A stretch of 64,000 nucleotides of DNA from Promethearchaeota archaeon (GTDB lineage Archaea > Asgardarchaeota > Lokiarchaeia > Sigyniarchaeales > SOKP01): positions 1-64,000 of the forward strand of contig JAFGGO010000114.1 of assembly GCA_016930515.1 (NCBI GenBank). The letters are read 5' to 3'. Below the pieces are notes generated by a model that worked only from the letters and a program-made list of their open reading frames with translations, did not search any database and had not been told where the DNA came from. Positions 1 to 64,000 of the stretch are shown one piece after another (the first letter of the stretch is position 1; the number at the start of each line of letters is the position of its first letter). The position numbers and the translations under genes were made by a program.

Positions 1-2
1 CG

Positions 3-1598
3 ACCATTACCGTCAATCCGGCGGACATGTATCCCGAGGCTCACTTCACGCCAAGTTCCACGAGCGTCGAAGTGGGAGGGGAGGTGTCGTTTGAATTCGA
101 TGGCGAATACGGAGATCCCGACGCAACCTTCCTCTGGGACTTCGACGACGGAACCACCTCCACGGATCGCAATCCAACGCATCAATTCACTTCCAGGGGA
201 ACCTACAACGTGAACCTGACCGTGACCGACGCTGACGGCGACGTGGATTTCTATAACGCAACCATTGTGGTTACTCCCATAGTAGCAGATCTCTATCCAT
301 ATGCGAGTTTTAAAGCGAATGCCACGATTATTGTCCAAGGACAATTCGTTAGCTTCGAGTTTAACGGCGACGAAGGGGACGGTTCGTTAACATTTTACTG
401 GGACTTTGGAGACGAAACGAGCAGCACGGACGAGAATCCCATCCATCGGTTCACCAACGTGGGAAAATATAACGTTACCTTGCTCGTGAGAGACGTCGAT
501 GGCGATCCAAGTTTCGCATGGTTGAATATTACGGTGGTCGAAAGCCTTGATATCGCGATCGAAGGCTTGACTGAGGGCGGATCAATCGTCAGGGATTCCA
601 ATTTCGAAATCAGGGTTACGTTAGACGAGGACGTAATTAACGACGTTTCGGTGCGAGTGATTATAAGCGGTCCGGTACAAGCGCCTATAAGGAATTCTGG
701 TACGGATTTCGAATTGGAAATGGTTTTGGAGTCGGGCGCCTGGGTGGGCTATTGGGACGCGAGCGCGTGCGCTCTTGGAGACTACGCGATTACGATTACC
801 GTGTTCGATAAAAACGATAACGTGATCCAAACGCAGTCGATAACGGTAACTCTTGAAAGCGAGATGCACCCCCCTTCGACAGGACTTCCCGTTGGTGTCG
901 TCGTTGCCGTCATTGGTGCTATATGCGCAGTGGCAATCTTGATGCCAGGATATGTTCTGACAAAGAAGTATCGAAACAAGAAAAATACCGTTCGAAATAA
1001 AGAGCTCAACAAGTTTCCAAAACCAAGACCAAAATCAAAATCGGATTCCCCGAACAAATATCGATCAGCAGGGGGAACTGCGGACTCGATGCTGGAGCTT
1101 CAAAAGACGGAAAGCGAGTTGGAGATTTTCGAAGATCGCGATGTGTGTCAAATCCACAAGGGGTTCATTAAAGGCGTTATCTTTTCGTGTCCGAAATGCA
1201 AGGCGAAATACTGCATGAAATGCGCAAGACTCATTGCCCAAAAAGATGAAGGGTGCTGGTTGTGCGGCCAAGATTTTCGAAGAGAGATTGATGCTTTAAT
1301 TCTCGAAGATCTCGAAGCAAATCCAATAGAACTCAAGGATATTTTCGATGAAAAGTCACTACAAGATTTTTTAAAGGAGAGCAATTTATTAAATGCATTA
1401 GGAGAGGGATGCGTTACGCTAGTTCCTCCCGAATTTCTCATAAAAGTCGACTCACTATCGTGGGAAAGCAACGAGGATAAAATCCAATTCTTGAAAGAAA
1501 TAATGGCCGTCCCATCCGAAATACGAGAGGAGTGCATCGAAGAAATGATTCGAGGTTTACAAGACGACTTTGATGGAAACAATGGTGAGGTTTTATGA
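3..1598 (+). CDS. PKD-repeat extracellular protein with one TM helix and a cytosolic CxxC-rich (RING/B-box-like) zinc finger; 5' end truncated by window edge
   Basis: Frame is open upstream of the first Met (TITVNPAD-MYPEAHF, matching the inter-repeat linker TIVVTPIVADLYPYASF). Two PKD signatures (FLWDFDDGTTSTDRNPTHQFTSRGTYNVNLTV; FYWDFGDETSSTDENPIHRFTNVGKYNVTLLV), TM VGVVVAVIGAICAVAILMPGYVL, then CQIH..CPKC..CMKC..CWLC. Confidence 0.85.
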   Translation, partial: TITVNPADMYPEAHFTPSSTSVEVGGEVSFEFDGEYGDPDATFLWDFDDGTTSTDRNPTHQFTSRGTYNVNLTVTDADGDVDFYNATIVVTPIVADLYPYASFKANATIIVQGQFVSFEFNGDEGDGSLTFYWDFGDETSSTDENPIHRFTNVGKYNVTLLVRDVDGDPSFAWLNITVVESLDIAIEGLTEGGSIVRDSNFEIRVTLDEDVINDVSVRVIISGPVQAPIRNSGTDFELEMVLESGAWVGYWDASACALGDYAITITVFDKNDNVIQTQSITVTLESEMHPPSTGLPVGVVVAVIGAICAVAILMPGYVLTKKYRNKKNTVRNKELNKFPKPRPKSKSDSPNKYRSAGGTADSMLELQKTESELEIFEDRDVCQIHKGFIKGVIFSCPKCKAKYCMKCARLIAQKDEGCWLCGQDFRREIDALILEDLEANPIELKDIFDEKSLQDFLKESNLLNALGEGCVTLVPPEFLIKVDSLSWESNEDKIQFLKEIMAVPSEIREECIEEMIRGLQDDFDGNNGEVL

Positions 1599-2239
1599 AT
1601 ATGTCAAGTGAACTACTTGAAACAGAAAAAATTGTTTTTGATATGATTCGAGATCTTCTAAGCGAGAAACAAATTTTCGATAGCAAGAAGTTCGTATCGT
1701 TAATTATTTCGAAATTTGCGAATTTATCCATTAACATGAATAAAGAAGGAATCAAGCAGATATTATATTCTCTTATTTCGAAAAATATGATAATAGAAGG
1801 ATCAGCGCTTTCAATAGACGATGTTCTCACAAACGAAAATCGAAAGAATATATACGATCACTTGTGTTTAAATCCCGGAAAGTATGTTGCACAACTTATG
1901 AATGATTTAAAGTTAAGTCATCATGTTGTTGTTTGGCACCTTGCCATTTTGAGAAAATTTAATTTCATAGAAAAACAATCCTTCGATAACCATGTGCTTT
2001 ATTACGATTCAAGGATGGATTTTAGCGATGTGAAAAAATCATATTTAATATCAAAAAACAAGAAAATTCTGGATTATTTAAAACAAAACAACATTGGTGT
2101 TATTAAATCGCAAATTTCTAGTGATCTCAAAATGCACCTCACGACGCTCGATAGAAAATTAGAATTATTAGTAGAACACGGTTTAATTGCCAAGGAATAT
2201 ATTGATAATTCTTACCTTTTCTTTTGTAGCAAGCAATAA
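1595..2239 (+). CDS. Winged-helix (tandem wHTH) DNA-binding protein
   Basis: ATGA overlap with the upstream gene; NPGKYVAQLMNDLKLSHHVVVWHLAILRKFNFIEKQ is an archaeal wHTH pattern; second helix set at the C-terminus. Confidence 0.75.
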   Translation: MNMSSELLETEKIVFDMIRDLLSEKQIFDSKKFVSLIISKFANLSINMNKEGIKQILYSLISKNMIIEGSALSIDDVLTNENRKNIYDHLCLNPGKYVAQLMNDLKLSHHVVVWHLAILRKFNFIEKQSFDNHVLYYDSRMDFSDVKKSYLISKNKKILDYLKQNNIGVIKSQISSDLKMHLTTLDRKLELLVEHGLIAKEYIDNSYLFFCSKQ

Positions 2240-2410
2240 TACTAACAACATTTTTAAAAAAATATCCAATTTTTTTTATATAATTCTGGGAATCGTGCTT
2301 TTCAACAATTAAAGCAGGAAGAAATTAAGATGGTATAAGCTTTTTTTTTTCAAGATTTTTTAGTATTTTTAGCAACATGTCTTTAATACAATTCAAACAT
2401 TTTATAAATC

Positions 2411-2539
2411 ATGGACAAGTGTAAAAAATGCGGCATGATCCGTTCGATGAAAGACTTGGTGCGCCTCGAAGATGGTTCTTTGCTTTGTTTTTCATGTTGG
2501 AACAAACGCTTGAAAGAACGGGAAAGCGAAGTTGATTAA
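2411..2539 (+). CDS. 42-aa zinc-ribbon microprotein (absent from the supplied ORF track)
   Basis: Translates to MDKCKKCGMIRSMKDLVRLEDGSLLCFSCWNKRLKERESEVD*; paired CxxC knuckles in otherwise AT-rich DNA. Confidence 0.6.
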   Translation: MDKCKKCGMIRSMKDLVRLEDGSLLCFSCWNKRLKERESEVD

Positions 2540-3037
2540 TGAGAACTCATGTTAAATCTTTATAATTTTGAGCTTTTTGAGAATTTAACTTGTCTTGTAT
2601 AATAATTAAATTATTTTTTTTTATAACATCAATTTTTTCAATAATTTTTAGATGTACCGACCTTTCAATACTCCAATCACGGATATGTTTGCAAACGCAA
2701 CGATGTTTAAAACAATCTCAAAAATTTAGATATTTAAATCGATTGAGGCAATATTAACTAATAAAGTAGGATATTCCTTCGAGTTTGATACATTAGAATT
2801 TTAAAAATTTTGTCCTTTTCATAACTTTAGATTTCGCCGTTGGTAAATCTAGCGTTTTGAGTCATTTCTGAAATTCCATAATAGGTTCATTCAAAATTAA
2901 ATTACTCTATTATAAAAAGATTCCAGATTAAAAAAAGAATTAATTGTTTTTAGGATTCTTAAAATTGAAATAACGATAATAAAAGGGTATTAGTGATAGA
3001 ATAATAAATCCTAAAAGGTGGGAGCAATTTAAGCCGT

Positions 3038-3250
3038 TTATTCGTAAGAGAATAAGAAAGTATAATTTTCCAAGGTAAATTTTTTAATCCGAATATCCTT
3101 CTGCGATTTGTCTTTAAGGAGGGGTATCTTAACGACGAACTTGTAATCGTCGAGATAAACATTATCGTAGAAAGTATTCTGGATTTTGTCGAAATCTATA
3201 AACTTGCTTAGATTTAAATTTTCTTCTGCCAAGGGTGTTTGCATGGACAT
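3038..3250 (-). CDS. Hypothetical small protein
   Basis: 70-aa ORF with plausible composition; no recognised domain. Confidence 0.3.
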   Translation of the reverse strand: MSMQTPLAEENLNLSKFIDFDKIQNTFYDNVYLDDYKFVVKIPLLKDKSQKDIRIKKFTLENYTFLFSYE

Positions 3251-3842
3251 TTTTTTTCTCGTTTTTCATATTTTACTTTATAGGAGTGATTTTACGACTC
3301 CAGCGTTCATGCCGAAAAAAATCACCTTTGTACTTTCAAACGGTAACTTGGAAAATAGATGAAACTCTTATCGAAAATTGCTCCCATTATGATCGTGGTT
3401 AACCGCCATATATAAATGTTTCGACTTTTTGGTCAAAAAGTCGTTTGAATAAAAGCGTTTGAATTGATAGAAGCATTTAGCGCTCTATATCGTACAGTAT
3501 ATATTAGTTAAGAATTTAACATTATATCTTGGGAACCTTATTTAAAGGAGAATTTCTAAAAACTTTATTGCGTGATGGATTCACGATCGATATAAAGTTT
3601 TTGTTGATAATTAAAGCGAGTTTATTTTCCCTTGAACATTCAAATTCTAGCAGAAATTTAATAATTTAAAAGGATTTTTAATCTCAATAGAGGGAAAAAC
3701 TAGTTGCTTTAGTTGTATTTTAGGAAATCATTTATACGGAAAGCAACTTTTCCCATAAATAAGTCAGTGAAAAAAAAAGTGATCAAAAACGAGAAAGAAA
3801 GGAGAGACAGATCAATTTAAGGATTACCTCAAGCATCAGGTT

Positions 3843-4265
3843 ATGAATAACGCAAATAAAATTAAGGGAAAGCATCCGCCCATGATTAGGATCGTTGGAA
3901 AAGAGCGAAGAGTTTTAAAAGTCAACGCATTATACGATCTTGATTATCTTTTCAAGAATTTTTTTCTATTCGTGCTAAATGATAAATCAGAAAAGGCTAA
4001 AACCAAATATTACTTAGCCATATTATTGGCAAGCCAGAGTTCTGATTTTTTATCCGAGTTGGCCAAGAAGGGAATGTCTAAAAGCGATAATTTCAAGCTT
4101 ATTCAATATTCAACTTACCCTAAATCTTCTCGCACGAGTTTGTTGCTTCTAAAAGAATGCACATCACTAGAAGAGTATAAATCAACAATAACATTATTAC
4201 AGGAAAATCGAACGCGGTTTCGCAAGAAAATAATTGCCCTAGTTGAACGGGTGGAACCTCAATAA
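3843..4265 (+). CDS. Hypothetical protein upstream of pyk
   Basis: 140-aa ORF, protein-like composition, same strand as pyk. Confidence 0.55.
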   Translation: MNNANKIKGKHPPMIRIVGKERRVLKVNALYDLDYLFKNFFLFVLNDKSEKAKTKYYLAILLASQSSDFLSELAKKGMSKSDNFKLIQYSTYPKSSRTSLLLLKECTSLEEYKSTITLLQENRTRFRKKIIALVERVEPQ

Positions 4266-4341
4266 TTATAAACAAGTAGTTCATAATAATATTAATGTAA
4301 ATTTTTCCAAGAACACTAAAATAGCGTAGAGAAGATAAGTC

Positions 4342-5802
4342 ATGTCGTTTCGAGAACACACGGTTAAAATCGTGGCAACATTAGGCCCTGCCTCGACTTC
4401 AAAAAAGATGCTAAGCAATCTCATTAATGCGGGTGTAGATCTATTTCGCTTGAACTTTTCCCATGGAACGCACGAGGAAAAACGAGAACTCGTCCAGAGG
4501 ATTCGAGAAGTTAGCGACACGATCGGCATATTAGCTGACATTCAAGGTCCAAAGATGCGAGTAGGTACCTTCAAGGAAAAATCGTATAACCTCAATGTCG
4601 GTCAAGAGATCGCCGTATACGAAAAGGAAATCGAGGGGGATAACGAACAATTTTCAATACCATTGCCAGGTTTTTTAAATACGATGAAAAGAGGAGATAT
4701 TTTTTACATTAATGATGGCATCATCAAGGTCCAAGTAGATAAGGTTTTAAAAGACCATCTCGTCGCAAAAGTACTAGCTGGAGGGTCTATTAGCGATAGA
4801 AAAGGCGTGAACATCCCAAGAGGAGACTTGCAACAAAAAGTTCCCACTGAAAAAGACATTAAAGATCTCGAGTTAATAGCCGAGCTCGACCCGGAATACG
4901 TGGCCATCTCGTTCGTGTCTAGTGGCGACGACGTCCTTCATGTTAAAAAGATTCTTGAAAATTACGGTAACGATAAAATCAAGCTTATATCGAAGATCGA
5001 GCGCCCAATAGCCCTGGATAATTTTGATCGCATCCTCACGGTAAGTGATGGCATCATGATTGCTCGAGGTGATTTAGGCGTGGAAATTGAACCAGACCAA
5101 GTACCTCTCAGGCAAAAAGAATTGATCTACAAGTGCAACAGGGAGGGAAAACCCGTGATCGTTGCCACGCAAATGTTAGAATCAATGATAACGAACCCCA
5201 TTCCAACCAGGGCCGAAGCCAACGATATATACAACGCCGTAATCGATAGAACCGACGCCGTCATGTTGAGCGCCGAAACGGCAGTTGGTAAATACCCTAT
5301 TAACGCCGTTAATGTTATGAGAAAAATTTCTCGCACCGCCACCGAGCACATGCAGCCCAGGTCTCCTGACGACTTCGACTCCGAGCGCTTGACACACACC
5401 CAAACCTTAGGACACGCCATTTACGACTTGGCTAAAGAAATGAAGGACCTTAACTTTAGGGGAAAAATTTTAGTCATCACCAGAGAAGGTTTTGGAGTAA
5501 AAATGATTGCTAAGTTTCGCCCAGAACTCCCTATAATCGCCATCACGCCTTCGAAGAGAACCGCTAGAGAACTAAATCTCATATGGGGCGTGCATCCCAT
5601 TTTTCTTGACGACCCAGATTTTTACGAGATGGACGTGGAAAGCATCATAGAGCGATCTGTTAAAAATTCGGTAGAAATTGGAATGGTAGACGAAAACGAA
5701 CATGTTATAATATTACTGGTCTCTAGGAAATACCAAAGAAGAGGTAATGTGATAGGATTGTATTATGTTGGCGAGATTCTCGAAGGTATAAAAGAAGAGT
5801 GA
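4342..5802 (+). CDS. pyk: Pyruvate kinase
   Basis: KIVATLGPAS, RLNFSHG, DIQGPKMRVG, ISKIERP, IARGDLGVE, VATQMLESM, RAEANDIYNAVIDRTDAVMLSAETAVGKYP. Confidence 0.97.
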   Translation: MSFREHTVKIVATLGPASTSKKMLSNLINAGVDLFRLNFSHGTHEEKRELVQRIREVSDTIGILADIQGPKMRVGTFKEKSYNLNVGQEIAVYEKEIEGDNEQFSIPLPGFLNTMKRGDIFYINDGIIKVQVDKVLKDHLVAKVLAGGSISDRKGVNIPRGDLQQKVPTEKDIKDLELIAELDPEYVAISFVSSGDDVLHVKKILENYGNDKIKLISKIERPIALDNFDRILTVSDGIMIARGDLGVEIEPDQVPLRQKELIYKCNREGKPVIVATQMLESMITNPIPTRAEANDIYNAVIDRTDAVMLSAETAVGKYPINAVNVMRKISRTATEHMQPRSPDDFDSERLTHTQTLGHAIYDLAKEMKDLNFRGKILVITREGFGVKMIAKFRPELPIIAITPSKRTARELNLIWGVHPIFLDDPDFYEMDVESIIERSVKNSVEIGMVDENEHVIILLVSRKYQRRGNVIGLYYVGEILEGIKEE

Positions 5803-6046
5803 TTTTATCCTCCATATTTAACCTCACTAGAGAGAATGAAATTGCAGTATAAACATTGAAATAAGATTAAATAGCATTAAAAGTTTATATCGCCCATAAC
5901 GAACAATAATTCTTTACGATACTTTTTTTAAAGTGCACTATTGTGTATAAGGTAGTTCCTAATTTTATCTAACGGATTGAAATTTAGTAAGTTAGTTGGG
6001 GAACAACCTATCATTACAATGTTAAAGCATACATTAATGGTGAAAG

Positions 6047-6358
6047 ATGGTTCAAAAATCAAAAAATTTTAGCGATCAAATCAGGGAGTTAGAAAATCAG
6101 TTGAAAAGTAGTTCTGATTCCATCGTGTCCGTAAACACGAAATATCGGGCTTCACAGGATAAGATCGATAAGCTAAATAGGATATTAAACGAAGAACGAG
6201 AACAAATTATAACGCTTATTCAAGTTATCAACGAGTTGTGCGAAAAATGCGATGAATTAGATTTTATCATCAATCCAGAAGATTTAAAGATGCTCAATAA
6301 TTCAGAGGCCTTAATTTTGATTAATAATGCCATTAGAGCCATTACAAATAAAAAATAA
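6047..6358 (+). CDS. Small coiled-coil protein
   Basis: 103-aa ORF with heptad-like composition. Confidence 0.5.
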   Translation: MVQKSKNFSDQIRELENQLKSSSDSIVSVNTKYRASQDKIDKLNRILNEEREQIITLIQVINELCEKCDELDFIINPEDLKMLNNSEALILINNAIRAITNKK

Positions 6359-6434
6359 TCAATAAAAAGTAGAACAAAATTCAGGTTAGTCCTGCGTTGT
6401 TCAAGTTTATTCATTTAAGATTTATTTCGAATGG

Positions 6435-7694
6435 TTAATCGTTGACAATAACGCCTTTTTTCATCAGTTTTTTGATAATTTTTTGCATCGATTTCGAAAA
6501 ATTAAGAGATGTGTTCATATTTATATTTATAGTTTTTAGTGACTCAAGGGATATTAACGACTCGGGGATATTTTTCAAGTTATTCTGCTGAAAATCCAAA
6601 ACTTCCAAATTGTTAAGTTTTTGAACATCCACTTGGAATGTTTCGAGGAGATTATTCGAAAAAATTAATATTTTCAAGGATTCAAGGCTCGTTAACTGGT
6701 CTGGAACCTCTTTAAAATGATTGTTTTTCAAGATAAGCACTTCCAGATTTCGTAATTTTCCTATTGTTTGTGGCAGGGTTTCCAGATCGTTATCTCGAAA
6801 GTTTAAAAACTTAAGATTAGTCAATTCTCCTATAGAGTTTGGAAGGGTTGATAAGAAATTATCGTGTAAATCAAAATTTACCAGAGATTTTAAATTCTTG
6901 ATGGATTCTGGGAGCGTATTCATCTTATTATCTCCCATATAAAGGATTTCGAGCTTTTCTAATTTAATTAATGGTTCCGGAAATTCCGTAATTCGATTAA
7001 AATGAAGATATATTTCTTTAAGTGCGGCAAGCGTTCCAATTGAATCAGGAAGTACGGTTAGTCCTGCTTCGCGCAATCCAAGTTTTGTTACTCGATTGTT
7101 TTCAACCGAAAAACCCATCTCAGTTTCCCATGTTATCTTATCCACTGGGGAAAATTGCATTCCCGTCATGCGTTCGAGTTCTTGGAGCACATCGACTTCG
7201 AATTGAAATATTTCTGCCCCCCAAAATGGTACAATTTCGTTAGGATCTTTTTTCTTCGCTCTAATATCTTCGTATGCTGTAATCCCACCTATTCCCTTGA
7301 TATCTAATTTTTTCAAGATCAAGGCGTAAATTTCTTCGATCGTTACATCTAAATCCCATGGCTTAAACATTACGCCTAATTTCGTTGTTAACAAGGGAGG
7401 GATGTCTTTCTCTTCGTTAAATATTGGAATGATCTTTTTTTCGATTTTTAAAGCAGATTGCCATTCCATTTCCACGGCTTTTGAATCTAGAGCGTTTATG
7501 GAACAAAAAAGCAACACTAGATCGCATTTTCCTAAGTAATCGTTCATATACTTGTATATATCATCTTTCATGTCCTCTTGCCAATATAGCACATTTTCGA
7601 TTTCGTTCTTTTCAACCAATTTTTCAGCAATTTCTTTTATCTTAAACCATTCTGCGTCTTTCGTTGCGTAACTCACAAATATTAAAATTCCCAT
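6435..7694 (-). CDS. TIR domain - leucine-rich-repeat protein (probable start at internal Met, MGILIFVSYATKDAEW)
   Basis: N-terminal TIR: FVSYATKDAEWF ... LVLLFCSINALDSKAVEMEWQSALKIEKKIIPIF; C-terminal LRRs of LPESIKNLKSLVNFDLHDNFLSTLPNSIGELTNLKFLNFRDN type. Confidence 0.88.
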   Translation of the reverse strand: MGILIFVSYATKDAEWFKIKEIAEKLVEKNEIENVLYWQEDMKDDIYKYMNDYLGKCDLVLLFCSINALDSKAVEMEWQSALKIEKKIIPIFNEEKDIPPLLTTKLGVMFKPWDLDVTIEEIYALILKKLDIKGIGGITAYEDIRAKKKDPNEIVPFWGAEIFQFEVDVLQELERMTGMQFSPVDKITWETEMGFSVENNRVTKLGLREAGLTVLPDSIGTLAALKEIYLHFNRITEFPEPLIKLEKLEILYMGDNKMNTLPESIKNLKSLVNFDLHDNFLSTLPNSIGELTNLKFLNFRDNDLETLPQTIGKLRNLEVLILKNNHFKEVPDQLTSLESLKILIFSNNLLETFQVDVQKLNNLEVLDFQQNNLKNIPESLISLESLKTININMNTSLNFSKSMQKIIKKLMKKGVIVND

Positions 7695-7985
7695 CGCATA
7701 ATCCCGCTTTTTGTGATTTGTTCTATTGATAAACATCATAAAATGACATGTTTTTAAAATATTCTGGTTTAAAACATTTCCGTGAAAATAAACATATCTC
7801 GTGAGTAATTTTAAAATCTAATTTAAAAAAAAAAAGCTGTTTTAGTTCTTAAAAATTGAGGATATCAATTTACTTATACAGAACCCAGCAAATGATTTGT
7901 TTTAATATCTGGGGGGGAAAGGATTTAATTTTTTCCACAATTGATTTTATAATTTTTAAAGACTTGAGTAAATAAAAAAAAAATA

Positions 7986-9032
7986 TTAAGAACTAGACGC
8001 AGATACCGTAATATCACCCGTTACCGTACTAAGGGAGCATATATACGCAGACTCTGCCACATCAAAATCGTTTGAGACAAACTGTGCTCCGCTTCCATTA
8101 CCATTACTCGAGAATCCAGACGCCGCGCCAACGAATGTATTTGAGCCTGTTGTATAAGTACCCGTAAATCTTGCCCCCACATTTGATAGGTTGTCCGCGT
8201 AAGTCACGCGTATCGATCCAGTGGTCGTGGAAAATGATCCCAAAACGCTTGCACCAGGCATCACTTGCTGAATAATATCTGCAGAAACACCCCCCGTTAA
8301 CGTTATTAAGGTCATATCGCAATCACCAGTAAAGACGGGATTCGTAGCGTAGAAAGAGACGCTCCCCGTGACTGCCTTTCCAAATACATTTCCGCCAATC
8401 GAGCAATTTTCAAGGTTTATTAAAACATTTCCAGTAGTTGTTTCGCATGTAATTCCATCGTCAAGCGCTATTTCTGTTCCGATCGCGTCTATCGATCCCG
8501 TGGTTGTTTTCAATCGAATTTCCTTAAAGCAAGATCCTACGATGGTGTTCAAGGAAATATCTCCCGTAATTGCGGTGCACGCAATATTATACTTCACATC
8601 CGTGCGTAACGTGACCACAATCGAATTTCGTTCGGATTTAAACCACGATGAAGGGTTCGCAAAGCTTGAAGGACGACTTTCTAAGGAAAACGATGCCCCC
8701 GTGGAATTCTCCCAGTTGATAGGTTGATAATAATTCGTATATGTCGTTCCTTTCACAAAACCACCTTCAATTAGGAAATTTACATCAACCCTGACCAAAT
8801 GTTCCGTTGGAGTATCGTTGTAACGTATCGAAACGCTAGCAGTTGAGGCGTAAAGGTCGAGTTCTTCGAATGTTGACGGAGAAGTATTATCGTAATAATA
8901 CACGAAGGATTCTTGATATACTGAGTAATTAACCGTGAAAGCAATGGCAAACACGAAACCTGCAGTTAAGAAGGCCGAGATGACGAGACTCGCCACGATT
9001 AACTTTTTATTTTTTATAGTCGTTTTTTTCAC
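7986..9032 (-). CDS. Membrane-anchored DUF4097/adhesin-like beta-repeat protein
   Basis: N-terminal TM, then repeating T-G-S/D-[IV] strands (TTTGSIDAIG, TTTGNVLINL, AVTGSVSFYA, TLTGGVSADI, STTTGSIRVTY, TVTGDITVSASSS). Confidence 0.6.
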   Translation of the reverse strand: MKKTTIKNKKLIVASLVISAFLTAGFVFAIAFTVNYSVYQESFVYYYDNTSPSTFEELDLYASTASVSIRYNDTPTEHLVRVDVNFLIEGGFVKGTTYTNYYQPINWENSTGASFSLESRPSSFANPSSWFKSERNSIVVTLRTDVKYNIACTAITGDISLNTIVGSCFKEIRLKTTTGSIDAIGTEIALDDGITCETTTGNVLINLENCSIGGNVFGKAVTGSVSFYATNPVFTGDCDMTLITLTGGVSADIIQQVMPGASVLGSFSTTTGSIRVTYADNLSNVGARFTGTYTTGSNTFVGAASGFSSNGNGSGAQFVSNDFDVAESAYICSLSTVTGDITVSASSS

Positions 9033-9330
9033 CTATCTTCTTATTTTTTTTGTTTTTAATTATGATATATCGGCTTCAAAAGAAAAAAGATCTCGAGACC
9101 AATTTTTCGAATTTATAATATAATAATAATAAAAAATTGGAAATTGACTCCTTTTTTAGGAGTAATATCGTGGAAAAATTGCTTAAAAGTTGTCCTAAGC
9201 TTTTAATGAATATTTTAAAAAAAATCGTAATGTTTAAATATGTAAGTTGTCTTATGTAAATTAAAGGTTGACAAAACAGATTTTATATGGGATAATACAA
9301 AATCAATATAAAACGGGGAGGAAACGATAA

Positions 9331-10002
9331 ATGTTTGAAAATGGAATGTTCGATTTTTTCAACGGACGAAGAACTTTAGAAGATCCAAGGAAAAAGGTTG
9401 TTCTGTTGCAAGAGGAATATGAAAAGTTACTTGAAGACCGCGAGGCTTTAGAATTGCTTTCAGAAAAATTCAAGGAATTAGCGCTCAAGAACAAGGCATT
9501 GGAAGAAGAAATGAAACTGTTAAAAAGCGAATTACATCAAATCGATAGTCTTAAGCAAGAAAAGCAAGAAGTTTTAAATTCATTGATCAGGGCAAAAGCC
9601 GATCTCGAAAACTACAAAAAGTTGATTGAAAGACAAAACAATAACTATAAACTTCAAGCAACCACAAATATTTTGAAAAAGATCATTTCGCATCACGACG
9701 ATTTGGTACGAGCGGTTAAAAATGTAGATTCTCAAGAAAATGGAATTCAAGTAAAAAAAGGATTTGAAATGGTCATAAAAAACCTCGAGAAAATACTGAT
9801 AGAAGAAAATGTGATACCAATGAATTGCGAAGGAGAAAAATTCGACCCATACAAACAAGAAGTTTTGATGGTGAGAGAAGAAGACGAGATCCCCGAAAAT
9901 ACAATATTAGAGGAATTGGAAAAAGGATACTTTTATCACGGTGAAGTCTTACGCCCCGCAAGGGTCGTTATTTCAAAAAAACCAACAACCATATCAAAAT
10001 AA
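9331..10002 (+). CDS. grpE: Co-chaperone GrpE
   Basis: Coiled-coil N-term, ADLENYKKLIERQ, VLMVREEDEIPENTILEELEKGYFYHGEVLRPARVVISK. Confidence 0.93.
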   Translation: MFENGMFDFFNGRRTLEDPRKKVVLLQEEYEKLLEDREALELLSEKFKELALKNKALEEEMKLLKSELHQIDSLKQEKQEVLNSLIRAKADLENYKKLIERQNNNYKLQATTNILKKIISHHDDLVRAVKNVDSQENGIQVKKGFEMVIKNLEKILIEENVIPMNCEGEKFDPYKQEVLMVREEDEIPENTILEELEKGYFYHGEVLRPARVVISKKPTTISK

Positions 10003-10048
10003 TAAATAATTGAAAATAAAAAAAATATCAAAAAGGAGTGAATAAACT

Positions 10049-11953
10049 ATGGGAAAAATAATAGGAATAGACCTGGGAACATCTAATTCGGCCGCTGCTG
10101 TATTAGTAGGTGGCAAACCAACCATCATTCCAAGCGCAGAAGGAAATACATTAGGAGGAAAAGCGTTTCCTTCTTATGTTGCATTCACGAAAGATGGTCA
10201 GCGATTAGTTGGAGAGCCTGCACGAAGGCAAGCCATATCTAATCCGGAGAGAACCATTCAAGCAATTAAAAGGAAAATGGGAACTTCATACAAGGTTAGC
10301 ATTGATGGAAAGAATTATACTCCACAAGAAATATCGGCAATGATTCTGAGAAAAATCAAGGACGATGCCAGCGCCTATTTAGGAGAGGAGGTTACCGACG
10401 CTATTATTACGGTCCCTGCTTACTTTAACGACAATCAGCGCCAAGCGACGAAAGACGCGGGAAGGATCGCGGGATTAAACGTGAGGCGTTTAATTAACGA
10501 ACCCACTGCCGCAGCCGTCGCTTACGGCCTTGACAAAAAAGGTCAATCTCTCAAGATTGCTGTTTTGGATCTTGGAGGAGGAACTTTCGATGTTACTGTC
10601 ATGGAAATGGATAATCAAGTGTTCGAAGTCATCTCAACTGCGGGAGACACGGCTTTAGGTGGAACTGACATGGACAAGATCCTCGTTGATCACGTGTGCG
10701 CCGAATTTCAGAAAGACCAAGGAGTCGACTTGAAAAAAGACGCGATGGCAATGCAAAGGATTAGAGAAGCAGTCGAAAAAGCAAAGATAGAATTATCAAC
10801 TTCAGTATCCACGGACATTAACCTGCCCTACATTACTGCCACGCAATCGGGACCAAAACATCTGAACATGACCTTGACAAGGGCAAAATTGGAACAATTA
10901 ATCGATCCAGTCATTCAAAGGTTAGAAGCGCCCATCAAAAAGGCGCTTGAGGACGCCAAGTTGAAAAAAGGAGAAGTTGATAAGGTCATTTTAGTTGGTG
11001 GGCCTACGAGAATGCCGGTCGTTCAAGCAAAATTCGAGAGCTTTTTGGGAAAAATGCCAGAAAGAAGCATCGACCCGATGGAATGTGTTGCTCTTGGAGC
11101 GTCGGTTCAGGGAGGAGTCTTGACGGGAGAAGTCGAAGACTTGTTACTCTTAGATGTGACACCGCTCTCTTTAGGCGTTGAAACGCTCGGAGGAGTGTTC
11201 ACGAAACTCATCGAGCGCAATACCACGATTCCAACCAAAAAAACCGAAACTTTTTCGACCGCAGCCGATAACCAACCAGCCGTGGAAATTCATGTCTTAC
11301 AAGGAGAACGCCCCAAGGCGAGCGATAACATAACACTAGGCAAATTCCATCTAACGGGCATTCCGCCCGCTCCACGAGGCGTGCCACAAATCGAAGTAGC
11401 ATTCGATATCGATCAAAATGGAATCATCAATGTGTCCGCAAAGGACAAGGGTACTGGTAAGAGCCAGTCTATAACCATCACGGCATCCACAAAGATGTCA
11501 GAAGACGAGATCAATCAAAAAGTCAGGGAAGCTGAAAGACACGCCGAAGAAGACAAGAAATTCAAGGAATTGACCGAAGCCAAAAACCAAGGAGAGGCAT
11601 TGATTTATCAAACCGAAAAATTGATAAAGGAGAACGAGACAACGGTTGGAGATCTAAAGGACAAGATCTTGAGCAAGATTTCTGATTTAAAAGCTGCAAT
11701 GGAATCAGAAGATCTCGTAAGGATCAAAAATGCTTCGGAATCGCTACAAAAAGCCCTACACGAGGTTTCAAGCAGAATGTATGGTCAACAGCCCGGACAA
11801 GGTCCTTTCCAGGGAGCTCCCCCCGGAGGAATGGGAGGCGCCCATCCAAGAGAAGAATCATATAAAGGAAAGACCAAGGACGAGATCGAACAGGAGCAAT
11901 TCCGAAGGGCAAGCGGTCAAGATGACGGAGTGGTCGACGCTGAATTTAACTAA
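10049..11953 (+). CDS. dnaK: Molecular chaperone DnaK (Hsp70)
   Basis: [75 protein letters not shown]. Confidence 0.98.
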
Positions 11954-12122
11954 TAAATTCATTTTTTCTATTTTTTAAAATCAAAGGTTCGTAAAAAAAA
12001 ACGGGGAGGCATAATTGCCTTAGATATCCGAAACGCGGGTTCATTACCTGCCGAACCGGAAATATAATAAGATAGGAATAAGAACGAAAAAAAAAATCAT
12101 TATAACTGAAGAGGTCGATATT

Positions 12123-13130
12123 ATGGCAAAAGATTATTATGGCATATTGGGATTGGAAAAGGGGGCAACTAAGGAAGAAATCAAACGAGCGTTTCGTAAG
12201 TTGGCCAGAAAATATCACCCAGATGTGAATCCAGATGAGAAAAAGTCTGGAGAAAAATTTAAGGAAATAAATGAAGCCTATAGCATTCTTATTGATGATA
12301 AAAAGAGAGAAATGTACGACAAGTTCGGTGTGGTCGATGGAGATCCTAATGCATATCAGCAATGGGCAGGAGGGGGGCCAGCTGGAGGAAAGGTCTATCA
12401 AGGACCAGATGGTACTACATACTATTATTCAAGTTCGGGGGGTCAAGGAGGATTTGATTTTAACGATATCTTTGGATCCGCTGGGGGGAAAAGAAGATCT
12501 GGTGGATTCGATTTTTTTAACGACTTGGGAGACATTTTTGATGTCTTTTCGAACCGAGGAGGAAGCACGAGGGCTAGATCTTCGCCGTTTGGCAATCGAC
12601 CTCGGGAAGGAGACGATCTTAGGTACGACATGGAAATCGAATTCATGGAATCCTTTACGGGAGGTCAGAAAAGGATTCAATATCGAGATCCCGCAAAAGG
12701 GGAACAAACGACCTTAAACGTGAAGATACCAAGAGGAATTAAAAACGATCAAAAATTGCGACTTAAAGGTAAGGGAATGCCGGGAGAAAACGGAGGGAGC
12801 CCTGGAGATTTATATATCGCGATACATGTGAAAAAACATCAAATTTTCAAGAGGAAAAAGGACGATGTGTATTTAGAACGGGAAATTCCTTTTACTACGG
12901 CAGTTTTAGGAGGGAAAATCGAAGTCCCAGGATTGGAAAAGAGTCTGACCGTGACGGTTCCTCCAGGTACGAAAGATTCTACCGTGCTGAGGTTAAAAAA
13001 CCAGGGATTTTATAAATTTAATTCAGAGGAACGAGGAAACGAGCTAATTGAAATAAAAATTGAAGTTCCTAATCGTTTAAACAAGACACAAAAGGAACTT
13101 TTAGAAAAATTAAAAAAAACTGGCATGTAA
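12123..13130 (+). CDS. dnaJ: DnaJ/CbpA-type Hsp40 without the zinc-binding CxxCxGxG domain
   Basis: J domain with HPD, Gly/Phe-rich linker, C-terminal domains; the four CxxCxGxG repeats are absent. Confidence 0.93.
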
Positions 13131-13146
13131 TAGGTGAATTGATATA

Positions 13147-15747
13147 ATGATGAAATTCGATAATTTTACAATAAAAGTACAAGAAGCCCTCATGAGAGCG
13201 CGCTCCTTAGCGGAAGACAATAACAACCAGCAGATCGAGCCCGTGCACATCCTAATGGCGCTTATAGATCAACCAGAAGGTATCACGACACCCTTGCTCC
13301 AAAAATTAGGCGTAAACCTGCATCAATTTAATACGGAGCTTAAGGTATTATACGACAACTTGCCTAAAGTAACTGGTGCGGGAGTTATCGAAGCGATGTT
13401 ATCCCAAAATTCTAAAGTACTACTCGATTTAGCGTGGAAAGAAGCCGAAAAGTTAAGGGATCAATACCTTAGTACTGAGCACCTTCTTATCGCAATGGCA
13501 GATTCCGACAAGTTCAGAGTACAGCAAGTTCTGAAAAAACACGGGGTTACAAAGGATAGAATATATCAGGCGCTCAAGAGTGTCCGGGGAAATCAATCGG
13601 TGACCGATCAAGATCCCGAGGGAAAATATCAAGCCATCGAAAAATACAGCAGGAATCTCACGGATTTTGCTCGTAGGGGCAAGATAGATCCCGTGATTGG
13701 AAGGGACGACGAGATACGACGCCTGATGCATATTCTTTCGAGAAGGACGAAAAACAACCCCATCTTGATCGGAGAAGCGGGAGTTGGAAAAACGGCTATT
13801 GTCGAAGGTTTAGCTCAAAGGATCGCTAATAATGACATCCCAGAGTCCTTAAAAGATAAAGAACTGCTTTCTCTGGATTTGGGGGCACTTATTGCTGGTG
13901 CGAAATATAGAGGAGAATTCGAAGATAGGTTAAAAGCATTTCTCAAGGAAGTGGAAAAAGGTGCGGGGAAATATATCTTGTTTATCGATGAGCTACACAC
14001 TCTTGTTGGGGCAGGTGCGGCACAAGGCGCCATAGACGCTTCGAATATGTTAAAACCAGCCCTCGCTAGAGGGGAGTTACGATGCGTTGGGGCGACGACT
14101 TTAGACGAATACAAGAAATACATCGAAAAAGACGCAGCCTTGACGCGCAGGTTTCAAACGGTTTATGTTGCCGAGCCCAGCGTCGAAGACTCTATAGCCA
14201 TTCTTAGGGGACTGAAAGAGAAATATGAAATTCACCACGGCGTAAGAATTACTGACGCTGCAATTATCTCCGCAGTGACGCTTTCAAATAGATATATCTC
14301 CGATAGATTCCTTCCCGATAAGGCAATAGATCTAATGGACGAGGCCGCTTCGAGGTTGAGGATCGAGATTGACAGCATGCCCACGGAAATTGACGAGATA
14401 GAGCGAAAAATTATCCAACTCGAAATTCAAAGGGAGGCTCTTAAAAAAGAAAACGATAAATCGTGTCAAGAAAAGATCGAAAAGATCAACGAAGAATTGA
14501 GAAATCTCATGGAACAAAGCGACGCCATGAAAACTCAATGGCATAATGAAAAACAAGTCATAACGAACATCAATGAAATTCAAAAGAAAATGGAAACGAC
14601 CAAGATCGAGGCAGAAAGAGCGGAGAAACGCGGGGATTTAGAAAAGGCAGCCGAACTCACATATGGTGTTCTCAACCAATTGAAAAAAGACTTAGAAAAG
14701 TATAAAAACGAATTGAAAGAAATTCAGTCTAATACTTCAATGTTAAAACAAGAAGTCGACGAAGAAGACATTGCCAAAATTGTATCACAATGGACAGGTG
14801 TTCCCGTTTCACGCATGCTAGAGGGAGAAAGGGACAAACTCCTAAAAATGGAGGAACGACTGAAAAAAAGGGTCATTGGTCAAGAGAAAGCTTTAGAAAT
14901 AGTTTCAAACGCCATCAGACGTTCCCGTGCGGGAATCCAGGACCCCAACAGGCCAATTGGATCGTTCATATTCATGGGGCCAACGGGAGTAGGAAAAACC
15001 GAAACGGCTAAAGCACTTGCGGAATTCTTATTCGATACGGATCACGCAATGGTACGAATCGACATGTCTGAATACATGGAGAAGCACAGCGTTGCTCGAT
15101 TAATTGGTGCACCACCAGGTTATGTGGGCTACGAGGAGGGAGGACAGTTGACCGAAGCAGTTCGAAGAAGGCCATATAGCGTCATTCTTTTCGACGAGAT
15201 CGAAAAAGCTCATCCTGAAGTGTTTAATGTGCTCCTACAAATACTCGACGACGGCATTCTCACTGACGGTAAGGGAAACCAAGTGAATTTTAAGAATACC
15301 ATTATCATCATGACCAGTAATGTTGGAAGTGAATATATCCTAGAGGCAAGTAATTCCGGTAAAGATATAAATCAAGAAGCGGTGGTTAAATTACTTAGAA
15401 AATATTTTAAGCCGGAGTTTCTCAATAGGATAGACGATATCGTCGTGTTCAAGTTCCTTGAGAAGGATCAAATCAGGAGCATCGTTGACATTCAAATTAA
15501 AAATATCAACAAGACATTAATTGAAAAGAACATAGAAATTAAACTATCAGACAAAGCAAAAGATTTCTTGAGCGAAAAGGGGTTCGATCCAAATTATGGT
15601 GCCAGACCTTTGAAAAGAACTCTTCAAAAATACGTTTTAGACGAGCTTTCTCTGAAGATAATCGAGGGCAAAGTTAATGAGGGCGATTTAGTTCTCGTTG
15701 ATGTCAACAAAAGAGACGAGATCACCTTTGAAGCACGGGCTAAATAG
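13147..15747 (+). CDS. clpB: ClpB disaggregase (Hsp100)
   Basis: Clp-N; two AAA+ modules ([32 protein letters not shown]), middle coiled coil, [17 protein letters not shown]. Confidence 0.97.
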
Positions 15748-15761
15748 GATAATAAATATAA

Positions 15762-16280
15762 TTAATCCATATATGGCTCGAAATCGTCCGCATCGAATCC
15801 GTGCTTACCAGGATCGTAATCGGCACCGAATCTTTCCTGAATGAACCTCACGCAATTAAGGGTGCAAAAGAACATTATTTTTATGGTCTTATAGAAATCG
15901 TTCAGGGAAATTGTTCCGTGTTCGATAAATATCCTGTCAATGAGAACGAATATGGATTTCGAGGGGGTGATATTCATCGCGTGCTCGAAATTTCGGGCGA
16001 TAATAAGCCGCCCTAATGTTTTTATAAATTTCTTTTTTTCACTATTGTCCAATTTATTATAAGCTTCTTGGTGTACTGGATCAAGACGCGTTCCGCAGGA
16101 GATTTCAAAAAAATTCATGTCCTTGGGCTTGATAACCATAAAAACCCTTCCATTTTGGTTTGGATATTTAAATCTAATTCCGAATTCCCAATTTGGGTTT
16201 TTTGGTTCGTTCAATGGTTGGCCTCGTATCTGAAATATGTAATTTTTAATTAATTCTTCGGGCTTTATTGCATTCACCAA
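15762..16280 (-). CDS. Hypothetical protein (possibly DUF2299-like)
   Basis: 172-aa ORF with coherent protein composition; family assignment uncertain. Confidence 0.5.
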   Translation of the reverse strand: MVNAIKPEELIKNYIFQIRGQPLNEPKNPNWEFGIRFKYPNQNGRVFMVIKPKDMNFFEISCGTRLDPVHQEAYNKLDNSEKKKFIKTLGRLIIARNFEHAMNITPSKSIFVLIDRIFIEHGTISLNDFYKTIKIMFFCTLNCVRFIQERFGADYDPGKHGFDADDFEPYMD

Positions 16281-16442
16281 TAAATTCTCTAATATTGATT
16301 AATGCAAGAATTCTTATAAGGATTTTTTGTTATTTTTTTTTCCCAAGAATATATATTTCGATTCAAATTATAATTTAAATAACTCGAATTCTTTTATAGA
16401 TCTAAGGATCAAAATTTAGTTCGTTTTTAAGGGAAGATAAAA

Positions 16443-16853
16443 GTGGCAAAGTTACTACAAGACCTTTGGATACTCATGGACTCTGGTTCAGTATTATATC
16501 ACCGAGTATACGATTCAGAAATCACGGAACAACTATTTGGTGGTCTTATGAGTGCTCTTAATACGTTCGCAGAAACCCTCGTTGAGGGTGGACTTTCTAG
16601 TTTTGAATTAAGCAACAAGCGATTTAATCTTCTAAAAAAGAACAACTTATTTTTTGTTTCTAACTCCGATAAGAAAATCAAGGAAAAAAAAATCATTCCA
16701 GAGCTAGAAAAAGTGGCTGAGATATTTACTAAAAGATACACGCCCGAATTTTTTTGCACATGGGACATGGATATCTCCATTTTCGAAAAATTTGAAGAAG
16801 AAATCAAGGACCAACTAAAGGATCCCGTAAAGACATTTTGGGATGGATTTTAA
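16443..16853 (+). CDS. Hypothetical protein, candidate longin/roadblock-like (SNARE-like) fold
   Basis: LQDLWILMDSGSVLYHRVYDSEITEQLFGGLMSALNTFAETL resembles the N-terminal beta-beta-helix of longin/adaptin-small-chain folds; GTG start. Confidence 0.45.
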   Translation: MAKLLQDLWILMDSGSVLYHRVYDSEITEQLFGGLMSALNTFAETLVEGGLSSFELSNKRFNLLKKNNLFFVSNSDKKIKEKKIIPELEKVAEIFTKRYTPEFFCTWDMDISIFEKFEEEIKDQLKDPVKTFWDGF

Positions 16854-16919
16854 AACTTAAATATCTTGATTTATAATTAGCGTATAGTTGGAAGCAATTT
16901 AAAATATAAGTTTCTTTTA

Positions 16920-17591
16920 TTATTCGACGCCTTTAGGATAAAGTCTTCTCTTAAGAGTAGCAGTTCCAGTTTCTTCGTCGTAATCGATAAGATCTACTCT
17001 TGCAAGTTCTTGAACTGATCTCAAAACGAAGGCTCCCGCCACACCCGTGGAGTTCTTCAACTCTTGCCGATTCATAGAGTCTTTAGCGCCGTGTAGGACA
17101 TGTAAGATTCGATAATGTGCTTGACCCTGCCAGATTTCTTCAATTAGAACCCGATATATAGACAAGAGTGCCTGTATCTTCTCAAAATTAAGTTCAGCTT
17201 CCTCTTGCTGGGCGGCAGTTTGAGCGAACTTCTTTAATTCAATTTTAACTTTTTCGTATTCGTCCAGAAGTTTCAATTGTTCTGCGTTCAAGGCACCTAT
17301 TTTCTTGTCCTTTTCCTGTTTTTCAAGCTCGAGTTTTTTCGTTTCTTCTTCGAGTTTTTTTTTTTGTTGCTCTAATCGTTCTTTTTCTTCTTCTAATTGT
17401 TGCTCGCGCTTTTCTAACCTATTTTTAATGGTTTCCATTAAATTTTTTTCTTCTTCGGCTTTTATCCTTTCCTCTTCGAGATTCTTGATTTGAAGCTTGG
17501 CTGCGTGTAAAATATCTCTTAGTTGGCTAAAAATCTGTTCCCCTGTTTGAAGGGCCCCGTCAATGAATTTAATCGCGTTTTCTTTTGACAT
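16920..17591 (-). CDS. Coiled-coil protein with C-terminal winged-helix-like domain
   Basis: KREQQLEEEKERLEQQKKKLEEETKKLELEKQEKDKK followed by MNRQELKNSTGVAGAFVLRSVQELARVDLIDYDEETGTATLKRRLYP. Confidence 0.65.
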   Translation of the reverse strand: MSKENAIKFIDGALQTGEQIFSQLRDILHAAKLQIKNLEEERIKAEEEKNLMETIKNRLEKREQQLEEEKERLEQQKKKLEEETKKLELEKQEKDKKIGALNAEQLKLLDEYEKVKIELKKFAQTAAQQEEAELNFEKIQALLSIYRVLIEEIWQGQAHYRILHVLHGAKDSMNRQELKNSTGVAGAFVLRSVQELARVDLIDYDEETGTATLKRRLYPKGVE

Positions 17592-17811
17592 GTAATCACA
17601 TCTTTTTACTTTACATTTTTAGTAATGCATATGAAATGAATTCATTTAATATTTGTGATTTCTTATTGTTCGGAAGGTTTTTAATCCTAAAAATTAAATA
17701 TAATTAAACATCAAGATTCAAAAGCAAATAGCAATTTTATAATACAACCATCTAAATTGTTTGGATTTTGTTTTAGTTAGTTATAAAATAATTATTTTTC
17801 GAGTGGATTAA

Positions 17812-19047
17812 ATGGTTGAAAACGAAAGATACGATAAAAATAGGACCATACTTGGCGTTTCAATGCCCATCTTTTTAATGGGATTAGTTTCTCTCTTTAC
17901 GGACATCTCGAGCGAGTCGATACAGAGTTTTTTCTCGTTATATGTCGTATCCGTGGGAGGAACGACCTTAATTCTTGGTTTCATACTCGGATTGACGGAT
18001 GCTCTCTCAAACATCCTAAAAGGCTTTTCAGGGTGGATGAGCGACAAGATCAACAAGAGGAAACCCTTTGTAATTCTTGGATATTCGCTTTCAAACCTTT
18101 CAAAGCCCATAATGGCTTTTAGTACGTCTTGGGAGCCCGTGTTAGGTTTAAAAGCCGCAGATCGGTTTGGAAAGGGATTGAGAACATCTCCGAGAGACAC
18201 GCTTATTTCTTACCACGCTGTCGAAAGAGGGAAGGCTTTCGGCCTTCATAGGGCCCTTGATACATTAGGGGCCGTTATTGGAACTCTTTTAGCAACGATA
18301 CTTCTGCTATTATCTTGGTCTTTCAGTCAAATCATACTTTTCACAATTATTCCAGGTGGTATCGCCATCGTGTTGATTGTTTTTGTGAAAGATGTGGATC
18401 CAAACAAGCTCACGGAAGAAATGATATATAAAACCAAGGATCGACAAATAGATAAAATCGACAAGAGATTAATCAAATTAGTGGTTGTCCTTGGAATTAT
18501 TGAATTTGCGAGCATAAATATGGGATTCCTCCAATTACGATCTTTCGATTATGTGCAAGACCTCTACTTCTTGCCTATCCTTTATTTGATTTCGAGCGTT
18601 TTCTACATGTCTTTATCACCCGTTTTTGGAACGCTCTCAGACAAGGTGGGGAGAAAGCCCATAATTATTGGTGGTTTATCCGTCTTGTTAATTGTATCCA
18701 TCATTCTTGCCGTACCAATCGAGAACTCTTTCGGGTCATTGGTTCTCATAATAATAATGTGGATAATGTATGGCTTTTATATGGCAAGCGTGGATCCCAT
18801 TGCAAGGGCTTATATTGCCGACATGGTAGGAAAAAACAAGCGAGGGAGGGCTTACGGCTATTATTACCTCTCTGTGGGGCTTTTAACCCTAGTAGAAACA
18901 ACATTATTCGGTTTATTGTATGATTCGTTTTCGTACACGGTTGCTTTCGCCTTTTCGTTTATACTTTTACTTGTAAGCATAATTATATTCGCAAAAACGG
19001 ACTTTTCAATCCTAATAGTAAAACCAAAAGTCAATAGTAATGAATAA
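17812..19047 (+). CDS. Major facilitator superfamily transporter
   Basis: About 12 hydrophobic segments; GWMSDKINKRKPFV and GTLSDKVGRKPII loop motifs. Confidence 0.9.
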   Translation: MVENERYDKNRTILGVSMPIFLMGLVSLFTDISSESIQSFFSLYVVSVGGTTLILGFILGLTDALSNILKGFSGWMSDKINKRKPFVILGYSLSNLSKPIMAFSTSWEPVLGLKAADRFGKGLRTSPRDTLISYHAVERGKAFGLHRALDTLGAVIGTLLATILLLLSWSFSQIILFTIIPGGIAIVLIVFVKDVDPNKLTEEMIYKTKDRQIDKIDKRLIKLVVVLGIIEFASINMGFLQLRSFDYVQDLYFLPILYLISSVFYMSLSPVFGTLSDKVGRKPIIIGGLSVLLIVSIILAVPIENSFGSLVLIIIMWIMYGFYMASVDPIARAYIADMVGKNKRGRAYGYYYLSVGLLTLVETTLFGLLYDSFSYTVAFAFSFILLLVSIIIFAKTDFSILIVKPKVNSNE

Positions 19048-19059
19048 TGAGCATTTTTA

Positions 19060-20331
19060 TTAATCAGACCACAGGCGAGCCAGGTTAAGTATGACTTCGG
19101 TGGCTTTCTGAAGTGCTAATGTCGGAATATATTCCTTTTTGGAATGGAAAAGAAGCCCACCTGCAAATATATTAGGTGTTGGAATTCCCTGAGCGCTCAA
19201 GGCGGCACCATCCGTACCTCCTCTAATCGAATGAACATTTACATCGATTCCAGCCTGCTCAATTGCCTTCTTAGCCATATCTATCGCTTTTTCTTCTTTT
19301 TCTAAGAACGATTTCATGTTCTGATATTGATGCGAAAAGTTAAGATCGATCTGTAAGCCCTTATAATTTTGCTCGTATTTACTTTTCATTGTTTTGAGAT
19401 GTTCCATTCGTTTCTGGTTGTTATTTTCTTCATAATCTCGAATGATTATATCAGCAATAGCTCGTTCTTCCGTTCCCGATAATTTTGATAAGTGATAAAA
19501 GCCCTCCCTCCCTTCAGTTCGCTCAGGACTCTCACTTTCGGGAATCTCGGCGAGAAACCTACTTGCTAGATGGATTGCATTTACCATGAGCCCCTTTGCG
19601 TGGCCTGGATGTACGCTAAGCCCTCTAAATTCGATCGTGACATTCCACGCGTCGAAACATTCGATTTCTAATTTTCCCATTTCTGAGCCGTCCATCGTGT
19701 AACAGATTTTTGGCAGATAGTCTTTATTAATTTTAATGGTCCCTTTTCCAATTTCCTCGTCAGGAGTAAAACAGACGACAATTGGACCATGTTTAAGCTC
19801 TTTATACTTCTTCCAAGCAGCACATGCTGTTACAATTTCAGCAATTCCTGCCTTATCGTCTGCCCCTAGTAGCGTGTTTCCTTGCGAAGTGATGATATCC
19901 AATCCTATATAATCCTCTAATTGATGGGAATCTTTTATACTTAAAGATAAATCCTGATTTTTAGAAAATAAAATTTCCCTTCCATCATAATTTTCGTGAA
20001 TTACGGGCACGACATTTTCCCCGCTCACTGCAGGAGAAGTGTCAAGATGTGCAATAAAACCAATAGGCTCGAAATGTTCCAAACCATTACTTGCGGGAAC
20101 ATTAGCGTAGACATATCCAAATTCGTCTTGAATTACATTTTTTAATCCTAAATCAATCAATTCCTTCACGAGTATTTTTCCAAACTCAATTTGGTTCGAA
20201 GTCGAAGGAATTGTAGAAGAATTTTTGCTTGAAGAGGTGCCTATTTTTACATAATCACAAAAACGCTTAACTGTTTCTTTTAAAAGGAAAGTCTGAATTT
20301 CTTTAGATAATTCCATGTAATTATTATTCAT
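19060..20331 (-). CDS. pepT: Peptidase T (tripeptidase, M20 family)
   Basis: IGFIAHLDTSPAVSG, LGADDKAGIAEIV, FTPDEEIGKG, IRGGTDGAALSAQGIPTPNIFAGG. Confidence 0.93.
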   Translation of the reverse strand: MNNNYMELSKEIQTFLLKETVKRFCDYVKIGTSSSKNSSTIPSTSNQIEFGKILVKELIDLGLKNVIQDEFGYVYANVPASNGLEHFEPIGFIAHLDTSPAVSGENVVPVIHENYDGREILFSKNQDLSLSIKDSHQLEDYIGLDIITSQGNTLLGADDKAGIAEIVTACAAWKKYKELKHGPIVVCFTPDEEIGKGTIKINKDYLPKICYTMDGSEMGKLEIECFDAWNVTIEFRGLSVHPGHAKGLMVNAIHLASRFLAEIPESESPERTEGREGFYHLSKLSGTEERAIADIIIRDYEENNNQKRMEHLKTMKSKYEQNYKGLQIDLNFSHQYQNMKSFLEKEEKAIDMAKKAIEQAGIDVNVHSIRGGTDGAALSAQGIPTPNIFAGGLLFHSKKEYIPTLALQKATEVILNLARLWSD

Positions 20332-20399
20332 TCACAGTTAATTATTTTTACTCTTGTTAGAATTAACTTAAAAAGAATAATTAAAAAAATAAAAAGAGG

Positions 20400-20426
20400 T
20401 GCTTGGTTGATTAAATCAATCTAGCA
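20400..20426 (-). terminator. Hairpin followed by T-run on the minus strand, downstream of the ECF-type gene
   Basis: Minus strand: TGCTAGATTGATTTAATCAACCAAGCA stem, then CCTCTTTTTATTTTTTT. Confidence 0.4.
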
Positions 20427-20480
20427 ATCGCCCTCCTCTATAACCCTTGTACTGTCACGCCTGGATTTAATAAAAAAAAT

Positions 20481-21167
20481 TTACCAAATTTCGAATTTTT
20501 CGTCTAGTTGTAAACCGTATCCTTTGATTCCAAACACAAGCAAATACGGAATGACGAGATCAAAAACACTTTGATACAAATTAATGATCATAGATCCGAT
20601 AAATATCGCCATCCAACCATTAATCTCAGGCATTCCAAAAATTTCTAAATTTACAAAATCTACATATCCTTGAGTTACAATCATAAATACTGCAACATTA
20701 ACTAGAAACATTAGAAAGCACCTGACTAAAATGCTTAAAACGCTTGTAAGTGCGAAATTTTTTGGTTTTTTCAAAATTTTACTGCCATTTTCGCTTTTAT
20801 AAAGCTTTAATATTAATACCGGAACAATTATTAAAGGAATCGTTGCTGCAAATTTCATTACGGGTCCGATCCAGCCATATTGATTCGTATCAAAGGGTAA
20901 AAGGGTAAAAGCGCCTATAATCAAGCTCAAAACGCCCGCTCTTGGACCAAAAATGTAAAAACAAGCGATCCAAATTATAGCAATAAATTCAAATACCGCT
21001 ATTCCCCATCCAGGAACCCTCACCAAATAGGGCGTGGTCAATGCCGATATAATTAAACTCAAGGCTCCAAAGATTGCGGCACCAGCAATTTCTAAGGTGT
21101 ATTGTGTTCTTTTAGACCTTGTTGATTCAAATTCGTCAATTTTTTTTTCTGTTGAATTCAATGTCAT
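20481..21167 (-). CDS. ECF-transporter S-component-like membrane protein
   Basis: IAGAAIFGALSLIISALTTPYLVRVPGWGIAVFEFIAIIWIACFYIFGPRAGVLSLIIGAF is typical of ECF substrate-binding subunits. Confidence 0.65.
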   Translation of the reverse strand: MTLNSTEKKIDEFESTRSKRTQYTLEIAGAAIFGALSLIISALTTPYLVRVPGWGIAVFEFIAIIWIACFYIFGPRAGVLSLIIGAFTLLPFDTNQYGWIGPVMKFAATIPLIIVPVLILKLYKSENGSKILKKPKNFALTSVLSILVRCFLMFLVNVAVFMIVTQGYVDFVNLEIFGMPEINGWMAIFIGSMIINLYQSVFDLVIPYLLVFGIKGYGLQLDEKFEIW

Positions 21168-21443
21168 TTTTTATCGTTTTTTGATGATGTTTATTGTTAA
21201 GAAAAAAAATTAACTCAAACATATAAATACTCTCCAAAGAGTGATTTAATTATTATGTGGCTTTTTATGGGCATTTCTCCGTATTAAGAGATTCAATAAA
21301 GATTTAGGATGATTATATATACCAATTACTATTTTTTATCAAATTTATAGAATAATATTAAAATATATCAGCTTTTTTTAATAGTTGTATCTACTCATCT
21401 TTGGAGATTTATAGAGTTATAAAATATTCTTTATGTGAAGAAT

Positions 21444-22802
21444 TTATTCCGATTTTAATAATTTTTTTTCCTTAGCATCGAGCTCAAGCCAATCGCTTAA
21501 AATTTTTAGTTGTTTACGCGAGGAAGAACTCAGAGCTTGCAAAAACGGTACGAAATCTTGCATTGCTTCAAATTGCGAAATTTCATATTTTTCCTTTATT
21601 TTTTCGTACAAGCTCTCTTGGGGAGCAGTCATTGATGTCGAACTGATGTAAATTGGATTCGAAACCCTGCGAAAACCCTTGTTTGAAGCACCGTACCTGC
21701 TTGATATAGCGACCCCACCAGCAAAAAGGTCGTAAAAATACGGTAATAAACCCCAATACATGTTTTTTCGAATCCTACCAAAAATTTCATCGGCGAGAGA
21801 TAAATTTTCGTAAGCTTTTGAAAGATCCATATTATCGTAGATAAATGAGGGTATATTTTCGCTTACCCATTTATAGAGAAAATTATAATCAACATCGGAT
21901 TTATCAGTAAGGTTTCTCGCATCCCGTATAGTCGTTACATCTTGGAATAGCTGCCGAATTAAAGAAAAGATCTCTTCCATGGTATCTCTTCTCAAACTAC
22001 TTAAGAGGCTCATATCTGCTTTTTTAGCTTGACCTTGGCTAATTCCTTGAAGATCGTTGATAACTCCTCTTAAATCGCCATTATTTTTCTCAGCTATAAG
22101 ACCTAAATCGTCTTCGGTAAGACCCGTTACTTTTTCTTTGCTTAAGATCTTTTTCGCTATTTTTATTACTTCAGGCTTCGAAAGGGAGCGCACTTCAAAC
22201 CTTTGAATCTTTTTATAAAGCGTTTGAAGATTCTGCTTGTATTCATTGGAACACATAATAATAGGAAATTGAGTTTCTTGTGCAAGGTCAATAATTGCTG
22301 GGACGGCGCCTCTATCCTTATTTCCATAGATGCCATCGACCTCATCAATGAGTATGAGCTTTTTCTTAGCTTCGACAACAAAGTCCATGATCCCACGAGA
22401 TTTGGTGGTTTCCTTGAGTTTTTTTTCAAGAGCGTCCCTCGTTCTCGTGTCAGATGCGTTGGTTTCTATAACATCCATGTTCAAATCGTTTGCCAGAGCA
22501 TAAACTATTGAGGTTTTTCCAATACCTGGATCACCCTCCAGTAAAACCGCTGCTTGTTCTGATGGAAGCTTTATTTCATCTTTTTGCTTGTTGTCTGGTG
22601 CTGTATGATTATGTGTTCTTATTTTTTTATTAAGTGCGTTTATCTTACTTTTTTCAATAAAAAAATTATTAACGAACTTCGTGAGTTCTTCGGCCAAGTC
22701 GACTTGATGCCCACTTACTTTTGCTTTTGGGAGAGCCATATCCTTCAGACTTTTCGGACGATATTTTTCTACCCAAGGAATATTGGTTTTAAGATTTGAC
22801 AT
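21444..22802 (-). CDS. rfcL: Replication factor C large subunit (start adjusted to internal Met MSNLKTNIPWVEKYRPK)
   Basis: IPWVEKYRPKSLKDMALP, Walker A LEGDPGIGKTSIVYALAN, NASDTRTRD, LILIDEVDGI. Confidence 0.93.
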   Translation of the reverse strand: MSNLKTNIPWVEKYRPKSLKDMALPKAKVSGHQVDLAEELTKFVNNFFIEKSKINALNKKIRTHNHTAPDNKQKDEIKLPSEQAAVLLEGDPGIGKTSIVYALANDLNMDVIETNASDTRTRDALEKKLKETTKSRGIMDFVVEAKKKLILIDEVDGIYGNKDRGAVPAIIDLAQETQFPIIMCSNEYKQNLQTLYKKIQRFEVRSLSKPEVIKIAKKILSKEKVTGLTEDDLGLIAEKNNGDLRGVINDLQGISQGQAKKADMSLLSSLRRDTMEEIFSLIRQLFQDVTTIRDARNLTDKSDVDYNFLYKWVSENIPSFIYDNMDLSKAYENLSLADEIFGRIRKNMYWGLLPYFYDLFAGGVAISSRYGASNKGFRRVSNPIYISSTSMTAPQESLYEKIKEKYEISQFEAMQDFVPFLQALSSSSRKQLKILSDWLELDAKEKKLLKSE

Positions 22803-22815
22803 TCTAGCTAATACC

Positions 22816-23862
22816 TCATAAATATTCTGAAAACAAGCATAGTTTGGACAAGAGTGCTGAAACTTGAATATCACCATCTTGACCATCAATCGCTCGAAAG
22901 TCAGCCTCAGCAATCATCTTGATGATCTCACATCGAGCGTAATTATTCAAAGGAAGTTTTTCCAATTCGATAATTAAATGTGAGAATAACTCGTTCGAGT
23001 TAAATCGATAATTCGTTAATATAGTCCGACCAAGTTGTCTAGATTTTTTGAAATCACCTCTTAAGACCATCAATAAGAGGCTTCTTACTAGGTCTTTTTT
23101 GAATTTTTGAGAATTTTCAAAAAGAGTGTTAAGATCTATAGTATCGTTACTCACGCTACAGAGTTGGAGCAAGTCCAATGCCTTGGAAGGTTTCCCTTGG
23201 CATAATTTGTATAAAACAGGAATTACATCTTCTTTTATGTCTAAAGTTTCGTTGCGAGCCACATTTTTAACCATGAGATTAAATGATTTGTAATCCATCT
23301 GAGGGATTAAAAACAATTGACACCTACTTACGATTGGATCGATTATGGCAGATATTTTTGATGTGATTAGAATCATCCGACAATTCGATCCATATGTTTC
23401 CATTAATCTCCTGAACGCTTGCTGGTTAGACCCTAATGATTCAAAGTTTTTTACAATCAGAATCTTGAAAGGAGCGCCCATAACTTTTAATTGCACGAAC
23501 GGTTTAACTTTCACTTGAATAAAAGCGGGGGAAGTCATTGTTTTTCCAGCGGTGCTTCCAATCTTGCTTTTTGAGACGTAAGCTTCAGCTCGGGCTTGGT
23601 TTCGTTCTTCATCGGTCAAGGGTACATTCGCGTAAACAAGTTTTGAATTTGCTTCATGATACTTTCCTAAAAATTGTTTCGCAAATAACATTGCAAGAGT
23701 TGTCTTTCCTATTCCTTCCGAGCCTACAAATAAAAGATGTGGAAAGTTTTGTTGTTTTATTAGATCTTGAAGTTTAGTCTTGATCTCGTCCTGTCCAGGG
23801 ACGTTATCTATGGTTTGGGGCATGTATTTGATTCTCCAAATTGGAACGCTCACTTTTATCAT
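22816..23862 (-). CDS. Divergent second RFC small subunit
   Basis: RIKYMPQTIDNVPGQDEIKTKLQ, Walker A VGSEGIGKTTLA, SRCQLF arginine-finger motif, but Walker B reads ILIVKNFE. Confidence 0.85.
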   Translation of the reverse strand: MIKVSVPIWRIKYMPQTIDNVPGQDEIKTKLQDLIKQQNFPHLLFVGSEGIGKTTLAMLFAKQFLGKYHEANSKLVYANVPLTDEERNQARAEAYVSKSKIGSTAGKTMTSPAFIQVKVKPFVQLKVMGAPFKILIVKNFESLGSNQQAFRRLMETYGSNCRMILITSKISAIIDPIVSRCQLFLIPQMDYKSFNLMVKNVARNETLDIKEDVIPVLYKLCQGKPSKALDLLQLCSVSNDTIDLNTLFENSQKFKKDLVRSLLLMVLRGDFKKSRQLGRTILTNYRFNSNELFSHLIIELEKLPLNNYARCEIIKMIAEADFRAIDGQDGDIQVSALLSKLCLFSEYL

Positions 23863-24858
23863 TCACCTTAAAGGTTTCTTGTTGATTTTTTGTATGATTG
23901 TTGCCAACAATGCCATAAGCTGTATCTTGTCATCAGCACCTTGGTTTATGTTATAATCAGCGTCTCCAAACTTTTTTCGAATTTCTGCCTCTCCTTTAAA
24001 GTCAATTCCAGAAATATTTGATAATTCGTTTAAAATTTGCCTGATTAGATTCCTACTATCTAAATTTTCTAAAGTATTAATGATATTTTTTACAGCGTTG
24101 ATGTTTTTAGCTTCCAGTTCTTGAACGATCTTTAACAACGATTTTTGATCAATAAATCCCGAGATTTTTAGAATTTCTCCCAAATCCAAATCTTTAATCA
24201 AATCAAGAGCCACTGACATTTGCAACGTGTTAATCGCTTTCCTGAGATCTCCTCCAGATACAAAGAATAAAGCTTGAAAAAATTGTTCCTTTTGGCTTGA
24301 TGGAATTGTTAATTTTTCTGATTTTACCACCTGTTCAAGCCGTTCCACGATTTTTTCTTGTGTTAAGGTAACGAATCGAAACACTGCACAACGAGAAATG
24401 ATCGGATCTATTATCCTATTAATATAATTGCACATTAAAATGAATTTAACTCTAGAAGAACTATTCTCAATTATTCTTCGAAGTGCTTGTTGGACTTGAG
24501 TTGGAATATTGTCAGCTTCGTCTAAAAGAATGATTTTTAGAGAATTCTCACCCATAATGACACCTTGATTCGTGAATTCTTTAATCACATCGCGGACTAA
24601 TTCCATCCGGACAGTATCCGAAGCATTTAATTCAAGGACATTTTTATAGTAATCTTCCTTATTTATCAGAGATCTTGCCACTATTAACGCTGTACTTGTT
24701 TTACCCGTACCTGCGGGTCCTGTGAAAATCATGTGAGGCATTTCTCTGCTTTCTACGAAATTTTTCAAGTTATTGATTGCAATACTCTGGCTTACGATAT
24801 CGTCAAAAGATCGAGGCCTGTATTTCTCAACCCATGGAATGTCCAAATCAATAGTCAT
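23863..24858 (-). CDS. rfcS: Replication factor C small subunit
   Basis: IPWVEKYRPRSFDDIVSQ, FTGPAGTGKTSTALI, ELNASDTVRMELVRDVIKEF, ILLDEADNI, ISRCAVFRF. Confidence 0.96.
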   Translation of the reverse strand: MTIDLDIPWVEKYRPRSFDDIVSQSIAINNLKNFVESREMPHMIFTGPAGTGKTSTALIVARSLINKEDYYKNVLELNASDTVRMELVRDVIKEFTNQGVIMGENSLKIILLDEADNIPTQVQQALRRIIENSSSRVKFILMCNYINRIIDPIISRCAVFRFVTLTQEKIVERLEQVVKSEKLTIPSSQKEQFFQALFFVSGGDLRKAINTLQMSVALDLIKDLDLGEILKISGFIDQKSLLKIVQELEAKNINAVKNIINTLENLDSRNLIRQILNELSNISGIDFKGEAEIRKKFGDADYNINQGADDKIQLMALLATIIQKINKKPLR

Positions 24859-25063
24859 TTTTTATCACATTCTAACAATTAATGAAGAAAAGAAAGGAAT
24901 CAATTTATAATTAGGTGAGAATGAGATGATTTTATAATTTCTATTTAGGATTTAATATTTAATCGTTTATGGTTAATATTGAAGAGAGTATATAATTATA
25001 TTAAACAAAGAAACATGTACTGAAGGGAATTATTAGAAATTTCACCTCATAAATAACTGATGC

Positions 25064-25573
25064 CTATTTATTTTCTTCTTCTTGATTACCCTCGTAATCC
25101 TCGAGATCTAATTCTAAAACTTCGTAAACTTTTTTAAAATGCGTTTTTTTATACAATTCTGCTGCCTTGGTCGCCCTACTTTTTAAATTAACTTTTACTT
25201 TCTGGACTTTTACCTTTTTTAAGTGTTCAAGCGCTTTATTTAGGAGAATGCGCCCAAGTCCGATTCCTCGATATTCGGATTTTAGAAAAACTTGCTTTAT
25301 ATAACCCTCAGAATCACCGTAGGGATCTATACGGAGTTCGGCAACTATCATGCCAACTACCTCGTTGTTTTTATCCTTGTCTTTGGCAATTAGAATGCCG
25401 TGTCGCTGAAGAGGATCGTATAATCTTCTTCTAATACCCCAATCAAATCGTTTTGGTTCAAATTCTTGATCCAAGTCTTCGACTAATTGCTTCGTTAAAT
25501 CCTTCAAGGCTTCAATGTCGTCGGGAGTCGCAATATCCACTTCAATATTTCCGTCCATATCAATACATCGCAA
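25064..25573 (-). CDS. GNAT-family N-acetyltransferase
   Basis: VVGMIVAELRIDPYGDSEGYIKQVFLKSEYRGIGLGRILLNKALEHLKK. Confidence 0.9.
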   Translation of the reverse strand: MRCIDMDGNIEVDIATPDDIEALKDLTKQLVEDLDQEFEPKRFDWGIRRRLYDPLQRHGILIAKDKDKNNEVVGMIVAELRIDPYGDSEGYIKQVFLKSEYRGIGLGRILLNKALEHLKKVKVQKVKVNLKSRATKAAELYKKTHFKKVYEVLELDLEDYEGNQEEENK

Positions 25574-25749
25574 GTTGTAATATTATTGTATATGATGAAA
25601 TTGTATTCGTTTATTCTTTATAAAGTTACATTAGACATGTTATAATATCATTAAAATGAACAATCTTCTAATAACGGTTTCGATTCTAAGCTTATCGCAT
25701 GTTAAAATAAGAAAGAGAAAAATGAATGAAATATCGATTATTTCCTTTT

Positions 25750-26016
25750 TTAAGGATGTCCCCTGGCAATCCACGCTTTTATTTCTTCGTTCAAGGCGTT
25801 ACATGATGGACATGTATCGGTTACACCCCATAAATCGGTGGAAAGATGGACGCGAGTAAAAAGATTTCCGCATTTATCACAAGTAATATACTTGGCACCA
25901 CATTTTTCGCACATCTTTAGGTTGTCGCCGCGTACGAAAGGAAATTTTCTTTTTAAAATCGAGTCGTTTACCAAACGGAATTCGGATCCACCACATTCCA
26001 CACAATTTATCCCATC
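25750..26016 (-). CDS. Four-CxxC zinc-ribbon protein (copy 2; start at Met MAFDGINCVECGG)
   Basis: CVEC-CEKC-CDKC-CPSC; aligns along its length with the adjacent ORF. Confidence 0.8.
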   Translation of the reverse strand, partial: DGINCVECGGSEFRLVNDSILKRKFPFVRGDNLKMCEKCGAKYITCDKCGNLFTRVHLSTDLWGVTDTCPSCNALNEEIKAWIARGHP

Positions 26017-26052
26017 AAACGCCATATCTCGTCCCCGGTTGTTGTACATGAA

Positions 26053-26316
26053 CTAAGATGTCGATATGAAGAAATCTACATCTGGATCCTTATGACCACA
26101 GGAAGGGCATTGCAAATTTACCTCCCAGCTTTCAAGACCCGGGTGCACTCGAGTATATAATCCTTGACATTGTTTGCAAACGAGATATTTAGCACCACAA
26201 CCTGCGCACATCGTTAATTGTCCATTTTCAACAAAGCGGAAGGTTCTTTTCATCCACTCGTCATGGACGAGCGAAAAACTTGTTCCACCGCACGCATCGC
26301 ATACCTTATCTGGCAT
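26053..26316 (-). CDS. Four-CxxC zinc-ribbon protein (copy 1)
   Basis: CDAC-CAGC-CKQC-CPSC; shared GAKY..C..C..L[FY]TRVH core. Confidence 0.8.
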   Translation of the reverse strand: MPDKVCDACGGTSFSLVHDEWMKRTFRFVENGQLTMCAGCGAKYLVCKQCQGLYTRVHPGLESWEVNLQCPSCGHKDPDVDFFISTS

Positions 26317-26585
26317 TGTTTCGTTTCACATTTAATTGTGTTTTTTTTATAGTAATATTATAGCGTAAATGTTTTTTAACTTTAGGGTTTAGATCGTTTT
26401 TACGATAATAAGAAGCGTGGATCGATTAAGATGGGGATTATTTCTGATATGCCTTCTTCTTATTTTATTTCAAAGTCAGTTTTAAAAATCTAAATTTTTT
26501 AAGCGCATAAAACAAATATTAAGAACTTGAAAATCTTTCCAATTAGCGGATCTTATCATAAATAAGAATTTAAAAAAAAAACGAA

Positions 26586-26909
26586 TCACATGTTTAGTTT
26601 CTTAGTTGCACCAGCACCTTTAATTTCAGGATTGACTTCTTCAATTTCTCCAATGAGTTGAAAAACTTTATCATCAGATAAAGCTTCAGAATACTTGACA
26701 AGAAATTCCTTATTCCCAACAAATAACCCCTTTCGTTTTAAGGGCTTTCCATCGTCTTTTAGGGGATTTACCTCTAAATAGAGCAACGCGGGTCTAGATT
26801 TAGTTGGGGGTACTTTAACCACAAACACACCAGGTACAGGCGTTTCCATCTTTTCCCAATCTTTACCTTTTTCGAGATGATCTTTTAATTGTGTTTTAAT
26901 ATCAACCAT
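26586..26909 (-). CDS. Hypothetical protein
   Basis: 107-aa ORF with coherent composition. Confidence 0.55.
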   Translation of the reverse strand: MVDIKTQLKDHLEKGKDWEKMETPVPGVFVVKVPPTKSRPALLYLEVNPLKDDGKPLKRKGLFVGNKEFLVKYSEALSDDKVFQLIGEIEEVNPEIKGAGATKKLNM

Positions 26910-27156
26910 AGTTAATTCATATAATTTTTTATATATGTATATGGTGTTACGTATATGATGTAATAAATATTTTTTGGTGAATAAAAAAATAAAAAAAAAT
27001 CTTTTGTACGATCCATGGCTTTAAAGAGAACGAGAAGCAAGGATTGAGAGTCTTTTACTTGAATTGCTTCTTAAAGACGATATTCGTATCATTTGGTAAT
27101 TATTATTCTTTTGTCGGGCTTCTTGGGGTCTTTTTCCATTGAAATGCTTAAATATC

Positions 27157-27181
27157 ACCTTAATATATATAAATGTAAGGT
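27157..27181. promoter_or_regulatory. Inverted repeat ACCTTA-N13-TAAGGT enclosing a TATA-like stretch upstream of the RHH gene
   Basis: Read directly: tatcACCTTAatatatataaatgTAAGGTatt. Confidence 0.5.
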
Positions 27182-27213
27182 ATTAAAAACAATTAAAATG
27201 GAGTGATAAAAAA

Positions 27214-27432
27214 ATGCAATTAATTAGCGTCAACATTCCCGAATCTTACTTAAAGGTATTGGAAATGTTAGTAATAGACGGTAAATTTCCAAATAGAAGC
27301 GAAGCGATTAGGATTGCTATCCGCGATCTAATAAAAACCGAGTTTCTAATTGACGAAACGATTAAGAAAAGCGAGAATTCTTATATTAAAATTGAAAGCG
27401 AAGAAATTCAGCAAGAGAACCTAGTTTTTTGA
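27214..27432 (+). CDS. Ribbon-helix-helix (CopG-like) transcriptional regulator
   Basis: QLISVNIPESYLKVLEMLVIDGKFPNRSEAIRIAIRDLIKTE; RBS ggagtg upstream. Confidence 0.85.
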   Translation: MQLISVNIPESYLKVLEMLVIDGKFPNRSEAIRIAIRDLIKTEFLIDETIKKSENSYIKIESEEIQQENLVF

Positions 27433-27445
27433 TGAAATAAATAAT

Positions 27446-30400
27446 TTATTCTTTTTTGTTCCCTTTTAATAATTCTCTAATCCTTTTTTCTCTTTCAGAT
27501 CTTCTTGCTTCAATTCTTTCCTTAAGTAAATCTCCAGAGATGGAATCTTCTTCTTTATCAATAACTTTTGTTTCGGAAATAACATTCTCTGTTTCTTCTC
27601 CCATTCGTTTCTTATATTTTTTTATGAGGTCGTTAATATTTTGGAGGAATTCCTCGTTTTTGGGTAATTTTATAGATTCAAGGTTATATTTAGCTTCTAT
27701 TAATTGCGAAACGGCTTTCATTGTTCGATTTCGGTATAAAGATATATTTGCTCTATCTAAAGCTTTGTAAGCATCCTCAAATTTATCGAGATTTTCGTTG
27801 TTTTCTGGCGTCTTTATTGTTATTATCGGAACCAAGCTCTTGGTATTTAAATCAGAGATTAATTTTTTTAGTCGTATCACTTCCGTGTGTCTATTCTGGC
27901 CTTTAAAAACTTCAATCAATTTTTTTAAAATTAATATAGCCTCGTTATATTTTAAATTGTCGATTGCCGAGTATGCAACTTCCAATCCTTCTTCAGTATT
28001 GCTTTCAAAGACTTTTGTCTTCTTAATGCTTTCTTTTGGTGCGGTTTTAGACTGTTTTAATAGTTCATTCCTCTGTCTTTTTTCCCTTGTAGTTTTCTGT
28101 CTAAGTAATATCAATTTTTCGTATCTTTTTTGTTCCCTCATCACTTTTAATAACAAATCACTATTTATTCTCGAAACTTCAAGTTGCCAACCAATATTCT
28201 TGAATAGATCGCGAGCATTAATGTATTTTTCTGTAGCCTCCTTAAACTGTTTTTTGTTCAAGAGTTCAGTTCCTTTTTCTAGTAATGCGTAAGCTTCGTC
28301 AGAAATCTCTTTTTCCTGTACTTTCTCTCTTTGTTTTTGAAGAATGATATTTCTTTTATTTTCTTCCTCTAATATATTACGTTCTTTAACTTTTTGGAGG
28401 TGATCGTCAAGCTGATTTTTTACTTTTTCCTTTCTCTCTTGTATTTGTTGCTTTAATTTGTTTTCGCGTTCTAATTTTTTAATTTTTTCTTTTATAGCTA
28501 GGATTGACTCTTTTACCATAGATATACCTTCTTTCCACTCTATCTCTCTTAAAATCACCTCACTTTCTTCGTATAAACTGATTGCCACATGATAATTACC
28601 TTGAACGAGTTCTCTCTTTCCCTGATCCATAAGTAGTAGGGCTTTATCCCTTTTTTCTCTTTTTTCCCGTTGTTTTTGCTCCTGAAACTCTATTTCTTCC
28701 TTCTTTTTACGTTCTATCTCGAGTTTTTCTAATTCTTGTCTCCTCCGTTCAAGTTGCCTCTGTTGAGCGTTTGATTGTTCGACTTTTTGCATTTCTAATT
28801 TTCTCAAGCGTTCATCCCTTTTTTTCTTGTCTTTATAAAACTTGATGGTCGTAATCAATCTGTTTGCCTCCTCGGTCCAATGAATATCGAGAAAAATTCT
28901 TCGAGCTTCCCGATAATTTGAAATAATACCATCAAATGGACTTTCGAGGCTCAAGATGTCCTTTTTCAGCGAAGCTTCGTACAATTTTGCATTAGTTTCG
29001 GCTTCATCTATTAATTTCATTGCTTTTTCCGCCTTCTCGCGCTCAAATACCTTATTTACGACTTGCTTTTCCACAACCGGTTGTTTAACTTGTGATTGAA
29101 CCCTATATGACTCTGCAAATTCCTTGTCTCTTTGTGCTTTTCTCGCTTCTATTTGGCGTAACTTATTGTCTTGTTCTATTTTCGTTTTATAATGCTTTAT
29201 TGATCCATGATAAGCAAGCGCTTGCTGTTCCAATCCTTTTTCCTTTAATAATTGTTGTATATTCCGATAGATTTCGATTATTTTTTCATATGGTCTTTCT
29301 ATAAAATTCTTTTTTTTAAGTGCTAAAGTATATTCCCTATCCATTTTCTCGATTTGCCTGACCATTTCGTCGATTTTACTATTGAAGTCCTGTTCCTCAG
29401 CTTCCTCTTTTCTCATCTTTTCGAGAACATCCATTTTTTTCTCAAATTCCGCGAGATGGGCCTCAATATTTTCCATAGTTTTGATTTCTTCTTGCTCCTT
29501 TTTAGCATCGTTTTGTATCTTTTGATCTTGGATTTCTCTTAATTTATTGTCTTTTTGTATTTTCTCTTTGTATAAACGTATTGGATTGTTATAAATAGAT
29601 GCTGCTTGGTTCAATCCTTTTTCAACGAACATTTTTTGAATCGTTTGATAGATATCAATAATTTCTGGGTAAGGACAAGCAACGAAATTTCCTTTTTTAA
29701 GCTCTAACTCGTAATTCCTATCCATTTTTTGGACTTTATCCAATAATTCATTCACGCTATTTTCAATAGAAAAGTCTTCTTCCCGAACCAGAGGTTTATA
29801 TTCGGGTAAATCTGATTGTTGATTAATATCTTCAATTGAAACGTTAGTTTTATGCATTTCTTCGATTTCTCTTTCGCGTAAAATCTTTTTTTCTTCAATT
29901 ACTCTTAAATTTTCATCTTTTTCTAATTTTTGATGATAAATTTTAATTTGATTCATATATGGTTCGATTAAATCGTTCCAACCTCTTTCAATAAGCATTT
30001 GTTTTATATCTGAATATATTTTGATTGCTTCTTGATAGGGTGCCTCAATTGTATCTAATGCCGTTTTCACATCTTTTCTTAGGGCAGTCTCATATTCCCT
30101 TACTTTTTTCTCAATAGATTCAACCATTTTTGAAATCTTTTCTTCGAAAATGCGGTCTTCCTGTTTCTTGCTCTCTGCCTCTAAAGCACTTTGAATTCTT
30201 TCTTCTTCCATTGGAAGGAGAATCTCTTGATCGAGTGGAGGAGATTCGATTTTAGTTGATTCTTCAATCTCTTCAATTGTAGTTTCTTCCAATGGTATAG
30301 CTTCAGGCTCAATCTTTGGTTTTTCAACATTTAAACTTGCTTTAACTCGTTTTATTTCGTCTAATGCCTTTTCGATCTTAGCAATTTCGTGCCCCCAATT

Positions 30401-31219
30401 CAGTTGTGAAAATAAGATTGAAGCTTCCTCGTAAAACTCAATAGCAGATTTAAAATCCTCCATCTTTGCATTTTGGGAGGCTTTCATTATTAATTTATAT
30501 GCGAGATCGGATAAGTGCCTCTCCTTTTTTTTTTTCGCATCTAATTCTTGTTCGGAAACTTTCTCTAAACTCGATTCGGAAGTTAGCTCTAACTCTGATT
30601 GGGGAATAGGTTCGTTAATAGTCTGAGGGATTTCGCTTCTTTTCAGGAACGCTTCCTTCTTTAGGTAGCAATTCCCAATTAATAATTCAAGCTCGCTAAT
30701 CATATCGTTATCGCTAATATCATTGTATATATTAAGTGCCTCATCGTATTTCTCTATGGCGTCATCGAATTCTTCTATTTCTTCTAGTTCTTGAGCTTGT
30801 TTAATTAACTTTTGAGCAATTTCTGAAAGACTGGAAATTTTTAATTCTGGCTCTTCAATTTGTATTTGTTCGACTGAAGAAGCAATTTTTTCGTCAGTCA
30901 TTTCGGACTTAGTGGCTTTTACTTGATCTTCTATGAAAGATTGTTCCTTTAGTAAGTAAATTTCCGATATTTTTTGTTCGATAGCGCTAATTTCCGCAGT
31001 TCTTTCTATTTGCGAATATATACCTATCGCTTGGCGTAGCGTTTCAATTGCGTCATCGTAATAATGAGAATTTATCAAGTTAATCGCGTGAACAACGACC
31101 TCATAACCTTCTGCGGCTATTTCCTCTTCCATTTCTAATAAATCCGAAAAGAATGCCTCCTTGGTCGGATCAGGTTTGTTTTCGTCCCATTCTTCTTTTT
31201 CTTCGTCCATTAACCTCAA
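27446..31219 (-). CDS. 1257-aa coiled-coil/TPR-like repeat protein
   Basis: TPR-like helices (AQELEEIEEFDDAIEKYDEALNIYNDI) and at least four related segments of the form [MV]xxIEKxxREYxxALKKxxxxxPYxxIIxIYxxIxxxLxExG...xxIKxYxxKIxxDxxLRxIxxxK. Confidence 0.8.
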   Translation of the reverse strand: MRLMDEEKEEWDENKPDPTKEAFFSDLLEMEEEIAAEGYEVVVHAINLINSHYYDDAIETLRQAIGIYSQIERTAEISAIEQKISEIYLLKEQSFIEDQVKATKSEMTDEKIASSVEQIQIEEPELKISSLSEIAQKLIKQAQELEEIEEFDDAIEKYDEALNIYNDISDNDMISELELLIGNCYLKKEAFLKRSEIPQTINEPIPQSELELTSESSLEKVSEQELDAKKKKERHLSDLAYKLIMKASQNAKMEDFKSAIEFYEEASILFSQLNWGHEIAKIEKALDEIKRVKASLNVEKPKIEPEAIPLEETTIEEIEESTKIESPPLDQEILLPMEEERIQSALEAESKKQEDRIFEEKISKMVESIEKKVREYETALRKDVKTALDTIEAPYQEAIKIYSDIKQMLIERGWNDLIEPYMNQIKIYHQKLEKDENLRVIEEKKILREREIEEMHKTNVSIEDINQQSDLPEYKPLVREEDFSIENSVNELLDKVQKMDRNYELELKKGNFVACPYPEIIDIYQTIQKMFVEKGLNQAASIYNNPIRLYKEKIQKDNKLREIQDQKIQNDAKKEQEEIKTMENIEAHLAEFEKKMDVLEKMRKEEAEEQDFNSKIDEMVRQIEKMDREYTLALKKKNFIERPYEKIIEIYRNIQQLLKEKGLEQQALAYHGSIKHYKTKIEQDNKLRQIEARKAQRDKEFAESYRVQSQVKQPVVEKQVVNKVFEREKAEKAMKLIDEAETNAKLYEASLKKDILSLESPFDGIISNYREARRIFLDIHWTEEANRLITTIKFYKDKKKRDERLRKLEMQKVEQSNAQQRQLERRRQELEKLEIERKKKEEIEFQEQKQREKREKRDKALLLMDQGKRELVQGNYHVAISLYEESEVILREIEWKEGISMVKESILAIKEKIKKLERENKLKQQIQERKEKVKNQLDDHLQKVKERNILEEENKRNIILQKQREKVQEKEISDEAYALLEKGTELLNKKQFKEATEKYINARDLFKNIGWQLEVSRINSDLLLKVMREQKRYEKLILLRQKTTREKRQRNELLKQSKTAPKESIKKTKVFESNTEEGLEVAYSAIDNLKYNEAILILKKLIEVFKGQNRHTEVIRLKKLISDLNTKSLVPIITIKTPENNENLDKFEDAYKALDRANISLYRNRTMKAVSQLIEAKYNLESIKLPKNEEFLQNINDLIKKYKKRMGEETENVISETKVIDKEEDSISGDLLKERIEARRSEREKRIRELLKGNKKE

Positions 31220-31363
31220 CCAATTTAAATTGTACTTTTTTTAGAAATAATTTCCTTATAAGCTATGTATATTATTCAGTAATGCTTTAAAAATTCATTA
31301 TAAACTTAATAGTCTTTTTATTTCAAGGTTTTAAGTCAGGGGAGAGATCTATTTTAAAAAGAA

Positions 31364-31753
31364 TCAAGTAGATCTCCTGAATTTATTAATATATTCGTCG
31401 CAAATCGTGCCTCCTTCGTTTGTGAGCGCCCAACCATCAATGGTCTTTCGAACGAGATTTAACGATTCCACTTCGTTTAATATTGATAAGATATCCCCCT
31501 CCGACTTGGTGATATTAAAATCCTCTTTCAAACACATAGCAATCTGGTCCAGCCTAACGGGTTGATTGAATTCATCCTCCATAACGCCTACTCCGGCGAG
31601 AACTTGGTGCTGTTGTGACATGGTTTCATCCATTTCATGAGACATCTCATCAAGAAGCCATGAATGAGTTGAAAGCATTTCTTTAATTGTTTTATCGTCT
31701 CCCTGTTCAAAAGCGGCTTGAAACTCGTCTCTAATTTTTTTTTTCTTTACCAT
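31364..31753 (-). CDS. Hypothetical protein with wHTH-like C-terminus
   Basis: 129-aa ORF; ITKSEGDILSILNEVESLNLVRKTIDGWALTNEGGTICDEYI. Confidence 0.5.
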   Translation of the reverse strand: MVKKKKIRDEFQAAFEQGDDKTIKEMLSTHSWLLDEMSHEMDETMSQQHQVLAGVGVMEDEFNQPVRLDQIAMCLKEDFNITKSEGDILSILNEVESLNLVRKTIDGWALTNEGGTICDEYINKFRRST

Positions 31754-31906
31754 TTTTGCTACCTACTAAAGGTGTTTAAATGTGTCCTATGTCGCAATTT
31801 ATATACATTTTTAATGATTATATGAAAATATATATCTATCGCTTTTGCTCAACTCGCCATTGCTCCTATTTCAACATAAAAATTAGATTATTTTAAGAAA
31901 GTGAGA

Positions 31907-32404
31907 TTAACTTCTTACGATTATATATTCGCAGGATTTTGCGTTTGGATCGTCAATAACGCATTGAGTTTCAGTGACCATGATACGAGAATTTGGTTTA
32001 TAAATGGCGTATTCTCCGAATCCAACAAGCATTCCTTTGATGAAATAACACATGAATTTTTGAGGATTCTCTAATTCCTTGGCGACGTTTTCCTTATGCG
32101 AAATCACAATCTCTTGTTCCGAAACATTTTTCACTTCAAATTTTCCCCATCCTAGCTGTGATAAAGTGCTAATAAATAGATTAGTCAAGTCTTTGAGAGT
32201 TTTGGGTTTCATGCTAGTCTCCCAGTTTTGTATCAAGTCTCTGCCTGCCCTCTTACCGAGCCAGACAAGCAGGGAAACAACGCCTTCGCCGTATATTGAC
32301 GCTAAAATATCGATGATTTGCGGTGGGAAAAAGACGAACCTTTCCTTGAACAGCTCGTACTTTCCCGTGCTATATTTTAGTCCCGTTAATTTTAAGTTCT
32401 TCAT
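31907..32404 (-). CDS. V4R-like (4-vinyl reductase/TRAPP-Bet3-related) domain protein
   Basis: GEGVVSLLVWLGKRAGRDL ... YFIKGMLVGFGEYAIYKPNSRIMVTETQCVIDDPNAKSCEYIIV. Confidence 0.6.
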   Translation of the reverse strand: MKNLKLTGLKYSTGKYELFKERFVFFPPQIIDILASIYGEGVVSLLVWLGKRAGRDLIQNWETSMKPKTLKDLTNLFISTLSQLGWGKFEVKNVSEQEIVISHKENVAKELENPQKFMCYFIKGMLVGFGEYAIYKPNSRIMVTETQCVIDDPNAKSCEYIIVRS

Positions 32405-32625
32405 TATTACTATCTTTGTGATTCTATATTATATAACATTTACTAGATAAATTGACGAAAAAATTCACATTACAGGGTTTAAAAAAGTATCTAATACCTT
32501 TCAAAAGTTATATTATCTTGAGATTTATATGATGATAAATCGTTGGATTGTAAATATTGGTCTAATAATCATTTATAATAGATTAACAATTAAAATCATT
32601 CAATCAAAATTCTAAATCTAAAAAA

Positions 32626-33588
32626 ATGACCAAAATGAATTGCAATACCAATGAAATATGGACTGAAGACTTAACAAAGATTTATGGGAGAGGTCAAAAA
32701 CAACTAATAGCCGTGAATAGTATAAGTTTCGCCTTAAAACCAGGTATTCACGGATTTTTAGGCCCAAACGGAGCCGGTAAAACATCTACGATAAACATGT
32801 TAATAGGAGCAATCTCAGTTACAAGCGGCAAAGCAAAAATTAGGGATTTTAAGATAGGTTCCATTAAAGCGTTACGATTAATAGGATTCCTCCCGCAAAA
32901 CGCTCCTTTTTACGGAAATATGACAGGACATCAATACTTATTGTACATGGCCCGTTTAAACCGCTTGACAAAAGCCGAAGCTTTGACCAAAATAGAAGAA
33001 CTCTTAATATTTTTCGATCTTGTTGAAGTAAAAGATAAAAAAATTGGAAAATATTCAGGAGGGATGAAGCAAAAATTAGGGATCGCAACAGCTTTAATTC
33101 ACGAGCCTGAAATCCTCATTTTAGACGAGCCTACTGCAAATTTAGATCCACTCGCTCGGGCAGATATTATTTCGAAGATTAAAGAATTATCAAAAAGGAT
33201 GAGCGTATTTGTATCAAGCCATATATTATCCGAAATCGAGCAGATGTGCGAGAGAGTTTTAATAATAAATAAAGGAAAGATCCTCGTTTCAGACACCATA
33301 AAAAATATAAAAAAAATGAGCTCGGCCTCAGCTAATCTCTTCGTAATTGATACAAGCGATAACAGAAAAATGATAGAAATATTAAACGCAAAGAATATGA
33401 TAAAAGAAGCACATATTAGAGAATCTGACAATAGGATCGTTGTTATAGCAAATGAAAATAACAACGATGTTTTTCAGTCAATCATTCCGCAACTGGTTGT
33501 AGAAAACAAATTGAAATTGATCGGATTTTATCAACAAGAATCTAGTTTACAAGATGTATTTGTTGAACTTATAGGAGGTGATATTTAA
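32626..33588 (+). CDS. ABC transporter ATP-binding protein
   Basis: GFLGPNGAGKTSTINML, YSGGMKQKLGIATALIHEPEILILDEPTANLDP. Confidence 0.96.
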   Translation: MTKMNCNTNEIWTEDLTKIYGRGQKQLIAVNSISFALKPGIHGFLGPNGAGKTSTINMLIGAISVTSGKAKIRDFKIGSIKALRLIGFLPQNAPFYGNMTGHQYLLYMARLNRLTKAEALTKIEELLIFFDLVEVKDKKIGKYSGGMKQKLGIATALIHEPEILILDEPTANLDPLARADIISKIKELSKRMSVFVSSHILSEIEQMCERVLIINKGKILVSDTIKNIKKMSSASANLFVIDTSDNRKMIEILNAKNMIKEAHIRESDNRIVVIANENNNDVFQSIIPQLVVENKLKLIGFYQQESSLQDVFVELIGGDI

Positions 33589-34565
33589 TGATACAAAAAA
33601 CAGTTCAGCACGAAGATTTAACCGTGTTAAGAAGATTTAAAACAAGCCCCGTACTCGAAATCGCACGCAAGACATTCTTACACGACTTATGCAATGTTAA
33701 AAGGCTTTTAATCACCTTGTTCTTGATGATATTAGTACCTTTTTTTGGAATTTTACTTGTGGATAAGAATCTAATTCCTGATATGACCACGCTTACCGGT
33801 TTCTTAGGTTTACTCGTGTTTATTTATACCTATGGACTTGTCTTCCCGATCATTATTATCATGTCGGGAACACCTCTAATTTCGGATGAATTAAACAATG
33901 GCACTATGTTAACGCTAATAAGTAAGCCCATTCGCAGAGAGGGTATTTATTTAGGAAAATTCATTGCATTATTTGCTTATGGAACCTTACTGAGTTTCGT
34001 ATCAATGTATATCGTGTCCCTCACAGGTTTTGTCAGATATCAATTTTTTGACAGCTTGGCGTTTTTTTGGATACATTTCTCGTATTCCTTCATTGTATTA
34101 ATATTATTTGGAGGGATTTCGATTGGAATTTCTGCGTTTTTTAACAGGCCGAGAAACGCAATGATGATACCCTTGATTATAGTTATCTTTTCCTTTCTAA
34201 TTGAATTATTTATCAAGCAAACAATAATGTGGAGCACTGCCATCGGAGAAAATTCGTTTTACGAGGACTTCCAATTCTATCATTTTGACATATCCTACCA
34301 CATGGCAAATGTGTACCTGTGGATGGTAAATCAAGCCGTACCATCAGCTTCAGACGAATGGGGCTTGTTTTTGCTCATGTTTGGAGTTTATAAAATCGTG
34401 CACCCCTATGTTTGTAATTTTTGGGGATGTGCCCAAGTACCTAGACCTGTATATTCGGGTTTTTATCCGCCCATTTTGTCGGGAGTTTTAATGGTTTTAT
34501 TAGGAATTATAATCTTGCTTGTTGGCTTGTTTTATCTGAAAAAAAGAGACATATATTCAAATTAA
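33588..34565 (+). CDS. ABC-2-type transporter permease
   Basis: Overlaps the ATPase stop; multiple TMs; GTPLISDELNNGTMLTLISKPIRREGIYLGKF. Confidence 0.88.
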   Translation: MIQKTVQHEDLTVLRRFKTSPVLEIARKTFLHDLCNVKRLLITLFLMILVPFFGILLVDKNLIPDMTTLTGFLGLLVFIYTYGLVFPIIIIMSGTPLISDELNNGTMLTLISKPIRREGIYLGKFIALFAYGTLLSFVSMYIVSLTGFVRYQFFDSLAFFWIHFSYSFIVLILFGGISIGISAFFNRPRNAMMIPLIIVIFSFLIELFIKQTIMWSTAIGENSFYEDFQFYHFDISYHMANVYLWMVNQAVPSASDEWGLFLLMFGVYKIVHPYVCNFWGCAQVPRPVYSGFYPPILSGVLMVLLGIIILLVGLFYLKKRDIYSN

Positions 34566-34617
34566 ATTAAAAAGAGGTGAATTAAAAACGAAGATCTATA
34601 AAATAGCTATCACATGC

Positions 34618-35370
34618 TTGCTTGGAACGCTTTTATTTGTTCCAATAATTGCTCGAAATGGGAATTGTAATTACCAAATTGGCGAACAGTCACTTGTCGT
34701 AACACCTAGATCCTATGTGGAGTGGAATGTTACGGAATGCCATAATTACGGAATGTGGCATAATCATGCATATAGGTACTCTTCTGTAAACGATAAAATT
34801 AGGTTCACATTTATAGAGGAAGGATATTTTACGGATTACGACACAATAGAGGATTATCCCTGTATCGTGGCAAAGTTGGACTATTATTTCTCTTCAATCA
34901 ACGATTGGAGAGAGTTAGATATCTCGTCTACATATTTAATATACGATCCAGACGATAAATCTTATTTTAGCATAGAAACGCCTTGGGGATTTTGGGATCC
35001 ATACCTGCTATTCGTATTTCCATCCACGATAGACTTGAATAGCTTGATTTATTCCTCTTTCGTACAAGAGGAATATTTCTTACATGATTATGATAATTAC
35101 CACATAAATACCAATTCGATTAATCTAACCAATAGCGACGGTTCTTACAACTACATGGAACTAAGGCTTGATGGAATCGTGAATAGATGGGAATATAGGG
35201 ACAATTGGAGCGATACTCAAATATCCGTGAGTTATCTGGGTCAAGGAAATCTCCAAGATTCCAGCGAAAGCATTCCCTTTGGAACAGGAGTTTTTATTGG
35301 TGTAGGTATATGCGTGATTGGCGTTGTGATTGTTGTTCATAAAAAACGCTTGACCGCGGAAAATCTTTAG
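34618..35370 (+). CDS. Secreted/membrane-anchored protein linked to the ABC transporter
   Basis: N-terminal hydrophobic segment (open frame extends upstream as KTKIYKIAITC, start codon unclear) and C-terminal TM GVFIGVGICVIGVVIVVHKK. Confidence 0.65.
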   Translation: MLGTLLFVPIIARNGNCNYQIGEQSLVVTPRSYVEWNVTECHNYGMWHNHAYRYSSVNDKIRFTFIEEGYFTDYDTIEDYPCIVAKLDYYFSSINDWRELDISSTYLIYDPDDKSYFSIETPWGFWDPYLLFVFPSTIDLNSLIYSSFVQEEYFLHDYDNYHINTNSINLTNSDGSYNYMELRLDGIVNRWEYRDNWSDTQISVSYLGQGNLQDSSESIPFGTGVFIGVGICVIGVVIVVHKKRLTAENL

Positions 35371-35531
35371 TGCTAGATTTATATCCTTTTTTTTTTTCTT
35401 CTTCTCTTTAAGCATACTAATATTTCTTAAAGCTCTTAAAATAGAATCATGCAATATATTTATGTAGACTCTTAGTTTATATATATCACCATTAATAAGA
35501 ATTATCTACACTTTAGATACCTTAAATTAGA

Positions 35532-36077
35532 ATGATGGAAACCTGGAAAGAATTAAAAAATGTTTTAATAAATTACAAAACCGGGAATTATCAACATAGG
35601 TCCTATTGTTCTGAAGCGGATGTTACTAAAGCTTTAGACGAAAAAAAGATATTGTATTTCCAGGTATAATTTATCCTATCGATTTATTTTTATTATTTAT
35701 ACCGATTTTGGTGATTGTTATTTACATTATTATGACAATTGGTTATACATTAAGGTGGGAGATGATATTATTTAACACATTATTCTACATTGTATTGTTA
35801 AATATTGAATTATTGAGTATTTTATAGGTATTTCTTAAATCAAGAATTTATATAGTTATCGGTCCTCAAGATATTCTAAAAATAGGCTATTTTAAAGAAG
35901 AGAAATTTTATTTCGGGAATTCAATAGATAATATCCTATATCTTAAAGATGAATTCGTGATTAATCGAAAAATTCGACTTTATAACAAATTACAACCATA
36001 AAGAATTTCCCGATAGAAATTGGATGAAATTGTTTGGAGATTTAATCCTTTCAATATGGAGCGAGAGAGAAAAATAG
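35532..36077 (+). pseudogene. Degraded membrane-protein gene (frameshifts near 35664 and 35965; in-frame TAG at 35825)
   Basis: Reading across frames gives METWKELKNVLINYKTGNYQHRSYCSEADVTKALDEKKILYFQ / IIYPIDLFLLFIPILVIVIYIIMTIGYTL...LLSIL*VFLKSRIYIVIGPQDILKIGYFKEEKFYFGNSIDNILYLKDEFVINRK / FDFITNYNHKEFPDRNWMKLFGDLILSIWSEREK*. Confidence 0.6.
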
Positions 36078-36158
36078 CAACAGATACAAAATAACCTAAA
36101 TTTATTAATTGAATGATCCTTCCATTTAAATGAGAGTAAAAAGATAAAGAAAGTAGAT

Positions 36159-36878
36159 TTATTTCAAATTATTCAAGAATGCTCCAATTTCGTCCTTGGA
36201 ACATATCTTGAATTGCTTGTGCTCGGATTTGACATAGCTAAGCCTTAAGGTGTCCTTGGTGATCTCGTCTTCCACGGACTCTTTCAAGGCGTTTAGTGCC
36301 AAGTTGATGAGTTCGTCAAAAGTGAGGTCTGGCTTATAGTTGTTCGTGATGTATTCACGGGCGGTAGTTTCTCCGCTTCCGATGGCATAACCCTTGAAAG
36401 ACCTGTAAATTCCGCTCGGACTCGTGGTATATATTTGCGTTCCCTTAGCGTCAATTCCAATGAAAAAAAGAGCACATCCAAATGGTCTAATACCGCCGTA
36501 TTGTGTGTACATCTGCTTCATATCAGCAATCGTCTTGACGAGCATGCTAAGGCGGACGGGTTCGTCGTAGGTTAACCTGAACGACTGCGCTTGAACCCGA
36601 GCGTAATTAATAAGCATTCTCGAGTCTGCGTGCAAGCCCGAGATTGCAACTCCAATGTGTTGATCTATTTGAAAAATCTTATCGATGGCGTCGGCATCCA
36701 TGAGGGTCGATGGGACCTTAATTTGCGCTGCAAGGCAGACATCCGTATTGGATTTAACCGCAACAGCCAGTGTACCTCGCCTAACCGCTTCTAGAGCATA
36801 TTCAACTTGATATAGCCTCCCTTCAGGGCTAAAAACCGTGAGAGCTCTGTCATATGCCCTTCCTCCTGCACCAAACAT
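36159..36878 (-). CDS. psmA: Proteasome subunit alpha
   Basis: YDRALTVFSPEGRLYQVEYALEAVRRGTLAVAVK, YGGIRPFGCALFFIGID. Confidence 0.97.
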   Translation of the reverse strand: MFGAGGRAYDRALTVFSPEGRLYQVEYALEAVRRGTLAVAVKSNTDVCLAAQIKVPSTLMDADAIDKIFQIDQHIGVAISGLHADSRMLINYARVQAQSFRLTYDEPVRLSMLVKTIADMKQMYTQYGGIRPFGCALFFIGIDAKGTQIYTTSPSGIYRSFKGYAIGSGETTAREYITNNYKPDLTFDELINLALNALKESVEDEITKDTLRLSYVKSEHKQFKICSKDEIGAFLNNLK

Positions 36879-36988
36879 GATGATCGTGAATTATTATTTT
36901 AATTTTATATTGAGTTGATTACGATATTAACTATCTAAATCAACAACAGAATTTTAATTTAATTGATTTTTTTTATAAAAAAGAGTGC

Positions 36989-37537
36989 TTATATTTTTCC
37001 AGAACTTTTTAAAATGGAAATTGTCAGGTCCTTGAAAATGTTTCCTATCTTGATGTCTTGCTTGGCGCTCGCTTCGATGTACGATATTGCCCCTAGCTCG
37101 TTCTTGTAAGATTCACCGTCTTGTGAGCTCACCTCTCTCGTATCGTCGGTGGTTATGTCTAGCTTGTTTCCTACTAGGATATATGGTTTACCAGCACCAA
37201 TGACTTTTTCAACTTCGCTCTTCCAACCTGCCAAGTTTGCAAAAGAGCTCCGCCTCGTCAGATCAAATACGAAGACAACGCCGCCACTCCCCCGATAAAA
37301 AGGAGGTCGGACGAACGAAAAGTGTTTTTGTCCTGCCAAATCCCATAATTGTAATTTTACGGTGACATTTGGATATTCGGGCAATTCCACGGTCTTTGTA
37401 GAGAAGTTGGACCCTATAGTCATGATATAATTTTCCTTGAAAGTGTTTTCGCAGAATCGAAGGACCATCGAGGTCTTTCCAACCCCTCCATCGCCAACAA
37501 CGCAAATCTTATAGATGTAATTCTTGTTATCCGACAT
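36989..37537 (-). CDS. Rab/Ras-like small GTPase
   Basis: G1 GDGGVGKTS, G3 LWDLAGQKHF, G4 VGNKLD, G5 EASAK; Rab-like overall; no C-terminal Cys. Confidence 0.95.
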   Translation of the reverse strand: MSDNKNYIYKICVVGDGGVGKTSMVLRFCENTFKENYIMTIGSNFSTKTVELPEYPNVTVKLQLWDLAGQKHFSFVRPPFYRGSGGVVFVFDLTRRSSFANLAGWKSEVEKVIGAGKPYILVGNKLDITTDDTREVSSQDGESYKNELGAISYIEASAKQDIKIGNIFKDLTISILKSSGKI

Positions 37538-37746
37538 GATTCAAAATATGCAATTTGTATTTACTAATAATGACAATAAATCAATATTGTAAATATTGCT
37601 TAAAAAATTTTTATTTTATTTACAACAAGATATTAATCCTACTATTTTAATGTATTTTTTTTATAATCGAAATAAAAAACATTTTAATAATAAAATCGAG
37701 ATTAGTAAATAAATTAAATAAACAAGAATGGACAAGGAGGATTAAT

Positions 37747-38031
37747 ATGGATAAGCTAGCAGATAAGCTTTCTCCAGAGCTTCAAGAAAAAATAGGAAAA
37801 AGCGTGGAAAAAGTATTTTCTAAAATGCTTGAAAAAGCATCAAAAGGAGAATCAGTAGAAGGTTTAATAAAAGCATTACTCGTAGAAAAAGTAATGAACA
37901 TGGTTGGTGCTCTCATCAAGCGTCCCGTCGTTAAAAAATTAGCTAAAGTGGCAGTAAAAAAAAGAGTGGATACCATGTGGGAGAAAAGAAAGGACCAACT
38001 ACTTTCGAAGATAAAAATAGAACTCCCTTAA
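37747..38031 (+). CDS. Small cationic helical protein, hypothetical
   Basis: 94-aa ORF with RBS aaggagg; convergent 4-bp overlap with next gene. Confidence 0.6.
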   Translation: MDKLADKLSPELQEKIGKSVEKVFSKMLEKASKGESVEGLIKALLVEKVMNMVGALIKRPVVKKLAKVAVKKRVDTMWEKRKDQLLSKIKIELP

Positions 38032-39749
38032 TTGGTTCTATTTCGTAATTGTTTTTTATCAATGTTACCTTCAGCAGTTAAGGGTAAATCGTCTACAAAT
38101 TGAATGATTTTTGGTACTTCGTACGGAGAACATCGTTTTCGGGCAAAATCCTCGATTTCTTCCTTGAGTGATTTCTCATCTTTATCTGTTTGATAATCTT
38201 CATCTATTTTAATAAAAGCTTTCACGATTTCTGAACCAGGCCGTTTTGGATTTGGAACGCCAATTATTGCGAGGTTATCAATGGCGGGATGCCTATAAAT
38301 TGTTTCTTCGACTTTCTTTGAAAAAACCTTGTATCCCGATACGATTATCATATCCTTACTTCGATCCACTATCTTGAGATATCCCTCTTCGTCCATCACG
38401 GCAATGTCGCCCGTGTGAAAAAAGCCTTCTTCATCAATCGCGTTCTTCGTTTCTTCGGGCTTGTTGTAATAGCCCTGCATTACTTGCGGACCTCTAACAA
38501 AGATTTCTCCAGGAGCTCCTAAAGGTACTTCTTTATTAGAAATAACATCCACGATCTTGATCTCAGTATTCATAATGGGCAAACCAATCGACCCGGGTTT
38601 TTTCTTTCCCTTAAAAGGATTAATGGTGATTACCGGAGAAGTTTCGGTCATGCCGTATAATTCTAATAATTTTCCCTCCCCGATCACGGATTCTAAATCT
38701 TCGTAGATTTCAAGAGGGAAAGGAGCTGCGGATGTGAAGCAATATTTTAGATTGGAAAAGTCAAGTTTTTTGAAATTTTCGTTATTAAGTAAGAGTTGGT
38801 AAAGAACAGGAACATTAGTTATTATTGAGGGTCGATTATTTTTTAGAGCATCAATGATATAGTTGATATCACGAGGGTCCGGCACGAGTACTTGTTTCTG
38901 AGCGTTAAACAAGCAATTTAAGCAGAAAGACAATCCAGCTATGTGAAAAAAAGGGAAACCAGTGCAAGCAACGTCCTCTCCTCTTTTTAATCCAAACCAT
39001 TCATTTAATATCACGAGGTTTGAAAGAATATTCGAATGAGTTAACATTGCACCTTTTGGGGGTCCCGTCGTGCCACCCGTATATTGTATGCAAGCAATAG
39101 CGGAAGCGTCATGATCCACATCTAACGGTGTCGAGGGATATTTTTCTAAGATATCTTCGTGAAAATCCAGAAGACCTTTCCGGAAGAGTGGTTTTATTCG
39201 ATTTTTCGTGTATCTACTTTTAAGAGTGTCCGAATCGCTTCTAAATTTTGATATAAAAGCATTGAAATCGCTAATAACAACGAGTTTTAATTGAGGAAGA
39301 GTAGATATAATTTTTTCAACTCGATTAACAAAGTAAGTATCTAGCGTTACGAGTGCAACCTTTTTTCCTGCTTCTAATATATCGCTGAGTTGGTATTGGA
39401 TTTGAACATCTCTAGAAAGAATGCTAACGCCCGAGACGATACAACCCGCTTTTAAGGTTCCTATTAAAGCTATTACATATTCGATATTATTCGGTAAGTG
39501 GATCGCAACCACGTCTCCCTCTTCTAATCCGTTCTCGAGTAATGCGTGGGCAAACTGATTTGAATATGCGTTTAATTGATTGAAAGTAAGTTCCACTCCT
39601 AAAAATTCTAGCGCGATCTTGTCTGGAAAATCGTCTATAGATTTTTGAATTGCGTTAGCAATCGAACCTAACGATTCCCACCTATCAGGATCCAAGTCCT
39701 CAAGACCTTCGTCCCAATATTTTTTCCAAAATCGATCTTCATGCGACAT
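38028..39749 (-). CDS. AMP-dependent acyl-CoA synthetase
   Basis: IQYTGGTTGPPKGAMLTHSN, LYGMTETSPVI, FHTGDIAVMDEEGYLKIVDRSKDMIIVSGYKV. Confidence 0.94.
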   Translation of the reverse strand: MSHEDRFWKKYWDEGLEDLDPDRWESLGSIANAIQKSIDDFPDKIALEFLGVELTFNQLNAYSNQFAHALLENGLEEGDVVAIHLPNNIEYVIALIGTLKAGCIVSGVSILSRDVQIQYQLSDILEAGKKVALVTLDTYFVNRVEKIISTLPQLKLVVISDFNAFISKFRSDSDTLKSRYTKNRIKPLFRKGLLDFHEDILEKYPSTPLDVDHDASAIACIQYTGGTTGPPKGAMLTHSNILSNLVILNEWFGLKRGEDVACTGFPFFHIAGLSFCLNCLFNAQKQVLVPDPRDINYIIDALKNNRPSIITNVPVLYQLLLNNENFKKLDFSNLKYCFTSAAPFPLEIYEDLESVIGEGKLLELYGMTETSPVITINPFKGKKKPGSIGLPIMNTEIKIVDVISNKEVPLGAPGEIFVRGPQVMQGYYNKPEETKNAIDEEGFFHTGDIAVMDEEGYLKIVDRSKDMIIVSGYKVFSKKVEETIYRHPAIDNLAIIGVPNPKRPGSEIVKAFIKIDEDYQTDKDEKSLKEEIEDFARKRCSPYEVPKIIQFVDDLPLTAEGNIDKKQLRNRTN

Positions 39750-39904
39750 TTGGACTTAAAAAATTACGATTTAATCTCTATTTGTTTAACCAAAGAATAA
39801 ATAATTAAAGAATTGGTGTTATAAATTTCTTTTTAAAGTTCCATCGAACAATATTCAAACTCTCATTCACACTGATTATTCGTTTTGTTTAATCACTAAA
39901 AAAA

Positions 39905-41725
39905 CTATTTCTTTCTATTTTTCACAGCATCATAAGTATTTGCCACAATATCCTCATCAAGCCATTCTTCTTTGAGGAGAAATCGTTGGATGAACTGGTT
40001 TGGATTCTTTGGAATTTCTGTTCTAAATTCAATATATCTAGGAACCATAAAGTACGCAAGTTTTTCTTTCATAAACTCGTACAATTGCTCGTATGAAAGC
40101 GCTCCTTTTTTCTTTTGTACAACACATATTTTTAATTCTTTTTTTTGGGTTGTTTTGTCTATAACCTCAAAAACTGCACTTTCTACAACAAGTGGATGAG
40201 AATTTGCAACACGCTCAACATCCATAGCGAAAAAAATTTCGTTATTACGTTCGATCATATCGTCCTTTCTTCCCAAGAAATAGATATAGCCCTCGTGATC
40301 TTTATAACCAAAATCACCTGTAAATACCCAGCGGTCTGGCCCAATTTTCATTGAAGTATCGTCTTCCAAGTTATAATACTCGAATTGAACGGGTAATTTC
40401 GCTCGCGAACATATTTCACCGATGTTATCTCTACCAGGGGGTAGCTCGTTTCCTTTCGAATCTACTATCTTTATCTCGTATCCTTTAGCAGGTTTTCCTA
40501 CTGAACCGCTTTTACCGCCTTTCGAACCCAAGATATTCATGGCTATTCCCACGCCTTCGATTAAGGTCCAAAATTCAATTATTTGGATTCCAAACCTTCT
40601 TTCTATCGTATCCCATATGGTTTTCAAGGCTCCTGGACCAAATGCGTATTTAATCGAGTGTTTTCTCTCTTTTTCTGAAGGAGGTTGATTAACTAGTTCA
40701 GACAAATACGCAGAATAATAACAAAAACAATCGGGCTTATATCGATCAATATCGTCCCAAAAGGTGTTCACATCGAATTTTTCAGTTAGCACGATTGATT
40801 TATTATAATACATTGCAGGAATTACGATTAAATATCTCGCTAGCGCTTGAGCTAAAGGTAATGGACAATAGAACTTGTTCGGTCCGAGGCCAGGTCCTAA
40901 TTCTTCAAATTCTCTTCCTACAGTAATACCAGATAGCGTGTAAAAGTTCCAATAAAAAACACCTTTCGGATTTCCTGTGGTTCCAGAAGTGTAAGAAATT
41001 TCAAGTGGAGAATGACTTCTAATGTCGATGTTTGGATTAGAATCGTCTTCTGATATAATTTCATTGAAATCTATTTCGTCATCATTAAAAATATGTGTTT
41101 TTGGAACATTTCGAATAATAATCGTCGAAATATTTTTGTAATTATCCCTATATTCTTTAAAAAACTTGTAAAATTCGTAGTCGATAATTATGATCTCAGT
41201 ATCGCTGTTTTTTAAGATGTATTCTATAATTGACAATCGAAATGACATGTTGATTGAAACGAACATGGCACCTATTTTCGCGATTGCAAACCAGGTAAAA
41301 AGTATTTCAGGACAGTTTGGGAACAATACGGCTATTTTAGGGGTTTTTAACTTTAACTTTTCGAGTAATTTTAAAAGTCCATTTGCATACCTGTTTGAAA
41401 TGTTATTTACATCTTGATAAGAATAAACCTGATCCTTGAAATACAGGAATGGCAAACCTTTATTCAATAAGGCTTTATCCTCCACAATTCTTGCAACAGT
41501 AGCGTCTTCAATTCCAAACCTTTCAGTAATCTCGTGTAAATCATAACTTTTTTTTATAATAATACTTCCTCCCCTGAGCTCTACATTGACTTCTTCTTTA
41601 TCCCTAAACGGAAAAGAAGGATCTTTCGATATTTTACTAGGAATATAAACCCATAGACTGCTATAACCTCGATTTCCTGATTTTTTCTTCGATATCTTCC
41701 CTTTACCCGATTTCACAATTTTCAC
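39905..41725 (-). CDS. AMP-dependent synthetase/ligase with N-terminal AbrB/SpoVT-like domain
   Basis: N-term GYSSLWVYIPSKISKDPSFPFRDKEEVNVELRGGSIIIKK, then ANL core ISYTSGTTGNPKGVFY, VFTGDFGYKDHEGYIYFLGRKDDMI. Confidence 0.88.
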   Translation of the reverse strand: MKIVKSGKGKISKKKSGNRGYSSLWVYIPSKISKDPSFPFRDKEEVNVELRGGSIIIKKSYDLHEITERFGIEDATVARIVEDKALLNKGLPFLYFKDQVYSYQDVNNISNRYANGLLKLLEKLKLKTPKIAVLFPNCPEILFTWFAIAKIGAMFVSINMSFRLSIIEYILKNSDTEIIIIDYEFYKFFKEYRDNYKNISTIIIRNVPKTHIFNDDEIDFNEIISEDDSNPNIDIRSHSPLEISYTSGTTGNPKGVFYWNFYTLSGITVGREFEELGPGLGPNKFYCPLPLAQALARYLIVIPAMYYNKSIVLTEKFDVNTFWDDIDRYKPDCFCYYSAYLSELVNQPPSEKERKHSIKYAFGPGALKTIWDTIERRFGIQIIEFWTLIEGVGIAMNILGSKGGKSGSVGKPAKGYEIKIVDSKGNELPPGRDNIGEICSRAKLPVQFEYYNLEDDTSMKIGPDRWVFTGDFGYKDHEGYIYFLGRKDDMIERNNEIFFAMDVERVANSHPLVVESAVFEVIDKTTQKKELKICVVQKKKGALSYEQLYEFMKEKLAYFMVPRYIEFRTEIPKNPNQFIQRFLLKEEWLDEDIVANTYDAVKNRKK

Positions 41726-41891
41726 AATGATTTTTTACTTAAGTACTTTTATGATTAGTTCGTCAAAAAAGATTACTAATTTTCTTCGAAATATTACCAT
41801 TATAATTGAAAAATCTGAGAATAAGAAGAAAAAAGAATTTTTATTTTTTTTGTAATAAAAATAAATACGTTAGAACAATGCAATGTCTAAT

Positions 41892-43895
41892 TTATATGGG
41901 AACATCTCGATATTGGTCCTTGAGATTTTCAAAATTATCGAGATTATAATGAGGAAAGTATAAGGAAAACGCATATTCTTTTTGAAATAATGGAGAAGAT
42001 GCAATTTCGTGATATTTTACCTCGTGAGCGATCCTATCAGCAAGATTTCGTTCTTCGTAATCTTTAATGAATAATTGAGCTCCCATTCCAGCAGAATTTC
42101 CTACTTGATAGATTTGCTCGGGAGCGATTTCGGGGAACAATCCTATAAAAGCAGCGTTTTCTTTCTTAATATAGTTCCCAAAACCACCAGCTAAAAGTAC
42201 TTGTTCGAGATCGAGCTTGCTTTTATTCTCCGAACCAAGAAGTAAATTAGCAGAGCTAAGAAAGGCTCCTTTCGCAAGTTGGAGTTGTCCCAAGTCTTTT
42301 TGAGAAATCGTTATTTCCTTAACATCACTTTCTTTTGGATCCAAATCTAACGCTCCAATATCCCATTCTGATTTGTAAACGATGTAGTGGGGTCCGTCCT
42401 CTCGTTTTACGATTCGTCGGTGATTTGCGACTTGATCTGATTTCAAATTAAACTTACCCGCTCTTGTAATTATCTTGGATTTTAACATTTCGGCAACAAT
42501 ATCAATAAGGCCTGATCCACATAAACCGAGGGGATTCACGTTTCCAATGACTCCTATCGATGGTTCCAAGGAGTTCCTATCGATATTTACAGACTCGATG
42601 GCCCCTTCACATCCTCTCATTCCGCATGATATGTGTGCCCCTTCTAGGGCGGAACCTGCGGCGCAGGATCCTGTAACCAAACCATTCTTGTTACCTAAAA
42701 CGAGTTCACCATTGGTTCCTATATCGATCAAGAGCGAATATTTATCGTATTCGTATATTTTCGAAGAAACTATGCATCCAATGGTATCCGTTCCTACATA
42801 ACCTGCAATGACAGGAGGGGAATAAATATTGATATTTGGACTGCAATTTATGCCCATTAATCCCGCACTCACATTAATCGGAGCTTTAAAGACGGGTACA
42901 TAAGGAGAAATGGAAAGATATTCCGTTGGGATCCCAAAAAACATGTGATGTATACCCGTGTTTCCAACGATTGCGATATCTTTAATTTGAGCAAGGGAAA
43001 TTTTTGCTTTTTTGGCGCAATCTTCCATTAGTTCATTAATGGCGCTTATTAATAGGCTTTTTGCGCTCTCTATGCTTTTATGTTTAACAATATATGTGAT
43101 TCTCGAGATTAAATCCTCTCCAATAACAACTTGAGGATTTAACATTGAAGATATTGCCGTAAGTTCTCCCGAATCCAGGTTTATTAGATATCCGACCACG
43201 GTTGTTGTCCCGATATCGAACGCCATGCCATATATATCATTAAAATCGTGTCCAGCCTCTACATCAAAAAGATTCCATTCGTTTTTGCCAGTATTTCTCC
43301 TAAAAAACGCTGTAATTGCACCTTCCTTTTCCCTCATGAGAAACGGAAGCTTTTTAGAAATATTATATAGGCAATCGTTTACCTGCAACGATGAATTATC
43401 GTCGTATAGTTTATGATTGCTCTGATCGCTTAATATTGCGTCATTCAAGCCAGTCAAATCGTTTCTTTGAGTTTTCAAATCCGTTGTTTTGATAACATAT
43501 TCTCGAGCAGATACGAGCGGTTGCATTTTATGTACGATTTCGATGCCTAAGGCGTTCAAATCCGAATCAATTAAAATTTGACTCCCCTTTGGAATTAATG
43601 CCTCGGTTAAATAAACCCTCAAGTCTCCAAGTACTTGAGCCTGGCATGCAAGTCGATAACCATCAGCAATCTTTTCTTTTCCAAGCACCTTTAGTTCTTT
43701 TTCGTTCGGTTCGGAAATTTTTGGTTTCGGGTCCATGATACGGATCAAACATTTCCCACAGGTACCCTTACCAGCGCATAACGCACCAATCGGGTAATTC
43801 AAGGCTAATAAGCCTTCATAAACCGTGGAACCGTTCTCCACGTGCAATCTTTTTGATACGGGTTCCAATATAAGAGTACTTCTTTTATGTTCCAT
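41892..43895 (-). CDS. ASKHA-type reductive activator of corrinoid proteins with N-terminal 2Fe-2S domain (DUF4445-type)
   Basis: CAGKGTCGKCLIRI...RLACQAQV 2Fe-2S pattern; FDIGTTTVVGYLINLDSGEL; VGNTGIHHMFFGI; LLIDIGTNGELVLGN; GGFGNYIKKENAAFIGLFP. Confidence 0.93.
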   Translation of the reverse strand: MEHKRSTLILEPVSKRLHVENGSTVYEGLLALNYPIGALCAGKGTCGKCLIRIMDPKPKISEPNEKELKVLGKEKIADGYRLACQAQVLGDLRVYLTEALIPKGSQILIDSDLNALGIEIVHKMQPLVSAREYVIKTTDLKTQRNDLTGLNDAILSDQSNHKLYDDNSSLQVNDCLYNISKKLPFLMREKEGAITAFFRRNTGKNEWNLFDVEAGHDFNDIYGMAFDIGTTTVVGYLINLDSGELTAISSMLNPQVVIGEDLISRITYIVKHKSIESAKSLLISAINELMEDCAKKAKISLAQIKDIAIVGNTGIHHMFFGIPTEYLSISPYVPVFKAPINVSAGLMGINCSPNINIYSPPVIAGYVGTDTIGCIVSSKIYEYDKYSLLIDIGTNGELVLGNKNGLVTGSCAAGSALEGAHISCGMRGCEGAIESVNIDRNSLEPSIGVIGNVNPLGLCGSGLIDIVAEMLKSKIITRAGKFNLKSDQVANHRRIVKREDGPHYIVYKSEWDIGALDLDPKESDVKEITISQKDLGQLQLAKGAFLSSANLLLGSENKSKLDLEQVLLAGGFGNYIKKENAAFIGLFPEIAPEQIYQVGNSAGMGAQLFIKDYEERNLADRIAHEVKYHEIASSPLFQKEYAFSLYFPHYNLDNFENLKDQYRDVPI

Positions 43896-43983
43896 TTGAG
43901 ATTCCTTTTATCAAAATATTTCCATAAATAAATAAATATCATAATAAATTTAATGTAAAAAAAATAGATTACGAAAAATAATT

Positions 43984-44646
43984 TTAATTTCTTAACCAAA
44001 TATCGATAAAATCGACTCCTTCGATAGCGTCCTTTGTAAAAGCGTCTACTTTCAATTCTTCTGCGATATCTTCAGAAACGGCAGCTCCACCGAGAATTAT
44101 CTTAGGGTTTAACTCCAGATTTCCGTTTTTCAGGAGTTCTACCGCTCTCTTTACGGCGGGCTCCACGGAAGAGAGAAGGAACGATATTCCTATAACTTTA
44201 ACATCTGGCAATTTTGCGGCTTCTAAAAAATCTTCGGGACTTACATCAACACCAAGGTCTATTACATCCATTCCAAACGATTTCATTATAGCAATTAAAA
44301 TACTTTTTCCCAAGCTATGGATATCTCCTTGGATCGTTCCAATAACGACTTTTCCCTTATAATTTCGAGCCCTTGCAAGTTCTTGCCTTTTTTCTTCGTC
44401 AATCGTGAGTAGTCCGTCGCTTAAAGCTTCAGCGGCCAAGATGAGTCCCATCTCTCCCGAATCTTCAAGGCCTTCGAGAACTCCTCTTTTAATTATTTTA
44501 ATGGTCGATATGCCAGCGTCTATAGCGTCCTTTATTACGGCTTTCATGGAATAAAAGTCCAAGGATCTCACGGCGTCTACGATGTTATCGATGTATTGCT
44601 TATCTTCTTGTAAGAGTTCTACATGTTCGGTCTCAACATTCTGCAT
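43984..44646 (-). CDS. Corrinoid (B12-binding) methyl-carrier protein, MtbC/MttC-like
   Basis: GTIQGDIHSLGKSILIAIMKSFGMDVIDLGVDVSPEDF (DxHxxG) and C-terminal ILGGAAVSEDIAEELKVDAFTKDAIEGV. Confidence 0.93.
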   Translation of the reverse strand: MQNVETEHVELLQEDKQYIDNIVDAVRSLDFYSMKAVIKDAIDAGISTIKIIKRGVLEGLEDSGEMGLILAAEALSDGLLTIDEEKRQELARARNYKGKVVIGTIQGDIHSLGKSILIAIMKSFGMDVIDLGVDVSPEDFLEAAKLPDVKVIGISFLLSSVEPAVKRAVELLKNGNLELNPKIILGGAAVSEDIAEELKVDAFTKDAIEGVDFIDIWLRN

Positions 44647-44689
44647 TTTTAACCATCTCTTTGTTTAAAATTAAAAAAAAATTGTTGAA

Positions 44690-45496
44690 TTACATGATAA
44701 ACACAATTCCGTGCCACGCAACATAAGGCACGCCAGTCTTATCGTGTTCGGGATTAATGACATATAAGGGCTTCTCTCCGCACTTAACGGCAGTTGCGAA
44801 TACATCAACTCCACACGCTTCTAAAGCTGGGCGCGCTCTTAAATACTGTCGGCACAATTCTCCCTCGAGAGAAGGACATTTTGGAAGTTTTTTTTGTTGC
44901 ATCAAGTCCTTAAAGAACTCTGCAGTCCACATTCCACATCCAACACAAGGACCACCTTTAAAGCCCATTGCGAGGTAATATCCGAGGTAGGTCGCTTCTG
45001 CTTCCACCCACGAAACGATCTCGTTCAGTAAATTCACGTCGCCGTGAACGCCAGTCAAGATACTGGGAAAGATGTTGTTTTCCACTGGCGGGTAAATTGA
45101 AACCATGATGGCGTAGTTATAGCAATCCACGATTTCCCGCATTTCTTCTGCGGTGGGCGAATGTGGCGGACAATTCAAGTTGGAACCGTAACCGAAACAT
45201 ATCGGAACTCGGCATTTCATTCGAACACGCGGATCAATAATGACATTTCTCGGATCGATGAACTTGGCGTGACCAACACATTCAACCTTATACTTCTCAA
45301 TCGCGTCTTTTATATATTTATTGGCTCTCTTCAGGAGCTCGTCGAAAATCTCTTGTTTTGGTTCGAGCTGCATGGGCGAGGGTTCCCTTCCATACTTTTT
45401 TGGCAATACCCTACGCCACTTGTAGGCCATCTTCGAGTCTTCCCGGTCTACATCGGGGATTGGGACTGGTTTAGACGATTTAGTTGGATTTTGCAT
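44690..45496 (-). CDS. DUF2284-like metal-binding protein
   Basis: CRVPICFGYGSNLNCPPHSPTAEEMREIVDCYNYAIMV, GGPCVGCG, CPSLEGELCRQYLRARPALEACGVDV. Confidence 0.85.
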   Translation of the reverse strand: MQNPTKSSKPVPIPDVDREDSKMAYKWRRVLPKKYGREPSPMQLEPKQEIFDELLKRANKYIKDAIEKYKVECVGHAKFIDPRNVIIDPRVRMKCRVPICFGYGSNLNCPPHSPTAEEMREIVDCYNYAIMVSIYPPVENNIFPSILTGVHGDVNLLNEIVSWVEAEATYLGYYLAMGFKGGPCVGCGMWTAEFFKDLMQQKKLPKCPSLEGELCRQYLRARPALEACGVDVFATAVKCGEKPLYVINPEHDKTGVPYVAWHGIVFIM

Positions 45497-45841
45497 TAGT
45501 TTTACCTTGTTTTTCTTGTTAATCTAGTTTTCCTATTGTTTTATCATATTACTAACGTAAACCGAGGCTTAGGTTAGTAGTGTTATAACTAATATTAATC
45601 GATTGTTTAAAAAGATATCTAATTGAATAAGCGTTCATTTGAACCGGCATTCACTTTATTAAAAACGCTCGAATATATTAATAAACCTCCGAATCGGGTA
45701 TTTCAAGCGAATATTTTGATATCTTTTTAATTTCACGGAATATAAACAAGATATAAATTCTCAATTCCATAGTTATAATTTAAAGACAATTTCTGCTCAA
45801 AATCTAATAAATTAGAAGATTTGATACATTCTGAAAATTTA

Positions 45842-46168
45842 TTAGATACATTTAAAAATTAAAAAAAGATTCAAAAAAAAATCTATTTTAGGTGATTTTT
45901 TGATTATTATCGCTGCAACAATAGAGATCCGTGCTAATTCCAGCAAACAGTAGCAAGAAATAGACTCATCTGACTCTGAAAGCTTAACAAAAACAGAGAT
46001 CTCATTTGACAGAGAATTCCCATTTTCGTTAAATGCCATAACTTGGAAGTAATATCTTCTGTTATCCCACCAAGATATATTCGCTCCTCCCGAACCATCG
46101 CTAGTTATCTTGGAGTGATATCGAATATTCGTTGCGTTGTAAATTAGAACGCCCGAGGGATTCCACAT
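45842..46168 (-). pseudogene. Remnant of a fibronectin-III-like surface protein
   Basis: IYNATNIRYHSKITSDGSGGANISWWDNRRYYFQVMAFNENGNSLSNEISVFV then a disrupted TM; stop just upstream; no full domain. Confidence 0.4.
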
Positions 46169-46423
46169 TTCCTGACGAATCTAATTTCTAAGATCGTATT
46201 TCCTCGTAAAATACATCATACTACTAATAATCGCATTATAATAATCAGAATTAAATTCTTTTTATTTTTACTTCCAACCATCTCTCCCTTGTTGGTTCAC
46301 GATCAATATAGGGACTATAAAGGTGAAATTAGGCATTAAATTAGAGATCCTTTTCGCTTCCGCGCCTATCAGAAAATTGTCGGACCATGAACATTTTATT
46401 CTTGTGAATTACTACCTCGCGAG

Positions 46424-47176
46424 ATGCAGTTTGACTCGGGATTTAGTGTGTTTCGATCGAACAAGGAGCGTTCTATCGTCCCTAGCGGGGAAAAAGCCTT
46501 GGACGAGATTCTTTCGGGAGGTTTCCATCGAGAGCTCGTCTATCTCATCTACGGAGACAAGAAAAGGAGCGCAAGCGTCTTGCTTAGCACCTCAGTCGAG
46601 GCGCAAAAGGCTTGCGTCAACGGAGGAATCGGAGAAAGAGCGCAAGTAGCATTCATAGACGGTACGAATCGATTTAACCCTTATGACATCAGCAAATACG
46701 CCGTTTCGCAGCGTTTATCGCCACAACGAGTGTTGGAAAACATTCTTGTCGCTCGAGCGTTTACTTGGGACCAAATGATAGAGATCTTGGAAAATAGACT
46801 TTCTAATCTCGAGGGGATCAAGGTATTACTCGTCTCGGGAATCACGTGCCTGCTTCAAAACCACGATAAGCGAACCTTCGAAGACTTGCTCCGGGCAATA
46901 GGCGGTATAAAAAAAGCGCTTGAAAAGTCAAGGCCCTTGATCGTTTTAACCGCCCCCTTGAACGAATATTCCCTGTTTCGACCCGAAGGGGGAAAAATTC
47001 TCGCTCATTTTGGAAGCGTGTTGGTCTTGATAAACGATAACGAGCGCTTCACGGAATATACGCTCGTTCAGCACCCCTACCTCCCAGAACGCAGGATTTT
47101 GAGGTGGAAGCCCAGAAGAAGCAAGAGGCCCCTGTCCTGCACCACGCGAAACGCCAAGATTGACAATTGGTTTTAA
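46424..47176 (+). CDS. RadA/Rad51-like paralog with degraded Walker A and B
   Basis: SGEKALDEILSGGFHRELVYLIYGDKKRSAS, VAFIDGTNRFNPYDIS, VLENILVARAFTWDQM, GGKILAHFGSVLVL, HPYLPERRILRW. Confidence 0.75.
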   Translation: MQFDSGFSVFRSNKERSIVPSGEKALDEILSGGFHRELVYLIYGDKKRSASVLLSTSVEAQKACVNGGIGERAQVAFIDGTNRFNPYDISKYAVSQRLSPQRVLENILVARAFTWDQMIEILENRLSNLEGIKVLLVSGITCLLQNHDKRTFEDLLRAIGGIKKALEKSRPLIVLTAPLNEYSLFRPEGGKILAHFGSVLVLINDNERFTEYTLVQHPYLPERRILRWKPRRSKRPLSCTTRNAKIDNWF

Positions 47177-47183
47177 CATGAGA

Positions 47184-48356
47184 CTATAATTTTTTCATTT
47201 CCTTGATTAAAGAAACGATAGCTTGATATTTTTCGAGCGCTTCAGCAACATTTTTTTTTTCCAAGGCGTTCAAGCAGGCTATATTTATCGATCGTATTTG
47301 ATTCTTGAGATTTTTGCTTTTCTCGAGTCGTTCTTTTTCTTCGTTTATCGATTTTTTGATGTCGTCCAAAAATGCCTGATATTTCTGCTCAAGTTCCTGA
47401 TTGCCCGATGAACGCGAAAAAGAAATGATGGTCTCACAATTTGAGATCGCATTATCGAAAAACCCTTCTTTTAGATTTTGTTGAAAGTCCAGCTCTAATT
47501 GAGCAATATTTTCTCCAACTTTTTGAAATTCTTCTATAGCAGTGGTGATTTCTTTTAAGCGATTCTCTAACTTGGGAAGCAGTTCGTTCATCTCCTTTAA
47601 TTTAATCAAGGCGATTTCAAGAGTGATTTCATTCTTAGCTTCTTCAAATTGACCGCTTTTTTCTAGTTTTTTGCTCGTGTCGATTACTTTTTCGATTTTT
47701 TCGTATGTCTTTCGAACTTCCTCGTATTCCTCGTATTTTAATTTTTGTATGAGGCTGTGCTCTAAAGTGCCCCATTTTCTCTGATATAATTCTTTTTTGA
47801 CACCTTCGAGGGTATATATATGTTCCCAAGCCCGGTCTATAACATCGTTTGCCTTATCAATAGCTTGGAGCCTTATGGCGTTATAAAATTGAATTTCCAA
47901 GCGATCGAGAGATTCTACTTTATTATCTTGTTCAACTTGATACCCCTTCCAAATTTCTTCGTCCTTATTAATACAATAATTTGCCGAAGGATAGCGAGAG
48001 AGGTTATAATGTTGTTGATATTTTTGTTTGAACTCCATTACGAGCTCGTGGGCTTTTTTAATATCGTCCACATCCAAGTAGTCGTCAAATTTTTCTTTTA
48101 ATTTATCGCTCAATAGTACAAGGTCAACGGTTTTTGATTTATTGGTAGAAGTAGATCGTATTTTTTCTATGTAATCTTGTTGTTCTTTTACAAATTGCTC
48201 CAAGTTTATCTTCCGAGCTAAATCAATTATCCTTTCCGAAATTTTCAGGGCTTGATCGACTTTTCCCGTGCTATAGCAACTAGCTTGTGAAAGTTTAAGC
48301 TCTTCTATTTCAGCTATGATTGCGATCTTATCGAGGTTATCTGATTTTGAAGGCAA
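47184..48356 (-). CDS. Coiled-coil repeat protein, paralog of the adjacent gelsolin-headed protein
   Basis: Shares DKANDVIDRAWEHIYTLEGVKKELYQRKWGTLEHSL / GATEALEKAKKLLNKVVDEGIKKKWQSLETQF and DNAISNCETIISFSR / QAILACENIIALSK type units with the next gene. Confidence 0.75.
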   Translation of the reverse strand: MPSKSDNLDKIAIIAEIEELKLSQASCYSTGKVDQALKISERIIDLARKINLEQFVKEQQDYIEKIRSTSTNKSKTVDLVLLSDKLKEKFDDYLDVDDIKKAHELVMEFKQKYQQHYNLSRYPSANYCINKDEEIWKGYQVEQDNKVESLDRLEIQFYNAIRLQAIDKANDVIDRAWEHIYTLEGVKKELYQRKWGTLEHSLIQKLKYEEYEEVRKTYEKIEKVIDTSKKLEKSGQFEEAKNEITLEIALIKLKEMNELLPKLENRLKEITTAIEEFQKVGENIAQLELDFQQNLKEGFFDNAISNCETIISFSRSSGNQELEQKYQAFLDDIKKSINEEKERLEKSKNLKNQIRSINIACLNALEKKNVAEALEKYQAIVSLIKEMKKL

Positions 48357-48369
48357 GAAACAATATCAC

Positions 48370-50772
48370 CTAGGAATCGTTTTTAAAGTCCTCGAGTTGT
48401 TTAATGATCGTTTCAAAAGCGTCCAAGGATTCGTTAAACTTGCTCTCGTCCAGGAAATTAATTCCCTTATTACTCAAGAGTACGATTTGGTCTAGCAATT
48501 GTTCGTATTTTCGAGATTCTACCTCTTTGATTTCGTTTTCCAGCTCATCTTGGAGAGACGCTAATATTTTCTTAAATCGTTCTTCACAACTCTTTTCGTT
48601 GTTGTCCCGAGCTATTTGTAGTGCTTTTTTACAATTCTCCATTGCTTTCTCAAGCTTGTGCTCGTTCCTATCTGATTCAATACTTTTTTCAATATCTTCA
48701 ATTTCATGTAATATACTGGTCTTTTTTTGTTTCAAGAGTTCCATGTCTTTTTTGATATCGTTGATCTTGTTCTTGAGGTCATTAAAACAAGCATCTTGAA
48801 TCTCTTCTTCGATTGATACGATTTTAGAAATTGCTTCTTTAATTTTATCTTCATTCTTCAATTCCAAGACTTCTTGAAGTAATGAATCTGCTACTTCCCG
48901 AGTTTCTTCTATTTCATGATTGATGTCTTCAATCCGCTCAGAGAAATTCTGTACCAACGCATTTTCCCCACTTTTCTTAGAGATCTCAATGATTTTTTCG
49001 CAAATCTTTATTGAATCGCTAAATTCGTGTTTATTTTCGCTTTTATCTAATTTTTGCTTTAGTACATTCAATTCAATCCTAAATTGTGCTTGATTCTCTT
49101 TTTCTTTTAATAATTCGTGTTTCATATTTTCTAATTGGGATTTTTGATCCTTAAAGTCGGGACCGTGTAATTCCTCTAGCATGGAATTGATTTTAGATAT
49201 CGCTTCATCGAGCTTGCCCATCTTTTGAAGCTCCATAAGTTCTTCAATCAGGGTTTCGGCAATTTCCTTGGTTTCCTTGAGTTCTAGCTCGATATCTTCT
49301 TTAAGAAGCGTGAATTTCTCCACGAGTGAGTCATTTTCCTTTTTTTTAGATAATGCGATTATGTTTTCACAGGCAAGTATTGCTTGGGTCAAGAAATTAT
49401 TATTCTTACTCTCCATAAGATCAAGCTCTAAAGAATTAATTTTTTCGTTAAAATTAGCGAGTTCAAATAGTTCAGAAGTTAAGCTTTTTTCTAGCTGTTC
49501 TAATTTTTTCTTTTCTTCAATAAAATCAGAACTACTTAATTTTTTCATCACGGAAGAAATTTCTTTAATAGCTTCTTCAAGACGATTTTCTTCTTTTAAT
49601 ATCAAGATTTTTATCAAGCTCTTTTCATACGCTTGCCTGTAATTATCCAATTTTTGTCTCAGGGTTTTGGAGATTTCCACATATTTTTTCTCCAGGCCAA
49701 ACTTTTCTGTTCCAGGCAAAATTGATAATAAAGACTCGCAATTCTTGATTGCATCTCCTAAATGATCGTCTTCCAGATTAGATTTTATCTCCGATTCCAA
49801 AAGATCTATTTTGTTCAGGATTTTTATTCGTTCTTCTTCCGTCTTTTTTTTTTTAGAATTGAATTGAGTTTCTAACGATTGCCACTTCTTTTTTATCCCC
49901 TCGTCAACGACCTTGTTTAACAACTTTTTGGCTTTTTCAAGAGCTTCAGTTGCGCCTTCCATTTCGTTTTTACTAACAAGCTCGGAAAATTCGCTTTCAA
50001 TTCTTATTAGTGATTGAAGGTTTTTATCAACTGATGCCATTGCAGCTTGCTGAGCGTTATCGTCCTTTAAGAAAAGCTCCTCGATGATCGGAATGGAAGA
50101 AAGGTTCACATTAAATGTGCTGTATTTTTTCTTGAAATCACTGACCAACTTGTGTGCCTCTTCATATTTATCGTTTTCCAAGAACTTATCAAATAGTTCT
50201 TTTACTGCTTGAGCTTCGTTGGTTATATCTTTGACTAAATTCTTAAGTTGCTCTCGTTCCTTTAGATTTTCAATGAGTTCTTTTTGATCTTTTTCGAGTG
50301 CTTTGTCTTTTATTTCTTTTGACAATTCGATAATGCGATCCGAAATGACAGTCGCTTCTAGATATTTTTCTTCCTTGATAAGAGAATCCATCTCGTCTTT
50401 TAATTCGTTTATTTCATCCACGATAGGAGCAAGGATGTCCTCTTGGGCTTTAATGTGTCCTTCTAGGTCTTGTTTCTTGAAACTAAATATTTTAAAAAAG
50501 TCAAAGGGTTCTTCGCCAGATTCAATAGTAATATTTCTCAAAACCGCAAGATCGGGGTATTTTCGGGCAAATAATTCTCTTATTTGAGGAATATATGCTT
50601 TAAGCGTATAACTAGCTGATTTACTCACCCAGATATACATTCTTTTCGACTTTCGCGAATATATCGCCAATATCGTGTATAACGTAAATAGATCAAGGGG
50701 ATCGTCTGGAGTTTGCTCTTCAAATGTTCCTGAGTAGCTTAATTTATAGATTTTAATGTCTTTATCAGCCAT
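48370..50772 (-). CDS. N-terminal gelsolin-like domain fused to about 700 aa of coiled-coil repeats
   Basis: RMYIWVSKSASYTLKAYIPQIRELFARKYPDLAVLRNITIESGEEPFDFFKIF matches the gelsolin/ADF-H consensus (vyvWvGk.as ... v.eG.Ep..F...F). Confidence 0.75.
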   Translation of the reverse strand: MADKDIKIYKLSYSGTFEEQTPDDPLDLFTLYTILAIYSRKSKRMYIWVSKSASYTLKAYIPQIRELFARKYPDLAVLRNITIESGEEPFDFFKIFSFKKQDLEGHIKAQEDILAPIVDEINELKDEMDSLIKEEKYLEATVISDRIIELSKEIKDKALEKDQKELIENLKEREQLKNLVKDITNEAQAVKELFDKFLENDKYEEAHKLVSDFKKKYSTFNVNLSSIPIIEELFLKDDNAQQAAMASVDKNLQSLIRIESEFSELVSKNEMEGATEALEKAKKLLNKVVDEGIKKKWQSLETQFNSKKKKTEEERIKILNKIDLLESEIKSNLEDDHLGDAIKNCESLLSILPGTEKFGLEKKYVEISKTLRQKLDNYRQAYEKSLIKILILKEENRLEEAIKEISSVMKKLSSSDFIEEKKKLEQLEKSLTSELFELANFNEKINSLELDLMESKNNNFLTQAILACENIIALSKKKENDSLVEKFTLLKEDIELELKETKEIAETLIEELMELQKMGKLDEAISKINSMLEELHGPDFKDQKSQLENMKHELLKEKENQAQFRIELNVLKQKLDKSENKHEFSDSIKICEKIIEISKKSGENALVQNFSERIEDINHEIEETREVADSLLQEVLELKNEDKIKEAISKIVSIEEEIQDACFNDLKNKINDIKKDMELLKQKKTSILHEIEDIEKSIESDRNEHKLEKAMENCKKALQIARDNNEKSCEERFKKILASLQDELENEIKEVESRKYEQLLDQIVLLSNKGINFLDESKFNESLDAFETIIKQLEDFKNDS

Positions 50773-50933
50773 GTGACTATTCTCGTTTTGGTTTACTTAT
50801 ATCAAAAATAAATAATAATTTCTATATAAATATCGTTATATCAAAAAGGTAGGATGGTATTATTAAGTTTAGTTTTGGCGAAATGATTAAATTAAAAAAA
50901 AAAATATGGATATTTTTAATGGCATAAACGGCA

Positions 50934-51329
50934 TTAAGGTCCGAATATAATCCCAATACCAAGTGTTATTCCCATAATTATCCCTATCGTGACGAACACG
51001 GCAAGTATAACCAAGAGCGCGATTACAAGCGCCAAAATTGCTACGATTATTGCCATACAAAAACCTATATCGTGGCGCTTTCCAATAAAATAAAAAATCA
51101 AGATCAGCATAATAATCGCGATTATCCAATGAATAAATACAAAGGAAAAAAGAATGGTGACCACGAAAGCCGTGAGAAATACCTCTCCAAAATCAGTATG
51201 TTTTGCGTTCACGATTGCCAGTGCAATTTTAAGAAAAATGGTTGTAATGACCAAGTTAATGATGATCCAAAAAAATATTATTAGTGTTATTGTCAAAACA
51301 TCTAAACCAGTCCACCAAGCGTATATCAT
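50934..51329 (-). CDS. Multi-pass membrane protein
   Basis: 131 aa, about four hydrophobic segments. Confidence 0.6.
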   Translation of the reverse strand: MIYAWWTGLDVLTITLIIFFWIIINLVITTIFLKIALAIVNAKHTDFGEVFLTAFVVTILFSFVFIHWIIAIIMLILIFYFIGKRHDIGFCMAIIVAILALVIALLVILAVFVTIGIIMGITLGIGIIFGP

Positions 51330-51419
51330 ATTTTATTCTAACTCGTTATATTAATAAATTTTTTACATTTTAAGGATTAAAATAAGTATCTTTTTTTAAA
51401 TATCAATTTGCTTGAGAAT

Positions 51420-51848
51420 TTAACCTTCTTTTTTCTTGTAAAAATTTTCGTTCTTTGACGCCAAGGTTAAATCGTCTCCACCATACCTGACCTTTCTGGC
51501 GTTATAATATAAAATTGTTTTTTCTTCGCAAATCTTGTTCCATTCGATGATCCCGTGTTTCTTGATCATTAAAAGATTATAGATCTTGGAGTTATGGGGC
51601 AAAAAAATCTCGTAATTCACGATCGGCTGGAGTTTTTCGCATGGAAATTCGTCGCACTCGTAGCAAAAATTATAACTCTTTCCAACCACGCACTCGTATG
51701 TCTTACAAACGGGAAAATTCTTGACTTGTCCACCCTGTTCTCGACAACCCCTACAGTCGTGCGCTTTTTTTCCAGGGCATTTCTTGCAGTAAATACCGCA
51801 TGGAGCGTGATCGTTGAAATACAACCCAAAGGAACACAAATTTGTCAT
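51420..51848 (-). CDS. DUF3795-like cysteine-rich protein
   Basis: APCGIYCKKCPGKKAHDCRGCREQGG...CKTYECVVGKSYNFCYECDEFPCEKL. Confidence 0.85.
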   Translation of the reverse strand: MTNLCSFGLYFNDHAPCGIYCKKCPGKKAHDCRGCREQGGQVKNFPVCKTYECVVGKSYNFCYECDEFPCEKLQPIVNYEIFLPHNSKIYNLLMIKKHGIIEWNKICEEKTILYYNARKVRYGGDDLTLASKNENFYKKKEG

Positions 51849-51956
51849 GGATTATTATCATGATTACTTCTTAAAAGATTTGATGGTAAATCAGAAAACA
51901 CGCGAAGGGGAGCTTTATTTATTGCGCCTTGAGTTTTTTTCCTCAAATCAGTATAG

Positions 51957-52238
51957 GTGAAGAATATAGGTCGCACCGTCCCATCTTTTCGTCCCGCTCT
52001 CGAGTACGAGATAGAAAGCTGGAATAATTTCAAGAGAGCGCTCAGGCCCGATGATCAAGAGAATTTTCATAAATTAATGAACCACGCCCGCATTCATTCA
52101 GACGCTGGAAGTATGAGCGCCCGGCCAATGCTTTCGGAGGTTATTTTCATGTCAATTGCGATCGAGCAAGAAAAACGAATTAAAAAATTACAAACAGAGC
52201 TTGAAGCATTGAAGAAACAGGTCGAAAGGAAGGATTAA
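51957..52238 (+). CDS. Small helical protein upstream of polB-like gene
   Basis: 93-aa ORF, 7 bp before the polymerase gene; FRPALEYEIESWNNFKRALRPDDQENFHKLMNHAR. Confidence 0.7.
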   Translation: MKNIGRTVPSFRPALEYEIESWNNFKRALRPDDQENFHKLMNHARIHSDAGSMSARPMLSEVIFMSIAIEQEKRIKKLQTELEALKKQVERKD

Positions 52239-52245
52239 AAACAAT

Positions 52246-54651
52246 ATGGCTTTTCAAGAAGATTTTTATGGTTGGTTGCTAGACGCCACAACTTCCGGAG
52301 ACGGAATGTTGCTTTGGGTAAAATTAATCAAGGAGAAAAAGAACGTGCTGCTTCACCACGATTTTCACCCAGAATTTTTTGCCGTCCCAAAATCAGGGAT
52401 TGGTAAGGATTTTACTACTCTAAAGCAAGTGTTGATGTCCCATCCTGGCGTGAAAAGCGTGCGAACCTGCGATAAATATATTAGTTTAGAAGATCAAACT
52501 AAATCGACGGTATTCGGGGTGCGCATCGAAAAACCTTCCTTATTCAAATCGACGACTAAAGAAATAGGCGAGATTGATCTTTTCACCTTATATAACATCG
52601 ATATTCCCATTTCTCAAATGTATTTTTATGAGAATGACTTATTTCCAATGGCATTCTGCCGTTTTAAAGTTGCACTCAATAAGAAAGGGCTTGATTCAAA
52701 GGAGTATATTCGATTGATCTCCTTGGATTTAATGGATAACAACGAGAAGTTGTATTACGAGTTACCACCACTTAAAGCAATTTGGTTAGATGTTAATATT
52801 CGTAAAAAAGGACTGAGACCGTATTTTAACGATCCCTTGATATGCACAGAAATTAGCATCGTTGAACAAGACGAGAGCGGAATACCAAGAGCGGACGGAA
52901 AGCGAAAAAGAAAGATCTGCATAGATCTAGCGGACGAAGCAGAGATCCTAAAAAAGACAAGCGAAGTTATCGAAGAGCTCGATCCCGACATCGTCCTCAC
53001 ATGCGGTGGAGACGAGTTCGTATTCCCGTATTTAATTGCTCGAGCTTCAGAGAACGGGGCATCTCATAAACTCTACTTTTCGCGAACGAAAACACCTTTA
53101 AAGCAATGCATTTTTAACCTATCAGGAGGATCCGACCACTACATGTCGTATGGAATGATAATGCGTCGATCAAAAACCCAGGTCTATCTAACAGGAAGAT
53201 TCCACTTGGATACGACAGCGTATGGAAGCCTTCATTTCAGCGAGGGAAACATTCCAGGTGTCATCGAAGTAGCTCGTGTTTCTCGCGTTCCTCTCCAAAG
53301 GTTATGTCGCATTACCATAGGAGGAGCACTACAATCCATCCAATTTTACAACGCTTACAAGCTGGATCACTTGATTCCGCCTTTTAAAAAAAGTCCGGAA
53401 GGATTTCGAACGGGAATGGACTTGATTAAAGGCGATCGCGGGGGACACATCTTCGAACCCATAGTAGGAGTATTTGATCAAGTGGTCGAGCTGGATTTTT
53501 CGTCTATGTATCCTTCTCTCATGGCAAATTTTAACATATCTTCGGAAACAATCAATTGTGCCTGTTGCAAGGACGACGGCACGGGCATCAAGGTACCGGG
53601 ATTGAACTTTTACATCTGCTCGAAAAGGGAGGGCATCATATCCAAATCGATACGACTCCCGCTCGAAAAAAGGTTAAAGTACAAGAAAATCGCTCGCGAT
53701 ACCGGCAACCTTCGATATAAGTTTACCGATATTGCCTTGAAATGGGTTCTTGTAGTTTCTTTTGGATATTTAGGGTTTCGAAACGCGCGCTTTGGCAAGA
53801 TCGAAGCGCATCAGACGGTGTGCGCGTTCGCTCGCGAGTTCTTGATGCGTTCCGCAGAAATCGCGCAAAATCACGGCTGCAAGGTCGTTCACGGGATCGT
53901 GGATTCGATATGGCTTCAAGACGAGAAGAACAGGGATCCAGAAGAGTTTAAAGAAGTAACCCGAAAAGTTGCTCAAGAGATCACGGAACACACCAGCATT
54001 CAGATGAGTTGGGACGGCTTTTTCGATTTCATCGTCTTTCTTCCCTCTCGCGCCGAGCCTGACATACCGACGCTCAATCATTATTGGGGCATCAAGAAAG
54101 GGGGTGAAGTGAAGGTAAGAGGGATCGAAGCTCGCAGGAGAGACGCACCAAACATCATAAAAGAAGCGCAACTAGCGTTTATCGAAGAATTTAAAGGAGC
54201 AAAAACGGTAGAAGAGTTCGTTTCAAGAGTTTCCAAGGCAAAAAGTGTTTTCTACGAATACATTGACAGGATTGAAACGGGTCGAGCATCGAGGGAGCAA
54301 CTCACGATCAAGCAAAAAATCTCCCGTTCACCCGCCCAATACAAGGTAAACTCGTATCAAGCAGTTGCCGCCAAGCAATTGGAACGATCTGGCGTCGTTG
54401 CTTCCGCCGGAAAGAATGTGCGCTATATCATTTTAGACGCCGAAGCAAGTCCCGATTTTCCTGAAAGAAAAGTCGTACTATCCGATCTTTACGACCCCAA
54501 GAAACACCATTACGACAAGAAAAAATACGTGGAATTACTGAAACGAGCGTTCGAAAACATCGTGCCGTTCCCGATTCCCGAATTGGACGATCTTGTAAAG
54601 TCCGATTTTAACAGGAAATCCACGCAAAAAAATATCACGAATTTCGTTTAA
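52246..54651 (+). CDS. Family B DNA polymerase homolog, PolB2-like, with degenerate exonuclease and altered motifs B and C
   Basis: Motif A VELDFSSMYPSLM; motif B-like ALKWVLVVSFGYLGFRNARFG; motif C position VVHGIVDSIWL; ExoI/II positions LDVNI and TCGGDEFVFPYL. Confidence 0.88.
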   Translation: MAFQEDFYGWLLDATTSGDGMLLWVKLIKEKKNVLLHHDFHPEFFAVPKSGIGKDFTTLKQVLMSHPGVKSVRTCDKYISLEDQTKSTVFGVRIEKPSLFKSTTKEIGEIDLFTLYNIDIPISQMYFYENDLFPMAFCRFKVALNKKGLDSKEYIRLISLDLMDNNEKLYYELPPLKAIWLDVNIRKKGLRPYFNDPLICTEISIVEQDESGIPRADGKRKRKICIDLADEAEILKKTSEVIEELDPDIVLTCGGDEFVFPYLIARASENGASHKLYFSRTKTPLKQCIFNLSGGSDHYMSYGMIMRRSKTQVYLTGRFHLDTTAYGSLHFSEGNIPGVIEVARVSRVPLQRLCRITIGGALQSIQFYNAYKLDHLIPPFKKSPEGFRTGMDLIKGDRGGHIFEPIVGVFDQVVELDFSSMYPSLMANFNISSETINCACCKDDGTGIKVPGLNFYICSKREGIISKSIRLPLEKRLKYKKIARDTGNLRYKFTDIALKWVLVVSFGYLGFRNARFGKIEAHQTVCAFAREFLMRSAEIAQNHGCKVVHGIVDSIWLQDEKNRDPEEFKEVTRKVAQEITEHTSIQMSWDGFFDFIVFLPSRAEPDIPTLNHYWGIKKGGEVKVRGIEARRRDAPNIIKEAQLAFIEEFKGAKTVEEFVSRVSKAKSVFYEYIDRIETGRASREQLTIKQKISRSPAQYKVNSYQAVAAKQLERSGVVASAGKNVRYIILDAEASPDFPERKVVLSDLYDPKKHHYDKKKYVELLKRAFENIVPFPIPELDDLVKSDFNRKSTQKNITNFV

Positions 54652-54859
54652 AATATCGTTTTATTTTTTTAATTGGTAGAGACCTATTAAAATATTTGAC
54701 CTATTAAAGAACTTAATATTTTGTTCCTGTATAATCTAGAGAAAATAAAAAAAGTTGCCCATAATGTTAAGATAATTTTATGCTAAAGTAAAATGAGTTC
54801 TAAATTTCAATTAAAATAAAAAAAGAAAGATTTAAGTTTGAATTTTTTAAATTTTAGAA

Positions 54860-55066
54860 TTATTTGGGAAGTTCAGCGTCTGGTCTCGCTTCCGTGGCAG
54901 GCTTTCCTTCAATACCCCAATGGGCTTTTGGGACCTCGTGAACGAGAACCTCAACCGCTTGTTTCGGAATTCCGATGTTAACGAATACATCAGTCACTCC
55001 AGCAATTACTTTTTTTATGATTTCGTCAGAAATTCCCTTCCACAAATATATTTGAGCTAATGGCAT
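54860..55066 (-). CDS. 4-oxalocrotonate tautomerase family protein
   Basis: Pro-2 (MPLAQIYLWKGISDEIIKKVIAGVTDVFV), VLVHEVPKAHWGIEGKPA. Confidence 0.9.
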   Translation of the reverse strand: MPLAQIYLWKGISDEIIKKVIAGVTDVFVNIGIPKQAVEVLVHEVPKAHWGIEGKPATEARPDAELPK

Positions 55067-55172
55067 TTTTATATCCTCGTTTTTTTTTATTGATTATTGT
55101 TTATTCTAATACTGAGGGAATGTTAAAAAATATTTACTTGAAGAATTTAAGAGAAATTTTTATTCGTTACTA

Positions 55173-55865
55173 TTACCAAATAAAAGGAATGAGTCTTTTT
55201 CTCACTTTCTGAGCGTACTCTGCATATCCTTCAAGGTTTTTTAGTAAAAATCTTTCTTCAATAATGATCCGCAATACAAACAAACCCGCCATGAAGAAAA
55301 CTGGAATAAGCCCATAGAAAGAACCCAAAGCAATTGGAAGCGAAAAAAAGGCCAATAAATACCCAAAATACATTGGATGGCGCACGATGGCATAAGGACC
55401 CTTTGTGGCAACTTGATGTTCCACTAACTCTTCAATTTTTATTAAGATCGCAGCGAAAGAATTTTCTTTTAACGAAATGAATTTTATTATAAAACCTAAA
55501 GCTAACCCCAAGTAGCCCATTAAATTACACCAAATTGGCACGAAAGTCCAGCGATAAGACCCACCGTCCAAGCTAACAATAATAAATAACGCTAAAAAGA
55601 GAAGCCCAAGCAGGCTTATAAAAACGATATCTTTTTTTAAAGCATGTTTCAACGACAAGCGCCTTCTTAACACTTCTGGATGGTATTTATTGAACCAAAA
55701 AAGAGAATACGCTCTTAAAGTACCATATAAAATCAAACTTACCCACGCATCTACCCAAAAAATATTACCCGAGAAAAAAAATAAAACAAATCCAAAAAAC
55801 CCAACTTCACCAATTATTGCTAAAAATAGAATAAAAAAAGGAAATTGTTTTGCATCCTCTGGCAT
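55173..55865 (-). CDS. Isoprenylcysteine carboxyl methyltransferase/PEMT-family membrane methyltransferase
   Basis: TKGPYAIVRHPMYFGYLLAFFSLPIALGS ... EERFLLKNLEGYAEYAQKVRKRLIPFIW. Confidence 0.85.
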   Translation of the reverse strand: MPEDAKQFPFFILFLAIIGEVGFFGFVLFFFSGNIFWVDAWVSLILYGTLRAYSLFWFNKYHPEVLRRRLSLKHALKKDIVFISLLGLLFLALFIIVSLDGGSYRWTFVPIWCNLMGYLGLALGFIIKFISLKENSFAAILIKIEELVEHQVATKGPYAIVRHPMYFGYLLAFFSLPIALGSFYGLIPVFFMAGLFVLRIIIEERFLLKNLEGYAEYAQKVRKRLIPFIW

Positions 55866-55931
55866 ACAATAAGAAATTACAATATCCCAATTAAATTTGT
55901 TTATAAAAAAGAAAAATAGAGTAAATATATT

Positions 55932-56525
55932 TTACATGAAAGGTTGTCGAATGAAATTTTTCATCATTCCAACTTTAACTCTATTCTGATTGCTGATATA
56001 TATTTCGTGATTTTTCTGCGTGATGTCCATCGAAAGTGCCACCGTTTTCCTTGATAAAAGCATTTAATTTCTTGATTGTTAATGGTTCTTCCGAATAGGA
56101 TCCAATATGTGTTAATTGTGCTGCCCTTCCTTATTTAAGCGACTTGAAATACAGCCTATCAAGCGTTTCGGATAATTCTGGCTTCTTTTTTTGGTGGTCT
56201 CGATAGCTTCCTTGACATCTTCCTCCATTATCCCGTCGGGTAGCATTATCATTATAATCCATTTCCAGTTTACTCCATTCGATTGGACGGACCTCCTCAT
56301 ACTACCGCGGCTCATTAGGGTCGCTTAGAAGGATTCGACATAATCCTTGCATTGTGTATTACTCGTAGGCTTGATTATGTACGAGGCAGGATATATAGTG
56401 GTCATTTCATAAATACATTCTTGACATTCTCCCGGGAAGTCTTGCCCGTCAACGATTAGGTATTGCTATTCTGGAATTTCAACGAGAACGACTTCTTTTG
56501 AACCAGATTGAAATTATTCCTTCAT
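55932..56525 (-). pseudogene. Decayed GyrI-like (small-molecule-binding) domain gene with several in-frame stops and frameshifts
   Basis: MKE*FQSGSKEVVLVEIPE*QYLIVDGQDFPGECQECIYEMTTIYPASYIIKPTS...DYVESF*ATLMSRG...NWKWIIMIMLPDGIMEEDVKEAIETTKKRSQNYPKRL / YFKSLK*GRAAQLTHIGSYSEEPLTIKKLNAFIKENGGTFDGHH / HEIYISNQNRVKVGMMKNFIRQPFM*. Confidence 0.75.
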
Positions 56526-56556
56526 GGTTTATTTAAAATCCATTATTACCGCTATA

Positions 56557-56691
56557 TTAACTCCCTCGCTGTTGGAAACTTCCTGTTGGGCATTTATCCA
56601 CGTTTGCGTTTGCGGGAACTTCGTGTCCAAAACAGTCCCCCTTCACATCGTCTAGTGGTTTGTAAAATTTACAATCCTTACATTGTGCCAT
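56557..56691 (-). CDS. Small Cys-rich protein (possibly related to glycyl-radical-enzyme small subunits)
   Basis: MAQCKDCKFYKPLDDVKGDCFGHEVPANANVDKCPTGSFQQRGS; the longer ORF start (56781) would fall in the operator region. Confidence 0.65.
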   Translation of the reverse strand: MAQCKDCKFYKPLDDVKGDCFGHEVPANANVDKCPTGSFQQRGS

Positions 56692-56760
56692 TTTTTTCAT
56701 CACTTTTGATTTTTCGTTTTTTTTCATACTTTTTAATTTGACTATCAATGATATTATTAG

Positions 56761-56820
56761 GATTTGTGACAATAATAACATATTGATAAATCAAAATCCT
56801 TATATATGGTGTCACAAATC
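56761..56820. promoter_or_regulatory. 11-bp perfect inverted repeat GATTTGTGACA ... TGTCACAAATC in a divergent promoter region
   Basis: Arms at 56761-56771 and 56810-56820, about 50 bp between arm centres, with ttatatatgg between them. Confidence 0.6.
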
Positions 56821-56858
56821 ATTTCATTAAGATTATCAGTTATTTTAAATATTTAAAA

Positions 56859-57875
56859 ATGAACGAATACGACCTTTCTTACTTGTTTGAGATTGGATTT
56901 AATGAAATTCAAACCAATACCTATAAATATCTCCTTTCTCACAAGTCTGGCACGATAAACCAGATCAAAAACGATTTAGGATATTCTTACGCTCAAGTTA
57001 ATAATGCGCTGATTTTTTTAAAAGAGAAGAATCTCCTCGAGGTTTCCTCAGATTCAAAACCTAGTCTATTCGTTCGAAAAAATCCAAAAATCGCCTTGAA
57101 CAACTTATTTAACGAGTGGTTCCAGAAAATTGAAAAAAGCATCAAGCAACTCGACGAGGTCATCAAGATTCAAGAGACTAAATTTGGTCGATGTGTAAAA
57201 GAAGTCACCTTCTATTATTATTCGGATCTGGCGTTGGGAATAAATAATTTAGAAACGATGATCGAGAGAGCGGAATGCGAAATTTTAATGACTTCCTTAC
57301 CAATATCGCTTTTAAAAAAGATCGAACCGTCGCTTTACAACGCATTCACTAGAGGAGTTTCCCTTAAGATGTATTTTTCAGAAGCCGATTTTGAACGAAC
57401 TGAAAACTACCTAGAACGAATTTTAGACCTTTTAAAACGCGTGAGGATTAGAATAATCCAAACAGGAGAAAAAATCTGCCAAGTTGTGAGGTACAACGAC
57501 GAGATAGTAAACTCTGGAAATGTTTTTATCGACAATAAATTCTTGAACTCTATCGTTTTTAACGAGAACAACGTGCTTGCTTTTGATGGGCATTTTAATC
57601 CTGGCGTGATTCAACAAGTCAAGAAGTATTTTGATCTAAAAACAGCAATAAAGATTATTGAGATAGAATATCCAGAGCCGATCAAAAGCGTTTTGAACGC
57701 TATTGAACGAAAAAAGGAGATCAAAACCAGAGATCTGAGCCAAATATTAAAAATAAGCGGAAAAAAGCTGAGAGAAGTGCTCGATTTTCTGATAAACGAG
57801 GGAATTATTCGTGAAGAAATCGTGCAACAAGAACAAGTTGGTAGACCTAAAAGAATTTATTCTATCGTAGAATAA
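56859..57875 (+). CDS. TrmB-like transcriptional regulator
   Basis: IGFNEIQTNTYKYLLSHKSGTINQIKNDLGYSYAQVNNALIFLKEKNLLEVSS, TrmB-type middle domain, second wHTH at C-terminus (GRPKRIYSIVE). Confidence 0.85.
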   Translation: MNEYDLSYLFEIGFNEIQTNTYKYLLSHKSGTINQIKNDLGYSYAQVNNALIFLKEKNLLEVSSDSKPSLFVRKNPKIALNNLFNEWFQKIEKSIKQLDEVIKIQETKFGRCVKEVTFYYYSDLALGINNLETMIERAECEILMTSLPISLLKKIEPSLYNAFTRGVSLKMYFSEADFERTENYLERILDLLKRVRIRIIQTGEKICQVVRYNDEIVNSGNVFIDNKFLNSIVFNENNVLAFDGHFNPGVIQQVKKYFDLKTAIKIIEIEYPEPIKSVLNAIERKKEIKTRDLSQILKISGKKLREVLDFLINEGIIREEIVQQEQVGRPKRIYSIVE

Positions 57876-58000
57876 TCAAGCGATTTTTCAATCGTATTTA
57901 GAATCGTTCATATCAAGTCGATATTATCAGCTCGTAAATAATTTACTATTTAAAAATTCTGTTCTAACTATAAAATAAAATAGAACTGTTTTGAGCTTCT

Positions 58001-58261
58001 ATGGAGATTTTCATAACTTATATTTCAATGGGACTGTCATTAGTTTTAATTATCGGATTCTTATACTTGTTGTTTTCTAATAAATCGCTTAAAAAGCGAT
58101 TGGAGGATATTAAAAACGATATAGACCTTTCAACTGCGATTTACGAGATAAACGACGAAAGACAGAATAAATTTAAGAAAGCACCTCCCTTGAAAGCGAA
58201 ATTAAAAACAGAGGTCGAAGACTCATGTCAATTATCGTTAGATTTTTTTTTCAAAAAATAG
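58001..58261 (+). CDS. Small single-TM protein
   Basis: 86 aa; N-terminal TM LVLIIGFLYLLF then charged tail. Confidence 0.5.
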   Translation: MEIFITYISMGLSLVLIIGFLYLLFSNKSLKKRLEDIKNDIDLSTAIYEINDERQNKFKKAPPLKAKLKTEVEDSCQLSLDFFFKK

Positions 58262-58402
58262 TGGTGCTTGCTCAAACAAGTTTATTTATAAAACTTCATT
58301 ACCTATAAGGAAAGAAAATCACATCTATCTATATTTATTTGGTGGTGTAAAATTCGATATATTGAATACCAAGTCGTTTTAGGAGATTCTCCCGGAAGGT
58401 TA

Positions 58403-59449
58403 GTGGTAGAAGACATCAAGAAAGTTGCAAGTAAGGGAGAAAAAAAGGAGCAAGCACCATTACCTCAAGAACAAAAGAATGTCTTATATGGAGAAGGTAT
58501 AATCCATCCGCTCTCTGAAGAGACTTATCTTTGGACCTATTCCCTAATCTATAGGAACAAGAATTTCGATGTCATAAAGTTTAAATCAAGCTGGTCCTGG
58601 AAGGCCGATCCAGAAGGTGTTCAAGACTTAGTTATGGACAAGGCTTCTCATGTAGGTGTCGTTGCAGGTGTGTTTTTCATAATGATTGACGATCAAGTCG
58701 AGGAGAACTTTTCAAAGCTAGCAGATATGATGGATGCATTTATTGAAAAAACCAGCTCGCAAGAAGCCCCATTTATCGTGTATGGATTGATAGAAAACAA
58801 GCAGAAAATCGCTGAACTCAAAACTAATAAGGACCAACTAAAGAACTTGTCAGATGTGAAAAACTGGGTGCAAAAAAACGGGGGAGAGTTTCGACTCGAA
58901 AATCTAACTGAAATACAGGCAAATATCCAATATTTGGTCTCAGATTACACGCACTTCATCTTGACGAGCACAAAAGCAACAACTAGCTATCCTGGACTTA
59001 AAATAGGAGAGGTTCATTTCTTGGATTACGAAGACCTTAGCGCCTTACAAGAAATCGAAAAAGCCTTAAAGGAACAACTTAAAGCGGGTGAAACCGTGGA
59101 TAATTTGCTTTCCCAACTGTTTTTCAAGTACCTCAAAAAAATAGAGTTCAAAGAGGAGATATTCGAACGACCCGTTGAAGTCGTGGAAGCAAGCGTGCCT
59201 ACAATAGAACCAGGGGTACCGCCCCCCTCTAAAATCAAGATAATTTTAGAGGAAATTCGAAGAGGGATCAGGCGCCAATGTCCCAAGTGTTTTAACTCGG
59301 ACAGGGAAATGATACGAGAAGTGATTGATCACGATAACTTGATATACGACTTTGGGACCGATAAGATTTATGGATTTAAATACATCTGCGGACAGTGCGG
59401 TCACGAGTGGAAAACTGAAAAAGATTGGGCTTCCGAAACGGTTGATTAA
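58403..59449 (+). CDS. GTPase-fold-like protein lacking a P-loop, with C-terminal TFIIS-like zinc ribbon
   Basis: VVAGVFFIMIDDQVEENFSKLADMMDAFIEKTSSQEAPFIVYGLIENK resembles a small-GTPase core around G4; no GxxxxGK[ST]; CPKCFNSDREMIREVID...YICGQCGHEWKTE. Confidence 0.6.
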   Translation: MVEDIKKVASKGEKKEQAPLPQEQKNVLYGEGIIHPLSEETYLWTYSLIYRNKNFDVIKFKSSWSWKADPEGVQDLVMDKASHVGVVAGVFFIMIDDQVEENFSKLADMMDAFIEKTSSQEAPFIVYGLIENKQKIAELKTNKDQLKNLSDVKNWVQKNGGEFRLENLTEIQANIQYLVSDYTHFILTSTKATTSYPGLKIGEVHFLDYEDLSALQEIEKALKEQLKAGETVDNLLSQLFFKYLKKIEFKEEIFERPVEVVEASVPTIEPGVPPPSKIKIILEEIRRGIRRQCPKCFNSDREMIREVIDHDNLIYDFGTDKIYGFKYICGQCGHEWKTEKDWASETVD

Positions 59450-59522
59450 TGATCGAAACCTTTTTAATTCTTTTTTAATGTTTTATCGTACGCATTTTCA
59501 CTTCTTATTTTAAAGTAAATGG

Positions 59523-60704
59523 GTGTTAAGAATTAAAGTCACATACGCAGATAGGATTGGCAGGCTCCCTAAATACATTTTTGCCGCCATCGAAGAATTA
59601 AAAGCTGAAAAAAAAAGGGAAGGTATTGATCTCATTCTTTTAGGAATAGGAGACCCAGACCTCACGACGCCAGAATTCATCGTAAACGAGTTGATCGAGC
59701 AGGTCAAGCGCCCTGAAAATCAAAATTATCCCACTAGTATGGGTGAGCAAGACTTTCGAGAAGCTGTTTCGAGATGGTATAAGGTACGATTTGGCTTGGA
59801 TCTCGACTCTGGAAAAGAAGTGACGCACTTGTTAGGGGGAAAAGAAGGAATCGCCAACATTGCGCGCGCGTTCGTGAATCCAGGAGACGTGGTACTCTGT
59901 CCAAATCCGGGATATCCCGTATACGAGAACGGAGCAACGAAATTATGCGACGGAAATCCGTATATAATGCCCTTAACAAAAGAAAACGAATTCCTTCCAG
60001 ACTTGGACGCGATTGATAAAAGGGTGCTTAAAAGGATTAAAATGATGTACTTGAATTACCCGAACAACCCAACGGGCGCAATTGCCCCCATGGAGTTCCT
60101 AAAAAAGGCATCCGATTTTGCCGAAGACAACGGATTTTTCATCGTTTACGATAATCCTTATTCCGAGTTTACATTCGACGATTATATTGCCCCTTCAATC
60201 CTTCAAGTATCTGAAAACCATGTGGAAATAAACAGTGTCTCTAAGATGTTTAATATGACGGGATTTCGATGCGGGTGGGCAGCAGGAAATTCGGATATTG
60301 TCGAAGGTTTACGAAAGGTCAAGTCCCAAATCGATTCAGGAGGATCAATATTCATACAAAAAGCGGTTATAAAAGGACTTGACCAATACACTTCCGAAAA
60401 AAAACCTGAGATCGTGCAAAAAAATATGAAAATCTACGAAGAACGACGAGACATACTCGTCAATGGATTGAACGATATGGGCTGGAAGACCGAAAAACCA
60501 GTAGCGACGTTTTATGTGTGGACACCTATTCCAGAAGGAGAGAAAGATGACATGGAATTCGTCAAAAAGCTCATTAATGTTGGCGTTGTTATAACGCCAG
60601 GAGTGGGGTTTGGAGAACACGGAAAAGGATTCGTGAGGTTTGCCTTGACTCAACCTATTGAGAAGATAAAAGAGGCCTTGGAAAGAATTTCTAAAGTCAT
60701 CTAA
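59523..60704 (+). CDS. dapL: LL-diaminopimelate aminotransferase (class I/II aminotransferase)
   Basis: GIGDPDLTTPEFI, LGGKEGIANIARAFVNPGDVVLCPNPGYPVY, YLNYPNNPTGA, SVSKMFNMTGFRCGWAAG; GTG start. Confidence 0.9.
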   Translation: MLRIKVTYADRIGRLPKYIFAAIEELKAEKKREGIDLILLGIGDPDLTTPEFIVNELIEQVKRPENQNYPTSMGEQDFREAVSRWYKVRFGLDLDSGKEVTHLLGGKEGIANIARAFVNPGDVVLCPNPGYPVYENGATKLCDGNPYIMPLTKENEFLPDLDAIDKRVLKRIKMMYLNYPNNPTGAIAPMEFLKKASDFAEDNGFFIVYDNPYSEFTFDDYIAPSILQVSENHVEINSVSKMFNMTGFRCGWAAGNSDIVEGLRKVKSQIDSGGSIFIQKAVIKGLDQYTSEKKPEIVQKNMKIYEERRDILVNGLNDMGWKTEKPVATFYVWTPIPEGEKDDMEFVKKLINVGVVITPGVGFGEHGKGFVRFALTQPIEKIKEALERISKVI

Positions 60705-60750
60705 TTAAAATTATTTTAAGTTTAATTTTTACTTAAGAAAATAAATACTT

Positions 60751-61242
60751 TTATTCTTTAAGTCTTCGAAGAGTTTCTTCCAAGATTTTTATTACTTGTT
60801 TCTTATAAGAGTCCTGTTCAAGATAATTATAACTAAAAGTTTTCCAATGAGGTCGCTTATGGCCAATTTTAAATTTAACGCCGTTCATTTCGGTCATATA
60901 CGAATTTGCATCGAGCTTGGTTGCAATTTGATCAGCTATTATATACCAATGATATTTTGTTTGGACATTTGCTCCCGAATTAAAAGGTGCTATATGCATT
61001 CTTGATTTCAAGCTATTGAAGGAAAAGCTCCATTGATTAGGACTCAATTTCGTTTCGTGCCACTTGCCGTTATTGTAATTCCAGTTATGTGAATGCCCAA
61101 TCGTCATTCCAGAATATGTGGAGTTATTATACGATTTTAACTTGTTATAACTATCCTTTCTAGGTTGATTTTTTTTATATTTTTGACATGTTAGATTTTG
61201 ATGTTTTAAGAGTATCATGTTATCTATTTGTTCGTCCGACAT
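60751..61242 (-). CDS. Hypothetical protein (N-terminus uncertain)
   Basis: 163-aa ORF; coding-like residues continue upstream in frame without a Met (KNYKFFKNRKSRCLYPFNRDSNSIYYM). Confidence 0.5.
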   Translation of the reverse strand: MSDEQIDNMILLKHQNLTCQKYKKNQPRKDSYNKLKSYNNSTYSGMTIGHSHNWNYNNGKWHETKLSPNQWSFSFNSLKSRMHIAPFNSGANVQTKYHWYIIADQIATKLDANSYMTEMNGVKFKIGHKRPHWKTFSYNYLEQDSYKKQVIKILEETLRRLKE

Positions 61243-61429
61243 ATAATAGATACTGTTTGAATCTCTATTAAAAGGGTAGAGGCATCTAGATTTTCGATTT
61301 TTGAAGAATTTATAATTTTTTTAGATGCATTCAAATGAATCTTACTAACATTAAACATAGTGCCGATTATTTCCTTATAAATTAAAATGAAATCGTCGGG
61401 TATGAAAACAGAATAAAAAACAGAAAAAA

Positions 61430-61831
61430 CTAAGAAAGTTTTCGATATTTCTTTCTTAGATGGGCATTTTTGATCTCGTCTTCAATTTGAGTGAAAAGAC
61501 CAGAAGGTTTAAATTCCTTGCTCGTAGTTTCAAGCACCATTTCGTTTTGGTTGTCCTTAGTCCTCTCTTCTTCAGAGAGCTGTTTTTCTCCTTCTTTTTC
61601 GTAAAAATCCGTGGACATTCTCTCCATTTTCTCGCACTTGCTGTGGTTTTCGCTTGTCAAATAATTGAATTCTTGTAAATTAAGGTCGAAACGAATATTT
61701 AAACGTTCTGAATTAGATTTTATCAACGATTTTATCTCAATCCTCATAGCATGGTAAAGCCTTATAATCTTTGTTTGGTATATTAATCTATTAAAAAACA
61801 AAAATTGGTCTCCTTTTGATTTAAAAAGCAA
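61430..61831 (-). CDS. Hypothetical charged protein
   Basis: 133-aa ORF, low-complexity charged C-terminus. Confidence 0.4.
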   Translation of the reverse strand: MLFKSKGDQFLFFNRLIYQTKIIRLYHAMRIEIKSLIKSNSERLNIRFDLNLQEFNYLTSENHSKCEKMERMSTDFYEKEGEKQLSEEERTKDNQNEMVLETTSKEFKPSGLFTQIEDEIKNAHLRKKYRKLS

Positions 61832-61892
61832 AGGAAAGATATATAATATAAGCGGGCGTTATTGTTTCCGTGATAGATTCGGTGAAAATCTC

Positions 61893-62837
61893 ATGAAATC
61901 AAGTGCATTTGATAAAGATGAATCAGTTTACAAGAGAAGAATGAAATATATTTGGAAGTTTTTCTGGTTTTCAATATTTTTATTCGTGTTTCCCTTAATC
62001 TCAGGCATTGTTGGTGGTTTAACCATTAATTTCGTTATTGGCGATGGTTACATTGCATTTTGCATAGGTTTCATGATCGCAATTTTTGTTGGGATATATT
62101 TTTATAGGCATTACGATAAGTACAGAAATAATCCCTTTTTTACGAACCAAAAAAAAAACTTGAGATCCCGAATTGATATTGCGTTTATAATTTCCATTAC
62201 ATCATTGCTTGTTCCGTTCATGATAAATATTGTTAGTTTCTTGCTTGTCAAGCTTTATCTATTTGAAGCATACGCCTTAATTTCGTATATATTAATCTAT
62301 CCGTCCGTTTTTATCTATAATTTTTACAAACCCATTGATTACTACAATCCATCTGATAAGGAGTTTAAAAATAGCAAGAGTTTCAAACTTTCAATGAAAA
62401 TGATTTATAACAACATATATCTTGTGAATTATGTTGTTAACATCCTATTCCTCGGAATATTCATCCGATTGCGATTTTTTTATTCTTCCTTAATCTTGAT
62501 TTATGCTATATTCTATTTCATCACCATTTTCAACACAAAAAAAGAGCGAAATAGAATTTTGAAGTTAATGGAAAGAGAGGAAGATTTCTTAAAATCATTG
62601 ATATCATTTAAAAAAAATATGACTAAAGCAATAATTGGATTGATTTTCAGTATAGTCGTTTTCGGCTCGATCGTTGTTATTATTGAACAAGGTACCTTAC
62701 CAAGTATTTTCTATGGTTCACTGTTGGTAATTACTGGCATCTTGTTGTTATATAAAACGATTAATTATGTGAACATACATTTTGAAAGCGTTCTTTCTTA
62801 TTTAGAAAATCCCATCAAAGGAGATGATCTTTCGTGA
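61893..62837 (+). CDS. Multi-pass membrane protein
   Basis: 314 aa with repeated hydrophobic segments. Confidence 0.7.
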   Translation: MKSSAFDKDESVYKRRMKYIWKFFWFSIFLFVFPLISGIVGGLTINFVIGDGYIAFCIGFMIAIFVGIYFYRHYDKYRNNPFFTNQKKNLRSRIDIAFIISITSLLVPFMINIVSFLLVKLYLFEAYALISYILIYPSVFIYNFYKPIDYYNPSDKEFKNSKSFKLSMKMIYNNIYLVNYVVNILFLGIFIRLRFFYSSLILIYAIFYFITIFNTKKERNRILKLMEREEDFLKSLISFKKNMTKAIIGLIFSIVVFGSIVVIIEQGTLPSIFYGSLLVITGILLLYKTINYVNIHFESVLSYLENPIKGDDLS

Positions 62838-64000
62838 ATGATTCTACCGATAGATTAAATAAATACAAGAAATACAATTCTCTTTTAACCGGATTACTCA
62901 TTGCAAGCTTTCTATCGTTCTCTTTCTTAGAACTTATTTTATTAGGGAGCTTTATCTTATTTATCGTACAAGTTTCATTAGTTGCTCCGTTAATCTACTT
63001 ATTAGCATACATCGAACACGAACGCCATTTAAGCAACAATAAAGAGAATATAGCCACTTATTTGGTAAACACGATAAGTCTAATAACGGGAATAATTTTT
63101 GGACTTTTAGGATTTCTTCCTTTTAACGTGCAAATCGTCATTTTTTGTATTTTCATGCTTTTCAGCTTTGAAGGATTCGTGAGAATTGGTTTTTTCAGAA
63201 AGGAAACGATAATATGGTTTCAAGATATTTTAGCAATGATAGTATATCTCCTAATCACATATTCTTTCGGGTATCCCGCAATTGAAAGTGCAATCTTAAA
63301 TACATTTCATTCCCAAATCTTAGAAACCGCAACTATCATATTAGTTAATGGCATGATAATCTCTGGAATGTTTTTGCTTTCTTTTTATCTTTTATCTATT
63401 AGAAAGGCTTGGAAAAACGAAGCGAGGGTATTTCACTTGTTAATAACGATAAATTTCTTGATATTAGAAACTTTTGCGTTTGTGTATATTAATTTGTGGT
63501 TTTATTATTCTTATCAAATAACCGCTTTCTTAAACTCCTTGGTTTTAAGCATCGTTTTCTTTCCCACGATCTTGTTACTTTTCTTGTTTCTAAACTGGAC
63601 GATAAAGATATTTTCGTACGATAGATTTAAGATATATTTTTATAACGCCCTTTGGTTCCAAGTTTTTACCGTTTTAGGCTTAATTGAAGTAATTCTAATT
63701 AACGACATCCAAGGAATATTGTTTTGGATCATGTTGGATGTCTTGCTTTTCTTTATCGTTTTAAATTTCATCTTAAAACTAGGGAATTCTTTGGGGAAAA
63801 TAAATAATATGACTAAAAGCACTTTTAAGACCATATTTTCCATTGTTCTGGTCTTTGAATTTCTTGTTTTATCGTTTCTCTTGTTATCGCAGATAGTATT
63901 GATAAAAATCCTTGCTCCCATTGATAATATCATCGTGTCGTCTTATATCGCACTAATATTCATGACTACACTAGCCAACGCGTTGTCCATAGAAGAGAAA
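62834..64000 (+). CDS. Multi-pass membrane protein, 3' truncated by window end (absent from ORF track)
   Basis: GTG start overlapping the upstream TGA; frame open to base 64000 (VNDSTDRLNKYKKYNSLLTGLLIASFLSFSFLELILLGSFILFIVQ...NALSIEEK). Confidence 0.75.
   Translation, partial: MNDSTDRLNKYKKYNSLLTGLLIASFLSFSFLELILLGSFILFIVQVSLVAPLIYLLAYIEHERHLSNNKENIATYLVNTISLITGIIFGLLGFLPFNVQIVIFCIFMLFSFEGFVRIGFFRKETIIWFQDILAMIVYLLITYSFGYPAIESAILNTFHSQILETATIILVNGMIISGMFLLSFYLLSIRKAWKNEARVFHLLITINFLILETFAFVYINLWFYYSYQITAFLNSLVLSIVFFPTILLLFLFLNWTIKIFSYDRFKIYFYNALWFQVFTVLGLIEVILINDIQGILFWIMLDVLLFFIVLNFILKLGNSLGKINNMTKSTFKTIFSIVLVFEFLVLSFLLLSQIVLIKILAPIDNIIVSSYIALIFMTTLANALSIEEK

Follow-up and report, generated by a model that had tools for sequence, protein, structure and literature searches.

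Two adjacent genes in a 64,000-nucleotide stretch of a lokiarchaeial genome (hereafter the window, meaning the whole of the DNA that was analyzed) encode an 800-aa protein, the first 98 residues of which almost certainly adopt a gelsolin fold, and a 390-aa protein of the same body family that has no such head, and in our judgment the two are very probably a functional unit. Both are read from the reverse strand, the head gene (with homologs in Lokiarchaeia) at 48370..50772 and the partner gene at 47184..48356; the partner begins with a TTG start codon 13 bp from the head-gene stop. Both tandem open reading frames are present with the lengths and spacing given in the first-pass annotation of this DNA. 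The genome is 4.0 Mb in size and 94% complete. Convergent with the pair, at 46424-47176, is a gene for a 250-aa Rad51-like ATPase, which is kept beside the pair in two other genomes (G001 and G002).

We propose that the two genes specify a two-protein module specific to Lokiarchaeia. The first protein would consist of a long helical body capped by a single gelsolin domain of the ProGel type, from which the usual calcium ligands are missing, and the second would be its ancient headless paralog; the bodies of the two would associate as a heteromer, the head would dock on Lokiactin independently of calcium, and the complex could act as an actin-linked scaffold or tether. This mechanism in its entirety, from associating bodies through calcium-independent docking to a scaffold or tether, is put forward tentatively, at a little below even confidence.

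The gelsolin head and its putative ligand

When the window protein was searched as a single sequence against Pfam and the PDB, every match was below threshold and nothing was decisive. A profile of 32 family homologs ranked the Thorarchaeota ProGel (7c2f) first among PDB entries (1.1e-5, hmmsearch), followed by Loki 2DGel (7whg), adseverin and villin, and it matched five of the same genome's own gelsolin domains with an hhalign probability of 97.4 (E 1e-11); Pfam PF00626 itself reached E 0.06 at best and matched 3 of the 32 members. The AlphaFold model of the head (18 sequences) had a pLDDT of 89.1 and a pTM of 0.81, and the best 50 Foldseek matches to it in the PDB were all gelsolin-family chains, the first being ProGel with a TM of 0.81 normalized by ProGel. 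The family profile, hhalign and the structural matches therefore agree with the first-pass reading of the N-terminal ~97 aa as a gelsolin domain, which we place at residues 1-98 (50479..50772, reverse strand). A longin or other fold, named there as the outcome that would overturn the reading, is ruled out by the gelsolin-only best 50 PDB matches.

Calcium ligands were compared by alignment to domain 1 of the genome's own 2DGel rather than by structure, and at the positions that we take, partly from general knowledge, to be those of the type I and type II calcium sites, the head family has YT, FD, FN or VN in place of the type II Gly-Asp, Leu in place of the type II Glu, and no type I Asp. Because these ligands are missing from the head, calcium control of the usual kind is unlikely, and the calcium dependence that the first-pass annotation had allowed for in a proposed actin assay is disfavored. 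By the head profile, the window protein has a single gelsolin domain, as against two or more in calcium-regulated gelsolins. Among known proteins, ProGel is the closest by both profile and fold and shares the single gelsolin domain, but it is a stand-alone protein of ~90 aa, whereas here the domain heads a helical protein of 350-800 aa (several members are short, at ~350 aa) that is accompanied by a headless paralog. The Asgard 2DGel proteins (Loki 7whg and Heim 7whf; PMC9433394), for which the type I and II site types are described, share the gelsolin fold, occur in the same cells and have C-terminal extensions, but they have two domains, type I/II calcium sites and a WH2-like linker, whereas the head protein has one domain and no matching calcium ligands. 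Eukaryotic gelsolin, villin and adseverin have the domain fold in common with the head; unlike the pair, they consist of three to six tandem, calcium-regulated domains and have no helical rod partner.

Two features of the head count against assuming that it binds actin. Gelsolins lay their long helix into the cleft of actin, and in most members of the head family this helix contains a proline (Pro62) that ProGel lacks; in the AlphaFold model the helix is interrupted (H55-58 and H61-71). In addition, the WxG motif, WIGK in most relatives, is WVSK in the window's genus, a change of WG to WS. The head is nevertheless better conserved than the body, with identities of 63% versus 39% between the window and G001 and of 43-47% versus 30-31% to more distant relatives, and this slower evolution is as would be expected for a conserved ligand. 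The window's genome encodes a bona fide actin of 381 aa (Pfam actin, 440 bits) and, separately, a canonical 330-aa 2DGel. From the fold, this actin and the slow evolution of the head, actin binding is plausible, and we somewhat favor actin as the candidate ligand. At least six more proteins with a single gelsolin domain and differing tails are encoded in the same genome (contigs C136, C85, C158, C160, C166 and C159), and single-gelsolin proteins of other Asgard families give weak matches to the head profile.

The helical body and the headless partner

Behind the head lies a conserved body domain (residues 108-326; 49795..50451, reverse strand) that is homologous to the partner by the body HMM and by hhalign (97.4%), followed by helical super-repeats over approximately residues 338-800 (48373..49762, reverse strand). 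Helical units of ~120 aa had been described in the 800-aa protein, and the four motifs then quoted start at residues 340, 463, 586 and 709, a spacing of exactly 123 aa. Offset scoring of residues 301-800 peaked at the same 123 aa, with a score of 1.06 against a maximum of -0.07 for heptad-block shuffles, none of which (0/500) reached the peak. We infer that the full-length head protein is rod-shaped. Pfam matched the bodies weakly to TPR and UVR hairpins; for TPR_2 the window head gene scored 20.3 bits against a curated cut-off of 27, and the window partner had no Pfam TPR match.

Residues 12-224 of the partner match a body HMM built solely from head genes (E 8e-34), and the homology spans the 210-aa body that follows the head. 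The first-pass claim that the partner repeats the architecture of its neighbor without the head therefore stands in part: the partner is headless and belongs to the same body family, but it shows no significant internal periodicity of its own (438 of 500 shuffles scored at least as high), and "same body family" is the better wording than "same repeat architecture". A degenerate head hidden in the partner was ruled out, as the partner aligns with the post-head body from its residue 12 onward and is modeled as helix throughout. In a tree of body domains, the bodies of head genes form one clade (support 96/98), and those of partners group with the inner body of the G008 head gene (82/85), a gene that itself holds a partner-type body according to both the body HMM and the tree. 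On this sequence evidence the partner is an ancient headless paralog, with a single early split of head genes and partners, and since the two kinds of body are separated in the tree, the duplication predates the radiation of the family.

The AlphaFold model of the partner (pLDDT 88.7, pTM 0.44) contains only helices; long ones (40-49 residues) and short ones (15-20) alternate in a unit of ~65 residues. The model looks like the elongated helical body that had been anticipated, and it is likely that the partner body is elongated, its overall shape being uncertain at that pTM. Foldseek matched the model only to local TPR-like hairpins, with global TM values of ≤0.25; TPR proteins such as LGN and P58IPK share these hairpins, but differ in global fold and in the alternation of long and short helices. 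This alternation suggests chained bundles, but with no spectrin match in Foldseek and poor global TM, a spectrin-like body is not claimed.

A stand-alone body-domain gene of 165-188 aa is kept beside mutL in many genomes of the family (L083, L084, L085, L086, L088, L090 and L091), and in several of these loci an EF-1beta-like gene is also adjacent; the version in the window's genome encodes 557 aa (L083:4344-6014; G000:C111). Because of this stand-alone form next to mutL, the body family is not actin-specific.

Conservation of the pair and its fused forms

A gene for a headless helical protein directly follows the head gene, on the same strand, in all 33 loci where the following gene is readable. 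These loci come from 31 genomes, all Lokiarchaeia (the window, G001, G002 with three loci, G003, G008, G011, G017, G018, G021, G023 (C29), G026, G027, G034, G036-G040, G042, G044, G046-G049, G052, G054, G056, G058, G060, G062 and G063), and they bear out co-occurrence of the pair across genomes, which had been proposed as a check. Twenty-eight partners are of the simple type and five have a C-terminal beta domain; the spacing of the two genes ranges from a 4-bp overlap to ~110 bp. It was the beta domain that identified the beta-type partners of G002:C460 and G018, which match the body HMM weakly or not at all. Apparent orphan partners in G038 and G040 were dismissed because they lie at contig ends where the tail of the head gene is still visible. 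The flanking genes vary between genera, so the pair travels as a unit. Close homologs in named genomes, found in a scan with a 12-row alignment, occupy 17 loci, all from Lokiarchaeota or Lokiarchaeia. Strong matches to the head family were obtained in 36 of ~64 genomes of the same family and in a few others from the same order, outside which the only matches were weak ones to other gelsolin-type domains. Since ~28 of the 64 have no strong head match, the module is dispensable within the family.

In some genomes the same parts occur on a single chain. A gelsolin head, rod and beta domain are joined in G004, G023 (C42), G030, G066, G070 and G076, the beta domain of ~315 aa matching that of a separate partner gene at E 1e-63 to 1e-110; in G002, G008, G018 and G023 the beta domain is on the separate partner gene. 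The presence of the same parts on one chain or two argues for joint function, and because such natural fusions and single-chain forms exist, the head protein and its partner are regarded as a functional and probably also physical pair; a physical heteromer we consider fairly probable. The beta domain had no PDB or Pfam match other than weak ones to DUF11 and adaptin-C2. Three beta-type partners begin with another conserved domain of ~110 aa (L037:9369-9704, L040:8970-9305 and L053:2577-2912), for which the sole member scanned, L040, had no Pfam match. G076 carries a tandem of two gelsolin-headed rod-beta genes (L048:219-4783), possibly the state before one copy lost its head.

A longin-TPR-longin gene (L045:3776-5677, L051:4103-6181 and L095-L098) recurs beside these forms: G004, G030 and G070 have it directly 3' of their single-chain gene, and in G065, G070, G074 and G078 it adjoins a beta-domain gene that stands separately. 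It co-occurs with the beta domain. The longin assignment comes from a Pfam match below threshold (Intu_longin_1, E 0.0025) together with our reading of the N-terminus. Both the beta domain and this gene are absent from the window's genome. In the window's genus, a decayed longin-TPR remnant with nine stops directly follows a beta-type partner (G002:C366:4950-5846, L052). The ancestor may have been a single chain of gelsolin head, helical rod and beta-rich tail that served, together with the longin-TPR-longin protein, as an actin-to-membrane/GTPase linker in a prokaryote; the lineage of the window would then have dropped the tail and the longin partner while retaining a headed and a headless rod subunit. 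We regard this history as distinctly unlikely.

Alternative functions and significance

Gelsolin folds need not bind actin; in Sec23/Sec24 the fold belongs to a scaffold of several domains, helical and beta ones among them, a feature shared with the present family. The head could likewise have been re-used for a non-actin ligand, the module being a Lokiarchaeal membrane/GTPase scaffold whose link to actin is historical. The lost calcium ligands, the helix-breaking proline, the altered WG motif and the longin-TPR-longin gene that follows single-chain genes and adjoins beta-domain genes all fit this account, but the best structural and profile match of the head is an actin-bound domain (ProGel), the window's genome encodes actin and a set of gelsolins, and the head is still conserved there without a beta domain or a longin-TPR gene; we judge it rather unlikely. 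When the window protein and three of its relatives were scanned with Pfam, neither the vWA trunk nor the zinc finger of Sec23/Sec24 was recognized.

Known Asgard actin regulators (profilin, ProGel and 2DGel) sequester, sever or cap, and the head could similarly be a ProGel-like monomer-sequestering or capping domain, with a TPR-like body that anchors or regulates it and a partner that is co-transcribed without forming a heteromer. A single domain closest to ProGel, the weak TPR and UVR hairpin matches and the short members would suit such a role, which is nonetheless unlikely given that the obligate tandem pairing and natural fusions favor a complex. That an ordinary coiled-coil protein resembles gelsolin by chance, as the lack of a single-sequence database match might suggest, is exceedingly improbable, being already refuted by the gelsolin-only Foldseek matches and opposed by concurring profile, hhalign and fold evidence.

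We retain the actin-linked scaffold or tether as the preferred reading. The first-pass proposals that only one partner would bind actin and that the pair could be a crosslinker are inferences. No anchor for a tether was identified in the window. A search of the open-access literature found no published description of a gelsolin-headed rod with a headless sister.

Actin forms a regulated cytoskeleton in Asgard archaea. If our proposal is true, a conserved gelsolin-headed helical protein accompanied by an obligate headless sister would rank as a first candidate scaffold or linker of this cytoskeleton, and with single-chain relatives lying beside the longin-TPR-longin gene, a link between actin and membrane can be tested directly. 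Its persistence across Lokiarchaeia makes the pair a candidate actin-linked scaffold, open to experimental test, in the prokaryotes most closely related to ourselves.
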